DNA of 64,000 nt from Streptosporangiaceae bacterium NEAU-GS5 (GTDB lineage: Bacteria; Actinomycetota; Actinomycetes; Streptosporangiales; Streptosporangiaceae), in the NCBI GenBank assembly GCA_017592665.1, contig JAGFNW010000015.1, positions 1-64,000 of the forward strand, given 5' to 3'. Position 1 is the stretch's first letter, and every line of letters begins with the position of its first letter. A program made the translations under genes and the position numbers. Positions 1 to 64,000 of this stretch are shown piece after piece. Under the pieces are notes generated by a model that saw only the letters and a program-made list of their open reading frames with translations, was not told the DNA's origin and did no database searches.

Positions 1-198
1 CCGTATGCTCCCGACCTCAACCCGGTCGAGATCGTGTGGTCCCACCTCAAGCGCAGCCTCGCCAACCTGGCCGCCTGCACCCTTGACGAACTCGCCACGC
101 TCATCCGCACCCGCCTGAGACGGATGCCGTACCGGCCTGCACTCCTGGACGCCTTCGTGGCGCACACCGGCCTGATCAGCAGCCCGGCTCCACCATGA
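1..198 (+). CDS. IS630-family transposase, C-terminal fragment
   Basis: The reading frame is open from the left edge and gives 65 residues before TGA. It begins with the pattern YAPDLNPVE-(x)2-W-(x)2-LK, which is the conserved end of the IS630/Tc1-type DDE transposase domain, where the E of NPVE is the last catalytic acid. The short C-terminal tail is normal for the family. Only the last part of the gene is in the window, so whether the transposase is intact cannot be judged. It reads toward the AICE integrase and its end lies inside that gene's truncated reading frame. Confidence 0.85.
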   Translation, partial: PYAPDLNPVEIVWSHLKRSLANLAACTLDELATLIRTRLRRMPYRPALLDAFVAHTGLISSPAPP

Positions 199-222
199 GA
201 CCCCGACCTTTCAACCTCTTTA
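1..222 (+). mobile_element. Right end of an IS630-type insertion sequence
   Basis: The transposase stops at 198 and about 24 bases later the sequence becomes the integrase gene read on the other strand. The junction is placed at the TA dinucleotide 221-222, because IS630 elements insert at TA and the integrase codons remain family-like up to the leucine codon CTA containing it. The terminal inverted repeat would lie at about 199-220; its partner is outside the window. The exact boundary is an inference. Confidence 0.65.
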
Positions 223-1402
223 GCCGAGAGGCGTACTGCTCAGGCGTGAGAGCAAGTCGCCGTGCTTGCTGCCAAATCTGCGAACACGCCGAGGCAGAGT
301 AGCGGCCTCCCGTACGGGTTGCGAACAGCGTGCCGTCGTCTGCCGTGTCGTACTTGGCGATGTGTTCGCGCAGCAGCGCCACCAGCACCGGCGGAATGGG
401 GATCGTCCTCGTCTCCTTCTGAGCCCGATGCTTGAGACCACGCTCGTCATGCGCGCGGCCCGACTCGCTCCACCGCCTGTTTGCTTGAGGACGCGCCCGA
501 TCAAGAGTGATCAGTCCCCATCCCTTCTCGGGGAGCTGGCAGTTCTGCAGACGAAGGGCAGCAACCTCTTCAGACCGCAGCGCCGCGTAATACATGCAGG
601 CGAACATCGCGACCATCCGTGGTCCACGCGTACGCCCGACCTGCCCAACCGCCGCAAGCAGGCTCCGGGCCTGTACTGGGTTGACGACAACCCCGGGATC
701 AACGACTTCCGAGGCTTTGGGAGGCGTCCATCTCACCGTGTGCAGGGGGTTGGACTGGAGTTCCTTCAGCTCAACAGCCATCTCCAGCATGTGATGGAGG
801 ATCGCGCGCTTCCGCCGGACGGTCGTCGCTGCGGCCGGCTCGCCCGCAAAGGTGAGCGCGATAGCGTCCAACGCCATTCGGATCACGCGCGGCTCGCTCA
901 AGTCAGCGACAGGCAGCGACGCCTTCTCAAGCCAGCCAAGCGCCCCGGCGAGAGTCTTGGGCAACTCTGGTCGACGGCTCTCCGGCAGCAGCGCATACGT
1001 CCGAAGGACGGCCCGCAGTTCGTCGGCTTCCGGCGCATTCGGAACATCGTCGACGAGCACAGGCACGACAGATAGCAAGGCGTACGTGATGGCTTCCCGG
1101 CTCAGGGCCGAGATATGACGCCAGCGGTCCGCAACGTACGACTGCGCGAACGTGAGAAGGGTAGGCCCCGACTCCTTCACAGGGGTCAACATCGACTCAG
1201 GAAGCCCTGTCTCCTGATCGAACGCCTCGCCATTTTTCGCGGCCTGACGGAGATCGGACAGGAAACTCTCGGCCAGCGCCTTTGTCCGGAAGGTCTTGGA
1301 GTGGACCCGCCCGGCGACCGTCCAACGCACGTAGTAGGACGGCGTCTTACTCGACTTGTTGCGGCGGGTCTCCCAGAACTTCACGTCATAGGAGGGGTTC
1401 AT
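176..1402 (-). pseudogene. int: AICE tyrosine integrase, 3' end lost to IS630 insertion
   Basis: The encoded protein would catalyse site-specific integration and excision. The start is ATG 1402, preceded by AAGGAGAG and overlapping the excisionase stop (ATGA). The N-terminal part has the AP2-like arm and core-binding region typical of AICE integrases. The first catalytic Arg is present at about residue 276 (ALRSEE). The protein then diverges after EQYASRL: the last 14 residues are encoded by IS DNA and end at 176. The HxxR box, second His and nucleophilic Tyr are all missing, so the product cannot recombine DNA. Family members are about 30-60 residues longer past this point. Confidence 0.85.
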
Positions 1403-1587
1403 ACGCTCTCCTTGAGGGACATCAGCCAGGTAGTGAAGTCGCTGCGCCAGACGCGGATTTCGCCATTGGGCAACTTGATCGACTTGGGTGCATGCCCGAG
1501 TTCGCGCCACCGGTAGAAGGTCCGACGCGAGACACCCAGTTCGCCGAGAAGTTCAGACACGGTCATCAGCTCGTCGCGGCGCGTCAT
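1399..1587 (-). CDS. xis: Excisionase / MerR-type helix-turn-helix protein
   Basis: This 62-residue protein has a winged helix-turn-helix of the excisionase type: MTVSELLGELGVSRRTFYRW forms the HTH and the wing follows (PNGEIRVWRSDF). Such proteins bend DNA at the attachment site and direct the integrase toward excision. It is coupled by 4-nt overlaps to both neighbours, with its start at 1587 inside the RepSA stop and its stop inside the integrase start. This makes an intact repSA-xis-int transcription unit, as in pSAM2. Confidence 0.88.
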   Translation of the reverse strand: MTRRDELMTVSELLGELGVSRRTFYRWRELGHAPKSIKLPNGEIRVWRSDFTTWLMSLKESV

Positions 1588-2918
1588 GGCGTGCCATTCC
1601 GGAGACTGACCGCGATAACTCGGTCACCGGCAGATAGGCCCCGTCCGGCGTACGCCCATTGGGAGATGACGGACACGGTGTCGTCGGGCGGCGTCTCGTT
1701 GCGCCGCTGGTGTTCGGCGCGTATTGCGCGGAGGTCGCCGAGGGTCGGGCCGTAGTGGCGGCTTCGAGTGGAGAAGTGGCCGCGGAAGCCGAGCATGTGC
1801 GCCCAGGCGGTGAGCCGCAGGTCGGCCAGTTCGTCGAGGACGCCGAGGCGGAGGCATTCAGCGATCAGCCGCCGCGCGTGCGGACGGAGATGGAGCGCGG
1901 CCAGGTCTTCGAGGGGGTAGATGGGCCGGTCGAGGACGCCGACGCTCTCGGCGGCCTTGGTGGCGTATTTGGCGACGTAGGCCGCTACGGCGCTTTCGCT
2001 GAGGTCGCCGTCCGCCGTGATGGGCTGGATGTCGATCTGTTGTCCCCAGCGCAGTTGCCGGCTGGGCAGATCGGTCGCCGTTGGGGTGGTGATGCTGACG
2101 GCACGATACGCGTGAGCTATGGCGTGGGCCAGCAGTTCGAGCGTGACCCATCGCGGGGGTGTCGAGGTGGGGCCGTCCGGTCCGTCGATCCGAATGATGG
2201 CGTGCAGGTGGACGACGCCGCGCTTTTGGTATTCGGCGACCTTGGCGAAGGAGATCACTGCTTGCTGGCGGAACTCGCGGACGGTCAGACCGCCGTTTCG
2301 GGAAAGGTGACGGCGCAGGGCCTCGACAAAGCGGTGCCACAACTGCGGTGCCAGCGCGTTGAACAGGATCGATCCGGTGTAGTCATAGCAGTCCGTGCAG
2401 AGCGGTTCGCCGAGGCGAGGGTCATCAGCGCTGTGTCGGAGGGGGCAGGCGAGCGGACGTTCATGGGCGCATGTCGTGGTCTCGCGCCGTGCACGGCAGG
2501 GCATAGTTTGGCCGCGTTTGTCGAGCGCTCGGGTATGGACGAGGCCGAAGGAGGGTGCGGTGAGGGTGACGAACACGGCGGGATGTTCGGCGACGGAGGC
2601 GGGTACGCCTTTGCCGCCGATCAGGCCGGCGCGGATGAGGTGGTAGGTGTCGGCGCGGTAGGTCGCCGCGCAGGATGGGCAGCGGGAGGCGCGTCGGGTC
2701 TTGCAGGCGACGCGTAGGACGCCGCCGGGTTCGGTGAGGGTGGTGTAGCGGTGCACGACGGCGCCGGTGGAGGGGTCGATGTGGAGCACGCGGCCTCGGA
2801 GGTGGATGGGCTGGAGGCATCCCCCGTTGGCGCGGATCTGGGTGGCCCATCGGGTGTATTGCGGGTCGTTGAGTCTGTCGATCATCTCCTTGACGAGGTG
2901 GTTGTCGGTGGTGGGCAA
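1584..2918 (-). CDS. repSA: RepSA-like rolling-circle replication initiator
   Basis: This 444-residue initiator nicks the double-strand origin so that the excised element replicates by rolling circle. The metal-binding HUH motif is visible as HLHAIIRIDG (237-246) and the nicking tyrosine motif as KYATKA (317-322). Cys pairs at 80/83 and 173/176 suggest a zinc-binding part. The start is TTG 2918, chosen because AGGAGG lies seven bases upstream. It heads the repSA-xis-int unit. Length and motifs match family members, so the gene looks intact. Confidence 0.85.
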   Translation of the reverse strand: MPTTDNHLVKEMIDRLNDPQYTRWATQIRANGGCLQPIHLRGRVLHIDPSTGAVVHRYTTLTEPGGVLRVACKTRRASRCPSCAATYRADTYHLIRAGLIGGKGVPASVAEHPAVFVTLTAPSFGLVHTRALDKRGQTMPCRARRETTTCAHERPLACPLRHSADDPRLGEPLCTDCYDYTGSILFNALAPQLWHRFVEALRRHLSRNGGLTVREFRQQAVISFAKVAEYQKRGVVHLHAIIRIDGPDGPTSTPPRWVTLELLAHAIAHAYRAVSITTPTATDLPSRQLRWGQQIDIQPITADGDLSESAVAAYVAKYATKAAESVGVLDRPIYPLEDLAALHLRPHARRLIAECLRLGVLDELADLRLTAWAHMLGFRGHFSTRSRHYGPTLGDLRAIRAEHQRRNETPPDDTVSVISQWAYAGRGLSAGDRVIAVSLRNGTP

Positions 2919-2957
2919 GGTGTCCTCCTTTCTCTGGTGGCGGTCAGGGCTGGTGGG

Positions 2958-3128
2958 TCAGCAGAAGCCTTCGCCGTCGCAGTGGCGGCAGGTCTCGCCG
3001 TAGCCGTCCACACCGCAGCCGCCGCAGTGGCAGCACTGCCACCGCTTGGGCGGGATCGGAACGGTGTCCGGGGCTGGTGTATTGGCGCTGGGGGTTGGCG
3101 TGGTCGGGTCGGCCGCGGAGACGGTCAT
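2958..3128 (-). CDS. Small Cys-rich AICE protein (possible zinc ribbon)
   Basis: This is a 56-residue protein. The first half is rich in Pro/Thr. The second half has paired cysteines (QCCHCGGCGV, then CRHCDGEGFC) that resemble a DnaJ-type or ribbon zinc site. Its ATG at 3128 overlaps the stop of the upstream 123-residue gene by 4 nt, which supports translation. Short Cys-rich proteins between repSA and spd genes are common in AICEs, often labelled mobile element transfer proteins. No specific function can be assigned. Confidence 0.65.
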   Translation of the reverse strand: MTVSAADPTTPTPSANTPAPDTVPIPPKRWQCCHCGGCGVDGYGETCRHCDGEGFC

Positions 3129-3496
3129 GCTGCCTCCCGGTTGGTCGTCTCAGCGGTGCCCGATGCTTCGGGCGGGTCGGGCTCGACGCATCCGGCGTAG
3201 CTGTTCAGCGCCCGGTGACGGGCCATCTGGGCGGCGTCGATGGCAAGCGCCACGTAGCTGACGGGCCCAAAGCTGATCTCGGTCTGGTAGTGGCCGTGTT
3301 CCTGGAGTTCGCTATTGATTTCCGAGCCGAGGCGTGCGGCGATGTGGTCGACCTCTGCGCGTCGGGCGTTGTCGTCGCCGCGCGGGAGGTAATGGACGGA
3401 TACGAAGCCGTTGGGTGCGGGCAGTGGGGGGTTGGCGGTGAGGAAGTCGGCCAGGTCGTGGAGGCCGTTGATCAGGGCGGTTCGGTTGATGGGCAT
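3125..3496 (-). CDS. Conserved AICE hypothetical protein
   Basis: This is a soluble 123-residue protein with no signal peptide or membrane segment. AAGGAG precedes ATG 3496. Its stop overlaps the start of the Cys-rich gene. It belongs by position to the AICE transfer/replication operon between spdB and repSA. The family is not recognised beyond this context. The middle part is a mixed alpha/beta stretch without obvious catalytic motifs. Confidence 0.6.
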   Translation of the reverse strand: MPINRTALINGLHDLADFLTANPPLPAPNGFVSVHYLPRGDDNARRAEVDHIAARLGSEINSELQEHGHYQTEISFGPVSYVALAIDAAQMARHRALNSYAGCVEPDPPEASGTAETTNREAA

Positions 3497-3520
3497 GACG
3501 GTTCTCCTTTCGGTCGGTGG

Positions 3521-4201
3521 TCAGGCGGGTGTGGGGTCGGTGGCCGGGTCGGGTGAGGCGCGGATGGTGGCGAGCAGGTCGGAGGCGAGGCGGTTGGAGA
3601 TGCCGAGCCGTCCGCGCAGGGCGTCGCGTGTGATGGGTTTGCCGTGCCGTTCGGCATGTTCGGAGGCGATCTTGTGGGCGTAGGTGAGGAGGTCGGCCGA
3701 CAGTTCGGGCTTGTCGTCCCGTACGTCAGCGGGAGTGGGGACGGCCGAGGACGAGGACGGGACCGTCCCAGTGACGGGAACGGGCTCAAGGACGGGGGCG
3801 GGTTCTGGTTCTGGCTTGGGAGTGCCGGCGCGGCGTTCCAGCATGGATACGGCGACCAGGAAGGCAACGGCCGGGGTTCCAGCGGCGAGCCAGCCCCAGA
3901 CGGTGGGTTGGGCTTGGGCGAGGTTGGCGGCCAGGGACAGGACGATTCCGGCGGCCAGGACGAGCGCGGGCCAGGAGATCGGGCCGCGGCGAGTGCGTGC
4001 CGTACGGCGGTCGCGGTGCCGTTCGCGGGCGGCCATGACGCAGGTCAGGTCGACGCATACGGCGATGGCTCACGACATTGGCCCGGTCTGGCCGTGGCTG
4101 GAGGCGGTGTCTTTGATGTGGGTGAAGGAGCCGGCCCCGGCGATCGCGGCCAGGATGACGACGGGTCCGGTGTCCAGGAGCCAGACGGCGAGGCGTTTCA
4201 T
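3521..4201 (-). pseudogene. spdB-like (DUF2637) spread protein, in-frame TGA
   Basis: Reading from ATG 4201 gives 43 residues (first membrane segment, then FTHIKDTASSHGQ), a TGA at 4072-4070, and then continuation in the same frame to 3521. Restoring Trp at codon 44 gives the usual DUF2637 sequence MSWAIAVCVDLTCVMAARERHRD. Two more membrane helices follow, then a charged C-terminal region with an HTH-like end. SpdB proteins help spread the element between hyphal compartments. The gene looks inactivated by a single TGG-to-TGA change. Re-initiation at ATG 4036 could still give a 171-residue protein lacking the first helix. Confidence 0.8.
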
Positions 4202-4235
4202 CGTGGGGGTCCTCCCTTCGTGTGGTCAGGCAGGG

Positions 4236-5546
4236 TCAGGCGGCGGCGGATGAGGTGAGGTCGTCCCAGGACGGGGCGAGGTGGGCGTGCGCGTGGGCGG
4301 CCTGGTCGGCGGCGTGCTCGGAGACCAGGACGGACCGGGCGCGGTACCAGCCGCCGTCTTGCGTGGCGACGATCGCGACGCCGGGAGTCTCGGCCGCGAT
4401 GGCACGGGCGGCGATCAGGGCGGCCGGGTCGAGGTCGCCGAGGGTCATGGTCGCGGTTTCGGGGTCGTTGACCCGGTGGCAGATCCGGCCTGAGCACTGG
4501 GCGCGAAGCGCGGTGACGCCGGGTCCAAGGTCGGAGCCGATCCGCTGCCCGGACAGGAACAGGTAGATGCCGAAGGCGCGGCCGAGCTGGGCGATGCGCA
4601 GCAGCGCTGTGGAGGTACGGGCGACCTCGTCCTTCTCGCTCTTGTCGGCCATCAGGTACAGCTCGGCCAGTTCGTCGACCAGGGCGACGATCGGAACCGG
4701 CATCGTATGGGCGGGTAACTGCCAGATGTTGCGGGCGCTCGCTGCGCGGCAGACGATCATCCGCTGGGCCATGACGCCGACCAGGTCCGCGAGAAGCTGC
4801 GTGGACTCCTTGCGGCAGGTCGCCAGCGCCGACAAGCGCGGAAGGTAGGGGGTGAACTCCACGCCGCCTTTGAGGTCGAAGCCGACCAGGGCGACCGGCT
4901 GCGGCGCCAGGCCGACGATGAGCGCATTGGCGAGGTTGGACTTGCCGGATTGGGTGGCGCCCACGTTGATCCAGTGCGGGATGGTCCTGAAGTCGACCAC
5001 CCATCGGGCGCCGGTTTCCAGGCGACCTACGGTGACCTTGAGCAGCTCCGCCGAGGCGTCCACCGTGTCGAGCCGGGTCAGAGGGTCGCGCATGGTGACG
5101 TCCAGGCGTACGCGTCCCGGTCGGGCGGAGGTGACGCGGACCGCGTGGACGCGCCAGGCGTGGGCGAGGTGTTCGGCATGCTGGGCGTAGTCGGCGGGGA
5201 TCTGCCCGTCCAGCAGATACACCGTGACCCGCCAGCCGTACCGGGTCGGGCGAGGCAGGCCGAGCCATGGCGCGGTGGTGACCTCGACCCGCTGGAAGCG
5301 GCGGCGGACCCGCACGATGCCGGTGGAGGTGACCAGGTTGGGGACGATGGTGAACCAGAACCGTTGCTTTTTCTTGGTCAGCGCGCAGCCGATCGCGACC
5401 TGCCGCCAGGTCAGCAGTACATAGAGGACGGTGAACGGGTAGCCGACCACGTACCACCAGGACGGGTAGTGCAGCGGGCGCCAGGCCCACAGTCCGGCCG
5501 CCGTAGCGGCCAGGACTGCGAGCATCAGCGGGAGCAAGTCACGCAC
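4236..5546 (-). CDS. traSA: TraB/TraSA-like FtsK-SpoIIIE DNA translocase
   Basis: This 436-residue protein pumps double-stranded plasmid DNA between mycelia in Streptomyces-type conjugation. Two N-terminal hydrophobic stretches (about 5-22 and 30-47) anchor it in the membrane. Walker A is GATQSGKS (196-203) and Walker B is the hydrophobic run ending VDELAEL (about 286-296). The start is GTG 5546, overlapping the upstream small gene by 8 nt. There is no clear C-terminal winged helix of the kind that reads clt repeats in TraB, so sequence recognition may differ. It lies between the SCO3933-like gene and the broken spdB. Confidence 0.85.
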   Translation of the reverse strand: MRDLLPLMLAVLAATAAGLWAWRPLHYPSWWYVVGYPFTVLYVLLTWRQVAIGCALTKKKQRFWFTIVPNLVTSTGIVRVRRRFQRVEVTTAPWLGLPRPTRYGWRVTVYLLDGQIPADYAQHAEHLAHAWRVHAVRVTSARPGRVRLDVTMRDPLTRLDTVDASAELLKVTVGRLETGARWVVDFRTIPHWINVGATQSGKSNLANALIVGLAPQPVALVGFDLKGGVEFTPYLPRLSALATCRKESTQLLADLVGVMAQRMIVCRAASARNIWQLPAHTMPVPIVALVDELAELYLMADKSEKDEVARTSTALLRIAQLGRAFGIYLFLSGQRIGSDLGPGVTALRAQCSGRICHRVNDPETATMTLGDLDPAALIAARAIAAETPGVAIVATQDGGWYRARSVLVSEHAADQAAHAHAHLAPSWDDLTSSAAA

Positions 5547-5880
5547 GGTCGGCCGCCGCAGCCACGATCGAAGACGCGCGATAGGCGATTCCCCAGCGCA
5601 GTTCGCCGGTCTTGGTGGTCTGTTCCCAGACGTAACCGACCAGTTCGACGGGGGTAACCTCGTCGCCGGCGTTGACGGCCGGTTCGGTCGAGGTGGCGAC
5701 CTTCACGAGCTCAACGCGGTCGTATTCGTCTTCGACGGTCAGCAGGATCTCGTAGACGGTCTTGCCGTTCTTGTCGGTCTTGATCTCTCCGGTGTCGCGG
5801 TTGACGACCTTGGGGCGGGCGCTCTTCACGGCCGTGAACTGGAGGCGGGAGACATCGACGGGGATCGGGATGTTGCGCAT
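5539..5880 (-). CDS. SCO3933-family small AICE protein
   Basis: This is a 113-residue protein. ATG 5880 is preferred over the longer frame because GGAGGTACTGCA lies directly before it. The N-terminal MRNIPIPVDVS and the NRDTGEIKTDKNGK stretch resemble the SCO3933 regulatory family found first in many AICE transfer operons. It is the first gene of the minus-strand operon running through traSA and spd genes to repSA, and overlaps traSA by 8 nt. A regulatory or accessory role in transfer is inferred from position only. Confidence 0.6.
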   Translation of the reverse strand: MRNIPIPVDVSRLQFTAVKSARPKVVNRDTGEIKTDKNGKTVYEILLTVEDEYDRVELVKVATSTEPAVNAGDEVTPVELVGYVWEQTTKTGELRWGIAYRASSIVAAAADRA

Positions 5881-5900
5881 TGCAGTACCTCCTTTCGTCA

Positions 5901-5937
5901 TAGCCAACATAGTTAACCTAGTTGGCTAGGGTGTCAA
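5901..5937 (-). promoter_or_regulatory. Transfer-operon promoter with 28-bp palindromic operator
   Basis: On the minus strand a consensus -35 TTGACA (5937-5932) is followed after 17 nt by AACTAT (5914-5909). The spacer and -10 lie in a near-perfect palindrome at 5901-5928 with arms TAGCCAAC and GTTGGCTA around a GTTAAC centre. This is the expected layout for a GntR/KorSA-type operator that represses the transfer operon by covering the -10. The KorSA-like gene is divergent, 115 bp away. Confidence 0.7.
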
Positions 5938-5996
5938 TGGTCGCATGGTTGGCTTGGTCGCTCTCTCGTGGTGAGATGGCTCCTGGGTGATTGAGG

Positions 5997-6023
5997 CAGA
6001 CGTCTCAGACGTTCCAGACGTCT
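5997..6023. promoter_or_regulatory. Three 9-bp CAGACGTCT-type direct repeats
   Basis: Three adjacent 9-mers, CAGACGTCT, CAGACGTTC and CAGACGTCT, sit 29 bp before the korSA-like start. The core GACGTC is itself palindromic. The same core recurs in front of three other operons of the element, so this looks like a binding array for an element-encoded regulator. Confidence 0.6.
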
Positions 6024-6051
6024 GGCCTGTTTGGTCGAGAGATCGAGGGTG

Positions 6052-6414
6052 ATGGTCAAGAACACCGGGCAGCCGGGCTATCTCCAGATCGCCGACGATC
6101 TGCGGACGCAGATCCGCGGCGGTGCCCTTGCGCCTGGACAGGCGTTGCCCTCCACGGCGCAGTTGGCGCAGCAGTACGACGCGTCGCTGTCGGTGGTGAA
6201 GATGGCGGTCGGCATCCTGCGCAATGAAGGCCTGGTGATCGGCCAGCAAGGACGCGGAGTGTTCGTCCGCGAGGCCGAAACCATCGGCGAGCTTGCCGAG
6301 CCGGATCTGAGGTTGGTGGTGCGCGAGCTCGCCGAGCGGGTGGCGCGGATCGAGGCCACGCTTGCCGAGCTCACGACGCCCTCGTCTCGGAAAGCTCCGT
6401 CGCGGCGGACGTGA
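6052..6414 (+). CDS. GntR-family repressor, KorSA-like
   Basis: This 120-residue protein consists almost only of a GntR winged helix (YLQIADDLRTQIRGG to GVFVREAE) followed by a short helix rich in Glu/Leu that could dimerise. It has no effector domain, like KorSA/TraR plasmid repressors that keep tra genes silent. ATG 6052 is chosen because the alignable part starts there; TTG 6031 is an in-frame alternative. It is divergent from the transfer operon and separated from it by the palindromic operator and the GACGTC array. Its 3' end overlaps a convergent small gene by 44 nt. Confidence 0.8.
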   Translation: MVKNTGQPGYLQIADDLRTQIRGGALAPGQALPSTAQLAQQYDASLSVVKMAVGILRNEGLVIGQQGRGVFVREAETIGELAEPDLRLVVRELAERVARIEATLAELTTPSSRKAPSRRT

Positions 6415-6625
6415 GCCGCTGTTGGCAGGCGGGCCACTCGTCGCAGTCCGGTTGTCCCGTGATGACGTGGTAGCCGGTCGCCCAGCGGGCAAGGCGTGTC
6501 ACCGGTCCGGTGGGGCCGTAGCCGGTCGACTGCCACCGTTCTTCGCTGCGGATGCCGAGCACGACCAGTAGGAAGCCCACCAGGCCGGCGACGCCGAGCG
6601 CGAGTGCGACGGTAAGCACGATCAT
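6371..6625 (-). CDS. Small single-span membrane protein
   Basis: This 84-residue protein opens with a long hydrophobic segment (residues 2-24, rich in V/L/A/G) and then has a polar cytoplasmic or periplasmic tail with two cysteines. Its ATG overlaps the stop of the upstream zinc-ribbon gene (ATGA), so the two are co-translated. Its end overlaps korSA tail to tail. The family is not recognised. Small membrane proteins of AICEs often belong to the spread or entry-exclusion set, but nothing here proves that. Confidence 0.55.
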   Translation of the reverse strand: MIVLTVALALGVAGLVGFLLVVLGIRSEERWQSTGYGPTGPVTRLARWATGYHVITGQPDCDEWPACQQRLTSAATELSETRAS

Positions 6626-6876
6626 GACGTCACCGTCCGGAACGACGCCTTACCCGGGCGGGCCGGAGGCCGGCGGGTTTCGCCACGCCGCCTGTCGGCC
6701 TTGCGGCGCTTGGCCTGACGCCGCTCCCAGCGCTCACGGGAGTGGCACTTGCGGCACAGCGTGAGCCCGTCTAAGACGGCCGCGCCGCAGATGCACGTCT
6801 TGGTCGCGTCGAGGCCGGGAATCTCGATCTCCGGCGCGGGGGTGTGGTGCGGGGTCTGTGCGATGTCGTCTGTCAT
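6622..6876 (-). CDS. Small zinc-ribbon-like basic protein
   Basis: This 84-residue protein has two Cys pairs in zinc-ribbon spacing (CICGAAVLDG then CRKCH) and a highly basic tail, suggesting nucleic-acid binding. GAGAGGAG lies well placed before ATG 6876. It is the first gene of a two-gene unit with the membrane protein and is divergent from the XRE gene at 7019. The precise function is unknown. Confidence 0.6.
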   Translation of the reverse strand: MTDDIAQTPHHTPAPEIEIPGLDATKTCICGAAVLDGLTLCRKCHSRERWERRQAKRRKADRRRGETRRPPARPGKASFRTVTS

Positions 6877-6962
6877 GGCGTTTCTCCTCTCGTCGGGTGG
6901 TGCGATGAGACGAGAGTGCGGCCACGACCTGGGACGAGATCACTACACGTATGGACGCCTTC

Positions 6963-7004
6963 AAGACGTCCGCACTACCCTTGCCACGTCCCGAGACGTC
7001 CCGG
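6963..7004 (+). promoter_or_regulatory. GACGTC array and promoter region of the first XRE gene
   Basis: GACGTC cores occur at 6965-6970 and 6995-7000 and a CACGTC variant at 6985-6990. All starts are multiples of 10 bp apart, so they lie on the same DNA face. The last two form a 10-bp direct repeat (CACGTCCCGA, GACGTCCCGG). They end 15 bp before the start codon at 7019, in position to control transcription. Confidence 0.55.
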
Positions 7005-7018
7005 GGGACGGGAGTGAG

Positions 7019-7759
7019 ATGGCAGCGAACGAGCGTCTGCGCGCGGCGCTGCTCGAACGCGGCATCAGCGTCGACGCCCTGGCGGCGCATCTCCAGGTCG
7101 ACCCCAAGACCGTCCAGCGGTGGGTCACCCAGGGCCGTGAACCCTATCCGCGGCTGCGCTACGCAGCGGCGACGTATCTGGGTATGGACGAGGACGACCT
7201 GTGGCCCGGCGCCAATGCGACCCGGCAAGCCTCCCTGTCGGAAAACGAGATCGTCACCGTCTATCCACATCGGTGGACGATCCCGAAGGACACATGGGGA
7301 CGACTGTTTATGTCTGCTGAGGCCGAGATCGGAATCCTCGCCTACAGCTCAACCTTCCTCACCGACGACGGCGAGTTCCTGCGACTGCTCGTCGACAAGG
7401 CCCGCCGAGGCGTCCGCGTACGGCTGCTACTCGGGGACCCTGCCAGCCCGAACGTCGCCCAGCGCGGCGAAGACGAGGGCGTTGGCGACGGCATGGCCGG
7501 CCGCATCAAGAACGCTCTAGCAGCCCTCCGCCCGCTCCGTACGGTCGACGGCGCCGAACTCCGGCTTCACGGCACGGTGCTGTACAACTCGATCTACCGC
7601 GCCGATGACCAGATGCTCGTCAACGCCTACATCTACGGATCCACGGCCGCCAACTCCCCGGTCTTGCACCTGCGCGCCATGCCCGGCGGCGACCTGGTGT
7701 CCACCTACCTCGAAAGCTTCGAGAAGGTGTGGGCCGGAGCCACCCCGCTAGACTCGTGA
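7019..7759 (+). CDS. XRE regulator with DUF5919/PLD-like C-terminal domain
   Basis: This 246-residue protein has an N-terminal HTH (VDALAAHLQVDPKTVQRW) followed by a domain starting VYPHRWTIPK that ends with RLHGTVLYNSIYRADDQ, characteristic of actinobacterial XRE proteins with a phospholipase-D-like fold without the HKD catalytic pairs. ATG 7019 is used because the upstream in-frame extension is not conserved-looking. The stop is two bases before the NUDIX start, so the pair is translationally coupled. A paralogue lies at 9931. The role is probably transcriptional control sensing a small ligand, but the ligand is unknown. Confidence 0.75.
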   Translation: MAANERLRAALLERGISVDALAAHLQVDPKTVQRWVTQGREPYPRLRYAAATYLGMDEDDLWPGANATRQASLSENEIVTVYPHRWTIPKDTWGRLFMSAEAEIGILAYSSTFLTDDGEFLRLLVDKARRGVRVRLLLGDPASPNVAQRGEDEGVGDGMAGRIKNALAALRPLRTVDGAELRLHGTVLYNSIYRADDQMLVNAYIYGSTAANSPVLHLRAMPGGDLVSTYLESFEKVWAGATPLDS

Positions 7760-7761
7760 TC

Positions 7762-8238
7762 ATGTCGCAGCGGATCGACTTCTACGACAACCCCGACGCC
7801 CCCAAGGCGAACAGCCGCGTGCCGTCGGTCAACGTGGTGGTCACCAACGACGCGGGCGAGGTGTTGATGATCCGCCGCAGCGACAACGGCAACTGGGCCG
7901 TCCCCGGCGGGGCCATCGATCTGAACGAGTCGCTACCTGAGGCGGCAGTACGGGAGACCCGCGAGGAAACCGGGATCGAGGCGGAGATCACTGGGCTGGT
8001 CGGGATCTACACCGACCCCCGGCACATCGTGCTCTACACCTCCAACGGCGAGGCCCGGCAAGAGTTCTCCATCGTGCTCACGGCCCGCGCGATCGGCGGG
8101 GAGCCGACACCGAGCAGCGAATCAACCGAAGTCCGATGGGTGCCCCGCGCCGACCTCCTGGACTGTGCCATGGATCGGTCGATGCGTATGCGGATCGAAC
8201 ATTTCCTAGCTGGCGATCGGCAGCCCTACATCGGATAG
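7762..8238 (+). CDS. NUDIX hydrolase, Pif-like
   Basis: This 158-residue protein has a complete Nudix box: G50, E56, R64-E65, E68-E69, G71, which binds the metal that hydrolyses nucleoside-diphosphate-linked substrates. In pSAM2 a NUDIX protein (Pif) blocks incoming copies of the element, and the location here fits that role; ordinary housekeeping of nucleotides is the alternative. ATG 7762 follows the XRE stop by two bases. The 3' end overlaps the convergent HD gene by 33 nt. Confidence 0.78.
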   Translation: MSQRIDFYDNPDAPKANSRVPSVNVVVTNDAGEVLMIRRSDNGNWAVPGGAIDLNESLPEAAVRETREETGIEAEITGLVGIYTDPRHIVLYTSNGEARQEFSIVLTARAIGGEPTPSSESTEVRWVPRADLLDCAMDRSMRMRIEHFLAGDRQPYIG

Positions 8239-8772
8239 CCGTTCCTCGACGAGGCGCACGTGCATCGTGATCGACGGCGATGCGGCAGTGATCGACCGGC
8301 TGACCAGATGGCCAGCCCCGTAGCGGGAGTGGATCTCGGCCAGCCGGTCTTCGACGGCCAGGCGGATCCCGTCCGGGCTGGTGGTCATGTCGCAGTACGT
8401 CAATGCCTGCACCAGCACGGGTGCTTGTGGTGTGAACTCTGCGTTCAAGGTGTCGATCAGGCCGCGGTTGGCGGCTTCGAAGGTCGCGCAGGAGTGATGG
8501 GCGACCAGGCAGCACAGCCGCTCATCCGCTCCGGCCACGTCCCGCAGATAGCGGGCGCCGTCGAGCGGGTGGAATCCGGTATCGACCAGGTCGGGGGCGT
8601 ACCCGATGTCATGCAGCACCGCGGCGGCGGCAAGCAGGTCGGCATCCTTGCCGAGGATCGGGGCGAGCGATTCACTGCATGCCCCGACCCCTTGGCAGTG
8701 CGCCCAGCGGCGCGGCAACGGTACGGCGAGCAGCCGCTCAGCCAGGTCATATGCCCATTCGGTATGTCTCAT
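8206..8772 (-). CDS. HD-domain phosphohydrolase
   Basis: This 188-residue protein has the HD signature H25, H54-D55 (VLHDIGY), H68, H92/H93 and a distal D127 (YCDM), so a metal-dependent phosphohydrolase fold is complete. Substrates of this subgroup are unknown; nucleotides are usual. It sits between the NUDIX gene (convergent, overlapping) and a GACGTC array in its own promoter. A decayed paralogue of the same family lies on the chromosome at 16433-16850, just outside the element. Confidence 0.75.
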   Translation of the reverse strand: MRHTEWAYDLAERLLAVPLPRRWAHCQGVGACSESLAPILGKDADLLAAAAVLHDIGYAPDLVDTGFHPLDGARYLRDVAGADERLCCLVAHHSCATFEAANRGLIDTLNAEFTPQAPVLVQALTYCDMTTSPDGIRLAVEDRLAEIHSRYGAGHLVSRSITAASPSITMHVRLVEERLSDVGLPIAS

Positions 8773-8838
8773 GACGTCACCGTAGGCAGCCCTACCGAGC
8801 TGGTTCCAGAGGGACGGCGTGGACGTCCCTGGACGTCT
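8773..8838 (-). promoter_or_regulatory. HD-gene promoter region with GACGTC repeats
   Basis: GACGTC cores lie at 8822-8827 and 8832-8837, making the 10-bp repeat GGACGTCCCT, GGACGTCTAA. A third core lies at 8773-8778, directly upstream of the HD start codon. The arrangement matches the arrays before the XRE and GntR genes. Confidence 0.5.
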
Positions 8839-9016
8839 AAGCGATCCCCGTCAACGCCGCCAAAACGAGCGGAGGGATGTCCCGAAGCGCCCACCAGGTC
8901 CCGCATTCGCAGCAGTAGGCGCCGGCCCGGATCAGCGACATCCACCTCGTGGTCCAGTTCGGCGACGGGTGGTCACAGTCCTCAGGCAGGCGCAAATAGT
9001 GCGAGGTCCAGATCAC
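8837..9016 (-). CDS. Small Trp/Cys-rich protein
   Basis: This 59-residue ORF starts with GTG 9016, overlapping the GntR stop by 4 nt, and ends TAG at 8837. It has an early Cys (EDCDHP) and a CCECGTWW cluster that may bind metal. Overlap coupling to the GntR gene argues that it is real. It is below the usual length for gene callers. Function unknown. Confidence 0.5.
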   Translation of the reverse strand: MIWTSHYLRLPEDCDHPSPNWTTRWMSLIRAGAYCCECGTWWALRDIPPLVLAALTGIA

Positions 9017-9498
9017 GACGGCTCCGCCTCCGGCACGGCCTTCATGACGAACCGGCCCATGCCCTGGAACGTCTTAACCAGCCCTTCGGCCTCCAGCTCC
9101 TTCATTGCCCGGCGGATCGTCGCCTCGGAGGTCGCGAAGACCTGTCGCAGAACCTTCGCGCTGGGGATCTTCCGCGTCACGGGCAGGTCGCCCCGAGCGA
9201 TCGCTTTGCGCACTTGCCCGGCGATCCACGCGTACCGGTACGACGCGTAGGGCAGGCCATCGGCGACCTGGCGTCCCTGGGAACGGATGGTGACGATCAG
9301 TCCGTCGTCTTCCAGCATCTTGAGGGCGCGCCTCATCGTGCTCCGCGATACCACGAACTCGGTCCGAAGTTTCTTCTCCGACGGCAGAGCCGTTCCCGCC
9401 GGGTAGGTGCGGTTGAGGATCCGCTCGCGGATCCGATCCGCAACCAGGGTGTAGGCCAGCCACCCGACCAGGATCGCCTTATCGGGTTTTGCCGGCAC
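9013..9498 (-). CDS. Double-headed GntR-type regulator (two winged helices)
   Basis: This 161-residue protein is built of two consecutive GntR-like winged helices, about residues 13-78 (TALPSEKKLRTEFVVSRSTM) and 90-153 (RKIPSAKVLRQVFATSEATI), with no effector domain. Standard GntR proteins have one. Such a tandem could bind two spaced half-sites as a monomer. It overlaps the upstream 113-residue gene by 20 nt and the downstream 59-residue gene by 4 nt. It is a candidate to bind the 9/10-bp repeat arrays of this element, which is inference. Confidence 0.75.
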   Translation of the reverse strand: MPAKPDKAILVGWLAYTLVADRIRERILNRTYPAGTALPSEKKLRTEFVVSRSTMRRALKMLEDDGLIVTIRSQGRQVADGLPYASYRYAWIAGQVRKAIARGDLPVTRKIPSAKVLRQVFATSEATIRRAMKELEAEGLVKTFQGMGRFVMKAVPEAEPS

Positions 9499-9820
9499 GC
9501 ATGCTCCCGTGGAGGTCGAACCGGAGGTCTCCGGGCTCGTGGTCCGGCCAACCCGTTCCGGCCAGGCTCACGAGCCGATCCACTGCGGCTTCCAGCCGGA
9601 ATATCGAGACCCGCTCGTCGGCCAGGTCGCCCCAGTAGATCCACAGGAACGCCAGGTGCACATACACCCGCCGCGGGCGGGCCCGGAGGTCGTAGACGTC
9701 CAGCCCGTACCGGCCGTCGTCTTCGACGATCAGAACGGCCGTCACGCCGCGCGGACTGAGCTTGCCGTGTAGCTCGGTCAGTAACCGCTTTTCATAAACG
9801 CTCTGGTGCTTGGTGTCCAT
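9479..9820 (-). CDS. Hypothetical protein, first gene of GntR unit
   Basis: This is a soluble 113-residue protein with no signal peptide. It contains alternating strands and helices (AVLIVEDDGRYGLDVYDLRARP) but no motif I recognise. It is divergent from the second XRE gene across a shared 110-bp promoter region and overlaps the double GntR gene by 20 nt. It most likely belongs to the AICE accessory set. Confidence 0.55.
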   Translation of the reverse strand: MDTKHQSVYEKRLLTELHGKLSPRGVTAVLIVEDDGRYGLDVYDLRARPRRVYVHLAFLWIYWGDLADERVSIFRLEAAVDRLVSLAGTGWPDHEPGDLRFDLHGSMRAGKTR

Positions 9821-9847
9821 GACATCCGAGCGTGCTCACGCGGGTGG

Positions 9848-9896
9848 AACGTCTCCACCGCATGGAGGGACGACTAGGGACGTCTTGTGCTAGCGT
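9848..9896 (+). promoter_or_regulatory. Promoter of second XRE gene with GACGTC-type repeats
   Basis: A 10-bp direct repeat, GGGACGACTA then GGGACGTCTT, spans 9867-9886, with AACGTC at 9848-9853. TAGCGT at 9891-9896 could be the -10, placing the GACGTC core at 9879-9884 over the -35 position. The layout parallels the arrays before the first XRE and HD genes. Confidence 0.5.
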
Positions 9897-9930
9897 CGCT
9901 GCCGACCGTGCAGCGGAAGGCATCAGCCGG

Positions 9931-10665
9931 ATGAACGAGAACCTCCGATACGCACTGCTCAAAGCACGCCTCCAAGTGACCGACGTGGCCGCCGCCCTCG
10001 CTGTCGACCCCAAAACCGTCGACCGCTGGTTGAACGGACGCATCCCTTATCCTCGTCACCGCTGGGCGCTGGCCGATCTCCTCGATGCCGACGAAGCCAC
10101 CCTGTGGCCCGAACTCGCCCAACGCCGGGACGCCTTCACCGGCCAGTTGCGCGCCACCTACCCCCACCGCTGGGTCATCCCGCAGACGGAATGGCTTCGG
10201 CTATTCGAGTCGGCGGAACGCGAGATCGACATCCTCGGATGCAGCGCGCTGTTCCTCGCCGAGGACCCCGCCATCATCCAGGCACTCGCCGAACGGGCAA
10301 CCGCCGGCGTCCACGTCCGCATCCTGTTAGCCGACCCCGGCAGCGTGCAGACACAAGCCCGCGGCCTCGAAACGGGCACGGACCCGGCCGCCACAGCCGC
10401 TCGCATCAGCGACGCCCTCAATCGATTCGGTCCGCTTGCCGAATTCTCCGAGGCCGAGATCCGGCTCCACAACGTCGTCCTCTACAACTCGATCTACCGC
10501 GCCGACGACGACCTGATGGTCACCCTCCACGTGTACGCCATCAGCGACGCGCAGTCGCCCGTCTTGCGCTTCACCGTCAGACACCACAACGGACCGGCAA
10601 CCGCCTACCTCACCAGCTTCGAACACACCTGGACCACAGCCCAGCCTTACACCCCGACATCATGA
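9931..10665 (+). CDS. Second XRE regulator with DUF5919/PLD-like domain
   Basis: This 244-residue paralogue of the gene at 7019 shares VDPKTV-RW in the HTH, VYPHRW/TYPHRWVIP at the domain start and the VLYNSIYRADD signature near the end. Start ATG 9931 is chosen by comparison with the paralogue; the longer frame from 9832 runs through the repeat array. It has no NUDIX partner, unlike the first copy. It is followed by a 740-bp non-coding stretch holding repeats and a hairpin. Confidence 0.75.
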   Translation: MNENLRYALLKARLQVTDVAAALAVDPKTVDRWLNGRIPYPRHRWALADLLDADEATLWPELAQRRDAFTGQLRATYPHRWVIPQTEWLRLFESAEREIDILGCSALFLAEDPAIIQALAERATAGVHVRILLADPGSVQTQARGLETGTDPAATAARISDALNRFGPLAEFSEAEIRLHNVVLYNSIYRADDDLMVTLHVYAISDAQSPVLRFTVRHHNGPATAYLTSFEHTWTTAQPYTPTS

Positions 10666-10704
10666 GCCGCCTCGGCATCCGGGCGGGTCCCTGATGGATA
10701 CCTC

Positions 10705-10737
10705 CTTGATGTCCTTGATGTCCTTGATGCGCTTGAT
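10705..10737. repeat. Four 9-bp-spaced CTTGAT repeats
   Basis: CTTGAT starts at 10705, 10714, 10723 and 10732, the first two as CTTGATGTC units. Exact 9-bp periodicity suggests a protein-binding array. It lies 40 bp after the XRE stop, before a strong hairpin and with no gene within 650 bp downstream, so a cis site for transfer (clt) or replication is more likely than a promoter operator. Confidence 0.55.
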
Positions 10738-10809
10738 CGAATGCAACTTATCTCTACTGGGTTAAACCGGCCCGCCTCCGGCGGCCCGGGTCGCGCGCTC
10801 GTCCGCCAG

Positions 10810-10846
10810 CTGGCCGCGCTGCGGCTCTTCAGCCGGTCGCGGCCAG
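10810..10846. other. Strong nested hairpin in non-coding AICE DNA
   Basis: Outer arms CTGGCCGCG and CGCGGCCAG are perfectly complementary and enclose a second stem CGGCT/AGCCG with loop CTTC. There is no T-run, so it is not a typical terminator, and no gene ends close by. With the CTTGAT array upstream it may be a single-strand origin or a clt component. The rest of 10738-10983 shows no convincing gene. Confidence 0.45.
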
Positions 10847-10983
10847 CGCGGCCCGCGCGCTCCCAAGCCCACCACGACGACCAGCCAAACGCGAGCGAAC
10901 ATACCGATGCGGGCCAGAAGGACGACCGGACATCACGCGGGCAACGCCACGGCGGACACGGGGGCAAGAGCCGAACAATCCTC

Positions 10984-11104
10984 GGCTCCGCCCAGACCCG
11001 GCCCTCCTCGGAGATGAGGCGTGATGTGTCACTGAACGCGGAGTATGGGGCTGAGGTGGAAGTCCGGTCATCTCCTCACCGGTCACCCGAAGAGACGCCC
11101 GACG
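10984..11104. repeat. Left copy of diverged ~120-bp repeat flanking the AT-rich cargo
   Basis: The sequence starting GGCTCCGCCCAGACCCG and ending with a CTCCTCA...CACCCG block matches the copy at 12944-13062 in the same orientation with scattered changes. It has short inverted parts (GGAGATGA and TCATCTCC) that could pair. Together the two copies bracket the two-gene island. Confidence 0.6.
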
Positions 11105-11406
11105 AGGAGATAGCCCTTACTCCCCCAGACGTGATCGGATTGCCGTGAGTAGTGCGGAATACCTCTTCAAGATCGACCTGACCGCACAATGAGGCGTATG
11201 CAGCTTTCGGCATGTCGGACGGTGCGGCACCAATGGGATGCCGAAAACACCTAACTTCTTTGCTACATTGTCGTGTTTCTGGATGACCTGCATTGAAGAT
11301 CGCCCCAAAGCTTACGATTGTGATATTCTTGCCATCGAATTGGGCCCACGGAATGCGCGATGGATTATTCTTGTTTTGCGAAAATTCGAGTTACAGAGGA
11401 GGGCAG

Positions 11407-12102
11407 ATGAGAGATATTTCGGATTGGAGTGAGAGGAGGGGATATAATCACCGATTGACCGCGAAAGAAGCGGAGGACGTGGGTGAATTTATGGAGCTAA
11501 TGGTGCCATGGGTTCCAATAGTTGGACAATTTCAAGATGTCTACGAGGCCTTGCTTGGCTATGAAATGTTTACGGGCAAGGATCTTGACGCTATGGATCG
11601 CGCTCTCGCGATAGCGGGAATGGTAGGAGTCTTTGCCGAATTGGTTCAGGGTGCGCGCAAGCTGACCGCAACTGGCAAAATCGCCGCGGCTTTGGAGGAA
11701 GACGCAAGACTGGCAGTACGGGCTGCCGACGAGGTGCGCCAAGCAACCACCGGGGCGGTCCGCTCGGCCGCTACTCTTCAGTACTTAGAGGCGCTCGAGC
11801 GCCTGGACGAGTCTGTAGACGCGTTACGAAGGGATGCCTACGGCAGGTTCTTGTCCGCTGTAAGTGGAACAGCAGACAGGCTCGGAAAGCTCGATGATGT
11901 TAATGATATTGCAATGAAAATCTTTGGTCCGTTTACTGAGCCCAGCGTGGTGGGGCCGGACGTGGACCCGAGCATGAGCGTGGGACCGGACTTCGATCCC
12001 AGCGTGGTGGGGCCGGACGTGGACCCGAGCATGAGCGTGGGACCGGACTTCGATCCCAGCGTGGTGGGGCCGGATAATTCATCGAGTCGTTCGCCGAGGT
12101 GA
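11407..12102 (+). CDS. Pretoxin-like (PT-TG) protein with C-terminal VGPD repeats
   Basis: This 231-residue protein starts at ATG 11407 behind GAGGAGGGCAG. Residues 30-75 (MVPWVPIVGQ...YEMFTGKDL...RALAIAG) resemble the pretoxin TG segment found just before toxin domains of polymorphic secreted toxins. A helical, Ala/Glu-rich middle follows (about 90-175). The tail 179-224 is a 19-residue repeat, PSVVGPDVDPSMSVGPDFD, twice plus a part. There is no recognisable toxin domain and no signal peptide. Codons are clearly more AT-rich than the neighbours, indicating recent transfer. Its stop overlaps the TPR gene start by 4 nt. A toxin or phage-defence effector is possible but unproven. Confidence 0.6.
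   Translation: MRDISDWSERRGYNHRLTAKEAEDVGEFMELMVPWVPIVGQFQDVYEALLGYEMFTGKDLDAMDRALAIAGMVGVFAELVQGARKLTATGKIAAALEEDARLAVRAADEVRQATTGAVRSAATLQYLEALERLDESVDALRRDAYGRFLSAVSGTADRLGKLDDVNDIAMKIFGPFTEPSVVGPDVDPSMSVGPDFDPSVVGPDVDPSMSVGPDFDPSVVGPDNSSSRSPR
11941..12075. repeat. 57-bp tandem repeat, two and a third copies
   Basis: Units at 11941-11997 and 11998-12054 are identical, and 12055-12075 repeats the first 20 bases. The unit is a multiple of three and encodes PSVVGPDVDPSMSVGPDFD. Perfect identity suggests recent duplication by slippage or unequal crossing over. It is GC-richer than the rest of the gene. Confidence 0.9.
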
Positions 12103-12839
12103 ACTTAGTGGACATCGGAAAAGCCAGGAGAATGCTGAAAGAAGGAAATTTAGAGCAAGCAAAAGTGGCCTATAGTGCGCTCCTGGACGATCCCTCCAAT
12201 CGCGCAGAGGCCTATTATGGGCTCGGGGTAGTTCACTTTAAGGGGCGCGACCTTGAGACGGCAAGCCAATGGTTTACAAAGAGCATAGAAGCGAATTACA
12301 GAAGTGACAATTCTCTATACTATTTAGGCGAGATAGCGGCAGCCCGTGGGGATCGAGATGCGGCGGTTGTCCTATTTGCGCGAGCCCTGGTGCTGAATCC
12401 CCGACACGTTGGGGGGCTAAAGCGTCTGGCACAGTTTGCACCAGCAGTGGCCGGCACCAACGCTAGAGCGGGGCATGCGCCTCTTCCCCAATCGCGTAAC
12501 TCACCCACGCCAACTGCCCGATCGTCGTCATCCCTCCGCCCGCCACATCCGCCGTCATCACCAAATGCAATCATAGGAATTGCCGAAAATGTTAGACGGC
12601 AAGCTGTGCCATGGAACGGTCAGGCCGCATCAAAGGAGTCGCTAGTACTTCGTATTGCAGTCATTGATAACAGTGGGCACCCTAAGCGAACAATAGGTGT
12701 AGAGATACGAGGCTTTCGTGTTACTGGTAACGTTGACAATGGTGACTGGGTTGAAGTGGAGAAAATGGATGGCAGGGGTAGGGTTAAGGCTCTACGAAAC
12801 CTCACGAATGGAATGCGTATAGCGTCGAGGCTCTGGTGA
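12099..12839 (+). CDS. TPR protein with unknown C-terminal domain
   Basis: This 246-residue protein begins with about three tetratricopeptide repeats (residues 4-105, for example AEAYYGLGVVHFKGRDLETA). A Pro/Ser-rich linker (115-155) and an unrecognised beta-rich domain (158-244, IGIAENVRRQ to NGMRIASRLW) follow. GTG 12099 overlaps the stop of the pretoxin-like gene, so both are made from one message. TPRs suggest it binds a partner, plausibly the upstream product. Base composition matches the upstream gene rather than the element. Confidence 0.6.
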   Translation: MNLVDIGKARRMLKEGNLEQAKVAYSALLDDPSNRAEAYYGLGVVHFKGRDLETASQWFTKSIEANYRSDNSLYYLGEIAAARGDRDAAVVLFARALVLNPRHVGGLKRLAQFAPAVAGTNARAGHAPLPQSRNSPTPTARSSSSLRPPHPPSSPNAIIGIAENVRRQAVPWNGQAASKESLVLRIAVIDNSGHPKRTIGVEIRGFRVTGNVDNGDWVEVEKMDGRGRVKALRNLTNGMRIASRLW

Positions 12840-12943
12840 TCAAAATGAGTCTTCCCTCTTAGGTTTGAATACTTCATTCATGTAGCGCGGACAGATCCGT
12901 TCGTCCTCGGCATCGCCCCCACCAGCGCCAGACGTAAATCCCG

Positions 12944-13062
12944 GGCTCCGCCCAGACCCGGCCCCTCCTCGGAGATGAGCCTGAACACTCCGAACGGGCG
13001 AGGTAGCTGAGGCATGCGGGGGGTGGTCAGCTCCTCATCGGGCACCCGGAGGGATGCCAGAC
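12944..13062. repeat. Right copy of the diverged ~120-bp repeat
   Basis: Same orientation as 10984-11104: GGCTCCGCCCAGACCCGGCCC, then CTCGGAGATGAG, then CTCCTCATCGGGCACCCGGAG. A third fragment of the same family (GCCCGACGAGGAGAT) occurs at about 11096 and 13188. It may be the end of a cargo module or a duplicated cis site of the element. Confidence 0.55.
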
Positions 13063-13495
13063 CTGCCGCCCAAGGTCAAGCCGTCGAGTGCGGCTAGGGC
13101 AACCAGCGCGCGAGGAAGGTCACCGGGAGACATGTACACGTGAACGACGACGTGACCCTGGGCGTCCGGCCCGGCGTGGCGAGGCCTGCCCGACGAGGAG
13201 ATGACCACACGGACAGGTGGCTGTCGAGGTCGACCCTCCCAAGGGCATCGCGTTGTCACGCTTGGGTGACGGCAGCTTGAAGCCACCAGACGCCGAGGCC
13301 AAGGCCCGCGTTCAGCGATACGTTGCGAACAACCCCCAACACGTCATCTGGCCGAACGGGCCTGGACCGAGTGCTCCCGGTCAGCCCACGATAGGGCCAC
13401 CGCCACCTCGCGCGATGCAGGCACGAAATGATCAAGCCTGAGAGCGGCAAGCTCTGGGAGGTCTTCCCAGCCCGGTGGCGTGATGAGCGGTAGAG
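13063..13495. other. AICE right-end non-coding stretch
   Basis: I see no supportable gene here. Short open frames exist on both strands but lack ribosome sites and consistent domain content. One minus-strand frame contains HVVVHVYMSPGDLPRALVALAALDG, cut here for length as a possible coding relic, without a proper start. The stretch runs into the tRNA-like attachment site. Confidence 0.4.
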
Positions 13496-13550
13496 AGCCC
13501 AGGGCTTCCTAAACCTGGTGTCGTAGGTTCGAATCCTACCGGGGGCACCA
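13496..13550 (+). other. attR: duplicated 3' half of tRNA-Arg(CCT)
   Basis: The stretch contains an anticodon arm (CCAGG stem, loop with anticodon CCT, CCTGG), variable region, a T-arm (GTAGG, TTCGAATC, CCTAC) and acceptor end CGGGGGCACCA with encoded CCA. The sequence 5' of it cannot form a proper acceptor stem or D-arm, so this is not a functional tRNA. It is the core copied at the distal end of an element inserted into tRNA-Arg(CCT). Orientation and the left-end integrase predict the complete tRNA to the left of the window. Confidence 0.85.
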
Positions 13551-13563
13551 AAGAAGTCATTTT

Positions 13564-13597
13564 CGAACCTCGCCCAAGATCCCTTGGTCGGGGTTCG
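13564..13597 (+). terminator. Hairpin after the tRNA-Arg 3' end
   Basis: CGAACCTCGCCCAAG pairs, with two mismatches, with CTTGGTCGGGGTTCG over a short loop. It lies 14 bp after the CCA, where the terminator of the original tRNA gene belongs. It marks the return to ancestral chromosome. Confidence 0.6.
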
Positions 13598-13599
13598 TT

Positions 13600-13985
13600 G
13601 TTATCTGGGCCATGAAGTCGTGTAAATCCTCAGCCAACAGCGTGGCCCAGAGCTCGCGGATCACCGCGTCCGAGATGGCGGCACCCTCGGGGTTTGTCGC
13701 TGACCAGGAGCTTCTCCAAGAAGCACTGATTCATGAGCCTACGGGAGTGGTCGTCGGCCAAGCGGTAAGCCTCGACGCAGTTGCCCACCGGGGACAGGGC
13801 TTTGTCTGAGATGCCCTCGGCCCGGCCAGACAGCACCTGAGTTTGCTTGGCGGGCCAGGTTGGTGAACTGGAGCGTGAGGCCCTGCCGGATGAGTTTCTG
13901 GAGCCACTCGGGCAGGCGGATGGTGGCGTAGTAGCGCTCAATGGCGGCTTCTATGTCTTCGGCACCCCACCTGCTGAGCGAGATC
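13600..13985 (-). pseudogene. Serine recombinase C-terminal remnant
   Basis: Minus-strand frames joined across at least two shifts give AEDIEAAIERYYATIRLPEW, then ISDKALSPVGNCVEAYRLAD followed by DHSRRLMNQCFLEKLLVSDK, then EGAAISDAVIRELW. The RRLMNQCFLEKLLV part matches the end of the coiled-coil region of large serine recombinases. The catalytic domain is absent. It is a relic of an older mobile element next to the tRNA-Arg site. Confidence 0.5.
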
Positions 13986-14762
13986 ACGGGCCTGGGGCGT
14001 CGGGCCCTGGCTGCGGCGCTTGCCGAGTCCTTTCTGCTGGTGGCCCGCATCGAGTTCTTCGACCTGCGTCAGCCAGCCGATGCCGACGCGACGCTCATCA
14101 GCGCCCTTCAGGCGGCGGGCGAAGCCGACAGCCCTCTCTTGGGCTCGGCGATCCTCGCGCACGCCGCCTTCATCCCCGGCTGGAAAGGTCAGCACGACGG
14201 CGCAGTGGAGCGGATGCGAACCGCTCGGACCTACGCGCGCCGGGATGAGGCCAGCCCTGCCTTCCTGGCCTGGCTGAATGCTGTTGAAGCAGAGATTGAG
14301 ACACGCTGCGGCAATGCTCAGCAGGCCCTGCGCCTGATCGGCCACGCCGAAGACCTCCTCGCTGGACGGCCTGGCAATGTTGGGCCCGCCTGGTTTGACT
14401 GGTTCTCGGCTACCCGGCCCGCCTCGTTTAAGGGCACACCCAGTTGCGCGCCCATCATCTGCCGCAAGCACACGCCACGCTGTTGGCCGTTCTCGAAGAG
14501 CTGCCAGCCGACGCCGGCAAGCACGCAGTGTCGTGCTCGGCGATCTCGCCGGGGTCGAGGCGACCGACAAGAAGCCCGAGACAGCCTGTTCGCGGGCGGA
14601 GGAAGCGCTAGATCAGTTGGCACTGACTGGTACGCAATGGGGACGGATCGCATCCGCGACGTTCGCCGGGCGCTCCAGCCCTGGGCTGAACTCGACTGTG
14701 CGCAACGTCTGGATGACCGGCTCTACGGCTGGCAAACCATGCTTACGGCACTCCAGCGTTGA
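13985..14762 (+). pseudogene. Remnant of an XRE/TPR-type regulator
   Basis: The first frame reads ALAAALAESFLLVARIEFFD and EAEIETRCGNAQQALRLIGH, helical hairpins typical of the C-terminal half of Streptomyces HTH/TPR regulators. After about 14410 the same protein continues in other frames (LRAHHLPQAHATLLAVLEEL, then VVLGDLAGVEATDKKPETAC, then DRIRDVRRALQPW), so at least three frameshifts are present. The HTH half is missing. Non-functional. Confidence 0.65.
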
Positions 14763-15385
14763 GCTGGGCGATCCGAGCTGGCAGTTCGCTGAGCGTCTCA
14801 ATCCGCATCGTCGGGACCCGCTGAGGTTCCGGGTCTTTCCACTGGATGGTCGCCCAGGGACCGCGATGGATGAGTGCAGTCTTGAGCCCCATCCCCGCGG
14901 CCGGGCGGATGTCATTGTCGAGCGATCGTCGGCGTATGGGACCTCATCCGCCCCGCACGAAGCCATTGCCACCACCTGCGCAAAGAAGGCGGGATCGGGT
15001 TAGCGACGCCCCAGTCGTCGGAGGTGGCGATGAGGTCGGCGGGCAAGTTCAGCGCCCGCAGAATGCTGCCCTGCCCTCACCGTCTGATTGCCAGCGATGC
15101 CAACCCACAGCCATCCGCCTGTAGCTTGGCCAAAGTAGGCCGGACATCCGAGTACAGGTCGTCTTCGCCGAACCACTCCGCCTGGCCGGTTGCGGCACGC
15201 TTCTCACGCTCTTCCGTCAGGTTGAATCCCGGGCGAAACACCTGGAATGTCTCCCGGTCGTCCCCGCCCCTGGGCGATGACAGCGCCGAACATCGCCGAG
15301 AAGACGTACCGGGGAACGCCGAGCCGGTCAGCCCAGGTGCCGTACTCCCACGTCTCGTCTACCAACACTCACCAATATCAAAACC
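14743..15385 (-). pseudogene. Frameshifted HAD-family hydrolase remnant
   Basis: Minus-strand pieces in different frames give DETWEYGTWADRLGVPRYVF, QAEWFGEDDLYSDVRPTLAK, ILRALNLPADLIATSDDWGV and DNDIRPAAGMGLKTALIHRG followed by a normal end at TAA 14743. The last piece is HAD motif IV (GDRxDNDIxPAxxxGxxT), though the motif start is itself damaged. Several shifts disrupt it. It ends tail to tail with the regulator remnant. Confidence 0.65.
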
Positions 15386-15617
15386 ACGGCTCTGATCACG
15401 AACGGCAGCCTATGACGGGCTGCCGCACCCACGAACCCAAAGGCTGCCACCTATGGGGCCGATGCTCCCCGATGCATGAGATACACGCTGGCCGTGTGAA
15501 GCCTAATTGAATCCTTCCTAATGGAACGATCCGGCCGCTATTTGTGAGATTGCCTGTGGTGCATCAAAGACGGAACATACTGTGCTTAGTCGCGAGGCGA
15601 AGACGGAGGCGACCGGC

Positions 15618-16412
15618 ATGAGTGACCAGCCCATCACCACGACGACGGACCCGACCGGCGAGGCCGCGGTACCAGTCAAGATCGCCAGCACCGACGCGGT
15701 TATTAGCAAGAAGGCCACCGCCCCAGCACGATCGGCCCCGAAGTGGGAGACCGAAGCACGGGACCGGGTCCGTACCGCCATCCGCCGCTACTCCAAACCG
15801 CTGACGGATCTGGTCGGCCGCGACGCCAACGAAGGCGACACCCGCCTGCTCGTCACCGACTTCCTCTGTGACGGCCTCGGCTACGACAAATACGAAGAAC
15901 TCACCACCGAATATCAGGTCAAGGGCGAGTTTGCCGACTACGGCATCCGCATTGACAAGCAGCTCGTGGCGTTCATCGAGGTCAAGCGCTGCACCCAGAA
16001 GCTGGGCGCTAAACATCTGCGTCAGGTACAGATGTACGCCGTCAACGAGGGGGTCGAGTGGATGATCCTCACCAACGGTCAGGTCTGGCAGGTCTACCAC
16101 ATGACCGGGGGTCTGCCGGTCATCGTTGACCTGGCGCTGGAAGTCGACCTGCTCGGCTCCGAATCATTGGTGGCCAAGACCGACGCGCTGTTCTACCTGA
16201 GCAAAGACGCCTTCAAGCGTCGACTCATTGACGAGCTCTGGAAAGCCCGCGCCGCCACCTCGCCCAAGGCCCTAGCCCAGGTACTGCTCTCCGACGTCGT
16301 CCTCGAAGCCATCCGGAAGGAAGTCCGGCGGCAGACCAGCCACAACCCCGACGCGAGTGATCTGGCCCGTATCCTGCGCGAAGAGGTTGTGCGGGCTGAC
16401 GTGCTCGCATAG
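15618..16412 (+). CDS. HsdR N-terminal-like nuclease-domain protein
   Basis: This 264-residue protein starts at ATG 15618 behind GGAGGCGACC. A Thr/Ala-rich leader of about 40 residues precedes a PD-(D/E)xK-like core: D107 (FADYGIRI), E121 and K123 (FIEVKRC), as in the N-terminal domain of type I restriction HsdR. There are no helicase motors and no hsdM/hsdS nearby, so it is a stand-alone domain, a form common in actinobacteria. It could nick DNA or act in a defence context. It is intact inside a decayed region. Confidence 0.7.
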   Translation: MSDQPITTTTDPTGEAAVPVKIASTDAVISKKATAPARSAPKWETEARDRVRTAIRRYSKPLTDLVGRDANEGDTRLLVTDFLCDGLGYDKYEELTTEYQVKGEFADYGIRIDKQLVAFIEVKRCTQKLGAKHLRQVQMYAVNEGVEWMILTNGQVWQVYHMTGGLPVIVDLALEVDLLGSESLVAKTDALFYLSKDAFKRRLIDELWKARAATSPKALAQVLLSDVVLEAIRKEVRRQTSHNPDASDLARILREEVVRADVLA

Positions 16413-16432
16413 CGACATGGACGTCACCATTG

Positions 16433-16850
16433 CTACCGCCTGTGCTCGCCCTTGATGCCACAACAATGTAGTGCGGTCGCGACGGCGTTGACGGCTGCAG
16501 CGATGCATGGCGTTGACGCCATGATCGAGCGCGAGACCAGATGATCGGGCCTGTAGCGTGAGTGGATCTCGGCCAGCCGGTCGGCCACGTTGAGTCCAGC
16601 CGCCTGGTCCGGCGATCATGTCGCAATACGTTAGGGCCTCGACAAGTTCCGGGCTCCCCCCAACCTCGTCCATGAGGGCGTTGTACAGGGATCGTACTAA
16701 AATAAGCGCCTCATTGACCGCGCATGAGTGATGCGCGACCCGGCGACACAGCGTGACATCCGCCCCCCTTGGCGCGCAGGAACCGTGCGCCGTCGAGAAA
16801 CCCGATGTCGACCGACTCCGGCGAGTAGCCACATCGGCCTCCGTGATCGC
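16433..16850 (-). pseudogene. Frameshifted HD-domain protein, relative of the AICE HD gene
   Basis: Minus-strand frames give GYSPESVDIGFLDGARFLRA, then VAHHSCAVNEALILVRSLYN, ALTYCDMIAG, then ADRLAEIHSRYRPDHLVSRS and a stop at 16433. Each block aligns with the intact HD protein at 8206-8772. Shifts occur near 16760 and 16605 and the HD dyad region is lost. It shows this gene family also lives in the chromosome next to the insertion site. Confidence 0.7.
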
Positions 16851-16900
16851 CGAGGCGATCGGGGGGGAGCCACCTGACGCCGGCGATCCGGCCTCGGGGC

Positions 16901-17018
16901 CGAAAATTTCGAGAAGGCAGAACTCGGCAGAAACATTTCGGATCATATTCCGACACTTTCGGGCTGAGGTGATAGCGCTGACGCAAATATGTCCAAGAAA
17001 TATGCGCCGAAATATTTC
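16901..17018 (+). promoter_or_regulatory. Possible LacI-type sites CGAAAATTTCG and GAAATATTTC
   Basis: Two short palindromes, at 16901-16911 (CGAAA-n-TTTCG form) and 17009-17018, lie in the AT-richer stretch before the cellulase. CGAAAnTTTCG resembles sites of xylanase/xyloside LacI regulators of actinomycetes. The distance to the GH5 start (235-340 bp) weakens the case. Otherwise 16851-17151 has no supportable gene. Confidence 0.3.
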
Positions 17019-17151
17019 AGAGCGGCCATTGCAGGTCGGTGGGGCTTCGATGAATGTTTCAGCCGGTTTTTGGGCCTAATCCGAGGTCGGAATGGGCGGC
17101 CGGATTCTTGTCCGGGCGCCGCCTTGCGAACCGGTTCAGTGAGATGGAGTG

Positions 17152-17165
17152 TGGGAGCGCTCCCA
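17152..17165 (+). promoter_or_regulatory. CebR-type operator TGGGAGCGCTCCCA
   Basis: This perfect 14-bp palindrome is identical to the cellulose-utilisation box bound by CebR/CelR, LacI-family repressors released by cellobiose or cellotriose. It is centred about 95 bp before the GH5 cellulase start, with no other gene between, so the cellulase is predicted to be induced by cello-oligosaccharides. Confidence 0.85.
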
Positions 17166-17253
17166 ATGCTGCGCACAGGCCGATGGAGCACTGCTTGACC
17201 GCTTCAAGAATCCCGAGAAGCGGCTATCCGTCGTTTCGTCACGGAGAACGTTC

Positions 17254-19365
17254 ATGCCTACCCTTAGGAACTCGTGGCGCAGAGCCCTCACCGCGGTGGC
17301 CGCCCTGCTGCTTCCCACCGCCGGGCTCGCCGCGCTCCCGGCCTCCTCCGCCGACGCCGCCGTCTCCTGCTCCGCCACGTACGCCAAGAGCTGGGACAAC
17401 GGCAGCGGATTCGGCGCCACCCTGTCGATCACCAACACAGGTGACCCGCTGACCAGTTGGTCGCTGAGCTTCGACTTCCCGAACAACCAAGTGATCACCC
17501 AGATGTGGGACGGCACGCCCAGCCCGGCCACGCCCACCCCGGCCGGCGCCGTCGTCACCGTCACCCCGGTTTCGTACAACGCCGCCAAGGGCGCCGGCGC
17601 GACCTGGACAGTCGGCTTCAACGGCACTTACACCGGGACCAACAGCAACCCGCCCTCCGTCACCTGCACCGGGACCGGCAGCGGTGGCACCCAGCAGGCG
17701 CTGGTGGTCTCGTCCACCGCTGTGAGCGTCCCTGAGGGGGGCACGGCGAGCTACACGGTACGGCTGCAGGCGCAGCCGTCCGGCAACGTGACGGTCACCA
17801 ACACGGCCGGCACCGGAGACACCAACATCACCGTGACCGGCGGCGGCACGCTCGCCTTCACCACCGCCAACTGGAACATCCCGCAAACCGTCACGCTGAG
17901 CGCCTCCGAGGACGCCGACACGACCAACGGAACGCGTCCCATCACGGTCGCCTCCAGCGGCCTGGGCTCGGTCACCGTCAACGCCACGGAGTCCGACAAC
18001 GACCTGGGCTGCACCCAGGGCCTGATCGTCACTCCGACGAGCGCGACCGTGACCGTGCCGGAGGGCTCGACCGCGACATACACGGTCAGGCTGGCCTGCC
18101 AGCCCACGTCCAGCGTGTCGGTGACCAGCACGGCGGGCACTGGAGACACCAACATCACCGTCACCGGCGGGGCCACCCTGACCTTCACCCCCGCCAACTG
18201 GAACATCCCGCAAACCGTCACGCTGAGCGCCTCCCAGGACGCCGACACGACCAACGGAACGCGTCCCATCACGGTCTCCGCCACCGGCTTCACCGGGATC
18301 ACCGTGACCGCCACCGAGGCGGACGACGACGGCGGCACCGGAGGCGCGGCTCCCGCGCTGCACGTGTCCGGCAACAAGCTGCTCACCGCGACCGGCGCCA
18401 CGTACCGGATGCTCGGCGTCAACCGGGCGAGCGCCGAGTTCGCCTGCGTCCAGGGCAAAGGCCTCTGGGACAGCCCGCAGCCCGACCAGTCCACGGTCGA
18501 CGCCATGAAGGCGTGGAACATCCACGCCGTACGCATCCCGCTGAACGAGGAATGCTGGAACGGCACGAACGGGACGCCCAACGGTGCCACCTACCAACAA
18601 GGTGTGAAGGACTACGTGACCCTGCTCGTCGCCAACGGCATCACGCCGATCGTCGAGATGCATTGGAACTGGGGGTTGTACACCGGACAGGGCGCCGGCT
18701 GCTCCGACACCGCGGCGACCTGCCAGAAGCCGATGCCCGACGCGCAGTTCGCGCCGATGTTCTGGACCAGCGTGGCCAACGCCTTCAAGAGCAACAACGC
18801 GGTCGTCTTCGACCTGTTCAACGAACCCTTCCCGGACGCGGCCGCGAACTTCAACGCCACCGCCGGCTGGACCTGCTGGCGTGACGGCGGCACGTGCACC
18901 GGCATCGGCTACCAGGTCGCGGGCATGCAAACCCTGGTCACCACGGTACGCGCCACGGGCGCCACCAACGTGATCATGCTCGGCGGGCTGACCTGGTCGA
19001 ACGACCTGAGCCAGTGGCTGACGTTCAAGCCGACCGATCCGACAGGCAACCTGATGGCGGCGTGGCACACCTACAACTTCAACGCCTGCTCCAACGTCTC
19101 CTGCTGGGACAGCCAGGTCGGCGCGGTCGCCGCGCAGGTGCCGGTGCACGCCGGGGAGATCGGCCAGAACTCCTGCGCGCACGACTACATCGACCAGGTG
19201 ATGGCGTGGGCCGACGCGCACGGTGTCGGATACACGGCCTGGACCTGGAACCCGTGGGGCTGCGGCCAGGGCAACGTGCTGATCAACGACTACAACGGCA
19301 CGCCCACCGCGACCTACGGCGAGGGCTTCAAGGCCCACCTGCTGACCCAGAACCCGCTCTCATAA
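17254..19365 (+). CDS. Secreted GH5 endoglucanase with CBM2 and two Calx-beta-like modules
   Basis: This 703-residue protein starts at ATG 17254 behind ACGGAGAA. A signal peptide with RR near the N-terminus ends about residue 36 (ADAA). The mature order is: family 2 cellulose-binding module (about 38-130), two roughly 95-residue repeated modules beginning VSVPEGGTASYTVRL / VTVPEGSTATYTVRL, then a GH5 barrel from about residue 370. The acid/base is E524 (LFNEP) and the nucleophile E635 (HAGEIG). It hydrolyses beta-1,4-glucan outside the cell. The CebR-type box lies upstream and a hairpin follows the stop. Confidence 0.88.
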   Translation: MPTLRNSWRRALTAVAALLLPTAGLAALPASSADAAVSCSATYAKSWDNGSGFGATLSITNTGDPLTSWSLSFDFPNNQVITQMWDGTPSPATPTPAGAVVTVTPVSYNAAKGAGATWTVGFNGTYTGTNSNPPSVTCTGTGSGGTQQALVVSSTAVSVPEGGTASYTVRLQAQPSGNVTVTNTAGTGDTNITVTGGGTLAFTTANWNIPQTVTLSASEDADTTNGTRPITVASSGLGSVTVNATESDNDLGCTQGLIVTPTSATVTVPEGSTATYTVRLACQPTSSVSVTSTAGTGDTNITVTGGATLTFTPANWNIPQTVTLSASQDADTTNGTRPITVSATGFTGITVTATEADDDGGTGGAAPALHVSGNKLLTATGATYRMLGVNRASAEFACVQGKGLWDSPQPDQSTVDAMKAWNIHAVRIPLNEECWNGTNGTPNGATYQQGVKDYVTLLVANGITPIVEMHWNWGLYTGQGAGCSDTAATCQKPMPDAQFAPMFWTSVANAFKSNNAVVFDLFNEPFPDAAANFNATAGWTCWRDGGTCTGIGYQVAGMQTLVTTVRATGATNVIMLGGLTWSNDLSQWLTFKPTDPTGNLMAAWHTYNFNACSNVSCWDSQVGAVAAQVPVHAGEIGQNSCAHDYIDQVMAWADAHGVGYTAWTWNPWGCGQGNVLINDYNGTPTATYGEGFKAHLLTQNPLS

Positions 19366-19375
19366 CCGCCCTGAC

Positions 19376-19406
19376 GGCCGGGCCCGGCACCATCGCGGGC
19401 CCGGCC
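19376..19406 (+). terminator. GC-rich hairpin after GH5 gene
   Basis: Perfect 11-bp arms GGCCGGGCCCG and CGGGCCCGGCC with a 9-base loop begin 11 bp after the cellulase stop. There is no clear T-run, as is common in actinomycetes. It also separates the convergent isomerase gene. Confidence 0.75.
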
Positions 19407-19450
19407 GATCCATGTCAGGGGTGCACATGTCCCGATCTCAGCTCCTCGGG

Positions 19451-20413
19451 TCAGAGGCCGCGGGCGGTTAGGAAGGCGCGGTTGGCGCGCTGGTCGGAGG
19501 CGGCGTGGGCGAAGCGGTCGGCGCTGCGCGGAAAGATGTCCTGTTCGACGACGAGCCAGCCGGAGTAGCCGGTTCCCTTAAGGGTGCGGAGCAGGCCGTC
19601 GGCGTCGAGGGCGCCTTCGCCGAGGCGGGGAAAGACCTCGCGCGACCAGATGGCGGAGGTCGGCTCGCCGGCGCGGAGGACGCGTTCGAAGGCGGCAAGG
19701 TCGGTGTCCTTGATGTGAACCTGGTTGATGCGGCCGGCCCATTTGGTGGCGAACGCGACGGGGTCACCGGCGGCGATGAGCAGGTGTCCCGTGTCGAGGC
19801 AGAGGCCGACGTCCGATAGCGAGAGCAACTTTTCGATCTCCCACGGCGCTTCCACGTAGGACCCGGTCTCGTGATGGAAGGCCGGCTCATATCCGCCCTC
19901 GCGGCAGCGGGCGACAACGGCACCGAGGCTTTCGGCGAACCGTTCCCACGCCGCGTCGTCGTGGGCGTGCTCCCGCGCGCCCGACCCGGGCCGGGCGCGC
20001 CGCTCGGGGCCCCCTCCATCGGCAATGGTGGGCCGCGGCGGCGGGCCGGGGACATGGCCTGCTACCTGGTCGAAGGTCTCCAGCAGGGCGTCCAGGCCGG
20101 CAAGCGCGGCCGGCATGGCGTCCGGGTCGGCGAAGGGGAACTCCAGATAGCCTCCGGCCAGCCCGAGCCCGCGAGCCCGCAGTCGCCGCCCCAGCTCGGG
20201 TCCCTCTCCGAGGAAGCCCACCGGCCCGAGGTCGATCCCGGCGTAGCCGGCGGCGGCCACCTCGTCGAGCACGGCCACGCCGTCGGGGACCCGGGGGTCG
20301 ATCCCGACGGTCAGCTCGAAGGCGCCGTAGCTCACGGGCGCGTTCGCAACGACGATCGTCACGTCGTCCGTCCCGCCGTCCGTCACGCCGTCCGTCACGT
20401 CGTCGATGGTCAA
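19451..20413 (-). CDS. Sugar isomerase/epimerase-like TIM-barrel protein (AP endonuclease 2 fold)
   Basis: This 320-residue protein has xylose-isomerase-like TIM-barrel motifs in order: GIDLGPVGF, HHETGSYVE, LCLDTGHLLIAAGD, NQVHIKDTD and VVEQD, which supply the Glu/Asp/His metal ligands. Relatives include inosose dehydratase (IolE) and 3-keto-sugar isomerases. TTG 20413 overlaps the upstream stop; the first 17 residues are a VTDG-type repeat, so GTG 20362 is an alternative. It is the last gene of a four-gene unit with three Gfo/Idh oxidoreductases, suggesting action on oxidised sugars or glycosides. Confidence 0.75.
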   Translation of the reverse strand: MTIDDVTDGVTDGGTDDVTIVVANAPVSYGAFELTVGIDPRVPDGVAVLDEVAAAGYAGIDLGPVGFLGEGPELGRRLRARGLGLAGGYLEFPFADPDAMPAALAGLDALLETFDQVAGHVPGPPPRPTIADGGGPERRARPGSGAREHAHDDAAWERFAESLGAVVARCREGGYEPAFHHETGSYVEAPWEIEKLLSLSDVGLCLDTGHLLIAAGDPVAFATKWAGRINQVHIKDTDLAAFERVLRAGEPTSAIWSREVFPRLGEGALDADGLLRTLKGTGYSGWLVVEQDIFPRSADRFAHAASDQRANRAFLTARGL

Positions 20414-21536
20414 TTCTTCTCCTCAAGAAGAGTCAGTGCGCTCGGGCGGTCGACGGGCACGCCGGTCGCGAAGGCCTGGACGATCGACCTGCACAGCGCC
20501 AGGTCGTGGAGCGCGTCCGTGGCATCGGTGAGCGGCGTGGCGCCCGTTGTCACGCACTCGTGGAAGGCCAGCAGCTCCCTGCGGAAGGCGCTGTCGTACG
20601 ACGTCGTCTCCTCGGTCCGCCAGGACCGCGTGGTGCCGGTGTCGCCGCCCTCCACCTTGAGCTTCGCGGGCGCGCTTCGCAGGTAGGGCGACGGAAACCG
20701 CAGCGTTGCCCGCCGATCCGGGCCATAGCAGGCGAACTCCATCTGATAGCGCGTCATCCCCGGCAGGTCCATCCAGTGCAGCGCCACCCGCATGTCCCCG
20801 TAACGCAGCATCACCGTGACCGACGCCGGGCCCAGGTCCGCGTAGTCGAGCCGACCAGGCTCGCCGAACAGCGACCGCACCGTGTTCAGCTCGTGCACCA
20901 TGCAGTCGAGCAGCACCTCGTGGTACTGCCGGCGCAGGAACCCGTCCTCCGCCAGATCCCCCAGCGCCGCCGTCACGCTCTCGTCGACCTCCGTCCGCCA
21001 GGCTGCGGCCGCCCCTGCGGGCAGGTCGACGACGGGCGCCAGCGGGTAGTGCGCCAAATACGGCCGGAAGGGCGCTTCGAACGTGGTCACCCGCAGCAAC
21101 CTCGGCTCCGCGATCAATGCGATCTCCTCGCGGAAGCGGGCGAAAGCCGGGTCGTAGCGTTTCGGGTAGCCCACCATCAGCGTCACGCCGTGCTCGACTG
21201 CCTCGGCGCGCATGAGCTCGCCTTCCGCGACCGACAGGCTCATCGGCTTCTCGACCAGCACGTGCTTGCCGGCCCGCGCCGCCTCCACCGCGATCCGCGC
21301 GTGGCTGCCGGATGTGAGGATCAGCACGACGTCGATGTCCCCCCGCAGCATCTCCCGCCAGTCCGTGAAGACCAGCGGCACGCCGTAGGTCGCGGCGTTG
21401 GCCGAAGCGTTCTCCGGCGCGATGTCGCACAGCGCCGCGATCTCGAAATGGCCGGCAAGCTCTCGGAGATAGTGCAGGTGCATGACCTGCGCGATGACAC
21501 CGGCGCCCACGACGCCAGCACGCAGCCGCCGCATGG

Positions 21537-21540
<4 letters not shown>
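20410..21540 (-). CDS. Gfo/Idh/MocA-family oxidoreductase A
   Basis: This 376-residue NAD(P)-dependent sugar or cyclitol dehydrogenase has an N-terminal Rossmann fold with VGAGVIAQ (residues 11-18) and the family EKP motif at 97-99 (LVEKPMSL), whose Lys is catalytic. The C-terminal substrate domain contains HELNTVRSLFG. ATG 21540 overlaps the upstream stop (ATGA) and its own stop overlaps the isomerase start, so the genes are coupled. The substrate is unknown. It is one of three non-identical paralogues in the unit, which probably oxidise and re-reduce sugar intermediates in sequence. Confidence 0.82.
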
Positions 21541-22697
<1,157 letters not shown>

Positions 22698-22720
22698 GAT
22701 GAATCCCCCTCCAGGAGTGG

Positions 22721-23713
22721 TCATGCGTACGAGACGGTGCGGCCGGTGGCGGCGGCCGCGTTGGCGGCCACCACGAACCGGGTGAGCGCGAGGGCGCGCG
22801 CGACGTTGTCGTCGGCGCGGGTGCCGGCGCCGGCGTGCTCGACCCACTGCGCGAACGGGCCGGGGCCGTCGCCGGGCACCGGCAGGGTCTTCGGCTCCGC
22901 GCCGAACGCCGGTCCGGCGCCGATCAGCGACGTCTCGGTGCAGCGCAGGTGCCCGTCGGTGCCGAAGATCTCGATCGTGAAGTCGTCCACGCTGACGAAG
23001 CCGGCCTCGATGACGCCGATGGCGCCGTCGGCGTACCCGACGGTCACCACGGCCTGGTCTTCGACCTGGTGTCCGGTCACCGACCGATAAGTCGCCGTCA
23101 CGGTCTCCGGCTCGGCTCCGAGGAACAGCTGCGTCAGGTAGACCGGGTGGCAGCCGAGGTCGGTCAGCGCGCCGCCGATGGCCGTCTCCGGTTCGAAGAA
23201 CCGCTCGGGCAGCCATGGGCCCTCGGTGGGGCGGGTGATGGCGCCGTCGTGGGAGAGACGGACCCGGCAGTAGGAGACGGGGCCGAGTGTGCCTGCCGCC
23301 AGAACGTCCTGGACGGCCGTGGTGTAGCCGGCGTACAGCCTCGGCAGCGACACCACCAGCGCCACGCCGGCGGCGTCCGCCGCCGCGATGATCTCCTCGG
23401 CCTCGGCGACCGTGGGCGCCAGCAGCTTCTCGGTGAAGATGTGCTTTCCGGCCTTCGCCGCCGCGACCATCACGTCCCGATGCCGTGAGGTGGCCGTCGT
23501 CACGACGATGCCGTCCACCTCGCCCACCGCCTCCCCGCTGAGCAGCGCCGCGAGGTCGCCGGTGAAGGCGGTCCCGTACGCCTCGGCGGCGACGCGCCCA
23601 CGTGACTCGTCGTCATCCCATACGCCGGCCAGCTCGGTGCCGTCATGCGACCGGATGGACTCGGCGTAGTCGGCCGCGTGAACGTGCCAGAACCCTGCCA
23701 CCGCGACACGCAC
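22721..23713 (-). CDS. Gfo/Idh/MocA-family oxidoreductase C
   Basis: This 330-residue protein is the first gene of the unit. GTG 23713 is preferred because AGGAGG lies seven bases before it and a TATCAT -10 box overlaps the competing ATG 23728. The Rossmann motif is AVAGFWHVH. The family EKP is EKL here (TEKLLAP), a modest departure that keeps the Lys. It is 23 bp upstream of oxidoreductase B. The operator ACTGGTCGACCAAT covers its promoter, so it should be induced with the transporter operon. Confidence 0.8.
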   Translation of the reverse strand: MRVAVAGFWHVHAADYAESIRSHDGTELAGVWDDDESRGRVAAEAYGTAFTGDLAALLSGEAVGEVDGIVVTTATSRHRDVMVAAAKAGKHIFTEKLLAPTVAEAEEIIAAADAAGVALVVSLPRLYAGYTTAVQDVLAAGTLGPVSYCRVRLSHDGAITRPTEGPWLPERFFEPETAIGGALTDLGCHPVYLTQLFLGAEPETVTATYRSVTGHQVEDQAVVTVGYADGAIGVIEAGFVSVDDFTIEIFGTDGHLRCTETSLIGAGPAFGAEPKTLPVPGDGPGPFAQWVEHAGAGTRADDNVARALALTRFVVAANAAAATGRTVSYA

Positions 23714-23733
23714 GTCGCGCCTCCTCATGATAG

Positions 23734-23755
23734 ATTGGACTACTGGTCGACCAAT
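23734..23755 (-). promoter_or_regulatory. FadR-type operator and promoter of the oxidoreductase unit
   Basis: The core ACTGGTCGACCAAT (23742-23755) is nearly palindromic. On the minus strand TTGGTC, 16 nt and TATCAT form a promoter with the operator over the -35. The preceding bases ATTGGACT extend the match to 22 identical bases with the box before the ABC transporter operon (35948-35969). Confidence 0.8.
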
Positions 23756-23813
23756 TTAGATGTCCTGCTTTGGGGGGTCAAGGCACTTGACGGACGCCTC
23801 AGGCGATTTTAAG

Positions 23814-23827
23814 ATTGGTCGACCAGT
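23814..23827 (+). promoter_or_regulatory. FadR-type operator before the DapA-like aldolase
   Basis: ATTGGTCGACCAGT is the exact reverse complement of the core at 23742-23755 and is followed by GTTAACCAATTTGTCGA, where a further half-site lies. It sits 39 bp before the aldolase start, so both divergent units share one control region. Confidence 0.78.
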
Positions 23828-23865
23828 TAACCAATTTGTCGACTCCTCTCGAACTGAGGGCAGTA

Positions 23866-24738
23866 GTGACCGACTCACCGCTCGTCATCTCAGCTACGCC
23901 GACACCGTTCAATCCCGGTGGATCGCTCGACCTCGAGGGGACGCGCCGCATGTTCGCGCACCTCGCCGATTCGGAGGTGCACTCGCTCTTCGTCGCCGGC
24001 ACCACCGGCGAGTTCCCCGCGCTGTCGGACGAGGAACGGCTGGCGATCATTCGCGCCGCCCTCGTGGCGGTCGGGCCCGACCGGGTGATCGCGCACGTCG
24101 GCGCCGCATCCGCGTATCAGGCGGCCCGGCTCGCCCGGGCGGCCCGGCTCGCGGGCGCGACCATGCTCGCCGCGATCACGCCCTACTACGTTTCCGCCAG
24201 CCTCTCCGCCGTGCGCGCCTACTACGCCGCCGTCTGCGCCGAGGCCGGCGGCCTTCCGGTGTACGCCTACCTCATCCCCCGCAACACCGGCACCGAGATC
24301 TCCCCGGCCGAGCTCGCCGACCTCATCGCCGAGATCGGGCTGGCGGGCGCCAAGCTGAGCATCCCCGGCACCGAATTCCTGGCCGAGGTCTCCCGCCTCG
24401 CCCCCGCGGGCTCCCGGCTCTACTCCGGCAACGACAGCCTGATCCGCGAGGTCGCGGAGGCGGGCGGGCACGGCGTCGTGTCCGGGGTGTCCCCGGCCTG
24501 CCCCGGCTTCTTCACCGACCTCGCGAAGGCCATCGGAGCCGGCGACGCCGAGGCGATCGCCCGGCACCAGCGGCTGGTCGACGCCGCGGTCGCGGCGATC
24601 GGGCCGAGCGCCGCCCACCTGAAGGCCGCGCTCGTCGAGCAGGGGGTGCTGGCCTCGGCGTACTGCCGGATGGCGCTCGATCCGCCCGACGACGTCTACC
24701 GCGCGCGAATCACGGCGGCCTGGCAGGGAAGCCCGTAG
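23866..24738 (+). CDS. DapA-family aldolase/lyase
   Basis: This 290-residue class I pyruvate-dependent aldolase has GTTGEFPAL near the N-terminus, the catalytic Tyr at 135 (YLIPRNTG) and the Schiff-base Lys at 163 (GAKLSIPG). GTG 23866 follows GAGGGC; the in-frame TTG 23815 lies inside the operator and is unlikely. The family includes 2-keto-3-deoxy-sugar-acid aldolases and dehydratases, which fits the IlvD dehydratase and dehydrogenase genes of the regulon. The precise substrate cannot be read from sequence. Confidence 0.8.
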   Translation: MTDSPLVISATPTPFNPGGSLDLEGTRRMFAHLADSEVHSLFVAGTTGEFPALSDEERLAIIRAALVAVGPDRVIAHVGAASAYQAARLARAARLAGATMLAAITPYYVSASLSAVRAYYAAVCAEAGGLPVYAYLIPRNTGTEISPAELADLIAEIGLAGAKLSIPGTEFLAEVSRLAPAGSRLYSGNDSLIREVAEAGGHGVVSGVSPACPGFFTDLAKAIGAGDAEAIARHQRLVDAAVAAIGPSAAHLKAALVEQGVLASAYCRMALDPPDDVYRARITAAWQGSP

Positions 24739-24753
24739 AACGCGGCAATTCAG

Positions 24754-24769
24754 AGTGGTCAACCGGTCG
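24754..24769 (+). promoter_or_regulatory. Weak operator-like site before the FadR-type gene
   Basis: AGTGGTCAACCGGTCG resembles the regulon operator in its TGGTCaACC core but is less symmetric. TAGCAT at 24781-24786 could be the -10. It suggests autoregulation. Confidence 0.4.
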
Positions 24770-24821
24770 AGGTGTCGCGCTAGCATGTGATCGACACCAC
24801 GTGGAGAAGCGAGGTCAGTAG

Positions 24822-25571
24822 ATGCCGCAAGCCGGCGACCCTGGCATGACCAAGATCCGTGCGTTGAACCGGAACTCGGTGGTCAGCGACGTCGTCAGCC
24901 AGCTGCTCAACTACCTGGTGTCCGAGCGCATCGGCCCTGGTGACAAGCTTCCCTCTGAGCGGGCCCTGTCCGAATACCTCGGCCTCGGCCGCTCCTCGGT
25001 GCGCGAGGCCGTCAAGTCGCTCCATCTGCTCGGCCTCCTCGACGTACGGCAAGGCGACGGCACCTACCTGCGCGGCACCGAGTCGGCCGTGCTCCCGCAG
25101 ATCCTCGAGTGGGGCCTGATCCTCGGCCGTCCCCGCACGCTCGACCTGATCGAAGCACGCCACCAGCTCGAGGTGTTCGTCGCCCGGCGGGCCGCCGAGC
25201 GGATCACCCCCGACGGCGCCGCCCAGCTCGACGCCTGCCTCGAGCGGATGGCCGCGGCCGAGTCGCGCGGCAGCATCGAAGGCTGCATCGAGGCCGACAT
25301 CGACTTCCACCTCCGCCTCGCCGACCTGGCCGGCAACATGGTGATCGCCGACATGTTGCGGGGCATCAGGGTGCTGCTGCACGTCTGGATGAACAAGCTC
25401 GCCATGGACGAGGGCATGACGGCCTACTCCGAGCAGCACACCCTGCTCGCTGACGCGGTCAAGGCCGGCGACCCCGACGAGGCCGAGCGCGTCATGCGCC
25501 ACCACATCACCTCCGGCGGCGAGCGGCTCCTGCGCATGCTGCCGCCCGAAGAGCCCCTCGCCGACGCTTAG
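24822..25571 (+). CDS. FadR-subfamily GntR regulator of the sugar-acid regulon
   Basis: This 249-residue protein has a winged HTH at about 18-85 (GDKLPSERALSEYLGLGRSS) and an FCD effector domain with the metal/ligand pattern D-x3-H (IDFHLRLA), H in HVWMNK and HH near the end (MRHHI). FCD domains commonly bind sugar acids. It lies in the middle of the locus with operators before both minus-strand operons and the plus-strand aldolase, so it is the likely repressor. ATG 24822 has GAGGTCAG upstream. Confidence 0.82.
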   Translation: MPQAGDPGMTKIRALNRNSVVSDVVSQLLNYLVSERIGPGDKLPSERALSEYLGLGRSSVREAVKSLHLLGLLDVRQGDGTYLRGTESAVLPQILEWGLILGRPRTLDLIEARHQLEVFVARRAAERITPDGAAQLDACLERMAAAESRGSIEGCIEADIDFHLRLADLAGNMVIADMLRGIRVLLHVWMNKLAMDEGMTAYSEQHTLLADAVKAGDPDEAERVMRHHITSGGERLLRMLPPEEPLADA

Positions 25572-25585
25572 GGCCAGGGAAAGCA

Positions 25586-27259
25586 CTAGATCTCCCCGTC
25601 GCGGCGCAGGAAGTCGAAGTCGCATCCCTGGTCTGCCTGGAGCACGTGGCGGACGTACAGGCCCTGGTAGCCACGGCCGGCGCGGCGCGGCGACGGTCCC
25701 ATGGCGGCCGCGCGTGCGGCCAGCTCCTCCTCCTCGATCAGCAGGTCGAGCCGGCCTCCGGCCACGTCGAGCCGTACCAGATCGCCGTCCTTCACCAGCG
25801 CCAGCGGGCCGCCGAGCGCGGCCTCCGGCGTCACGTGCAGCACGCAGGTGCCGTACGCGGTGCCGCTCATCCGGGCGTCGCTGATCCGCACCATGTCCGT
25901 CACGCCCTGTCGCAGCAGGTGGGTGGGGATGGGCACGTGGCCGCGCTCCGGCATGCCGGGCGCGCCCACCGGGCCGAGGCCGCGCAGGATGAGCACCGAT
26001 TCCGGCACGATGCCGGTCGCCGGGTCCTCCAGGCGCCGTTCGAGATCCTCCGGTCCGTCGAAGACGACCGCCGGGCCCGTGTGGTCGTACAGCTCCGGCG
26101 TGCCCGCCGTGACCTTGATGACCGCGCCGCGCGGCGCGAGGCTGCCGCGCACCACCCGGATGGCGCCCGCCGGGTCGAGCGGCGCGGAGACCGGCGCGAT
26201 CACGTCGGCCCTGCCGCTGCCCCGCTCGGGGAGCCGCTCCCCCAGCGTCACCCCTTCCACCGTCCCCGCCGACAGGTCGAGGTGGTCGCGGAGTTCGGAA
26301 AGGAGCGCCGGTACGCCTCCGGCCTCGAAGAAGTCCTCCATGAGGAACCGGCCGGACGGTTTGAGGTTCACCAGCCACGGGGTCTCGCGGCCGATCCGGT
26401 CGAGGGTGCCGAGATCCCAGTCGAGCCCGGCCCGGCCGGCGATGGCGGCGAGGTGGACGACGGCGTTGGTGGATCCGCCGAGGGCCTGAAGCACGGTCAT
26501 CGCGTTGGTCAGCGACGCCTGGCCGAAGAAGTCGCTCGGCCGGTGCCCGTTCTTGGCAAGGTCGACCGCGACCCGGCCGGCCCGCTCGGCCAGCCGGGCG
26601 TGGCGGGCGTCGACGGCGGGCGTGGCGGCGGCTCCGGCCAACGTGAAGCCCATGGCCTCGGCAAGGGACGCCATGGTCGAGGCGGTGCCCATGGTGGAGC
26701 AGTGCCCGGCCGAGCGGATGATCGCGTCTTCGAGCCGCCGCTGGTCGGCCCGGGTCGACCGGCCGGCGCGCACGCTCTCGGCGGCCAGCCAGCAGTCGGT
26801 GCAGGTGCCGACGTCAGCCCCGTCGAAGGTGGCGTTCAGCTGCGGGCCGCCGGGAACCATGATGGCCGGGCGGTCGGCGCTGAGCGCGCCCATGATCATC
26901 GCCGGGATCGTCTTGTCGCATCCGCCGAGCAGCACGACCGCGTCCATCGGGTAGGCGCGGACGCATTCCTCGACGTCCATGGCCATCAGATTGCGGAACA
27001 GCATGGTGGTGGGCGCCATGAACGGCTCCCCCAGCGAGGTCACGGGGAACTCCAGGGCCAGCCCGCCCGACTGCTCCACGCCGCGCCGCACATGCGTCAC
27101 CAGGGCGCGGAAGTGGGCGTTGCAGTGCACATAGTCGCTGAAGCTGTTGGCGATGCCGATGATCGGCCGGCCTTCGAACGCCTCGTCGCTCAGGCCCATG
27201 CCTTTGAGCGACGACCGCTGCGAGAAGCCGTCCAGGTCTTCCCCGGCGAACCACGTCAT
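25586..27259 (-). CDS. IlvD/Edd-family sugar-acid dehydratase
   Basis: This 557-residue protein has cluster-binding Cys at 46 (VHCNAHF), 114 (GGCDKTIPA) and 187 (GHCSTMGTAS), plus SDARMSGT near the C-terminus. The family dehydrates aldonic acids to 2-keto-3-deoxy acids, or dihydroxy acids in valine synthesis. Context (Zn-dehydrogenase, DapA-type enzymes, sugar ABC importer, GH2) favours an aldonate dehydratase. ATG 27259 overlaps the DapA-type stop. It is the last gene of a seven-gene operon and is convergent with the FadR gene. Confidence 0.85.
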   Translation of the reverse strand: MTWFAGEDLDGFSQRSSLKGMGLSDEAFEGRPIIGIANSFSDYVHCNAHFRALVTHVRRGVEQSGGLALEFPVTSLGEPFMAPTTMLFRNLMAMDVEECVRAYPMDAVVLLGGCDKTIPAMIMGALSADRPAIMVPGGPQLNATFDGADVGTCTDCWLAAESVRAGRSTRADQRRLEDAIIRSAGHCSTMGTASTMASLAEAMGFTLAGAAATPAVDARHARLAERAGRVAVDLAKNGHRPSDFFGQASLTNAMTVLQALGGSTNAVVHLAAIAGRAGLDWDLGTLDRIGRETPWLVNLKPSGRFLMEDFFEAGGVPALLSELRDHLDLSAGTVEGVTLGERLPERGSGRADVIAPVSAPLDPAGAIRVVRGSLAPRGAVIKVTAGTPELYDHTGPAVVFDGPEDLERRLEDPATGIVPESVLILRGLGPVGAPGMPERGHVPIPTHLLRQGVTDMVRISDARMSGTAYGTCVLHVTPEAALGGPLALVKDGDLVRLDVAGGRLDLLIEEEELAARAAAMGPSPRRAGRGYQGLYVRHVLQADQGCDFDFLRRDGEI

Positions 27260-28182
27260 GATCTCGTCCCCGCTTCCCGTGCCGCCCGCAATCGGTCTTC
27301 CACGCCCACGACCAGGTCTACCAGCTCGTCGGAGATGCGCCGCTGCACAGCGTCGAGCTCGGGGCCCGGCGGGCGTACCCGGGCCGTCGAGAACAGGCCG
27401 ACGGCGTGGCAGTAACGCTTGAGGAAGGCGACGGACACATCGATGTGCTGCTGGCACCAGATCACCATCGGCGCGATCTCGGCGAACAGGGCCACCGCAC
27501 CGGCCCGGTCGCCCGCCCGGTGACGCCGGTGCACCTCGACGAACGGGAGGTTGATCGCCGTCGTGCCGAACGTCGCCACGCCGCGGTCGAGCGCCTCGAC
27601 CATCTGGCCCATCCCCCACCCGCACGACACGTGCAGCCCGCCGCCGGTGGCCTCGAGGATGGCCGAGTATTTCGGCCCGGCCGGAGCGGTCTCCACCTTG
27701 ATCGCGGTGACCGCGGGGACCTCCTCGTACAGCCGGGCGATGGTCGCCACGGGGAGACCGGGGCCGTTCCACTGCAGGTCCTGCACCACCAGGTCGCGGA
27801 CACCGACCCGGCCGAGCCGGGCGAAATGAGCGACGACGGCGTCCGGGTCGTCCAGCAGCGGCTCGGGGACCCGGCAGAGCACCGCGCCGCAGCCTGCCGC
27901 GACCGCGTGCTCGGCCAGCCGCACGCTGTCCGCGAGGTCGTCGGCGCTCACCCCGGCGATCACCTCGATGTCGCCGTCCGCGACCTCGACCACGGCCTCC
28001 AGCAGAAACCGTCGCTCGGCAGGCGTCAGCCTGGTCACCTCGCTCGCCACGGCAGGTACGACGCAGCCGACCACGCCGTCGTCGACGGCCCGCCGGATGA
28101 GGCGCTCCAGGGAAGGAAGGTCGATCGCGAGGTCGTCGGTGAAGGGCGTGTTGACGATGGGCGTGACGCCGTCCAGCTTCAT
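27256..28182 (-). CDS. DapA-family lyase lacking the usual Tyr
   Basis: This 308-residue DapA-fold protein keeps the Schiff-base Lys162 (TAIKVETAP), but the position of the usual Tyr in YxxPxRTG reads VVQDLQWNGPG (Q134). A VQD variant occurs in a branch of the family with poorly known function. It is therefore probably not redundant with the aldolase at 23866; one may cleave and the other dehydrate. Both ends overlap neighbours by 4 nt, which supports strict co-expression. Confidence 0.75.
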   Translation of the reverse strand: MKLDGVTPIVNTPFTDDLAIDLPSLERLIRRAVDDGVVGCVVPAVASEVTRLTPAERRFLLEAVVEVADGDIEVIAGVSADDLADSVRLAEHAVAAGCGAVLCRVPEPLLDDPDAVVAHFARLGRVGVRDLVVQDLQWNGPGLPVATIARLYEEVPAVTAIKVETAPAGPKYSAILEATGGGLHVSCGWGMGQMVEALDRGVATFGTTAINLPFVEVHRRHRAGDRAGAVALFAEIAPMVIWCQQHIDVSVAFLKRYCHAVGLFSTARVRPPGPELDAVQRRISDELVDLVVGVEDRLRAAREAGTRS

Positions 28183-29198
28183 CGGGGGCTCCAGGGATCG
28201 ACGACCGTCTTGAATCCGGTGGCGGAGGGGGCACGGAAGACGCGGTCGACCACCTCGCCGAGCGGGAGGACGTCGGTCACGACATGATCCAGCCGGAGCG
28301 TCCCCTCGGCCAGCAGCGCCACCGCCGGTCGGGTGTCCTCGTCGATGTCGTGCGAGAACGTGGTGACCAGCGTGATCTCGCGGACCAGAAGATCGTGCGG
28401 GGAGAACGACGGCGCGTACGGCGCGGCGCCGACCAGGGCGACCCGGCCGCCGGGCACAACCGAGCGCAGGGCCGTGACCAGCGAGGATTCGCTCCCGGCA
28501 CAGTCGATGACGAGGTCATACAGGCCGTCGGCGCCGGCCGTCACGCCGGGCGCGTGGGGCAGGGTGGCGGCGACCCGCCCCTCGTCGGGGTCGAGCAGGC
28601 TCACCCGCGCACCCGATCCGAGGGTGAGCTGGAGGACGCACTGGCCGATCGTGCCCGCGCCGATGACCAGGACGCGGCCGGACGCGGCCGGGGCCGCGCG
28701 GCGTACGGCGCGGACCGAGACGGCGAGCGGTTCGGTGAGCACGGCCAGCCGGTCGGGCACGCCCGCCGGCACCGGGACGCACATCGCGGCCGGGACGGTC
28801 ATGAACTCGGCGAGCCCGCCATCCCGGTGCAGCCCGATGAACGCGCTGCGCGCGCAGTGCAGGCGTGCGCCCCGGCGGCAGCCCTCGCAGTCGCCGCAGG
28901 TGAGCAGCCCGTCCGGGACGACGCGGTCGCCCACGCCCAGCCCGAGAACACCAGGGCCGGTCGCGGCCACCTCGGCCACCACCTCGTGACCCATGATCAG
29001 CGGCGCCTGCCGTCCCGACAGCGGGTGCGGCGCGCCGGCCGGGATGGTGATCGGCCCGTGCCGATATTCCTCCAGGTCGGTGCCGCACACGCCGCACAGC
29101 AGGACCCGGAGCAGCACCTCGCCCGCGCCGGGCGCGGCCGGCTTCGGCACGTCCTCCAGACGGACGTCACCCCGCGCGTGCCACCGCAGCGCCCTCAT
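28179..29198 (-). CDS. Zinc-dependent MDR-family sugar/alcohol dehydrogenase
   Basis: This 339-residue protein has catalytic zinc ligands C38 (CGVCGTD) and H71-E72 (GHEVV), structural zinc ligands C101, C104, C107 and C115, and Rossmann GAGTIG at 180-185. Such enzymes oxidise sugars or polyols at the expense of NAD(P). In the operon it would act before the IlvD dehydratase, making a lactone, aldonate or keto sugar. It overlaps GH2 upstream and the DapA-type gene downstream by 4 nt each. Confidence 0.83.
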   Translation of the reverse strand: MRALRWHARGDVRLEDVPKPAAPGAGEVLLRVLLCGVCGTDLEEYRHGPITIPAGAPHPLSGRQAPLIMGHEVVAEVAATGPGVLGLGVGDRVVPDGLLTCGDCEGCRRGARLHCARSAFIGLHRDGGLAEFMTVPAAMCVPVPAGVPDRLAVLTEPLAVSVRAVRRAAPAASGRVLVIGAGTIGQCVLQLTLGSGARVSLLDPDEGRVAATLPHAPGVTAGADGLYDLVIDCAGSESSLVTALRSVVPGGRVALVGAAPYAPSFSPHDLLVREITLVTTFSHDIDEDTRPAVALLAEGTLRLDHVVTDVLPLGEVVDRVFRAPSATGFKTVVDPWSPR

Positions 29199-32100
29199 CC
29201 GCGCAGCTCGGCCGGCAGGTCGCCGCAGGCCAGCACGATCGTGCCGGACAGCTCCGCGCCGGGCTCGACGCGGAGGCCGGGACCGAAGTAGCGGGGCAGG
29301 TGCGAGCCTTCGGCGATCCGGCCGCCGCCGTACCAGTCGAGGACGTGCAGCACCGGCTCGCCGTCGCGGAGTTCGGCGCGTACGTGCTGGCCGCCGTCGG
29401 AGACGACCGACACGGTCGCGCTGCCGTCGGTGGCGCCGGCCGCGAGAATGTTCCGCTTGGCGCTCCGGTAGTCGTTCGTGCCACCGGGTGTGGCGTCGTG
29501 CTCCCAGATCGCGGCCGGGTGGAGGATGTCGCCGTCACCCGGTTCGGCGGCCGCGTAGCCGGCGGCCCGGCCGATGTGGGCCGGCGGGTAGTACGACCAA
29601 TCCGGCACGCGCCGCCACCACAGGGCGGTGAATTCGGCCGGCGGCCGCAGGACCAGCCCGGCCTCGCGTGCGTTGAAGGCCACCGTTCCCTGGTAGCGGC
29701 AGCGGTAGTCGATGACGAGCCGGTCGCCGTCGGCGCGCATCCCGATCGTGCCGGTCCAGCCGCCTCCGGACAGCGGGGCGGTCACCCGCTCGCCGTCGGC
29801 GACCGCCGCGGTCGCGTCCGGGGTGACCTCGATCAGCAGGTCGGGGCGGTCGAGGTCCATGACGTGCAGGGACGGCCAGCCGCGCAGCCAGGTCCGCCGC
29901 CCGCTCACGGTCAGCTCGCCCAGCTCTTCGTCCGTCTCCACGCGGAGCGGCTCGGCGCCGATGCGGACCGCGGGCTCCCGGACATCCCAGCTGTACGCGT
30001 CGAGCAGCCATCCTTCGGGATGGAACAGCTCGAACGTCACCCGGTCGGCACCCGGCTCGACTTCCAGGACCACCTCGTCGGATCCGCCGGGCGGCGCGGT
30101 GAGGCGCTCCGGCCCGCGTGCGCCGGTCACGGTCACCGTGAGGTCCGAGAACGTCCGGTGGGAATGCCGGTTGAGCAGTGTGAAGCCGACCCGGTCTGGG
30201 TCCACCCGCTCGTCGGCGATCCCCACCGGGGAGTACATCTTCTGCACATGCCACAGCTCCGGCCGTGCCCGGCCGTGGTAGTCGATCAAGCCCCATTCGG
30301 CGTCGCCGCGGAAGTGGAGCCCGGCGTGCGGCGGCACGACGTCGCGCAGCCGCTGGAAGTCGAGCTGCGGCAGGTGCGCCCACGCGCCCTGGCCGACCGT
30401 GAGGTCGAGCGGGATGGCGAAGACGTCGTCGGTGCCGGACCAGATCATGCCGCCGATGCAGCCGCGGTCGTGCAGCGCCTCGGCCATGAACGGCCGATAT
30501 CCGGTGCCCCAGTAGTCACGTACGCCCGGGTCGATCTCGATCATGGAGAACGGCAGCGTCGAGCGGACGCACTCCTGGAACAGCGGCGCGTACTCGTCGA
30601 GGATCACGGGGCGGCCGGTGGCGCTCAGCCAGGCGAGCTCCTCCCGCCAGTCGCGGTCCCAGCCCGGATAGTGATAGCTGCCCAGGTCGGGGCGCATCTC
30701 CTCGGGTCGGTCGGGGAGCACGTTGTCCGGGCCCAGCTCGTTCAGCTCGTAGGAGAACAGGGTCGGGCGGGTGGGGTCGATCGCGCGCACCATCGCCAGC
30801 TGCGCGTCGAAGCCCTCGCTCCACCGGCTCTCGTTGCCGAGGTCCCAGGCGAGCACCGAGCAGTGCCCCTGGTCGCGGCGGACCGTCTCGGCCGTCACCT
30901 CGAGCAGGTAAGGGACGAGGTTCGCGGCGTCGTTCGTACGGTTCCAGTGGTGGTCGTCGAATCCGCCGGAGAAGCAGATGGGCGGCTGATCGAACAGGTA
31001 CATGCCGAGTTCGTCGCAGATGTCGAGCATCCGCGGATCGGGCGGATAGTGCGCGGTCCTGATCACATTGACGTTGGCCTGCCGCAGGCGGGTGACGTCG
31101 GACCGGATCTCGTCGGCGGTCAGGGCGCGGCCCGTGTGCAGGCGCGCGTCGTGCCGGTTGACGCCGAGCATCCGCACGGCCGAGCCGTTCACGAGCAGCC
31201 GGTCGCCCTGGACCTCGATCCGCCGGAACCCGATCCGCCGCCGGTAAGTCTGCTGGGTGCCGTCGTCGCCGGACAGCACGAGGTCGAGTGTGTAGAGGTG
31301 GGGCACCTCGGCCGACCATGGAGTGGCGCCCGGCAGCTCGAGCCGCAGGTCGACCCGGTCGGTCGTCCCGGCCTGCCCGCTGTGGCCGATCTCCAGCGCC
31401 GTGCCGTCGCCGCCGGACAGGGTCAGGTCGAGCCTGTACGCGCGCTCGATCGGCGCCGAGTCGAACACGTCGGCTGTGACGCGCAGCGAGCCGGTCGCCG
31501 TCTCGGGATCCCAGTCGGCGATCAGGCCGAGCTCGCCGAGATGCCGGGGCCGAACCCGGAACAGGCAGGTCGGCCGCCAGATGCCGAGCAGCGACATGTG
31601 CGCGTACCAGGCCATGTCGTCCAGGACCGCATGCGGGGTGTACTCGGTGAGGACGACGGCCAGCATGTTCGCGCCGGGCCGCAGGAAGGCGGTGATGTCG
31701 ATGTCGAACGAGAGCGCGCCGCTGCCGTGCGTGCCGGCCGCGACACCGTTGACGTACACCTCGGCCCGGCCGTAGGCGGCGTCGCAGCGGAAGAACACCA
31801 GGTCGCCCGACCAGGCGTCCGGGACCGTGAACGCGCGGACCAGCGTGGCCACGCCGTCCTGCGGGATCAACCCGTCGAAGGCGACGTGGCCGGGGACGCG
31901 GGTCGGCGCCCCGCTCGTGGCCTCCGGGTGGGCGCCGGGGACGAACGACCATTCGCCGCCGAGGTCGAGGCGGTTCTCCCCGGACGGCAGCTCGCGCAGG
32001 CCGCGTGCCAGGTCGCGGGTGTGCACCGTGATCATGGCGGGCGGGCCGCCGGCGTCCGCGGCGATGGTCAGCACCTCATGCCGGTTCGGCGGCAGCGCCG

Positions 32101-32692
32101 TGGCAAGCGGGATCGTGAACAGGCCGTTGTCGTCGGTGGCCGCCTTGAGGCCGCCGCCCGGCCAGGTCACGTGGACCTCCGCGCCGGCCAGGCCTTCGTA
32201 GCCGGCGTTGCTCACCGAGCCGATGAGACCGCCGCCGGAGTCGCCGACAACGGTCACAACCGGCGCCGGCGCGACGGAGGAGTACAGCCGCACCTCGGAC
32301 ACGGCCGCGTCGGGGCCGTCGACGCGGTTCACCGCGATCTCGAACGCCCCGGGCGCCGTCACCTCGCGCGGGACCGGGACCCGGATCACCGTGGGCCGGC
32401 CACGTTCCAGTTCGGTGGGCGGGTGAAGCTCCACGGTGCCCGTCGTCAGGGACTGGACCCGGGCGACGCCCTTCTCCCCCAGATAGGTCACCTCGATCTC
32501 GTAGTCGGCGGCCGGGTCGAGCCCACCGAAGACCGCGCGCACCGCCTGGGGATCCCAGGCGACGTAGCGCTGCGCGTCGTCGGCGAGGGAGCCGGGGTCG
32601 ACGTCCGCGATCTCAACCCGGCGTTTGGTCGTAGTCGTCAGCTGGGGCGCCTGAAGTTCGAGTCCGCACTGATTGAACGCGACCAGGAACAC
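29195..32692 (-). CDS. Cytoplasmic GH2-family glycoside hydrolase
   Basis: This 1165-residue protein has no signal peptide. Residues 1-240 form two extra beta-sandwich modules; the GH2 sugar-binding domain, immunoglobulin-like domain and TIM barrel follow. The acid/base is E621 (DLGNES) and the nucleophile E700 (ILDEYAP). A further C-terminal beta region of about 350 residues ends the protein. Galactosidase, glucuronidase and mannosidase types exist in the family and sequence alone does not decide. Being intracellular and in an importer operon, it should cleave an imported glycoside. The start is GTG 32692. Confidence 0.8.
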   Translation of the reverse strand: MFLVAFNQCGLELQAPQLTTTTKRRVEIADVDPGSLADDAQRYVAWDPQAVRAVFGGLDPAADYEIEVTYLGEKGVARVQSLTTGTVELHPPTELERGRPTVIRVPVPREVTAPGAFEIAVNRVDGPDAAVSEVRLYSSVAPAPVVTVVGDSGGGLIGSVSNAGYEGLAGAEVHVTWPGGGLKAATDDNGLFTIPLATALPPNRHEVLTIAADAGGPPAMITVHTRDLARGLRELPSGENRLDLGGEWSFVPGAHPEATSGAPTRVPGHVAFDGLIPQDGVATLVRAFTVPDAWSGDLVFFRCDAAYGRAEVYVNGVAAGTHGSGALSFDIDITAFLRPGANMLAVVLTEYTPHAVLDDMAWYAHMSLLGIWRPTCLFRVRPRHLGELGLIADWDPETATGSLRVTADVFDSAPIERAYRLDLTLSGGDGTALEIGHSGQAGTTDRVDLRLELPGATPWSAEVPHLYTLDLVLSGDDGTQQTYRRRIGFRRIEVQGDRLLVNGSAVRMLGVNRHDARLHTGRALTADEIRSDVTRLRQANVNVIRTAHYPPDPRMLDICDELGMYLFDQPPICFSGGFDDHHWNRTNDAANLVPYLLEVTAETVRRDQGHCSVLAWDLGNESRWSEGFDAQLAMVRAIDPTRPTLFSYELNELGPDNVLPDRPEEMRPDLGSYHYPGWDRDWREELAWLSATGRPVILDEYAPLFQECVRSTLPFSMIEIDPGVRDYWGTGYRPFMAEALHDRGCIGGMIWSGTDDVFAIPLDLTVGQGAWAHLPQLDFQRLRDVVPPHAGLHFRGDAEWGLIDYHGRARPELWHVQKMYSPVGIADERVDPDRVGFTLLNRHSHRTFSDLTVTVTGARGPERLTAPPGGSDEVVLEVEPGADRVTFELFHPEGWLLDAYSWDVREPAVRIGAEPLRVETDEELGELTVSGRRTWLRGWPSLHVMDLDRPDLLIEVTPDATAAVADGERVTAPLSGGGWTGTIGMRADGDRLVIDYRCRYQGTVAFNAREAGLVLRPPAEFTALWWRRVPDWSYYPPAHIGRAAGYAAAEPGDGDILHPAAIWEHDATPGGTNDYRSAKRNILAAGATDGSATVSVVSDGGQHVRAELRDGEPVLHVLDWYGGGRIAEGSHLPRYFGPGLRVEPGAELSGTIVLACGDLPAELRG

Positions 32693-32707
32693 GGTGGAAG
32701 GACCTTT

Positions 32708-33571
32708 CTAGGCTTGCTCGATGCTCATCGCGACGCTGGTGGCGAAGTAGCGCTGGAAGGCCACGTACAGCAGGACGATCGGCAGGGTGCTGAGCACCGA
32801 CGCGGCCATGACCAGGTGCGTGGTCTGGGCCAGCGGATTGCCCTGGAGCGCGGCCAGGAAGACGGGATAGGTGTACTTCTCGTTCGAGCTGAGGAACACC
32901 AGCGGCACGAACAGGCTGTTCCACTGGCTGAGGAAGATCCAGATGGCGACGCCGGCGAGGCCGGGGCGCACGATCGGGCCGACCACACTCCACAGCGTCC
33001 GGAACGTGCCCGATCCGTCCAGCCGCGCCGCGTCGAGCACGCTGTTGGGCACGCTCGACTGGATGTACTGCCGCATCCACAGCATCGCGAACGGCAGCGC
33101 GAGGTTGGGCAGGATGATCGCGAGCAGGCTGTCCAGCAGGCCGACCCGGCTCATGAAGATGAACGTCGGCAGCAGCGTGACCGCGCCGGGAATCGTCATC
33201 GACATGAGCAGCAGCAGGAAGATGAAGTTCTTCCCGACGAACGTCATCTTGGCGAAGGCGTAACCGGCGGCGAACGCGAAGACCGTGCCGAAGGCCGTCA
33301 CCGTGACCGCCACGATCGTGCTGTTCAGCAGCGACCGCAGGAACAGGGTCTGGCTGAGCAGCTGCCGGAAGTTCTCGAACGAGAACGACGAGGGGATCAG
33401 CGACTGCTTCGCCGAGTAGATCTCCGCGGGTGTGCGCATCGAGGAGATGACGATCCACCACAGCGGGATCAACAGGGCGATCGCGATCCCCCCGAGCACG
33501 GTCATCGCGACGATCTGCTTCAGGCGGAACGCCCGCGAGCGGGCCGGCGCGTACGTCAGGTCAGCGGCCAT
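32708..33571 (-). CDS. CUT1 sugar ABC permease, MalG-like
   Basis: This 287-residue inner-membrane permease has six predicted spans. The EAA-type cytoplasmic loop is LDAARLDGSGTFRTLW, which docks the ATPase. Its start overlaps the partner permease by 11 nt and GH2 follows 15 nt after its stop. No ATPase is encoded in the operon; actinobacterial CUT1 systems usually share the MsiK-type ATPase encoded elsewhere. Confidence 0.88.
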   Translation of the reverse strand: MAADLTYAPARSRAFRLKQIVAMTVLGGIAIALLIPLWWIVISSMRTPAEIYSAKQSLIPSSFSFENFRQLLSQTLFLRSLLNSTIVAVTVTAFGTVFAFAAGYAFAKMTFVGKNFIFLLLLMSMTIPGAVTLLPTFIFMSRVGLLDSLLAIILPNLALPFAMLWMRQYIQSSVPNSVLDAARLDGSGTFRTLWSVVGPIVRPGLAGVAIWIFLSQWNSLFVPLVFLSSNEKYTYPVFLAALQGNPLAQTTHLVMAASVLSTLPIVLLYVAFQRYFATSVAMSIEQA

Positions 33572-34466
33572 TGCGACTCCAGCGCAGCTGTGCCAGCGCG
33601 ACGATGAACATCAGGAACGCCATCCCGTACGCCACGGCCGAGGCGTAGCCGAGGTTGAAGTCGACGAAGCCCTCGCGATAGAGGTAAGTCCCGAGGATCA
33701 ACCCGGATCGGCCGGGGCCGCCCGTGGTCTTGTACAGCAGGTAGGACTCCTCGAAGGCGTTGACGACACCGAAGGTCGTGATCACGCCGACGAACGCGAT
33801 GCTCGGCTTGGAGATGGGGACCATCACGCGCCAGAAGTAGTTCCAGCCGTTGACCCCGTCGACCAGGGCCGCCTCCCGCACCTGGGCCGGGAAGGCCTGC
33901 AGGGCGGCGAGCTGGACGACGACCATGTATCCGAAGTTCTTCCAGATCACGATCGACGAGATCAGCGGGATGGCGACCCCCTGGTCGATCAGGATGTTGA
34001 CCGGCTTCAGGCCGAGCGCGCTGAACGCCTGGCCGACCAGCCCGAAGGTGGGGTCCATCATCAGCAGGAAGATGATGCTGACCACGGCGAGCGAGGGCAG
34101 CACGGGCAGGAAGAAGGCCGTGCGCAGGAACGCGCGGAGCGGCCGGACGAACTTCGACTCGATGAACCAGGCCATGACCAGGCTGCCGAAGGCCAGGAAC
34201 GGCACCGTGAGCAGCCAGATCAGCATCGTGTGCCAGAGCGCCTGGCGCAGCGACGGATCCGCGGCCATCTCCTTGTAGTTGTCGACGCCGATGAAGTGGA
34301 GGTCGCCGACCCCCTGCCAGTCGGTGAAGCTCAGCCCGAAACTGCCGACCAGCGCGAACGTGTCGAAGATCAGGAAGCTGGCCACGAACGGAAGGATCAG
34401 AACGTAGGGTGCGGCGTTCCATCGTCTGGCCCGCCGCACCCCGCGTTCAGCGGGCCATGACCGCAT
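33561..34466 (-). CDS. CUT1 sugar ABC permease, MalF-like
   Basis: This 301-residue membrane protein has six spans beginning at about residue 20 and the EAA loop VREAALVDGVNGWNYFWRVM. It pairs with the downstream MalG-like permease. Its start overlaps the binding-protein gene by 20 nt. It transports an oligosaccharide or glycoside for the GH2 enzyme; specificity is inferred only. Confidence 0.88.
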   Translation of the reverse strand: MRSWPAERGVRRARRWNAAPYVLILPFVASFLIFDTFALVGSFGLSFTDWQGVGDLHFIGVDNYKEMAADPSLRQALWHTMLIWLLTVPFLAFGSLVMAWFIESKFVRPLRAFLRTAFFLPVLPSLAVVSIIFLLMMDPTFGLVGQAFSALGLKPVNILIDQGVAIPLISSIVIWKNFGYMVVVQLAALQAFPAQVREAALVDGVNGWNYFWRVMVPISKPSIAFVGVITTFGVVNAFEESYLLYKTTGGPGRSGLILGTYLYREGFVDFNLGYASAVAYGMAFLMFIVALAQLRWSRNGR

Positions 34467-35853
34467 TCTCCAACTCCGAGAGCAGCGTCGCCGCGTCCAT
34501 CTTCCCTTGCAGGAAGCCCGGCAGGAGCTGCTCGAACTCGTCGTCGATCTTCGTGCTCTTGGTGGTGACGTTGATCTGCGGCACCTCCTTGGCGAGCGCG
34601 GCGGCGTTGGCCGTCCACTTGTCGCCGCCGAAGAACGGGTCGGGCGCGGTGATGACCGGGTCGTTCGAAACCGGACCGTAGAGGGCCTCGAACTGGTTTC
34701 CGCCCTTCTCGTACGAGACCTCCCGACCCTCTACCGTCAGCAGCCAGAAGCTGAGGAACGCGAACGCGGCCTCGGGGTTCTTGCTCTGCTGAGTGACGAT
34801 GAGGCTGGTGCCGCCGCGGTTGCTGGACCGCGCGCCGCCGTCGTGGAAGGCCGGCAGGGGGATGCCGCCCCACTCGCCCGAGGTCTCCTTGGCGAACGTG
34901 CTCGGGTAGTACTTCCACCAGGCCGGCGCCATCCAGGTGGCCACGGAGCCCGAGGCCAGCGCCTTGACGGCGGCCTGGTCCGAGGCCACGTCGTTGACGG
35001 TGACGCCTTCGTCGCGCAGCCGCTTGATGAGGTTGAGCGCCTCGACGTTCTTCGGGTCGGTGAAGGTGGGGTCGCCCTTCGCGTCGAAGAACTGGCCGCC
35101 GTTCTGCTGGACGAGGGCGCGGAAGTCGTGTGACAGGCTCTCGATGCCGTTGGGCGGGGCGACCTGGTTCGACATCATCAGATGCGCCTGGCCGCCGGAG
35201 TCGGCCGCCAGCTTCTTGCCTGCGGCGATGAAGTCGTCCCAGGTCTTGAGGCTGCTGGGGTCGATGCCGTACTTCTTGAAGGTGTCGCGGCGGTAGGCCA
35301 GCTGCATGGGGCCGGCCTCCCACGGGACGGCCTGGATCGTGCCGTCCGGCCGGGTGACATTCTTGATCTTGAAGTCCGGGAAGTCGGCGACGTGCGGTTT
35401 CATGCACGCCGTCAGGTCGGTCAGCGGCATGTTCCATACGGAGGGCGCGTCGTCGTCCTGCCACTCGGAGATGTCGGGGGCGCCCTGTCCCGCGCGCATC
35501 GCGGTGAGCAGCTTGGTGCCGATGTCCTCTGCCCCGACGTCGACGACGTTGACTTTGACGTTGGGGTAGGCCTTGTTGAACTCGGGGACGATCGCGTTGG
35601 GGGCGTCATTGGTCCACCCCCAGAAGTTCAGCGTGCCGGAGAGCGTGGTGTTGGGCTTGTCCGCCGTCGCGAGCGGGGCCGTCGGGTTGGGGCAGGCGGG
35701 GCTGGCAGCGGCACCGGCGCCGCCGGCGGCGGCGGCGGGGGTCTTGCTCGTCGTGCCACCACCACAGGCCGCAGTGGCGGCCAGCAGGACGCATAGCGCC
35801 GACGCCGCTGCCGGTACAGTGGCGCGGCGCCTGCCTAGGGAGGACATCCTCAT
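34447..35853 (-). CDS. Sugar-binding lipoprotein of ABC transporter
   Basis: This 468-residue family 1 extracellular solute-binding protein has a signal peptide with an arginine-rich n-region and lipobox ending at C30 (ATAAC), followed by a Gly/Ala linker. ATG 35853 is chosen because AGGAG lies upstream and the signal peptide starts there. It is the first gene of the seven-gene operon, 95 bp downstream of the shared operator. Many Trp residues in the mature part fit carbohydrate stacking. Confidence 0.88.
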   Translation of the reverse strand: MRMSSLGRRRATVPAAASALCVLLAATAACGGGTTSKTPAAAAGGAGAAASPACPNPTAPLATADKPNTTLSGTLNFWGWTNDAPNAIVPEFNKAYPNVKVNVVDVGAEDIGTKLLTAMRAGQGAPDISEWQDDDAPSVWNMPLTDLTACMKPHVADFPDFKIKNVTRPDGTIQAVPWEAGPMQLAYRRDTFKKYGIDPSSLKTWDDFIAAGKKLAADSGGQAHLMMSNQVAPPNGIESLSHDFRALVQQNGGQFFDAKGDPTFTDPKNVEALNLIKRLRDEGVTVNDVASDQAAVKALASGSVATWMAPAWWKYYPSTFAKETSGEWGGIPLPAFHDGGARSSNRGGTSLIVTQQSKNPEAAFAFLSFWLLTVEGREVSYEKGGNQFEALYGPVSNDPVITAPDPFFGGDKWTANAAALAKEVPQINVTTKSTKIDDEFEQLLPGFLQGKMDAATLLSELENAVMAR

Positions 35854-35947
35854 GCCTGGTACTCCTGTCGGATTCCGGTAGCCCCGCCGAGCTGTCACGT
35901 TCGGCGGACGGACCCCCTTCTAGCTGGGACGCAAGGGCCCGTCGTAA

Positions 35948-35969
35948 ATTGGACTACTGGTCGACCAAT
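35948..35969 (-). promoter_or_regulatory. FadR-type operator and promoter of the transporter-GH2 operon
   Basis: The core ACTGGTCGACCAAT (35956-35969) plus the preceding ATTGGACT is identical over 22 bases to 23734-23755. On the minus strand TTGGTC, 16 nt and TACGAC make the promoter. The spacing to -10 matches the other site. Confidence 0.82.
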
Positions 35970-36007
35970 CTATGCCGCAGCATTACGAGGGTCAAGACAC
36001 CGCCAGA

Positions 36008-36328
36008 TCACGAGGAAAGCACGGTTGCGAGGTTTGCGGCGTCCGCCTCGGCGCGGTCGGCAAGAGGGACGCCGCGGACCGGGTTGACCGGGGCGTCCGA
36101 TGCGCCCGCCAGGTGCAATGCCGTCAGGAAGCCCGTCATCCTCGCGGCCATGTCCGGCGCGTCGGCAGGCGGCCTCACCATGACGTCGTCCCAGCCGCCG
36201 GCCATGACCTCGGTGGAGAGGTGGGCGAGGTCGGGGTGCCGGCGCTCGAGCAGCCACCTGACCAGCTCCGGGGTGACCTCCACTTCCGCGGCCGGCATCG
36301 GGCGCGGGGTCATGGGCCGGCCTGCCAC
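36008..36328 (-). pseudogene. Internally deleted aminoglycoside phosphotransferase-like gene
   Basis: A short 106-residue ORF joins an APH-type N-terminus (EVEVTPELVRWLLERRHPDL, GGWDDVMVR) directly to a later APH segment (MTGFLTALHLAG...NPVRGVPLADR). The nucleotide-binding Lys region between them and the whole HxD catalytic lobe are missing. The reading frame survives but the kinase cannot be active. It is a relic between the transporter operon and RidA. Confidence 0.6.
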
Positions 36329-36401
36329 GTGCGACGCGGGATCACAGGGCTTCCCATGAGAGCGCCTCCCGGGTGCCGACGTTCTGGACCAGGGAACATG
36401 C

Positions 36402-36791
36402 TCACACGACGGCGATGGCGTCGATCTCGACCAGGAACTCGGGGGCCAGGCCGGCGACGAAGTGGACCGTGATGGCCGGCGGCGGGTCGGACCGGTTCCA
36501 CACCTCCTGGAAGGCGGCCACGCCGTCTTCGATCGAGTTTCCCTCCACTACGGCGATGCGCCAGTGCACGATGTCGGCCAGGCTCGCCCCCTCGCTCTCC
36601 AGGATGGTCGCCAGGTTGCGGAACGCCTGCCTTGCCTGCTCTCTCAGCGTGGAGCCGACGACCTTGCCGTCGGCGTCGACGCCGTTCTGCCCGCCGATGT
36701 AGATCGTCTTGGTCGGCTGTTCGACCACGACGGCCTGACTGAAGGCCGGGCTGCGGTGAAGTCCTTCAGGGTTGATGTGCCGTACACCCAC
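36402..36791 (-). CDS. RidA-family protein
   Basis: This 129-residue YjgF/RidA-type protein is expected to form trimers that hydrolyse reactive imines. Visible parts are YIGGQNGVDADGKVVG and the C-terminal FLVEIDAIAVV, where the usual Arg of the active form (R in VARLP) is not evident. GTG 36791 is chosen because AGAGGAGG lies eight bases upstream. It is divergent from the CGNR regulator over the twin operator and probably controlled by it. Confidence 0.78.
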   Translation of the reverse strand: MGVRHINPEGLHRSPAFSQAVVVEQPTKTIYIGGQNGVDADGKVVGSTLREQARQAFRNLATILESEGASLADIVHWRIAVVEGNSIEDGVAAFQEVWNRSDPPPAITVHFVAGLAPEFLVEIDAIAVV

Positions 36792-36813
36792 GTGCTCATC
36801 CTCCTCTGTCGAT

Positions 36814-36861
36814 GACACCGGTAATAGCGGTGTCGTTCATGACACCAGTTATAGTGGTTTC
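36814..36861. promoter_or_regulatory. Twin operator between ridA and the CGNR regulator
   Basis: Two 21-bp inverted repeats with arms GACACC and GGTGTC or GGTTTC around a TA-rich centre lie at 36814-36834 and 36841-36861, 27 bp apart. The second contains TATAGT (36850-36855), an excellent -10, six bases before the CGNR ATG. This points to a leaderless message and autoregulation. Confidence 0.75.
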
Positions 36862-37503
36862 ATGCGAGCCAACGCAACCGGACGTGTGCTGCACAGCCCC
36901 CGGGGAGGGTCGTTCTTCTTCGACGCCGGCGCCGTCTGCCTCGACTTCGCCCACACCGGCGGCGAGGGTGACTACGCGATATACGAGACCCTTCACAGGC
37001 CTTCCGACCTGGCCGAATGGCTGGCCCAGCCGCCACCGGCCGCGGTCGTGACGGCCCCCGTGACGGCCCGCGAACTGACCGCGGCCAAGGCGCTCCGCCA
37101 GGCGATCTGGGATGCGGCGCACGCCCAGGCGGCGCGGCGCCCCCTCCCCACCGAGGCGATCGCGACCATCAACCGGGCCGCGGCCGCGCCGCCGCTGGTC
37201 CCCGAACTGACCGTCAACGGCACGACCGCGGGCTGGGTGGCACCGGTGCTGGCAACGCAAGCGTTGTCGATGCTGGCGCGGCAGATGATCGAGCTGCTGT
37301 CCGGCCCGCTCTCCGGGCGCATCCGCGAGTGCGAGGGCGACAACTGCCCGCTGGTCTTCGTCGACTCCTCCCGTCCCGGCACCCGGCGCTGGTGCAGCAT
37401 GGAGCGTTGTGGCAACCGCCACAAGCTCCGGGCGCTGCGCGCCCGGCAGACCGCCGATGCCGGCAGTGCCGGCGACCCAGGAAAACGTCGCTCTCAAGGC
37501 TGA
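36862..37503 (+). CDS. CGNR zinc-finger/ABATE-domain regulator
   Basis: This 213-residue protein has an N-terminal ABATE (stress-induced) domain, FFDAGAVCLDFAHTGG, and a C-terminal CGNR zinc finger with Cys in IRECEGDNC, RWCSMERCGNRHK. ATG 36862 follows a TATAGT box by six bases, so the transcript is probably leaderless. Family members are transcription factors of unknown ligand. It overlaps the twin operator and is divergent from ridA. Confidence 0.82.
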   Translation: MRANATGRVLHSPRGGSFFFDAGAVCLDFAHTGGEGDYAIYETLHRPSDLAEWLAQPPPAAVVTAPVTARELTAAKALRQAIWDAAHAQAARRPLPTEAIATINRAAAAPPLVPELTVNGTTAGWVAPVLATQALSMLARQMIELLSGPLSGRIRECEGDNCPLVFVDSSRPGTRRWCSMERCGNRHKLRALRARQTADAGSAGDPGKRRSQG

Positions 37504-37538
37504 CTCGCGGCAGGTCCTCGCCGGTCTATCGTCGGTTC

Positions 37539-38690
37539 ATGGCCGGGCTCATCGAATCGCCGGGCCCGCGTGACGTGCTGCTGGCAGTGGGCATCGCCGG
37601 CCTGTCCCAGGCCGAGGTGTGGACCGGAGCCATCGCGGGTGGCCCGCGATGGCTGGTGGCCGTCACCGGGCTGGTGATGGGTGTGGCGCTGGTGTGGCGC
37701 CGGCGGTTCCCGATGGGGACGCTGGTGATCGTGTTCGCCGGCGAGATCGGCCAGGCCGCTCTTGGCGTGAGTTCCAACGCCGGCTTCGCCGCTTTCTTCG
37801 CCTTGGTGGTGGCGGTCTGCTCGGCGGCCTACCACGCCCGGCACCCGATGGTGGTCCTGCCGGTCGCGATAGGCCTGGTCTGGGTCGGGGTGCTGATCGA
37901 AAACGGCCCCTCGCCCGGCGACCTGGTCTACGCGAGCGTGTTCGTTGGCGGTGTGTGGCTGGCCGGTCACGCCCTGAGCATCCGGCAGGTGCGCTCCCAG
38001 TTGTTCGAACAGCGGGCCGTCCAGGCGGAGCGGGAGGCCGCCTGGCAGGCGGCGGTCGCGGTGGACCAGGAGCGCGCTCGGATCGCACGCGAGTTGCACG
38101 ATGTGGTCGCCAACAGCATGAGCGCCATGGCGCTGCACGTCGGCGGGATCCGCCGCCTGCTGCGGCCCGAACAGCAGACCGAGCGCGAAGCCCTGCTGGT
38201 TGCCGAACGGACCGGCCGTCAGGCGCTCACCGAGCTGCACCGGCTGCTCGGCCTGCTCCGCGAGGGCGGCCAGGCGGAGCCGCACACACCGCTGCCGCGG
38301 CTGGCCGACGCCGGTGACCTGCTCGAGCCGGCGCGGATGGGCGGGCTGAGCGCCGAACTCCGGGTTGAGGGAACCCCGCAGCCGCTGCCGCCCGGCATCG
38401 ATCTGTCGGCCTACCGGATCCTGCAGGAGGCGATCACCAACGTGGTCAAACACGCTGACGCCACCCGGCTCGACTGCGTCATCCGCTACGACCACCAGAC
38501 GTTACGCCTCGACGTCGTCAACGACGGCAGGCCGCCGCGAGCCGACGCGGCGGCGCCCGCGGGCGGGCACGGACTCATCGGGATGCGGGAACGGGTCGCG
38601 CTGTACGGCGGAACGCTGGAGGCCGGGCCGCGTCCGGAATGCGGCTACCGTGTCACCGCCGTCCTCCCGTTGGACGGACAGCCGGCGTGA
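37539..38690 (+). CDS. NarL-type sensor histidine kinase
   Basis: This 383-residue protein has about five hydrophobic segments in residues 10-150 and no large periplasmic sensor. The HisKA_3 phospho-acceptor is H187 (RELHDVVANSM). The HATPase region shows ILQEAITNVVKHADA and GHGLIGMRERV. TATCGT six bases before ATG 37539 suggests leaderless translation. The stop overlaps the response regulator start by 4 nt, giving a standard two-component pair. Confidence 0.87.
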   Translation: MAGLIESPGPRDVLLAVGIAGLSQAEVWTGAIAGGPRWLVAVTGLVMGVALVWRRRFPMGTLVIVFAGEIGQAALGVSSNAGFAAFFALVVAVCSAAYHARHPMVVLPVAIGLVWVGVLIENGPSPGDLVYASVFVGGVWLAGHALSIRQVRSQLFEQRAVQAEREAAWQAAVAVDQERARIARELHDVVANSMSAMALHVGGIRRLLRPEQQTEREALLVAERTGRQALTELHRLLGLLREGGQAEPHTPLPRLADAGDLLEPARMGGLSAELRVEGTPQPLPPGIDLSAYRILQEAITNVVKHADATRLDCVIRYDHQTLRLDVVNDGRPPRADAAAPAGGHGLIGMRERVALYGGTLEAGPRPECGYRVTAVLPLDGQPA

Positions 38691-39346
38691 CGATCCGTGT
38701 GCTGCTCGCCGACGATCAGCAGATGATACGGGCCGGGCTGCGCCTGGTCATCGCCGCCGAACCGGACATCGAGGTGGTGGGCGAGGCCGGCGATGGACCC
38801 GGCGCGGTGACCGCGGCGCGGCGGCTGCGCCCCGATGTGACGCTCATGGACATCCGCATGCCCAAGCTGGACGGCATCCAGGCCACCAGCCGGCTGTACG
38901 CCGACACCCCGCCGCCCACCCGCGTCATCGTCCTGACCACCTTCGACATCGACTCGTACGTGTATGAGGCGCTGCGCGCCGGGGCAAGCGGCTTCCTGCT
39001 CAAGAACGCGCCACCGGAAGACCTCGTCCGCGCCATCCGCGTCGTCGCCTCCGGCGCCGGGCTGCTGGACCCCGCCGTCACCCGCCGAGTGATCGAGGAG
39101 TTCGCCCGCACCCCCGCGGCCCACCCGCCGCCTATCCAGGTCGCCACCTTGACCGCCCGCGAGCTGGAGGTTCTGCACCTGGTGGCGCAAGGCCTCTCCA
39201 ACGCCGAGATCGCCGCCCGCCTCTACGTCAGCGAGGCCACCGTCAAGACCCACGTCGCCCGGATCCTCACCAAACTCGCCCTCCGCGACCGCGTTCAGGC
39301 CGTCGTGTACGCGTACGAACACGGCCTTGTCCGCCCCGGCGGCTGA
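38687..39346 (+). CDS. NarL/FixJ-type response regulator
   Basis: This 219-residue protein has a receiver domain with acidic pocket DDQQ, phospho-acceptor Asp in LMDIRMPKLDG and Lys in LLKNAPPE. A LuxR-type HTH is at the C-terminus (LTARELEVLHLVAQGLSNAE). GTG 38687 overlaps the kinase stop. The regulated genes are not evident; the neighbours are a convergent LysR gene and the CGNR gene. Confidence 0.88.
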   Translation: MTIRVLLADDQQMIRAGLRLVIAAEPDIEVVGEAGDGPGAVTAARRLRPDVTLMDIRMPKLDGIQATSRLYADTPPPTRVIVLTTFDIDSYVYEALRAGASGFLLKNAPPEDLVRAIRVVASGAGLLDPAVTRRVIEEFARTPAAHPPPIQVATLTARELEVLHLVAQGLSNAEIAARLYVSEATVKTHVARILTKLALRDRVQAVVYAYEHGLVRPGG

Positions 39347-39352
39347 CCGGCC

Positions 39353-40297
39353 CTACGCGAGGTCCCTCTCGTCCGGCGCCGGCGCTGCGGTGGAGGCGGC
39401 GGCGTTCAGCCAGCCGAGTTGCCGCGCGAGTTGCCGGGCGATGTCGATGACGGCGGCGACGCGCTCCGAACGGGTGCCGAGATGCCAGAGCAGCGACCAT
39501 GGGTACTGCGCCGCGGGTTCGACCAGAGGGCGCCAGACCGTGCGCGGCTGATTGGACGTGCGTGAGGAGGAGGGCACGCACAATACGCAGCGCCGCTGGA
39601 GGACCAGGTCCGCGGCCGCGCGCGTGCTCTGGACCGTGCCCTCGTAGACGGCGGGCGCGAATCCGGCCGACCTGCACAGCTCGATGACGAACTGATTGAG
39701 CTCCGGCGCCTGAGTGTCTTCGCCGAGCAGGAGCAGCTCGTCTTCGAGCCGGGCGACGGGCACGCTGGTCTGCGCCGCGAACGGATGATCATCAGAGACC
39801 AGCACACCGAGGGGGTCGAGCCGGATGACTTCCGAGGCGACGCCCTCAGGGGTCAGGGAGGCGTGCCCGATCCCGATGTCCAGGCGTCCGTCGGCCAGTT
39901 GCCGATATTGCTCGGGGGTGCCGGCCTCGACCTGGTGGATCAGCAGGTCGGGATGGCGTTGCTGGACCGCGCGGAGGATCTGCGGCATCGAGTCGTAGCC
40001 GGCGTCGATGATGCCGGCCCGAAGCGTGGGAGTCGAGGCGACGGCGTCGCGCGCGACGCGCACCGCCCGGCCCACATGGTCGAGGATCTGGCGTGCCTCG
40101 ATCAGAAATGCCACGCCGGCCGATGTGAGCTCGACGTTGTGGGTGGTGCGATTCAGCAGGCGCACCCCCAGCTCGCGCTCCAGCCGTTGCACCTGCTGGC
40201 TGAGCGCGGACTGCACGATGTGCTCACGGGCTGCTGCCCGGCCGAAGTGCAGTTCTTCGGCCAGGGTCACGAAGTATCGGAGTTGGCGCAGCTCCAT
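39353..40297 (-). CDS. LysR-family regulator
   Basis: This 314-residue protein starts at ATG 40297 behind GGAAGGGG. The LysR HTH is MELRQLRYFVTLAEELHFGR to the ALSQQVQRLE helix. The effector-binding domain follows. It is convergent with the response regulator, only six bases away, and lies 60 bp downstream of the desaturase stop. The target is not identifiable. Confidence 0.85.
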   Translation of the reverse strand: MELRQLRYFVTLAEELHFGRAAAREHIVQSALSQQVQRLERELGVRLLNRTTHNVELTSAGVAFLIEARQILDHVGRAVRVARDAVASTPTLRAGIIDAGYDSMPQILRAVQQRHPDLLIHQVEAGTPEQYRQLADGRLDIGIGHASLTPEGVASEVIRLDPLGVLVSDDHPFAAQTSVPVARLEDELLLLGEDTQAPELNQFVIELCRSAGFAPAVYEGTVQSTRAAADLVLQRRCVLCVPSSSRTSNQPRTVWRPLVEPAAQYPWSLLWHLGTRSERVAAVIDIARQLARQLGWLNAAASTAAPAPDERDLA

Positions 40298-40357
40298 GCC
40301 GCCACCCCTTCCAACCGGGCGGCACCGGCGGGACGGTCCTCCCTTCACCTTAGATCC

Positions 40358-41338
40358 TCACGAAGGGCGACGCCTCAAGCGGACCCGATCTCGGCCGGGC
40401 CAGTGCACGTCGGTGGCCCAGCCCAGCCGCTCGAACACGTGGATCACCGCGGCGGACGGATCGATCTGATTGCGCCGCATCCCGTGGCGGGCCGAGGTCG
40501 GGTTGCTGTGATGGCCGTTGTGCCAGCTCTCCCCGAACGACAGCAGGGCCAGCGGCCACAGGTTTGTCGAGCGGTCGTGGCGGCGTGTCTTGAAGGGCCT
40601 GTTGCCGACCATGTGGCACAGGGAGTTGACGCTCCATGTGACGTGCTGGAATAGGGCCACTCGGACGAGTCCGGCCCACAGGAAGGCGGTCAGCCCGCCG
40701 TACAGGGTGCCGGTGATCGCCCAGCCGGCCAGGAACGGCAGCGTCAGCGACACCGCGCACAACGCCGGGAAGGCGCGCGTCACCCGGGCCATCGCGGGAT
40801 CGTCCAGCAGATCGGGGGCATATCGGCGGGTATCGGTGGGATCATCGGCGAACATCCAGCCCAGGTGAGCATGGGCGAGCCCGCGCAGCTGGCCGCGCAT
40901 GCTGGTGCCATACCTGTATGGGGAGTGCGGATCGCCGGGACGGTCGGTGAAGGCGTGGTGACGGCGGTGGATCGCCACCCAATCGGTGAGATTGCCTTCG
41001 AAGCTCATCGATCCGGCGACCGCCAGGACCACCCGCAACCACGGCCGGGCGGTAAAGGATCCATGGGTGAACAACCGGTGGAATCCCACGGTCGTCCCGA
41101 GCCCGGTCACGATGTAGAGGGCCGCGGCCAGGAGCAGATCCGTGAGCGCGATCCCCGACCCCCACGCCAGGAAGATTCCGACGCCGAGCGCCACGAACGG
41201 CAGCACGACGATCGCACCAGTCAGCCCCATCTGAGCCGCGTTGGCGGGAGGGTGTTCGTCCGCGCCGGGAAAGGGTGATGTTCCGTCGTAGTCTGGCGGC
41301 CGCTCCACCGTTCGGATAGAAAGAGTGTCTTGTGTCAC
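40358..41338 (-). CDS. Acyl-CoA/acyl-lipid desaturase (stearoyl-CoA type)
   Basis: This 326-residue integral membrane di-iron desaturase has the three histidine boxes HRLFTH (87-92), HRRHH (124-128) and HNGHH (273-277) and four hydrophobic segments. It would insert a cis double bond, usually delta-9, to adjust membrane fluidity. The start is GTG 41338. It is 12 bp downstream of the UBP zinc-finger gene, so the two are probably co-transcribed. Confidence 0.87.
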   Translation of the reverse strand: MTQDTLSIRTVERPPDYDGTSPFPGADEHPPANAAQMGLTGAIVVLPFVALGVGIFLAWGSGIALTDLLLAAALYIVTGLGTTVGFHRLFTHGSFTARPWLRVVLAVAGSMSFEGNLTDWVAIHRRHHAFTDRPGDPHSPYRYGTSMRGQLRGLAHAHLGWMFADDPTDTRRYAPDLLDDPAMARVTRAFPALCAVSLTLPFLAGWAITGTLYGGLTAFLWAGLVRVALFQHVTWSVNSLCHMVGNRPFKTRRHDRSTNLWPLALLSFGESWHNGHHSNPTSARHGMRRNQIDPSAAVIHVFERLGWATDVHWPGRDRVRLRRRPS

Positions 41339-41350
41339 TTTTGTCCTAAT

Positions 41351-41656
41351 TCATACGTTTCGTTTGTGTACGTAGCACCATCGCCAGGACGATCCCTCGT
41401 CCAGCGCGGCGAAGACCGGGTGGTCCGTCTCCTCGTAGTGCGCCCGAGCGTGGCTGCCTGCCGAATCGTCGGAACAGGCCACCCAGCCGCAGGTGAGGCA
41501 GGCCAGCAAGCGCGTCCAGGTCAGACCGAGGAGCAGGCATTCCCCGCATTCGGGAGGTCCGTACTCCACGACGAAGAGCTGGTCGAGATGGTCACAGCGC
41601 GGTGCCTGGCCGTTCAGACCGGCGCGCGAGGTGGCGCTCATGCCTTTCGCGCCCAC
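41351..41656 (-). CDS. UBP-type zinc-finger protein
   Basis: This 101-residue protein carries a full UBP/HUb zinc finger: C21-x-H23, C37-x2-C40, C53-x2-C56, C61, H69, H73 and H79, ending WCYVHKRNV. In eukaryotes this fold binds the ubiquitin C-terminus; bacterial versions have no known ligand. GTG 41656 follows AGGGG at good distance. Its closeness to the desaturase suggests a linked function such as a redox partner or regulator. Confidence 0.8.
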   Translation of the reverse strand: MGAKGMSATSRAGLNGQAPRCDHLDQLFVVEYGPPECGECLLLGLTWTRLLACLTCGWVACSDDSAGSHARAHYEETDHPVFAALDEGSSWRWCYVHKRNV

Positions 41657-41758
41657 GGTCGTTCACCCCTTATCGCAGTGCTCAGATGCGAGACCTGATC
41701 ACTGTTCAGTCAATGCGGCCGACGGGGCGGGGGAAAGCGCCGATCCCAGCAAGGCCCA

Positions 41759-43255
41759 TCACCAGTGGCGATGGCCAGGAGGTCGCATCGCGTCGAGGAG
41801 GGCTTCGACGTCGGCGACGGCGAACCCGATGCGCGTGTCGCTGATTCCGTACGGCAGCCACAGAGAGCCCGCATGCAGCAGACCGCCGCACGAGTAGACG
41901 ACGTTGGGCACGTAGCCGTCGCGTTCGACGTCGGAGGGGGCGAGCAGGGGTTCCGGCAGCTCGGCGATGATGCGCTCGGGGTGGTGCAGATCGAGGAGCA
42001 GAGCTCCGATGACGTATCGGCGCATCGGGCCGACCCCGTGGGTGAGCACCAGCCAGCCGCGGTCGGTTTCCAGCGGAGATCCGCAGTTGCCGACCTGGAT
42101 CAGCTCCCAACTGCTGTGCGGCGTGTGCAGAGGGGCGACGTGCTGCCAGCGGTTCTGGTCATCGAGGACGGCCAGGCCGCTGGTCTCGCCGTCGGAGCGG
42201 CACAGCGCGAGATGGCGCCCGCCGACCGTACGGGGGAACAGCGCCACACCCTTGTTACGGGCCGCGGGCCCGCGTAGCGGGGCCATTTCGAACTGCTGGA
42301 AGTCGCTGGTGGTCAACATTCGGCCGGCGATGTGGAGTCCGTCGTAGGCCGTGTATGTGGCGTGGTAGACCGATTCGCCGTCGTCGCCGATGAACTCGAC
42401 GAAGCGGGCGTCTTCCATGCCGTTGGATTCCGACGGCGCCGATGGCCACAGCACGCGGCGGCCGAGGGGGACCTCGGCGGGAAAGCTCACCGAATAGTCA
42501 TCGGTGATCATGCGGCGCAGCTGTTCGAGGGTGCCGTGCGTGGTGGTCCGGCTGAGCAGATCGGCGGGCAGACGGCCGAGCACCTGCTCGAATTCGGCGT
42601 CGTCGAAAAGCCCGGGCAGCGACTCCAGAACGGTCGCGGACACCTCGTTGTCGCGGCCCGATTCGGCGAGTCCGGCGGCCAGCAGGTCGTGACGGTGCCG
42701 GGCGCCGGCGCGATGGCCCGTGTGCAGCGGCCCGGCTCGTTCTGTGACGACAAGGCCGTTCTCCGGGCCCAGCACCGCCGTGACGAAGCCGATGGACGAC
42801 AGATGCCCCTCGCCGATCTGGCGCAGGCTGATGACCACGCGCGACTGGCCGGGCGCCAACGCGGACTGGTCGGGGTGCCGCACGATGGACGGATTGCAGA
42901 GCGCGGCGCCCTCTACCGAGTATTCGTGGCTGAAATGGGCGCCGACGAGCAGCCGCCCCGCCGGCGACAGATCGGCGGACTGCGGCACGCGATGCCGGAC
43001 CAGGTCGTAGTGGTGCCGGAAGGTCGCGTCGAGGTCGTGATGACGGTCGCCGAACAGCCGCACCGTCTGTTCCAGCAGCCGGTCGATCTCCTTCTCGTCG
43101 AGCCCGGCGATGCGTTCGATCAGAGCCGAGGCGCGGGTGCGTTCCAGCACGCCGTCCTCGCCGGGAACGAAGAGCTTGATGATGACGCGGCGCGGGTCGG
43201 GCGCCAAGTCATGCTTCAGCCGCGTGGACAGGCCTGCTTCCGTCACGACAACCAC
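41759..43255 (-). CDS. GH130-like glycosidase/phosphorylase
   Basis: This 498-residue protein has a five-bladed beta-propeller composition with GMEDARFVEF and YTAYDG motifs typical of GH130, enzymes that phosphorolyse or hydrolyse beta-mannosides. About 120 extra residues at the N-terminus precede the propeller. It is cytoplasmic. GTG 43255 or GTG 43246 are both possible; the latter gives the 4-nt overlap usual in this operon. It is the third gene after GT4 and an alpha/alpha-barrel-like protein, which suggests turnover of a mannose-containing glycan or storage oligosaccharide. Confidence 0.75.
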   Translation of the reverse strand: MVVVTEAGLSTRLKHDLAPDPRRVIIKLFVPGEDGVLERTRASALIERIAGLDEKEIDRLLEQTVRLFGDRHHDLDATFRHHYDLVRHRVPQSADLSPAGRLLVGAHFSHEYSVEGAALCNPSIVRHPDQSALAPGQSRVVISLRQIGEGHLSSIGFVTAVLGPENGLVVTERAGPLHTGHRAGARHRHDLLAAGLAESGRDNEVSATVLESLPGLFDDAEFEQVLGRLPADLLSRTTTHGTLEQLRRMITDDYSVSFPAEVPLGRRVLWPSAPSESNGMEDARFVEFIGDDGESVYHATYTAYDGLHIAGRMLTTSDFQQFEMAPLRGPAARNKGVALFPRTVGGRHLALCRSDGETSGLAVLDDQNRWQHVAPLHTPHSSWELIQVGNCGSPLETDRGWLVLTHGVGPMRRYVIGALLLDLHHPERIIAELPEPLLAPSDVERDGYVPNVVYSCGGLLHAGSLWLPYGISDTRIGFAVADVEALLDAMRPPGHRHW

Positions 43256-44247
43256 CGCGCGTGCTGCATCGTGGAGATGAGGGCGAGCGTCGACTCGGCG
43301 CCCTGGTTGAGACTCGGCCCAAACTCGGTCAAACCGTCATATCCACCACCGGTCGCCGGATCCCACATCGCCTGGTCGGCGTCGTTGTCGCCGTGGAACC
43401 ACGCCACGACCTGCCGAATCCTCGCGGTCCAGCTTGGGTCGTCGGTGATGGCCGCCGCGGTGGCGCAGGCATCGGCGAGAGCCGCGGCCTCGATCGGCTG
43501 CTGATCGAAGCGGGTCCGTACGTCGAGGCGTTCCCAGCCGGCGACGGAAATCAGCGACATGTGCCCGCCTGTCGTTTGGATGTCACACAACCAGGTCAGC
43601 ATCCGAAGCCCGGCCGCGAGCAGGTCCGCGTCACCACCGAGGTGGCCCGCGGCGATGGCCACCTCGGCGAGAGCGGCGTTGGCGTACGTGAGGCGCTGCT
43701 GCGGCCACGGCCACAGCGGAGATCCACCAGGGTCGCCGACCGCCTTGGCGGCATCGGTGAGCAGGGCGGCGGCAGAGGCGTTGCCGGGGTCCCGGCGCAG
43801 CACTTCGGCGGCGCCGAGTCCGGCGAACGCCATGGCGCGCGGGTGCGGCGATCGCTGCCCCGCGCCGCGGGTGAAGGCGAACATCGCTTCGCGGCGGACC
43901 CAGGAATCGGGGCTGCGCGCCGCCGCGGTTCCGAGGCCCCACATGGCCCGCCCCCACCAATCGCCGAGCCCGGGCCGGTCGGTCCAGCGCCGCTCATAGG
44001 AGAGCCGGTTGTGGAACGCCCCCGAGGAGTCCTGGGCGTGCGTGAGGAAGGCCAGATAGCACTCGGCGAGGCGCCGTACGTCGGATGACGGGCCAGGTTC
44101 GCGGCTGGTGACCACCAGGCCGCGGGCGACGTCGTCGGTGCAGTAGCCGTGCTGGCGCCGGGCCACTGCGTGTCGCGCGTGCTCGAACAGGCCGGTGTCG
44201 TCGGTCAGCCGTATGAGGTGCGCGAAACTCGGCGCGGGCGCGCTCAT
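43243..44247 (-). CDS. Putative (alpha/alpha)6-barrel carbohydrate-active protein
   Basis: This 334-residue, all-helical protein has repeated aromatic-rich motifs (TDDVARGL, GDWWGRAMWGLG, WPWPQQRLTYANA) like six-hairpin glycosidases. The start overlaps the GT4 stop (ATGA) and the end overlaps GH130. Relatives sit in the same three-gene order in other actinobacteria and are sometimes called glycosyltransferases without proof. No catalytic pair can be named. Confidence 0.6.
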   Translation of the reverse strand: MSAPAPSFAHLIRLTDDTGLFEHARHAVARRQHGYCTDDVARGLVVTSREPGPSSDVRRLAECYLAFLTHAQDSSGAFHNRLSYERRWTDRPGLGDWWGRAMWGLGTAAARSPDSWVRREAMFAFTRGAGQRSPHPRAMAFAGLGAAEVLRRDPGNASAAALLTDAAKAVGDPGGSPLWPWPQQRLTYANAALAEVAIAAGHLGGDADLLAAGLRMLTWLCDIQTTGGHMSLISVAGWERLDVRTRFDQQPIEAAALADACATAAAITDDPSWTARIRQVVAWFHGDNDADQAMWDPATGGGYDGLTEFGPSLNQGAESTLALISTMQHARWLS

Positions 44248-45383
44248 ACTCGCGCCGCGGCAAGCCCCGGTGGGCGTGCCGCCAGAAGGCGATGGGCGAG
44301 CCTGTCATATCGTTCGGCGACCGCCGGCCACAGCAGGGTCGGGGCGAGGGCGCGGGCGCGGCCGGTGAGGCTCGCCGCCAGGCCGGGTTCGGTGAGGATC
44401 CTGCGTACGGCGGCGGCCAGCGCCGCGGCGTCCTGATGCGGGACCACCAGCCCTGGTCCGTGGGTGAGCAGCTCTACCGCGTGCGGGAAGGACGTGGCCA
44501 CGACCGGGATCTCGGCGGCGATGGCCTCGATGAGAACGCCGGAGGTGACCTGCTCGTGAGAGTCGTACGGGAGTACGACCACGTCGGCCGAGCGGATGAG
44601 GCGGCCGAGGGAGTCGTTGTCCCGGTAGATGGGGTCATATCGGACGTTGTGCGAGACACCGAGTCGTACACCCAGGCTCTGCAGCGCCGATCGATAGGCC
44701 TCGCCCTGATGGTCGAACACCTTGGGGTGTGTCATGCCGGCGACGGTGTAGGCCGGAGCGGGGGTCAGATCGCTCAGGTGCGCGAGCGCCCGTAGCGCCC
44801 ATTCGATGCCCTTGCCCGGGCCGAGCAGCCCCCAGGTGAGCAGGTGCGGACGATGGCCGCGCCGCGACGGACGGCCGCCGTAGGCGCCGGCGCCGTGCGG
44901 GATGACGCTCACCTTGCCCGGGTCGACCGCGTAGCCGGCCAGCAGCCGGTCACGGGCCGTGCGGGTCATGGTGACGACCGCCCCGGCCGTCCGCACGATC
45001 CGCTCGAGCAGCTCCCGCTGCCGGCGGGTGGGGCTGGTGAGCACGGTGTGCAGGACCACGATGCTGGGCGCCACGAGCCGGTGCAGCAGCGGCAGGACGT
45101 CTTCACCGTCCGGGCCGGGATAGATGCCGTACTCGTGCTGGACGATGGCGACGTCGAATTCGTCCAGCGCGGCCGCCGCCTCCTGCCAGCCGCCGAGGTG
45201 CCCGGCGTGCCAGGTGTGCACGACTTCGGACCTGGACTGGGTGTCGTCGGTGTCAGCGGCGACGCGTACGATTCCGCCGCCCGCACCGCCCTGGCCGAGG
45301 TGGGCGGCCAACGCGGAATTGAACGTGGCCAGCCCGCATTGGGTGGGCGGATGTGTGCTGAGGAAGCCATAGGAAATGGCCAT
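44244..45383 (-). CDS. GT4-family glycosyltransferase
   Basis: This 379-residue GT-B fold enzyme has N-terminal GFLSTHPPTQCGLATF and a C-terminal nucleotide-sugar site (PGKVSVIPHGAG, YDSHEQVTSGVLIEA with the E-x7-E pattern). Retaining sugar transfer from a nucleotide sugar is expected. ATG 45383 has GGAAGG upstream. It is the first gene of the GT4/alpha-barrel/GH130 unit, with 275 bp to the divergent AlkD-like gene; that gap shows no clear regulatory motif. Confidence 0.82.
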   Translation of the reverse strand: MAISYGFLSTHPPTQCGLATFNSALAAHLGQGGAGGGIVRVAADTDDTQSRSEVVHTWHAGHLGGWQEAAAALDEFDVAIVQHEYGIYPGPDGEDVLPLLHRLVAPSIVVLHTVLTSPTRRQRELLERIVRTAGAVVTMTRTARDRLLAGYAVDPGKVSVIPHGAGAYGGRPSRRGHRPHLLTWGLLGPGKGIEWALRALAHLSDLTPAPAYTVAGMTHPKVFDHQGEAYRSALQSLGVRLGVSHNVRYDPIYRDNDSLGRLIRSADVVVLPYDSHEQVTSGVLIEAIAAEIPVVATSFPHAVELLTHGPGLVVPHQDAAALAAAVRRILTEPGLAASLTGRARALAPTLLWPAVAERYDRLAHRLLAARPPGLAAARV

Positions 45384-45658
45384 GCTGTGCCTTCCGGTCA
45401 TCCGGCGGCTTTTCCGGTTGGGGATGGCCGCCTCACGCGATGAAGGCGCCCAACCGGCCAGCGTGGATGGCGATTGGAACGAGTTCGCGAAGCTTCGCAT
45501 CTTCAGGGATGCCGATATGCCGCGAACCTGCGCCGGGCTCAGTGGAGCCATCGGCATTTCGACTGTATCAGCACGCCGCGACCGGGCACTTTGCCGACTT
45601 CGGGCCACGCGTGCTTTCCTCGTAGGCTGAATCGCGCCCGCATGGACAGGAGGCTGAG

Positions 45659-46363
45659 GTGGCCGAGACGACGGTGGCCGAGGTGATGGCCGAGCTGGCC
45701 GCGCTCGAAGACCCGAGGGCACGCGCGGTGAACGAGAGACACGGTGACGATCACGGCGTGAACCTCGGCAAGTTGCGCGCGCTCGCGAAACGGCTGAAGA
45801 CGCAGCAGGAGCTCGCGCATCAGTTGTGGGAGACCGACGACACCGCGGCGCGACTGCTGGCGCTGCTGATCTGCCGCCCGAAGGCGTTCGAGCGTGACGA
45901 GTTGGACGCCATGGTGCGCGAGGCGCGCGCCCCCAAGGTGCACGACTGGCTCGTGAATTACGTGGTGAAGAAGAATCCGCATTCCGAGGTGCTGCGGCTG
46001 GCCTGGTTCGAGGACCCGGATCCGGTGGTCGCGAGTGCCGGTTGGGCGCTGACCACCGAACGCGTGGCCAAGCAGCCCGAGGGCCTCGACCTCGCGGATC
46101 TGCTCGACGTCATCGAGGCGGCGATGAAAGACGCCCCGGATCGCCTGCAGTGGGCCATGAACCACTGCCTGGCGCAGATCGGGATCGAGCACGCCGAGCA
46201 CCGCGCCCGCGCGATCGACATCGGCGAGCGCCTTGAGGTGCTCAAGGACTACCCGACTCCCCCGAACTGCACGTCCCCGTTCGCGCCCATCTGGATCACC
46301 GAGATGGTGCGCCGCCACGCCGGAGCGAATTCGTCGGTGGTCTCCGCTACGGTCCGCCTATGA
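45659..46363 (+). CDS. AlkD-like DNA alkylation repair protein
   Basis: This 234-residue HEAT-repeat protein resembles AlkD glycosylases: helical pairs with KLRALAKRLK, ELAHQLWETDDTAARLLALL and WLVNYVVKKN. AlkD removes bulky or cationic alkyl bases. GTG 45659 follows AGGAGG by five bases. The stop overlaps the next gene by 4 nt. The catalytic Trp/Asp/Arg of AlkD were not verified, so a binding role remains possible. Confidence 0.72.
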   Translation: MAETTVAEVMAELAALEDPRARAVNERHGDDHGVNLGKLRALAKRLKTQQELAHQLWETDDTAARLLALLICRPKAFERDELDAMVREARAPKVHDWLVNYVVKKNPHSEVLRLAWFEDPDPVVASAGWALTTERVAKQPEGLDLADLLDVIEAAMKDAPDRLQWAMNHCLAQIGIEHAEHRARAIDIGERLEVLKDYPTPPNCTSPFAPIWITEMVRRHAGANSSVVSATVRL

Positions 46364-46812
46364 GTTACGACCTCTACTTCCTTCGCCGTGAGCCAGGCCA
46401 GTCTTGGGATGAGGCTCTCGAATCCCTCGAAGAGGAGCGCGACGAGCCGGCCGCCTTCGATGCGGAGGCTTGGGCCAAGGTTCTGGCCGCCAGTCGCGCG
46501 GTCCTTGGCGAGATGAGTGTGTTCGAAAATCCGGCCGTCCATTCGTGGGAGATCACCCATGAGGAAACCGGCCTGCAAATCGGCCTTTTCGAGGGCGAGT
46601 GGTCGATGACCGTCCCCTACTGGACCCGCGATGAACAAGCCCGGGCGGTCATGCGGAAGATGTACGCCATTGCCCTGGCGGTGGCGCAGATTACGGGTCT
46701 GGAGTGCTACGACCCGCAGGTGGGTGAGCCTCTGAGCGAGGTGATCGAGAGCGACGGGCGCGCTGCCGTTCCGCACTTCAACAGCGTGGCCAACCTGTTC
46801 GGTCACGTGTGA
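46360..46812 (+). CDS. Conserved hypothetical protein (MSYDLYF type)
   Basis: This 150-residue acidic protein opens MSYDLYFLRREPGQSWDEAL, a common start of small actinobacterial proteins of unknown role that also appear near immunity genes. It overlaps the AlkD-like stop by 4 nt. It has no membrane segment and no catalytic motif. It could be a partner of the AlkD-like protein. Confidence 0.65.
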   Translation: MSYDLYFLRREPGQSWDEALESLEEERDEPAAFDAEAWAKVLAASRAVLGEMSVFENPAVHSWEITHEETGLQIGLFEGEWSMTVPYWTRDEQARAVMRKMYAIALAVAQITGLECYDPQVGEPLSEVIESDGRAAVPHFNSVANLFGHV

Positions 46813-46975
46813 CCCGGGAGCCGCCGCGATTTGGGTTCGATGCCATTACGATTGACAAAAGGGTGACGTAGACCACAGGCAGGCGGGCTGTGGAGAATTG
46901 CGTATACGGCGGCGCGGCCCGGTGTCAGGCTTTGAGTATGAACCCCTACTCGATGGCATTGTGGGTGACGCGTTG

Positions 46976-47530
46976 ATGTGGAAAAAGCGTGCCTTCGTGG
47001 CGTCCGCGCCGCCTTCGGACGCCGAGCTTGCCGAGTCGGCCGCCGAAGACGCGTGGAAGGCTCTTACGCTCGTCGTCGACCTGGTCAAACATGCGGAGAG
47101 CAAGGCGGGCCTCACGCTTGCCTCGGCCGGCGCCATTGGCGGCGTGGCCTATTCGCTCATTAAGAGCGTGACCCGGCCGAGCATGGAGTTCGGGGTCGCC
47201 GCCGGATTGTGCGGTCTGTTCGTGGTCATTTCGGCGCTCGCCGCGGGAATGACGGTGATTCCGCGCGCCAGCAGTGAACCGACCAATCTCCTTTACTACC
47301 ATCACATCGCCACGCGTTTCGGCGCGCTCTCGGAGCCGTACGTCGAGAAGTTCAACACTCTGGTCGCGCGGCCGGACTCGCTCATTCCTGCCATCGCGCA
47401 CCAGGTCTGGGCCAACGCGCGGGTGGCCCGCAAGAAGTATCGCTGGGCCGGGCTGGCGCTCGGCGCGCTGCTCGGGGCCGTGGGCACGCTCGCCCTCGCG
47501 GCGGCCATCGCCGTGGTCGAGAACCTCTGA
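46976..47530 (+). CDS. Pycsar effector-type membrane protein (PycTM-like)
   Basis: This 184-residue protein resembles the Pycsar effector family in layout and motifs: LVDLVKHAESKAG before span 1 (about 44-64), span 2 (72-92), a soluble loop with ANARVARKKYRWA, and span 3 (158-180). In Pycsar systems a cyclic-pyrimidine signal makes such proteins damage the membrane during phage infection. No uridylate or cytidylate cyclase gene is in the window, so it is an orphan here. ATG 46976 is the most likely start; GTG 46961 is possible. Confidence 0.68.
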   Translation: MWKKRAFVASAPPSDAELAESAAEDAWKALTLVVDLVKHAESKAGLTLASAGAIGGVAYSLIKSVTRPSMEFGVAAGLCGLFVVISALAAGMTVIPRASSEPTNLLYYHHIATRFGALSEPYVEKFNTLVARPDSLIPAIAHQVWANARVARKKYRWAGLALGALLGAVGTLALAAAIAVVENL

Positions 47531-47754
47531 GAGAACCTCTGAGCGGGCGTCGGCAACCTGAGCGGGCGTCGGGAATCTGTGCGTGGTGTTCGGCGAAACT
47601 GCGCGGTGGTCGAACGGTGATCTGTGGCCGAGAATCAAGCTCGGGGCCGCCCGGGGATTTGCGGAGACGCGCGGACCAGTGAGTCCTACTGGTGCGATCG
47701 GGTGGTCGAGTCGGCAGTGTTCTATCTGGCACGACATCACTCCAGGAGGCAGCC

Positions 47755-48405
47755 ATGAGCACCACCGAATCCAGCAACGCCGTCGATCTGAAGCTCGAGG
47801 TCGTCGTCATCCCCGTGTCGGACGTCGACCAGTCGAAGGAGTTCTACGGCAAGCTCGGGTGGCGGCTCGACGCCGACTTCGCGTTCGACAACGGCTTCCG
47901 GGTCGTCCAGTTCACGCCGCCGGGCTCGGGAAACTCGGTCCAGTTCGGCACGAACATGACCTCGGCCGCGCCCGGCTCGGCCCATGGCCTTTACCTGGTC
48001 GTTTCCGACATCCAGGCGGCCCGTGACCAGCTGGCCGCCCGCGGCGCCGACATCAGCGACGTCTTTCACGCGGCCGCGCCGGGAGCTCAGTTCCAGCTTG
48101 ACAGCACCGACAATCGCATCTCCGGGCCGGCGGCCGACGGCGCCAGCTATGGCTCCTTCGCCACGTTCAACGACCCGGACGGCAACAGCTGGCTGCTGCA
48201 GGAGGTCACGAAGCGCCTGCCCGGCCGCATCGACAGCGCGGAGACGTCGTTCGCCTCGGCGAACGACCTGGAGCAGGCCCTGCGCCGCGCGGCGGCCGCC
48301 CATGGCGAGCACGAGAAGAAGACCGGGGGCTACGACGAGAACTGGCCGGAGTGGTACGCCGCGTACATGGTTGCGGAGCGGGCCGGCACCGAACTCCCCA
48401 CCTGA
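47755..48405 (+). CDS. VOC/glyoxalase-family protein
   Basis: This 216-residue protein starts at ATG 47755 behind AGGAGG. It has a paired beta-alpha-beta-beta-beta VOC fold: VVVIPVSDVDQSKEFYGKLG and later FNDPDGNSWLLQE with the metal-binding Glu. The C-terminal 60 residues add a helical extension. Substrates range from methylglyoxal adducts to antibiotics. It stands alone. Confidence 0.8.
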   Translation: MSTTESSNAVDLKLEVVVIPVSDVDQSKEFYGKLGWRLDADFAFDNGFRVVQFTPPGSGNSVQFGTNMTSAAPGSAHGLYLVVSDIQAARDQLAARGADISDVFHAAAPGAQFQLDSTDNRISGPAADGASYGSFATFNDPDGNSWLLQEVTKRLPGRIDSAETSFASANDLEQALRRAAAAHGEHEKKTGGYDENWPEWYAAYMVAERAGTELPT

Positions 48406-48525
48406 GCACACGCCCACCACGCCTCTCACCCGGTATCTGGGTGGCGTTCTTCGGTGACGCGATGGCCGGCGGCGCCATGCGGCATCATGAACGTGACGAC
48501 ATGACCAGGGGGCTTGGGCACAGGA

Positions 48526-51213
48526 ATGTTGGACACGTCGGAACTTCCGTTACTGGAGCGTGAAGCGGCGCTGGCGGCGCTCGTCGGATATGCGGATGAG
48601 GCCCGTCGCGGCCACGGCCGGCTTGTCCTCGTCGCGGGCGAGGCGGGCGTCGGCAAGTCGGCCCTGGTCGAGAAACTTCAGCGGCAGTTGCCGAAGGCGC
48701 GCTGGGCGTGGGGCGCGTGCGACGGGCTGTTCACGCCGCGACCGCTCGGGCCCCTGTTCGACCTCGCCGATCAGCTGGGCGGCCCGCTGCTCGGCCTGTG
48801 CCGTGACGGAACGCGCGGCGTCGACCGCACAGAGCTGTTCCGGACCCTGTTACAGCAGGTCAGCGAACCGGCGGCGCTGGATGTGGTGGTCGTGGAGGAC
48901 GTCCACTGGGCGGATGAGGCCACGCTCGATCTGCTCAGGTACGTCGGCCGGCGGCTGCGTGACGCCTCGGTCCTGCTCATCGCCACTTATCGCGACGATG
49001 CCCACTCGTGGGAGGATCCGCTGTCGGTCGCCTTGGGCGATCTCGTGACCCTGCGGTCCACTCGCCGGATCGGGCTGTCTCCTCTGTCCGAACGTGCTGT
49101 GGCCGTGCTGGCGGAGGGCAGCGGCCGGAATCCAGCCGAGTTGTTCCGGCTCACCGGCGGCAATCCGTTCTACGTGACCGAGGTTTTGCAGACGGGCGCG
49201 GAGGTCGTGCCGACGTCGGCGCGAGACGCCGTCCTGTCCCGTGTCGCCCGATTGGCTCCCGAGACCCACGCGGTGCTGGACGTCGCGGCGCTGACCGGCT
49301 CGCGGTTCGAGTTGCGGCTGCTGGAGTCGGCCGCCGAATGCTCCCCGGCGATCGTCGACGAGTTGCTGGCGTCCGGCCTGCTGGTGGAGGACGGAGTCCT
49401 GCTGAGATTCCGCCACGAGATCGCCCGGCTGGCGGTCGAACAGTCGATCGCGGCGCATCGCAGCGGCGCCATCCACTGCCGGATCCTTCCCGCCCTCTAC
49501 GCCGTGGGCTGCGACGACGACGCCCTGTTGGCCTATCACGCGGAGGCCGCCGGCGATGGCGCGGCCGTGCTGCGCCACGCGCCCGCGGCGGCACGGCGGG
49601 CGGCCACGTTGGGCGCGCATCGCGAGGCGGCGGTGCAGTTACGGCGGGCACTGCGGTTCGCGAGCGCGGAGGCCGATCCGTCCTCGGTCGCGGGGCTGCT
49701 GGACGAGTTGGCCGATGAGCTGGCGCTGGGCGACAACTGGCCGGATGCCGCCGCCGCGTGTGACCGGGCGCTGGCGCTGTGGCGCGCGGCGGGTGACCGG
49801 CTACGGGAAGGCGACAGCCTCCGGCGGCACGCCCGCGCCATGTGGAACCTGTGCCGTGGTGACGACGCGGTCGCCGCCGGCGAGGCCGCGATCGCGATCC
49901 TCGAACCGCTGGGGCCCACCGTTGAGCTGGCCTGGGCGTACGCGACCTTGGCCAACCGCCGGATGCTCTGCGCCGAGGACGAGGAGGCGACCCGGCTTGC
50001 GCTGCGGGCACAGGAGATCGCCGAACGCGTCGGCGCGACCGATGTGTACAGCGACGCGCTCATAACTCAGGCGGCGTCCGCCACGCGCACCGTCCACAAC
50101 GCGGGCGAGGACGACTGGAGCGTGCAGATGGCCCGCGGGTTGCGGATCGCGCTTTCCGGTGGCCATCACGATCAGGTGGGCCGCGCGTACGCCAATTTCT
50201 GCGGCGCATATTGCGACAAGCGGCAATACGCCGAGGCCGAGCCGTGCTTCGCGGAGGGCATCGCCTACTGCGACGAGCGCGAGCTGACGACGTTCACCAC
50301 GTTCCTACGCGGCGAGCAGGCCAACATGCTGGACGGGGTGGGCCGGTGGTCCGAGGCGGTCACCCTGAGCGAGGAGATCCTCGCGGTGGCCGGCCCCGCG
50401 CCCGCCAACCGGCTGTGCGCCTTGCGGAGGCTCGGGACCATTCGCGCGCGCCGTGGCGAGCCCGGCGCATGGGAGCTTCTCGACGAGGCCGCCGCGGCCG
50501 CGGAAGCGATCGGCCAGCCGGTCGACATGGTGGCCGTGCGGCTCGCCCGCGCCGAGGCTTATTGGCTGGCGGGAAAGACGGAGGAGGCCATGGCCGAGGC
50601 CGAGCGCGCCGATGACGTGGCTGAAACCTGTGACGACTGGCTCCGCGGGGCGACCGCGGTCTGGCTGGCGAGGACCGGATCCGTCCGTCTCCCGCGCGGG
50701 CCGGTCGCCGAGCCCTACCGGCTCGAGCTCGAGAGTGACCTGGTGGGCGCCGCCGAGTCATGGACCGGGCTCGGCTGTCCCTATCCAGCGGCGCTCGCCT
50801 TGACCGGAACGCAGGGGATACGCGAGCTGCGGGACGCGCAGAAGATCTTCCTCGACCTCGGTGCCACGCCTGCCGCGCGGATCGCCGGGCAGCGGCTGCG
50901 TCTGCTGGATCCGCGGGCCGCGTCGGCCGCACGGCGATCCCCCGCGCCGTCGCACCCGTACGGCCTGACCACGCGTGAGCTCGAAGTGCTGGCCCTGATC
51001 CGCAATGCGCACACCAATGCCCAGATCGCCGCCAAGCTGTTCATTTCCACGAAGACGGTGGGGCATCACGTCTCGGCGATTCTGGCCAAGATGAACGCTC
51101 CGAATCGGAGCGCCGCCGCGCACGAGGCCGCGAGGCTGGACCTGGTCGGCGTCCCGCAAGTCGAGGATGCGGAGTCAAACGGGCGGTCTCCGGGAGGCGG
51201 CGTTCCAGCCTGA
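48526..51213 (+). CDS. LAL-type LuxR regulator 1 (AAA ATPase plus TPR)
   Basis: This 895-residue protein has Walker A GEAGVGKS (38-45) and Walker B VVVVEDVHWAD, winged-helix and TPR-like middle, and a C-terminal LuxR HTH (LTTRELEVLALIRNAHTNAQ). ATG 48526 is chosen over TTG 48514. LAL proteins are large ATP-dependent activators of catabolism or antibiotic genes. The last 173 nt are antisense to the end of the MFS gene. Confidence 0.85.
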   Translation: MLDTSELPLLEREAALAALVGYADEARRGHGRLVLVAGEAGVGKSALVEKLQRQLPKARWAWGACDGLFTPRPLGPLFDLADQLGGPLLGLCRDGTRGVDRTELFRTLLQQVSEPAALDVVVVEDVHWADEATLDLLRYVGRRLRDASVLLIATYRDDAHSWEDPLSVALGDLVTLRSTRRIGLSPLSERAVAVLAEGSGRNPAELFRLTGGNPFYVTEVLQTGAEVVPTSARDAVLSRVARLAPETHAVLDVAALTGSRFELRLLESAAECSPAIVDELLASGLLVEDGVLLRFRHEIARLAVEQSIAAHRSGAIHCRILPALYAVGCDDDALLAYHAEAAGDGAAVLRHAPAAARRAATLGAHREAAVQLRRALRFASAEADPSSVAGLLDELADELALGDNWPDAAAACDRALALWRAAGDRLREGDSLRRHARAMWNLCRGDDAVAAGEAAIAILEPLGPTVELAWAYATLANRRMLCAEDEEATRLALRAQEIAERVGATDVYSDALITQAASATRTVHNAGEDDWSVQMARGLRIALSGGHHDQVGRAYANFCGAYCDKRQYAEAEPCFAEGIAYCDERELTTFTTFLRGEQANMLDGVGRWSEAVTLSEEILAVAGPAPANRLCALRRLGTIRARRGEPGAWELLDEAAAAAEAIGQPVDMVAVRLARAEAYWLAGKTEEAMAEAERADDVAETCDDWLRGATAVWLARTGSVRLPRGPVAEPYRLELESDLVGAAESWTGLGCPYPAALALTGTQGIRELRDAQKIFLDLGATPAARIAGQRLRLLDPRAASAARRSPAPSHPYGLTTRELEVLALIRNAHTNAQIAAKLFISTKTVGHHVSAILAKMNAPNRSAAAHEAARLDLVGVPQVEDAESNGRSPGGGVPA

Positions 51214-52498
51214 GGGCCGCGACGGCTCCCGCGGCCGCCACGACGGCGGCCAGCAGGAACGTCGCCACAGGCCAATGGCCGAGCAGTTGCCCGCCCAGGG
51301 TCGGGGCGATCGCCAGGGCGATCCACCACGAGAACCCCATCGCGGCCATGTAGCGTCCGCGCAGGCTCGCGGGCGCGAGTTCGGCGGTCAGCGGCATCAG
51401 CACCGTCGTGTGGAAGCACTCCCCGACTCCGACCAGGATCTCGGCCGCCAGCAGCGCCGCGTACGCGGCCGACGTGTACGCGCGCGCGGCGATCACCAGC
51501 AGACACGCCACGGTGAAGAGCCCAGCGGCGACGGCCATCAGCACGGCGCGGCGGCGGCCCTCGGCGAATGTGGCGATCGGCACCTGGGCGACGGCGACGG
51601 TGGCGGCGTTGGCGAGGAACAGCAGGCCGATCAGGGGCGTGCTGATGGCGAGGTCGCCCTCGGCGTACGGCGGCACGAGCCAGGTGAACACGCCCCAGCC
51701 GACCGCGATGAGCGCGACGTTCGTGAAGGCGAGCCGCATGAAGGCGCCGTCGCGGATGACCTGGCGATAACCACTGCTGCTGCCACCACCACCGTCGCCG
51801 CCACCACCACCGTCGCCGCCGTCGCCGCCGCCGCGACGACCGTCCACCGGCTCGGGCTCGGTTCGAGAAGCTCTCGGCGCCCGGGAGGGCCCCTGCTCCG
51901 GCCCCGCTGGAGATGGCCGGTGCTCGGCAGGGCTGGTGATGACGATGGCGAGGACGGCGATGTAGACCAGATACGTCAACCCGTTGAGCAGAAACAGCGC
52001 CATATATCCGGGCAGGCCATGCGTCGCGATCACGCCGCCCACCGCGCCGCCGATTCCCGCCCCGCAGTTCCCGGCGACGCGTCCGGCCGCGCTCGCACGA
52101 TGGCGCAGGTCAGCCGGCGTGAGTACGGCCAGCAGCGTCGACTGGCTGGGATTCAACGCCCCATTCCCGGCTCCCGCGAAAGCGGCCGCGGCCAACGCGG
52201 CGGCGGGCGCCGAAGCGACGGCCAGCCCGGCATATCCGATGGCAAGCGCTACCCCTGCCCAGATCGCCACAGCGCGCGCTCCGAAACGGTCGATCCAGGG
52301 GCCGGCCAGCGGCGCGGTCACGACGGCCGCTCCCGTGACCACGCCGACGACGAGACCGGCGACGCTCAGGGTGAACCCGCGGCCGTCGTGCAGGTAGATG
52401 ATCTCGAACGGCAGGACGGCGCCGTAGCCGACGTAGTTCAGGAAGATCCCCGCCACGACGAGCCACACGTCGCGTGACAGTCCAAGAAGACCAGGCAT
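51041..52498 (-). CDS. MFS transporter
   Basis: This 485-residue protein has about 12 spans with the cytoplasmic hub between spans 6 and 7 made of a Gly/Asp-rich run (residues about 225-243). Span 1 begins WLVVAGIFLNYVGYG. A DHA-type drug or metabolite exporter is likely. The C-terminal 55 residues are Arg/Pro-rich, overlap the LAL gene antisense and may not be conserved. It is the last gene behind the LAL 2 and MerR genes. Confidence 0.82.
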   Translation of the reverse strand: MPGLLGLSRDVWLVVAGIFLNYVGYGAVLPFEIIYLHDGRGFTLSVAGLVVGVVTGAAVVTAPLAGPWIDRFGARAVAIWAGVALAIGYAGLAVASAPAAALAAAAFAGAGNGALNPSQSTLLAVLTPADLRHRASAAGRVAGNCGAGIGGAVGGVIATHGLPGYMALFLLNGLTYLVYIAVLAIVITSPAEHRPSPAGPEQGPSRAPRASRTEPEPVDGRRGGGDGGDGGGGGDGGGGSSSGYRQVIRDGAFMRLAFTNVALIAVGWGVFTWLVPPYAEGDLAISTPLIGLLFLANAATVAVAQVPIATFAEGRRRAVLMAVAAGLFTVACLLVIAARAYTSAAYAALLAAEILVGVGECFHTTVLMPLTAELAPASLRGRYMAAMGFSWWIALAIAPTLGGQLLGHWPVATFLLAAVVAAAGAVAALRLERRLPETARLTPHPRLAGRRPGPASRPRARRRSDSERSSWPESPRRDAPPSSWK

Positions 52499-52532
52499 GC
52501 GCCCGACCCTGAAGTCTCCCGCTACAGGACAG

Positions 52533-53345
52533 TCAAGCGGTCTGGAACACGGGCCAGCAGACCTCGGTCACGTGACCGGATTCGTCGTCCATGTCGAAAG
52601 CGGACACCACGTAGTGCTCCCGGATCGGGCCCGTCACGCCGATCTCCCGTTCGGCCACATACGCTCCCAGCGCGCCGTACGTCCGATCGAGGTCGGCCAG
52701 TCCCCCTCGGTGTGTGGCCACGGCCAGCTCGGCCGACGGCACCTCGATCATCCGCACCCTGCCGTGGTCGAAAAGGCTCCCCGAAATCGGGACGTAAGCC
52801 ACGATCTCGCAGCCGGCCTCGTATTCGAAGAACTCGGTCGGGTAGAGCGCCGACCGCGGCCCGGCGGCCGGGACGCCGGCCGCCGCCAAGGCCGCGTCCA
52901 GTTCGCGGAAGGCGCCCTCCCACCAGTCGTCCAGCTCGGCCATCGACACGTGCTCGGCGATCCCCAGCGCCCGCACCCCGCCGACGACCCGGTGCTCGAT
53001 CGCGATCGACAGCAGCGGCTTGTCCAGCAGCGACCGCAGCGAGGCCACGACCGATTCGGCCTCGGCGAGCCGTGACTCCATCCGCCGCATGTGCGCGACG
53101 ATCATGCGATTGCGGGTCTCCACATCGGGCGCCCGCAGGATGGCCCGGATCTCGTCGAGCGGCATGCCCAGATCCCGAAATCTCCGGATCACCTGGGCGG
53201 TCGCCACCTGCCCAGGCTCATAGAACCGATATCCGGACGCCGGGTCGATCTCGGCCGGCACCAGCAATCCCACATCGTGGTAGTGCCGCAGCGCCTTCAC
53301 GCTCAGATGCGTCATGCGCGAGAAGTCGCCGATCGTCAGTCTCAC
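52533..53345 (-). CDS. MerR regulator with GyrI-like effector domain
   Basis: This 270-residue protein has a MerR HTH (MRLTIGDFSRMTHLSVKALR, HYHDVGLL), a coiled-coil linker and a C-terminal GyrI/BmrR-type multidrug-binding domain (FEYEAGCEIVAYVPI). It is five bases downstream of LAL 2 and 34 bp upstream of the MFS gene. The BmrR-like build next to an exporter suggests drug-responsive control. Confidence 0.82.
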   Translation of the reverse strand: MRLTIGDFSRMTHLSVKALRHYHDVGLLVPAEIDPASGYRFYEPGQVATAQVIRRFRDLGMPLDEIRAILRAPDVETRNRMIVAHMRRMESRLAEAESVVASLRSLLDKPLLSIAIEHRVVGGVRALGIAEHVSMAELDDWWEGAFRELDAALAAAGVPAAGPRSALYPTEFFEYEAGCEIVAYVPISGSLFDHGRVRMIEVPSAELAVATHRGGLADLDRTYGALGAYVAEREIGVTGPIREHYVVSAFDMDDESGHVTEVCWPVFQTA

Positions 53346-53350
53346 GGCCG

Positions 53351-55909
53351 CTATTTTCCCCTGAACAGCCCGAGCCGTACGGCCTGCGAGGCCGCCTCGG
53401 CCCGGGTCGAAGCGCCGATCTTGGCGAGCATCGCCGAGACGTGGTGATCGACCGTCTTGACCGAGATGAACAGGACCGCGGCGATCTCGGCGTTGGTGCG
53501 CCCGGCGTGGATCAGCTCAAGGACCTGCCATTCGCGCCGGGTCAGGCCGAGCGGGTGGGCACGCGTGTCGGACCGCGCGCCCACCGGGATCGAGCGGATG
53601 CCGAGCCGCCGCATGCGCTTGCGCGTGATCCGCGCCGCGGCCTCCGCGCCCAGCTCCATGAACATCTCGAGCGCGGCGCGCAACCCGTCGCCGTCTGTCC
53701 CGTCGAAGAGCGCGAGCCCGGCGTCGTAGGGGCAGCCGAGATCCTGCCAGGCACCGGCGGCGCCGGAGAAATCCTCCTCCAGCATCAGCCGGTAGGGCTC
53801 GGCCAGCGCGCCGTCGGCCCTGCGCTCGGAGCCCGTGCGGCGCAGCCACACGGCGACGGCGCCGAGCTCCCAGTCGTCGAAGCGATCGGCGTACTCGACG
53901 AGCGACTCGGCCTCGGCGCGGGCCGCGGCATCCTGGCCCTCCAGCCAGAAGGCCTCGGCCCGGGCGATCCGCACCGGAGCGATCCACTGCGGCTCGTCGA
54001 GGCTGTCGGCCGACGCCGCCGCCTCGTCCAGGAATTCCCACGGTCCGGCCGAGCCCCGCCGGGCCCGTACGAGGCCGAGCCCGATGAGCGGGTTGAGCCG
54101 GTTGATCGGTGAGGCCTCCTCGGCCAGCAGCTCGGCGGACAGGGCCGCCGCCTCGGTCCACCGGCCGGTGCGCTCCAGGGCGACGGTCCGGGCTCCGCGA
54201 AGGCCCGTCGCGTACGTCGCCAGGTCGTTCTCCAGGCAGTCGGCGAGCCCGGCGTCGAAGTACTGCTCGGCCTCGGCGAACCGGCGCTCGGCGCAGTAGG
54301 TGCTGTACAGGTTCACGTACGCGCGCCCGCGCGCCAGCGGCAGATCGCGGGCGATGGCCGTGTCGAGGGCGGTCAGCAGGTCGGCCGTCCACTCCTCGCC
54401 CAGGGTGGCCTTGGCGGCCGAGATCGTGATCAGGGCGTCGGCCAGCACGTCGGGCACGTCCAGCTTGCCTGCCATCTCCTGTGCCCGCCGCCCGAGCCGG
54501 ATGGCCTCCTCGTTCTCCCTGGCCAGCATGGTGAAGGCGGCCAGGTTCGCATACGCCCAGGCGAGCGCCGTGCCTTCGCCGAGTGGCTCGAGGACGGCGA
54601 CGGCGCCCTGCGCGGCGATGTAGGCGTCGTCTTCGCGGCACAGCCGCCAGTAGGCGCGCGACAGCCGGCGCAGCGCCTCGCCCTCGCGCTCGCGGTCGGC
54701 CACCGATCGCCACAGGCCGAGCGCCTGCTCCCCCGCCTCCGTGGCGTCCTCCCAGCGGTCGATGTGGGAGACCTCGATCGAGTAGTCCTCGTACAGCTGC
54801 GCCCGCTCCGCCTCGTCGAGGCCGGCTGAGAAGCGGAGGGCGCGCTCGAGCTGGGCCGCGGCCTCGCGGTGCGATGCCAGGTCGGCGGCGGCGCGCGCGG
54901 CACGGCGCGCGTGCTCGCCGGTGGACGGGTCGTCGGCGGCCTCGGCGTGGTGGGCCAGCCGGGAGTCGTCGTCGCAGCCGAGGGAGCGCAGCATGGCCAG
55001 GATGCGGGCGTGGATGGCGGGGCGGCGATAGGGCGGCACCGACTCCTCCACGGCCAGCCGGGCGATCTCGTGCCGGAATCGCACGGGGGCGCCGCCGATC
55101 AGGCCGGTCGCCACGATCTCGTCGACGCTGTGCCGGTCGGCGAGCGCGGCCAGCTCGCGCATCTCGATCTGGTTGCCGAGCAGCGCCGCGACCTCGAGCG
55201 CCGCACGCGCCGTCTCCCCCAGCGGCACGGCACGCGCGAGCACGGCGTCGCGCGCGGACTCCGGCACGGTCTGGATCCCCGACCGGATCACTTCGGTGAC
55301 GAAGAACGGGTTTCCACTGGTCAGCCGGTGCAGCTCGGCCGCGGGGAGGCCGCTGTCGGCGGCCAGGATCGCCACGGCGCGAAGCGACAGCGGCGCCAGC
55401 CCGATCCGCCGGACGCCCCGGTGCCTGGCCAGTTCGCCGAGGGCCTGCCGCAGCGGATGCCGCACCGGCAGGGAGTCGTCGCGATAGGTCACCAGGATCA
55501 GGGCATGCGTGTTGCGCACCCGGCGGCCGAGGAAGCGCAGCATGTCGACGGTCGCCTCGTCGGCCCAGTGCGCGTCCTCGACGACGACCACGCTGAAGTC
55601 GGCGAGCGAGGCCAAAAGCGCGTCGAACATGTCGTCGCGCCCGGCTCCCTCCCGCCACAGCCGCAGCAGGTCACCGCCGATCTGGTCGGCGAGGTCGAAC
55701 AGGGGCGCGAGCGGCCGCGGGGTGAAGAGCCCGTCACACGCCCCCCAGGACCACCTGGCCCCGGGCGTCTGCCGGGCGAACTCCTCGACAAGCGCTGATT
55801 TGCCTACCCCAGCCTCGCCGGAGATCAGAACAAGCCGTCCCTCTCCACGCTCCGCTTCGGCCGCGTATTCGGCGAGGGAACCAAGAGGAGCGCCGCGATC
55901 CAGCAGCAT
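53351..55909 (-). CDS. LAL-type LuxR regulator 2
   Basis: This 852-residue paralogue of the gene at 48526 shares GEAGVGKS (31-38), RWSWGACDGLFTPRPLAPLF and a C-terminal HTH (LTRREWQVLELIHAGRTNAE). ATG 55909 matches the paralogue start. It probably activates the MerR/MFS genes it precedes, with a gap of five bases. Confidence 0.84.
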   Translation of the reverse strand: MLLDRGAPLGSLAEYAAEAERGEGRLVLISGEAGVGKSALVEEFARQTPGARWSWGACDGLFTPRPLAPLFDLADQIGGDLLRLWREGAGRDDMFDALLASLADFSVVVVEDAHWADEATVDMLRFLGRRVRNTHALILVTYRDDSLPVRHPLRQALGELARHRGVRRIGLAPLSLRAVAILAADSGLPAAELHRLTSGNPFFVTEVIRSGIQTVPESARDAVLARAVPLGETARAALEVAALLGNQIEMRELAALADRHSVDEIVATGLIGGAPVRFRHEIARLAVEESVPPYRRPAIHARILAMLRSLGCDDDSRLAHHAEAADDPSTGEHARRAARAAADLASHREAAAQLERALRFSAGLDEAERAQLYEDYSIEVSHIDRWEDATEAGEQALGLWRSVADREREGEALRRLSRAYWRLCREDDAYIAAQGAVAVLEPLGEGTALAWAYANLAAFTMLARENEEAIRLGRRAQEMAGKLDVPDVLADALITISAAKATLGEEWTADLLTALDTAIARDLPLARGRAYVNLYSTYCAERRFAEAEQYFDAGLADCLENDLATYATGLRGARTVALERTGRWTEAAALSAELLAEEASPINRLNPLIGLGLVRARRGSAGPWEFLDEAAASADSLDEPQWIAPVRIARAEAFWLEGQDAAARAEAESLVEYADRFDDWELGAVAVWLRRTGSERRADGALAEPYRLMLEEDFSGAAGAWQDLGCPYDAGLALFDGTDGDGLRAALEMFMELGAEAAARITRKRMRRLGIRSIPVGARSDTRAHPLGLTRREWQVLELIHAGRTNAEIAAVLFISVKTVDHHVSAMLAKIGASTRAEAASQAVRLGLFRGK

Positions 55910-56012
55910 TCCTACATTCTCTTCGCTCGCCCGCTTCGAATGGGGCTGCCCGCGACTAATGGGCTCGATTCGAAACACACCCCGTGGAAAGCGCCCGTCA
56001 GGTCGGCGCTTG

Positions 56013-56393
56013 TCAGGCGGAGCGGCGTTCCTCGCTGACCAGGACGGCGATCCGTTCGACCGTGGATCGCGACTCGATGTGCAGGCGGGCCACGTCGAGG
56101 CCCTCATCGGCCAGTACGGCGAGCAGCGCCAGATGGCCGACCGCGTAGATCGAGATATAGCCGCTGCGGCAGCGGATCACGACCTCGCGGAGCTCCCCCA
56201 TTCCCACTTCCATGCCGGTGCGCTTACCGAGGCCGAGCGAGGCGGCGGCGAGCGCGGACACCACTTCCGGGCGGGCGCCGTCGGTGTCGGCCACCATCAG
56301 CAGGCCGTCGACCGTGGCGATCGCCGATTCCAGTACTCCCGTGACGTTGTCTCGTAGGGCGTGCAGTTCAGCGAGTAATGCTTGTTGTGCCAT
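56013..56393 (-). CDS. Roadblock/LC7-domain protein
   Basis: This 126-residue protein has a Roadblock/LC7 fold (NVTGVLESAIATVDGLLMVA, HLALLAVLADEGLDVARLHI). In other bacteria such proteins act as GTPase-activating or scaffold partners of MglA-like GTPases; none is nearby. It is three bases after the DUF4388 gene. ATG 56393. Confidence 0.75.
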   Translation of the reverse strand: MAQQALLAELHALRDNVTGVLESAIATVDGLLMVADTDGARPEVVSALAAASLGLGKRTGMEVGMGELREVVIRCRSGYISIYAVGHLALLAVLADEGLDVARLHIESRSTVERIAVLVSEERRSA

Positions 56394-56396
56394 GAA

Positions 56397-57293
56397 CTAA
56401 CTTTCTGTTTCGATCTTGCTCTCACGGGGCGTCCTCGGCCGTAATGGCGAGGTCGGTGTCTGTGGGGGCAGGGGAAGGACGTCGTTCACCTTGCTGGCGC
56501 CTTTGCGCCGTCGCGGGAGTTTGGACGACTGCGGTTCCTCGGCGACAACGGGCGGGGCCGAGGAAGCGGCCGGACCGGCCGAGATCTCCAGGCGTTCGTC
56601 GGCGACGAGCGCGGCGATCGACTGCATGACCGCGAACAGCCCCTGCCCGAGAGCGAAGGCGATGTCGCGCGGTGTGCGACGGCCGTTCGACTTCTCCAGC
56701 ACGGCCTGGTGCAGCCGGTTGGCGTGAATGTCCGGTGCGGCGATGGCCGACACGACCCGGGGGCGGCACTGCGCGGTGACGCCGGTCTCGCGCCAGGCGG
56801 TGGCCGCGTCGAGACGCCGCGACAGTTCGCGGATCAGCCGATCGGCCGACACGCCCGGCGCGACGGGGAGCAGGGGAGGCGGGTCGTCGCCGTCCGGTCC
56901 GGACGTGCACCCCTCGACGGGGAACAGCGCTATGGCGAACACCGCGTCGAACAGCGCCGACAGGCAGATCACCTCCATGCCGGCCGCGCTGATGGCGTTC
57001 TGCTCGATCAGCTCGTCCACGAGCCGGCCGCTGGGGGCGCCAACGGTGTAGGCGTTGGTCCAGGCGTCCTCGGTCACTCGGCCCGAGCGCAGCAGCAGCG
57101 ACTCGGGCCCTGGCGCCGCGGGGGTGGACGCGGCGACGATCAGCCCCTCGCTCAGCCGCACCAGGCCACCAGGGTTCCCCTCGATGCGCAGCGCACCGGA
57201 GAAGGATGTGCCGGCGAGCCCCTCCAACTGGGTTCTGAGGAGGGAAAAGCTATCTGAGGGGGCCCTCAGATTGGACAAGGTGCCAGGACTCAC
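56397..57293 (-). CDS. DUF4388 (PatA-like) protein
   Basis: This 298-residue protein has an N-terminal DUF4388-like domain (FSGALRIEGNPGGLVRLSEG) as in PatA-type signalling proteins and a Pro/Arg-rich C-terminal tail. The start is GTG 57293. It is co-transcribed with the Roadblock gene and divergent from a second one, suggesting a small signalling module. Confidence 0.65.
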   Translation of the reverse strand: MSPGTLSNLRAPSDSFSLLRTQLEGLAGTSFSGALRIEGNPGGLVRLSEGLIVAASTPAAPGPESLLLRSGRVTEDAWTNAYTVGAPSGRLVDELIEQNAISAAGMEVICLSALFDAVFAIALFPVEGCTSGPDGDDPPPLLPVAPGVSADRLIRELSRRLDAATAWRETGVTAQCRPRVVSAIAAPDIHANRLHQAVLEKSNGRRTPRDIAFALGQGLFAVMQSIAALVADERLEISAGPAASSAPPVVAEEPQSSKLPRRRKGASKVNDVLPLPPQTPTSPLRPRTPRESKIETES

Positions 57294-57431
57294 AGTGGCA
57301 GACTAGTAGCACAGGAGCATCTTGACACCATCTGTCCCCTTCACTCCCGTAGATACTGCGGGTACGTTGTTGCCCTACCGACGGGGATCGGCGCACTCTG
57401 GGCGGCTCCCCACGAGTAGGGAAAGAGCTCC

Positions 57432-57797
57432 ATGAACATCGAAACTGCATTAAAGGAATCCATGGCGATCGACGGCGCTATCGGCGCCGCGCTCGTGGAC
57501 TACGCGAGCGGCATGTGCCTCGGCACGGCCGGCGGCGGGCGGGCCCTCGATCTCGAGGTGGCGTCCGCGGGCAACACCGAGGTGGTCAGGGCGAAGATGC
57601 GCACCATGGCGTCACTCGCGCTCAACGACCACATCGAGGACATGCTCATCACGCTGCACAAGCAGTACCACATCATCCGCCTGCTGTCGGCCCCAGGCGG
57701 GGAGCTGTTCCTCTACCTGGTCCTCGACCGCGAGCGCGCCAACCTGGCGCTGGCCCGCCACGCCCTGCGGAACATCGAGAAAGAACTCAAGCTCTAG
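57432..57797 (+). CDS. Second Roadblock/LC7-like protein
   Basis: This 121-residue protein has the fold-typical SMAIDGAIGAALVDYASGMC and YHIIRLLSAPGGELFLYLVL. ATG 57432 follows GGGAAAGAGCTCC. It is divergent from DUF4388 and convergent with the Ser/Thr kinase gene. It may bind the DUF4388 protein or the other Roadblock protein. Confidence 0.75.
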   Translation: MNIETALKESMAIDGAIGAALVDYASGMCLGTAGGGRALDLEVASAGNTEVVRAKMRTMASLALNDHIEDMLITLHKQYHIIRLLSAPGGELFLYLVLDRERANLALARHALRNIEKELKL

Positions 57798-57872
57798 TCG
57801 ATCATCTTGATCCCGCGCGAGCTGGGCACCCACCTGACGACTGCCCAGCCGCGTGGCCGAGGTCCACCCCGG

Positions 57873-59675
57873 TCAGCCCACTTTGATGATCGCCGCGTTG
57901 ATGAGCCGGGCGAACCTGTCCACGGTGGTGTAACCGGGAATGTGCATCGAGCTGTAGACGGTGACATAGGCGTTGGCCGTGATGAACATCAGCTGCGACT
58001 GGTAGTTGGGGCTGGTCGGGTCGGCCCGCCTGGTCCAGGCGTAGGAGGCCTGGCCCGCCACTTTGGCCTCGCGCAGCTTGGTGCCCGGATAGCGCTTCGG
58101 CTCGTCGTCCATGTTGTCCCTGGTCAGGTTGTAGGTGTAGCGGGCCATGTCGGCGCTGGCGAGATAGGTCATCTGGATGTTCAGGAAGGTGCCGTCGGAC
58201 TTCTGCCACAGGCAGGCGCTCTTGGTCTGGAACTGACGTGACACCGATCCGCCGCCGAGCAGGCTCCGCGCCTGGGTCAGGGTGAGCAGGTCGCACGCGT
58301 CGGGCCTGCCCTTCAGCACCGGGCCGGCCGGCGCCGAGGCGGCGAGGCTCGGCTTCGCGGCGGAGGTCGCCCCCACGGATGAGGTGGCGGCCGAGGTCGG
58401 CTTGTCGCCGTCGCTCGCACCGAATGACGGGATGGTCCCGGTGCGCCACAGGACGACCCCGGTCGCCACGACGGCCGTCACGGCGATGGCCGCTCCGACG
58501 ATCACGGGCGTCCGGCCGGACGAGGGGCGTGCCGCGCGGCGGCTTCCCTGCCGCGACGGAGCGGTCGTCCGCTCAGGTCCGACCGGAAAACCAGGGCCGA
58601 CCGGAAAACCAGGACCGGTCGAGTAGCCGCCGCCGGGCGGATAAGTACCGCCGGGCGGGAACCCTCCACCAGCCGGAGAACCGGCACCCGGCGCGAATCC
58701 GCCACCAGCCGGAGAACCGGCACCCGGCGGGAATCCGTTGCCGGCCGGGAATGCGCCACCGGCCGGAGGGCCGCCACCCGGCGGGACGGTGGCGGCGGCC
58801 GGGAAACTCCCGCCGACCGGTCGCGGCGGCCGCACGGCCGCCGTCTCGTCGATCGACACCCGGCCGGTGGCGATGGCCTGCAGGTGGGCCGCGGCCTGGG
58901 CCGGCGAGGTGCGCCGCGCGGGATCCTTCTCGAGGATCCCGGCCAACACCGGTCCGAGCGCGCCGGCCAGGTGCGGCGGCCGCGGCTCGTACATGAGGAC
59001 GGCCGCCATGATCGCGGCCTGGTTCTCGCGGTGGAAGGCGGGGGCCCCTTCGACGGCCGTGTACAGCGTCGCGCCGAGTGACCACAGGTCGGCCGCGGGC
59101 CCGTCGCCCTCGCCCCGGAGCCGCTCGGGCGCCATGTATCCGGGCGATCCGGTCAGCAGCCCGGTCTGGGTCAGGCCGACGTCGCCCGCGACGGTGGCGA
59201 TGCCGAAGTCGGTGAGCAGGACCCGCCCCTCGTCGGTGATCAGCACGTTGCCGGGCTTCACGTCGCGGTGCAGCACGCCCATCGCGTGGGCGGCATTGAG
59301 CGCGTCCAGCACGGCGAGGCCGACGACCGCGACGCGGGCGGGCGGCAGCGGGCCCTCGGCCCGCACGATCGCGTCCAGCGACCGGCCCTTGATCAGCTCC
59401 ATGACGATCCACGGCCGGCCGCCGTCCAGGACCACGTCGTGCACGGTGACGATCGACGGATGCGAGCGCAGCCGAGCGGCCGCCCGGGCCTCGCGGAGCA
59501 TGCGCTCGCGCATCTCATTGGCCTGCGCGCTGTCCAGCTCCGGTGGGAGCCGGACCTCCTTGATCGCGACTTCCTGGTGCAGGAGCTGGTCGAACGCGTG
59601 CCACACGGTCCCCATGCCGCCCTGACCGATGCGGGACAAGAGCTCGTATCGCCCGGCGAGCAGATTCACGGACAC
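57873..59675 (-). CDS. Membrane Ser/Thr protein kinase
   Basis: This 600-residue Hanks-type kinase has a Gly loop (IGQGGMGTVW), K39, HRDVKPGN (136-143) and DFG (156-158). After residue 285 a Pro/Gly-rich run with repeated PAGGGFPPGAG-type units leads to one membrane span (PVIVGAAIAVTAVVATGVVL) and an extracellular domain of about 150 residues with Cys. No PASTA repeats. GTG 59675 or 59669 is the start. It is the usual receptor-kinase build of actinobacteria. Confidence 0.87.
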   Translation of the reverse strand: MSVNLLAGRYELLSRIGQGGMGTVWHAFDQLLHQEVAIKEVRLPPELDSAQANEMRERMLREARAAARLRSHPSIVTVHDVVLDGGRPWIVMELIKGRSLDAIVRAEGPLPPARVAVVGLAVLDALNAAHAMGVLHRDVKPGNVLITDEGRVLLTDFGIATVAGDVGLTQTGLLTGSPGYMAPERLRGEGDGPAADLWSLGATLYTAVEGAPAFHRENQAAIMAAVLMYEPRPPHLAGALGPVLAGILEKDPARRTSPAQAAAHLQAIATGRVSIDETAAVRPPRPVGGSFPAAATVPPGGGPPAGGAFPAGNGFPPGAGSPAGGGFAPGAGSPAGGGFPPGGTYPPGGGYSTGPGFPVGPGFPVGPERTTAPSRQGSRRAARPSSGRTPVIVGAAIAVTAVVATGVVLWRTGTIPSFGASDGDKPTSAATSSVGATSAAKPSLAASAPAGPVLKGRPDACDLLTLTQARSLLGGGSVSRQFQTKSACLWQKSDGTFLNIQMTYLASADMARYTYNLTRDNMDDEPKRYPGTKLREAKVAGQASYAWTRRADPTSPNYQSQLMFITANAYVTVYSSMHIPGYTTVDRFARLINAAIIKVG

Positions 59676-59741
59676 CTCGCTGCCTGAGTCGTGGGCGCCG
59701 TCGCCACGACATTTCCTCCATGTACGGTTCAGGAAGCCGTA

Positions 59742-59753
59742 CGGTTCGAACCG
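59742..59753. promoter_or_regulatory. Palindrome CGGTTCGAACCG between kinase and oxidoreductase
   Basis: A perfect 12-bp palindrome with the direct repeat GTACGGTTC at 59722 and 59739. It lies in the 259-bp divergent gap, closer to the kinase. Regulator unknown. The rest of the gap shows no gene. Confidence 0.35.
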
Positions 59754-59934
59754 ACATTCTGCTGTCTCGAAACCGACCAATTCCGCCGAACCGGAGATTT
59801 CGCGTGGCCACATGTCGATCTCGGCGCTCCAGGTTCGCCACGGCCCTTCGCATGATTCAGGATTCACACCGGCGCCGGGCCGTCCTATAAATATCAGTGT
59901 CATGTTATTCGCCGGAACCTGAAGAGGTGCGCGA

Positions 59935-61239
59935 ATGGGCGGGCACGCGGTCGTCCTGGGAGCGAGCATGGGCGGGCTGCTGGCCGCCCGGGCGCTCAGT
60001 GAGACCTTCGAGAAAGTCACGCTGATCGAGCGCGACCGGCTTCCCGCCGAGGCGGAGAACCGGCGCGGAGTCCCGCAGGGCCGGCACGTGCACGTGCTGC
60101 TCCCCCGCGGCTCCCAGATCCTCGGCTCGTTCTTCCCGGGATTCGCCGACGAACTGGTGGCGGCCGGCGTCCCACTCACCCAGCTGGCGCGGCAGATCCG
60201 GTTCGTCGTTTCCGGGCATCGGCTGGCCCGCGGTCACCCGGGGCCGACCATGCTGCAGCCCACCCGCGCCGTTCTGGAGCATGCCGTACGCCAGCGGGTC
60301 ACCGCGCTTGCCAACGTGTCGTTCATCCAGGAAGCCGACGTCACGGGCCTGACGACGAAGGACGGACGCGTCACGGGCGCGCGTTTCACCCGCCGCGCGA
60401 CCGGCTCGGAACAGCAAAGCGTCGAGGCCGACCTCGTGGTCGACGCCATGGGCCGGGCGGGCCGCTCCATTCAGTGGGTCCGCGAGCTCGGCTATCCCGC
60501 CCCGCCGGAGGAGCGCATCAAAGTCGGCATCCGCTACGTGAGCCTCGCCATGCGCACCCCGGAAAACGCGCTGGGCGCCGAGCGGGGCGTCCTCGTGGGG
60601 CCCGTTCCCGGGCGCACCCGGGCGCTGGCCTTCATGGCGTACGGCCCGGACCGCTGGATGCTCACCGTGGCCGGGATTTCCGGCGACCATCCGCCGACGG
60701 ATCTCGGCGAGTTGTTCACGTTCATCAAGGAGACCGCCCCGCCCGATGTCTATGACGTCATCGTGGCCGCCGAGCCGTTGTCCGAGCCGGCCGTCCACAA
60801 CTTCCCGGCCAGCGTGCGGCGGCACTACGAAAAGCTGCGTGCCGTCCCGGAAGGGTTGCTCGTGTTCGCCGACGGGCTGTGCAGTTTCAACCCCATCTAC
60901 GGCCAGGGCATGACTGTGGCGTCCGTGCAGGCCGAGGCGCTGCGGGACTGCCTTCGCTCGGGTGAGCGCGACCTCGCCCGCCGCTTCTATCGCGCAGCGG
61001 CCAAAGGCGTGCATCCGGCCTGGCAGCTGTCGGCGATCGGCGACCTCGCGCTGCCGGAGATCGAGGGGCCCCGGCCGCTGTCGACGCGGATCATCAACCG
61101 TTACGTCGCCCGGATGCATCGCATCGGCTCCCGCGACGTGACGGTGGCCGACGCGTTCTGGCGGGTCGCCGCCTACCTCGATCCGACGCCGGCCATCCTC
61201 CGGCCCGCCATCGCCCTCCGCGTTCTCACCAAGCGATAG
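59935..61239 (+). CDS. FAD-dependent oxidoreductase (geranylgeranyl-reductase/halogenase-like)
   Basis: This 434-residue protein has an N-terminal FAD Rossmann motif (VVLGASMGGLLAARAL, then LIERDRLP) and a late FAD-binding GD-like region (FADGLCSFNPIYGQGM). ATG 59935 has AAGAGG upstream. Substrates of this class are hydrophobic or aromatic compounds. It precedes a SARP regulator and may be controlled by it. Confidence 0.78.
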   Translation: MGGHAVVLGASMGGLLAARALSETFEKVTLIERDRLPAEAENRRGVPQGRHVHVLLPRGSQILGSFFPGFADELVAAGVPLTQLARQIRFVVSGHRLARGHPGPTMLQPTRAVLEHAVRQRVTALANVSFIQEADVTGLTTKDGRVTGARFTRRATGSEQQSVEADLVVDAMGRAGRSIQWVRELGYPAPPEERIKVGIRYVSLAMRTPENALGAERGVLVGPVPGRTRALAFMAYGPDRWMLTVAGISGDHPPTDLGELFTFIKETAPPDVYDVIVAAEPLSEPAVHNFPASVRRHYEKLRAVPEGLLVFADGLCSFNPIYGQGMTVASVQAEALRDCLRSGERDLARRFYRAAAKGVHPAWQLSAIGDLALPEIEGPRPLSTRIINRYVARMHRIGSRDVTVADAFWRVAAYLDPTPAILRPAIALRVLTKR

Positions 61240-61322
61240 GTCCTTCCCAAGCCGCTGGAACAAGGCGGGCGAACCTGACCAATCTCGCGCGTCTCCCAGC
61301 GGCAGCGCTTAGGATCTGCGCA

Positions 61323-64000
61323 ATGAGGCCAGAGGGTCCCGCACTGGAGTTCGGGCTGCTCGGTCCACTTCACGTCTCGGTGGCCGGGCGGCCGGTGCCG
61401 ATCAACTCTCCCAAGCATCGCGTCCTGCTCGCCACGCTCGCGCTCGAGGCCGGCCGGCCCGTGTCGTTCGCGTATCTGATCGAGGCCATCTGGGGCGAAG
61501 ACCGGCCGAACGGCCCGCGTCAGGCGGTCCAGTTGCTCGTCACGCGCGTGCGCTCGACCCTCTCCGCGATCACCGACGAGCAGCCGATCGTGACCCAGCC
61601 CGACGGCTACCTGCTGAACGTGCCGCCCGAGCAGGTCGACATCGGGCGGTTCCGCGTCCTCGTGGAGCAGGCCGGCCAGGCGGCCGGCATCGAGGCGGAG
61701 TCGGCCGCGCTCACCGCGGCCCTCGCGCTGTGGCGCGGCGAGCCGCTTGCCGACATCCCGTCCGAGTTGCTCCAGCGCGAAGCGGCGCCGCGGCTGCGCG
61801 AGCAGTGGCTGCGGGCCGTCGAAGCACGGGTCGACATCGACCTGCGGCGCGCGCGGCACGCCGACGTGGTGGGCGAACTGCTGGAGCTGACGGCCCGCAA
61901 TCCGCTGCGCGAGCGATTATGGGCGCAGCTCATGACGGCCCTGCAGCGGAGCGGGCGGCGGGCTGACGCCCTGGCCGCCTATCAGACCGTGCGCCGCCAT
62001 CTCGCCGACGAACTGGGTGTCGATCCCGGCGACGAGTTGCGGGCGCTGCACGCCGAGATCCTCGGCGAAGGCGGTGCGGCGCGTCCGCCGGTCCCCCGGC
62101 AGCTCCCGCCGGACCTGCCCGGGTTCGTCGGCCGCTCGGCCATGCTCGCCGTACTCGATGCCCTGATCAGCGACAACGCGCAGGATCCGGTGCCGATCGC
62201 GGTGATCTCCGGTACGGCCGGCGTGGGCAAGACGGCGCTCGTCGCGCACTGGGTGCGCCGCGTCGCCGACCGCTTCCCCGACGGCCAGCTGTGGATCAAC
62301 CTCCGCGGCTATCACCCCGGCCAGGCGCTCAGCCCCGAGCAGGCGTTGCCACGGTTCCTGCGGGCGCTCGGCATACCGGGTCAGCGGATCTCGCCGGATC
62401 CGGAGGCGCAGGCCGGGCTCTACCGCTCGACCATGGACGGGCGCCGGATGCTGGTCGTCCTCGACAACGCCGGCAGCGCCGACCAGGTCCGGCCGCTGCT
62501 GCCGGGCGCGCCCGGGTGCCTGGTCGTGGTCACCAGCCGCGACCAGATGACGGGCCTGGTCGCGTTCGAGGGGGCCAATCCGATCGCCCTCGACCTGTTC
62601 TCATCGGACGAGGCGGAGCGGCTGCTGGCCGAGCGGCTCGGCGGCGCGCGCCTGGCGCGCGAGCCGGCCGCCGTCGCGGCGATCGTGGACACCTGCGCCG
62701 GCCTGCCGCTCGCGCTGGCCATCGTCGCGGCGCGGGCCGCGGCCCATCCGGACCTGCCGCTGCACGCCCTGGCCGCCGAGCTCACCGCGGCGGGCGACCG
62801 GCTCGAGGCGCTGACCGGGGGCGAGCCCGTGCTCGACATCCGGGCCGTCTTCTCCTGGTCGTACCACACGCTCAGCGAACCTGCGGCGCGGCTGTTCCGG
62901 CTGCTCGGCGCGCACCCGGCCGCCAACCTCACCGAGCCCGCCGCGGCCTCGCTCGCCGCGCTCCCCATCCGGCAGGCGCGCCCGCTGCTGGCCGAGCTGC
63001 ACCGGGCCAGCCTCCTCATCGAGTACGCCCCGGGCCGCTTCGCGCTCCACGACCTGCTCCGCGCGTACGCGACCGAGCTGGTCCGCGACGACCCGGAACG
63101 GCGTGCCGCGGCCCATCGGGTCCTCGACCACTACCTGCACACGGCCCACAGCGGGGCCAACGCCATGTACCTGCAGCGCGACCCGATCACTCTCGATCCG
63201 CCGCTGCCCGGGGTCACGGTCGATCCGCTGGCCGATCACCAGCGGGCGCTGGCCTGGTTCGCGGCCGAGCACGCCATCCTGCTGGCCACTGTGGATCACG
63301 CGGCCGCCAACGGCTTCGACTCCCACGTTTGGCGGCTGGCCTGGGCCCTGGTGGAGTACCTCGCGCGTCAGGGCCATTGGCGGAACTGGGTGGACACCCA
63401 GCAGGCCGCCCTCGACGCGGCGACGGCGCGCGGCGACCGGCTGGAGCAGGCCCGCGCCCACCGCGGGCTGGGCCGCGCCCACATGCGCCGGGGCGACGTC
63501 GAGGCCGGCGACCGGCACGGCCGGACGGCGCTCCGGCTCTACCGCGAGCTGGCCGACCTCGCGGGGCAGGCGCACGCGCATCTGCTGCTCACCTGGGTCC
63601 GCGAGCGGGCGCGCGACTACAGGAGCGCGCTCGACCACGAGCTCGCCGCCGCCGACCTCTACCAGAGGGCGGGGCACCGCGCGGGGCAGGCGGCCGCGAT
63701 GAACGGCGTCGGCTGGCACCGCGCCCTGCTCGGCGAGCACGAGCAGGCGCTCGCCGACTGCGAGCAGGCCCTCGCCCTGGCCCAGGACGTCGGCGACCGC
63801 TACGGCGAGGCGGCCACCTGGGACAGCCTCGGTTACGTTCACCGCCACCTCGGCCACCGCGCCGAGGCCGCTACCTGCTATCAGCGAGCCCTCGACCTCT
63901 ATCGCGACCTTGGCGACCGCTACAACGAGGCGGACACGCTCGTGAGCCTCGGCAACGCGCACGAGGCGGCCGGCGACCGCGCCGAGGCCGTCGCGGCATG
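61323..64000 (+). CDS. SARP/AfsR-type regulator with NB-ARC and TPR, partial
   Basis: The frame is open from ATG 61323 to the window edge, 892 codons. In order it has an OmpR-like winged HTH (FGLLGPLHVSVAGRPVPI), a BTAD domain, an NB-ARC ATPase with Walker A SGTAGVGKT and Walker B MLVVLDNAG, and TPRs that are still running at the edge. TAGGAT (61310-61315) seven bases before the ATG suggests a leaderless message. Such proteins activate secondary metabolism or development genes. Confidence 0.87.
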   Translation, partial: MRPEGPALEFGLLGPLHVSVAGRPVPINSPKHRVLLATLALEAGRPVSFAYLIEAIWGEDRPNGPRQAVQLLVTRVRSTLSAITDEQPIVTQPDGYLLNVPPEQVDIGRFRVLVEQAGQAAGIEAESAALTAALALWRGEPLADIPSELLQREAAPRLREQWLRAVEARVDIDLRRARHADVVGELLELTARNPLRERLWAQLMTALQRSGRRADALAAYQTVRRHLADELGVDPGDELRALHAEILGEGGAARPPVPRQLPPDLPGFVGRSAMLAVLDALISDNAQDPVPIAVISGTAGVGKTALVAHWVRRVADRFPDGQLWINLRGYHPGQALSPEQALPRFLRALGIPGQRISPDPEAQAGLYRSTMDGRRMLVVLDNAGSADQVRPLLPGAPGCLVVVTSRDQMTGLVAFEGANPIALDLFSSDEAERLLAERLGGARLAREPAAVAAIVDTCAGLPLALAIVAARAAAHPDLPLHALAAELTAAGDRLEALTGGEPVLDIRAVFSWSYHTLSEPAARLFRLLGAHPAANLTEPAAASLAALPIRQARPLLAELHRASLLIEYAPGRFALHDLLRAYATELVRDDPERRAAAHRVLDHYLHTAHSGANAMYLQRDPITLDPPLPGVTVDPLADHQRALAWFAAEHAILLATVDHAAANGFDSHVWRLAWALVEYLARQGHWRNWVDTQQAALDAATARGDRLEQARAHRGLGRAHMRRGDVEAGDRHGRTALRLYRELADLAGQAHAHLLLTWVRERARDYRSALDHELAAADLYQRAGHRAGQAAAMNGVGWHRALLGEHEQALADCEQALALAQDVGDRYGEAATWDSLGYVHRHLGHRAEAATCYQRALDLYRDLGDRYNEADTLVSLGNAHEAAGDRAEAVAA

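What the first reader, a model, noticed from the sequence alone, without database searches (positions are those of the whole stretch)
41759..45383. GT4, alpha-barrel-like protein and GH130 in one overlapping operon
A synthase and a mannoside-acting degradative enzyme are translated together with an uncharacterised helical-barrel protein. This suggests a cycle for a mannose-containing intracellular or cell-wall glycan that has not been named.
Basis: partly seen in the sequence, partly recalled or inferred. Interest (0 to 1): 0.55.

Follow-up and report, generated by a model that had tools for sequence, protein, structure and literature searches.

The report
Widespread unstudied bacterial mannose-glycan gene module
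Three overlapping genes here belong to a module that many unrelated bacteria carry, in some of them beside mannose-supply genes; it most likely builds and trims a mannose-containing molecule inside the cell, but the molecule is unknown and nothing has been shown by experiment.

Summary
In detail: a GT4-like protein (GT4a, 44244-45383), an (alpha/alpha)6-barrel protein (HB, 43243-44247) and a long GH130 (41759-43246), all minus strand, overlap by 4 bp at both joins. They form a conserved module. In 296 sampled genomes of the class HB matched in 42 and the GH130 in 38, all 38 among the 42. GT4 adjoins HB in 78 of 80 named loci, GH130 in 64. On plasmids of Alphaproteobacteria, one Fusobacteriota and one Deinococcota record, GT4a and HB are one fused protein. 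In 4 of 11 such loci ManA or ManC stands directly beside it, and an AGE epimerase in 2 more, which supports mannose. A canonical second GT4 (GT4b) is a frequent partner in relatives but was not found in this genome. HB matched no Pfam or NCBIfam family. Best reading: a cytosolic mannose-glycoside building and remodelling unit of unknown product.

The parts
44244..45383 (-). GT4-like GT-B protein (GT4a), 379 aa, first gene of the operon
   Evidence: Pfam PF13692/PF00534 over cut-off; ATG and overlap; L184 and Q276-x-T-S-G in 19 of 19 aligned relatives
45390..45395 (-). GGAAGG, likely ribosome-binding site 6 nt before the GT4a ATG
   Evidence: sequence read directly
43243..44247 (-). (alpha/alpha)6-barrel protein HB, 334 aa; ATGA overlap with GT4a
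   Evidence: no Pfam/NCBIfam family at E<=1; AlphaFold2 pLDDT 95.1; 7tem Z 36.3; D38, D39, R42, E253, D304, E318 in 24 of 24
41759..43246 (-). Long GH130 (495 aa from GTG 43246, or 498 aa from GTG 43255) with N-terminal helical part and helical insert; GTGA overlap with HB
   Evidence: PF04041; AlphaFold2 pLDDT 91.9; Z 36.3-36.6 to beta-1,2-mannoside phosphorylases; start and overlap

Best explanation
The locus is one copy of a conserved cytosolic module that builds and remodels a mannose-containing glycoside. SHOWN by computation: GT4a, HB and the long GH130 are linked as genes and by co-occurrence; GT4a and HB act as one unit (fused in other phyla); some relatives sit beside mannose-phosphate or GDP-mannose genes. 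INFERRED: GT4a-HB processes the growing glycoside, HB acting as an (alpha/alpha)6 glycosidase (candidate acid/base residues E318 and D38/D39) or as an acceptor-holding domain; in many relatives the canonical GT4b supplies a transferase step. INFERRED: the GH130 adds or removes a beta-linked, probably beta-1,2, mannose at a chain end, with alpha-mannose-1-phosphate/phosphate or a related reaction. INFERRED and weakest: the product is a soluble intracellular oligosaccharide used as a reserve or under stress.
For: Co-occurrence: HB 42 of 296, GH130 38 of 296, all 38 among the 42; Fisher p 8.6e-44; 25 of 27 HB genera, p 2.8e-23; relatedness not corrected. Adjacency 78 and 64 of 80. Of 16 loci without an adjacent same-strand GH130, 10 lie in genomes that hold the long form. 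GT4a-HB in one CDS with a GH130 close by in 11 of 13 opened plasmid loci. Directly beside it ManA (Devosia, Sinorhizobium) or ManC (two Sphingomonas) in 4 of 11, AGE (two Rhizobium) in 2 of 11; HAD-IIB proteins within a few kb match the phosphomannomutase model over cut-off in 3 of 4 run against Pfam. Fold ranks of the GH130: beta-1,2-mannoside phosphorylases Z 36.3-36.6, beta-1,4 enzymes 33.0-34.2, mannosidase-type structures 30.7-32.2, Leishmania GT108 20.4-21.9. K335, tied to beta-1,2 specificity in PMC4599007, 38 of 38.
Against: No substrate or product is known. ManA, ManC, HAD and AGE queries from the plasmid loci matched 0 of 80 named actinobacterial loci, and the sphingomonad ManC had no match in this genome (no positive control). 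The two Sphingomonas loci and the two Rhizobium loci are near-duplicates, so the mannose adjacencies are fewer independent events than they look; AGE enzymes are not specific to mannose; the HAD proteins match the general Hydrolase_3 model too. 5 of the 11 loci have no such gene directly beside them. Plasmid records with a GH130 match but no HB exist (49 records against 27), e.g.. GT4a departs from canonical donor residues. NCBIfam equivalog cut-offs for beta-1,2-mannobiose phosphorylase are not reached (125.7 of 550; 116.4 of 450). Absences are soft, as at most 7 or 5 candidates per genome were scored. The stress context is anecdotal.
Confidence: 0.45

Rival explanations
1. Salvage: the proteins break down imported beta-1,2-mannosides to alpha-mannose-1-phosphate for GDP-mannose, as proposed for the Teth514_1785-1796 cluster of Thermoanaerobacter (PMC4264767).
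For: Closest folds are those phosphorylases. GH130, ManC and GT4 sit together there (passages), and ManC adjoins the module in two sphingomonads. In the window, ORFs that look by eye like a sugar ABC permease and a substrate-binding protein lie at 33561-35898 on the same strand, about 6 kb beyond the GH130 (not tested by family search).
Against: Several other genes lie between. Among the three most frequent neighbour groups of 80 loci (GT4b in 34, GH13 in 14, an unidentified group in 13) none was recognised as a transporter; groups in 8 loci or fewer were not all identified. The GT4a-HB fusion has no clear role in salvage, and Q387/E396 differ.
Confidence: 0.15
2. The long GH130 is a sugar-nucleotide-dependent beta-mannosyltransferase, a bacterial parallel of the Leishmania GT108 mannogen enzymes; its extra helical parts would bind the nucleotide.
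For: Invariant Q387 and E396 replace R/K and K of phosphorylases; R23, R41, R71 and H72 of the N-terminal part are invariant, 19 of 19; ManC beside the module in two sphingomonads; a synthetic GH130 would remove the anomeric mismatch.
Against: GT108 structures score far lower (Z 20.4-21.9) than phosphorylases (about 36); R353 and H406 are kept; no nucleotide site was tested.
Confidence: 0.15
3. Envelope glycan: the module makes or edits a lipid-linked or cell-wall mannan.
For: Actinomycetes have mannosylated envelopes (general knowledge).
Against: No exporter or lipid-carrier gene was recognised among the most frequent neighbour groups (not exhaustive); the same module occurs in Alphaproteobacteria, Ilyobacter and Deinococcus with very different envelopes; no signal peptide apparent.
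Confidence: 0.15
4. HB is a sugar 2-epimerase/isomerase of the AGE type rather than a glycosidase-like domain.
For: AGE-family epimerases are among the best folds (Z 24.6-27.7).
Against: Only H10 and H23 are invariant His in 24 aligned HB sequences, while AGE enzymes have active-site His at 247/248 (titles of 8wbu and 7ag4). A true AGE gene sits beside GT4a-HB in two Rhizobium.
Confidence: 0.08

Closest known systems
Teth514_1785-1796 cluster, Thermoanaerobacter sp. X514 (GT4, ManC, two GH130 beta-1,2-mannoside phosphorylases; PMC4264767, passages)
   Same: GH130 of the beta-1,2 type with a GT4 and, in two sphingomonad relatives of the module, ManC; Ilyobacter also has a short plus a long GH130
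   Different: No HB is named there (two hypothetical proteins, not checked here); the GH130 chains are 303-313 residues against 495; ABC transporter genes are part of the cluster
beta-1,2-mannoside phosphorylases Lin0857 (5B0P), Teth514_1789 (7FIP), Teth514_1788 (9FJ8)
   Same: Five-bladed propeller, Z about 36, 25-30 % identity over the structural alignment; Asp acid, Lys, Arg, His kept
   Different: Long form has an N-terminal helical part and a helical insert; Q387 and E396 instead of R/K and K
YPO2471 (7TEM), uncharacterised protein described as exported
   Same: Same fold, Z 36.3; DDxAR and NxGAEST motifs shared
   Different: 18 % identity; lacks the FDQQPxE motif
Leishmania GT108 mannogen enzymes (6Q50, 6Q4Z)
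   Same: Propeller fold; beta-1,2-mannan chemistry (PMC8950772, passages)
   Different: Z only 20.4-21.9; no link to GT4 or HB known to me
GH9 exo-glucosaminidases and GH76 alpha-mannanases
   Same: (alpha/alpha)6 fold (Z up to 29 and 26); acidic residues early and before the last helix (GH9 D50 and E420)
   Different: No sequence signal against GH9 (hhalign probability 1.5 %); GH76 not tested by profile

Membership tests
GH130 | Pfam PF04041 over curated cut-off | tested here: met
   86.3 bits, cut-off 26
GH130 | five-bladed beta-propeller fold with the invariant general-acid Asp | tested here: met
   Z 36.3-36.6 to 7fip/5b0p/9fj8; D282 38 of 38
GH130 beta-1,2-mannoside phosphorylase | Lys that contacts O2 of the +1 mannose | tested here: met
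   K335 38 of 38, aligned with Lys of 9fj8, 7fip and 5b0p; role from PMC4599007 section 20
GH130 beta-1,2-mannoside phosphorylase | basic residues that hold phosphate | tested here: inconclusive
   R353 and H406 38 of 38, but Q387 (37 of 38) and E396 (38 of 38) replace basic residues; which of these bind phosphate was not read from a structure
GH130 beta-1,2-mannoside phosphorylase | NCBIfam equivalog cut-off | tested here: not met
   NF050092 125.7 of 550; NF052550 116.4 of 450
GH130 beta-1,2-mannosidase (BT3780 type) | Glu pair in place of the basic residues | tested here: inconclusive
   R353 and Q387 are not Glu, but D355, E357 and E396 lie near; no residue alignment to 5a7v was printed; NF058598 26.5 of 550
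GT4 | Pfam glycosyltransferase group-1/GT4 domains over cut-off | tested here: met
   PF13692, PF00534, PF13439
GT4 | E-x7-E donor motif and Arg of the G-R...K-G loop (motifs recalled) | tested here: not met
   L184 19 of 19 aligns with Arg of GT4b; E284 (second Glu; present in the window protein) 11 of 19; first Glu is Q276 19 of 19 by counting back 8 from E284, while the alignment program placed GT4b's EPFGL elsewhere with a gap
AGE 2-epimerase | active-site histidines in the later part of the chain | tested here: not met
   only H10 and H23 invariant in 24 sequences
GH9 | Pfam PF00759 match or profile similarity | tested here: not met
   no Pfam hit at E<=1; hhalign probability 1.5 % against 14 GH9 domains
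GT108 | membership by sequence or closest fold | tested here: inconclusive
   Z 20.4-21.9, below every GH130 row; none among the 18 PDB matches at E<=1
Teth514-type mannoside cluster | ManC and transporter genes in the same cluster | tested here: not met
   no such gene directly beside the window operon; plasmid-derived ManC query 0 of 80 loci; met for ManC only in two sphingomonads
any of these | measured activity | not testable with these tools
   no biochemistry possible

The most novel reading that the evidence does not exclude
A bacterial counterpart of mannogen: a widespread, cytosolic, GDP-mannose-fed oligomannoside (reserve or protectant) system, with a GT4a-HB fusion enzyme of a new (alpha/alpha)6 glycosidase family and a long GH130 that works as a beta-1,2-mannosyl transferase or phosphorylase with a rebuilt phosphate site.
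Probability: 0.2. Interest if true: 0.8.

Novelty: new variant of a known kind. Interest (0 to 1): 0.5.

Why it matters
An uncharacterised carbohydrate module that matched in 42 of 296 sampled genomes of one class and on plasmids of three further phyla points to a glycan that may never have been isolated. Its middle protein matched no Pfam or NCBIfam family. If the product is an intracellular mannoside, it would be a carbohydrate reserve or protectant outside glycogen and trehalose, testable with three or four purified proteins.

Tried and rejected
All-against-all comparison of every open frame round the 80 loci timed out; a G+C-filtered gene set was used instead, so weak or unusual neighbours may be missed. 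The AGE-epimerase reading of HB was set aside for lack of the histidines. GH9 membership of HB was rejected at sequence level; only the fold is shared. An attempt to map the two catalytic Glu of BT3780 onto this GH130 through a Bacteroidota protein failed: that protein is a close relative of Uhgb_MS, and the five printed alignments were Uhgb_MS (three), Lin0857 and 7fip; a second try printed only Lin0857. Both AlphaFold2 models rest on alignments of loci from the actinobacterial searches only (38 and 44 rows). The helical parts of the GH130 were not folded or searched alone, and fold searches covered the PDB only.

Literature: no paper on the triad was seen in the listings (YPO2471, 0 papers; 25 of 43 shown; 0 papers; 12 of 105 shown); the library is open-licence PMC only, so this is weak evidence of novelty. 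PMC4264767 and PMC8950772 were read as passages; PMC4599007 as passages plus sections 19 and 20. All others were seen only in listings.
Full report
Observation. Three minus-strand frames lie end to end: GT4a 44244-45383, HB 43243-44247, GH130 41759-43246. Both joins are 4-bp overlaps (ATGA and GTGA), and the first gene has GGAAGG 6 nt before its ATG. The GT4 and GH130 labels pass Pfam cut-offs; HB matches no Pfam or NCBIfam family at E<=1. One GH130 was found in this genome.

Not chance. HB matched in 42 of 296 sampled genomes of the class (E<=1e-10) and the GH130 in 38 of 296 (E<=1e-40); all 38 are among the 42 (Fisher p 8.6e-44; genera 25 of 27 among 115, p 2.8e-23). Limits: relatedness is not corrected for, at most 7 or 5 candidates per genome were scored, and 5 of the 38 GH130 matches are partial or in pieces (G005, G015, G074, G147, G172). 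Among the best 80 named loci the figures are 78 and 64; 2 of the 78 GT4 matches are cut by a contig end. The two sets overlap in at least 4 loci. Sixteen of the 80 lack an adjacent same-strand GH130. Their genomes hold the long form in 10, only short GH130 relatives in 2 and none in 4. In 1 of the 10 (L112) it lies nearby on the other strand, and at least 3 of the 10 genomes have a second HB locus that does have an adjacent GH130 (L051, L054, L057).

Across phyla. On plasmids HB matched in 27 records; I opened 13. Eleven hold GT4 and HB in one annotated CDS: Devosia, Ilyobacter, Deinococcus, Rhizobium daejeonense, Novosphingobium pentaromativorans, Sphingomonas sanxanigenens, N. resinovorum, Sinorhizobium, S. 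koreensis, Rhizobium SL42 and S. paucimobilis; for the first five the single open frame was checked. All 11 have a GH130 close by: downstream in ten (about 0.5 kb away in S. sanxanigenens; behind a second GT4 in Deinococcus, where it is annotated hypothetical and only the propeller part matches) and upstream in Ilyobacter. The other two are Croceicoccus, with a free-standing HB and, 14 to 24 kb away, a GT4a relative, a GH130 and ManA, and S. paeninsulae, whose HB match runs across several short frames.

Mannose link. Directly beside the fusion or its GH130 stand an annotated class I mannose-6-phosphate isomerase (Devosia, Sinorhizobium), mannose-1-phosphate guanylyltransferase (S. koreensis, S. 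paucimobilis, near-identical; TIGR01479 402.8 bits over cut-off for the one tested) or an AGE epimerase (two near-identical Rhizobium). That is 4 of 11 with a mannose gene and 2 of 11 with AGE; the other 5 have none directly beside them. The Sinorhizobium ManA does not reach the TIGR00218 cut-off (50.6 of 116.2), so its label rests on the record. HAD-IIB proteins a few kb away match the phosphomannomutase model over cut-off in 3 of 4 run against Pfam, but also the general Hydrolase_3 model. Queries for these four gene types matched 0 of 80 named actinobacterial loci, and the sphingomonad ManC had no match in this genome (no positive control, and actinobacteria may use another type).

GH130. 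The model (pLDDT 91.9) ranks beta-1,2-mannoside phosphorylases first (Z 36.3-36.6), then Uhgb_MS (35.5-35.7), beta-1,4 enzymes (33.0-34.2), BT3780 and other mannosidase-type structures (30.7-32.2) and Leishmania GT108 (20.4-21.9). D282, K335, R353 and H406 are in 38 of 38 rows. Q387 (37 of 38; 19 of 19 in the set with other phyla) and E396 (38 of 38) stand where 9fj8, 5b0p and Uhgb_MS have Arg and Lys, and 7fip has Lys at both. D355 is also in 38 of 38. So this is a GH130 by family and beta-1,2-like by fold, with a changed nucleophile side; phosphorolysis, hydrolysis and transfer are all open. It carries an N-terminal helical part and a helical insert (about 41-107 and 189-251), with R23, R41, R71 and H72 in 19 of 19.

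HB. The model (pLDDT 95.1) matches 7tem (Z 36.3), GH9-type exo-glucosaminidase structures (3h7l and 6gdt 29; 5dgq/5dgr 24.9), AGE-family epimerases (24.6-27.7) and GH76 mannanases (24.7-26.2). D38, D39, R42, E253, D304 and E318 are in 24 of 24 rows including other phyla. Aligned GH9 domains have invariant D50 and E420, likewise early and near the end, but the profile comparison is not significant; the catalytic analogy is inference. Histidines at the later positions that AGE enzymes use are not conserved.

GT4a and GT4b. GT4a has L184 in 19 of 19 where GT4b has Arg, and Q276-x-T-S-G in 19 of 19; counting back from E284 (kept in the window protein and in 11 of 19), Q276 stands for the first Glu of the recalled E-x7-E motif, although the alignment program did not place it so. 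GT4b, with GRIHPDKG and EPFGLSVVE, matched in 37 of 80 named loci and lies beside the module in Ilyobacter and Deinococcus. In the 296-genome set, hits of 50 % identity or more fall in 25 genomes, 24 of which have HB (my count). This genome gave only a weak, partial match and none at E<=1e-40, so the window shows a three-gene form.

Mechanism. Best reading: a cytosolic mannoside-building and remodelling unit (0.45). Either the GH130 adds or trims a separate beta-mannosyl end, or it is itself the synthase, or GT4a is not a mannosyltransferase.

Evidence against unity. GH130 matches also occur on plasmid records without HB: 49 records against 27, though the 49 include short and distant relatives. 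Opened examples are Rhizorhabdus, near copper-resistance genes, and Asticcacaulis; their chromosomes were not searched. In the class sample 4 genomes have HB without the GH130 (G006, G031, G046, G282).

Novelty. No paper on this module was seen in the listings named under Tried and rejected. The nearest described cluster is Teth514_1785-1796 (PMC4264767, passages).

Noticed in passing
window 40358-41656, minus strand: A zf-UBP protein and a fatty acid desaturase follow the operon; relatives of the desaturase lie within the fetched stretch of 5 of 80 HB loci and of zf-UBP in 4 of 80.
   Followed up: partly
L060:5633-6631, L033:2315-3382, L034:8093-9103: A canonical second GT4 (GT4b) accompanies the module in three phyla but was not found in this genome.
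   Followed up: partly
L122 and L126 (Sphingomonas plasmids): The module with ManC sits near DnaK, GrpE and J-domain genes in both, and Hsp20 genes in L122, as if in a stress-tolerance island.
   Followed up: no
L123 (Rhizorhabdus) and hits H48-H53: A long GH130 on records without HB, with near-identical match figures in six sphingomonad plasmid records, near copper-resistance genes in the one opened.
   Followed up: no
L128 (Sphingomonas paeninsulae): HB appears broken into several short frames while GT4, GH130 and an annotated phosphomannose isomerase remain on the plasmid.
   Followed up: no
window 48514-51213 (+) and 53351-56107 (-): Two large ORFs that look by eye like LuxR-type ATP-binding regulators, a few kb from the operon; no family search was made.
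   Followed up: no
window 33561-35898, minus strand: ORFs that look by eye like a sugar ABC permease and substrate-binding protein, about 6 kb beyond the GH130; no family search was made.
   Followed up: no
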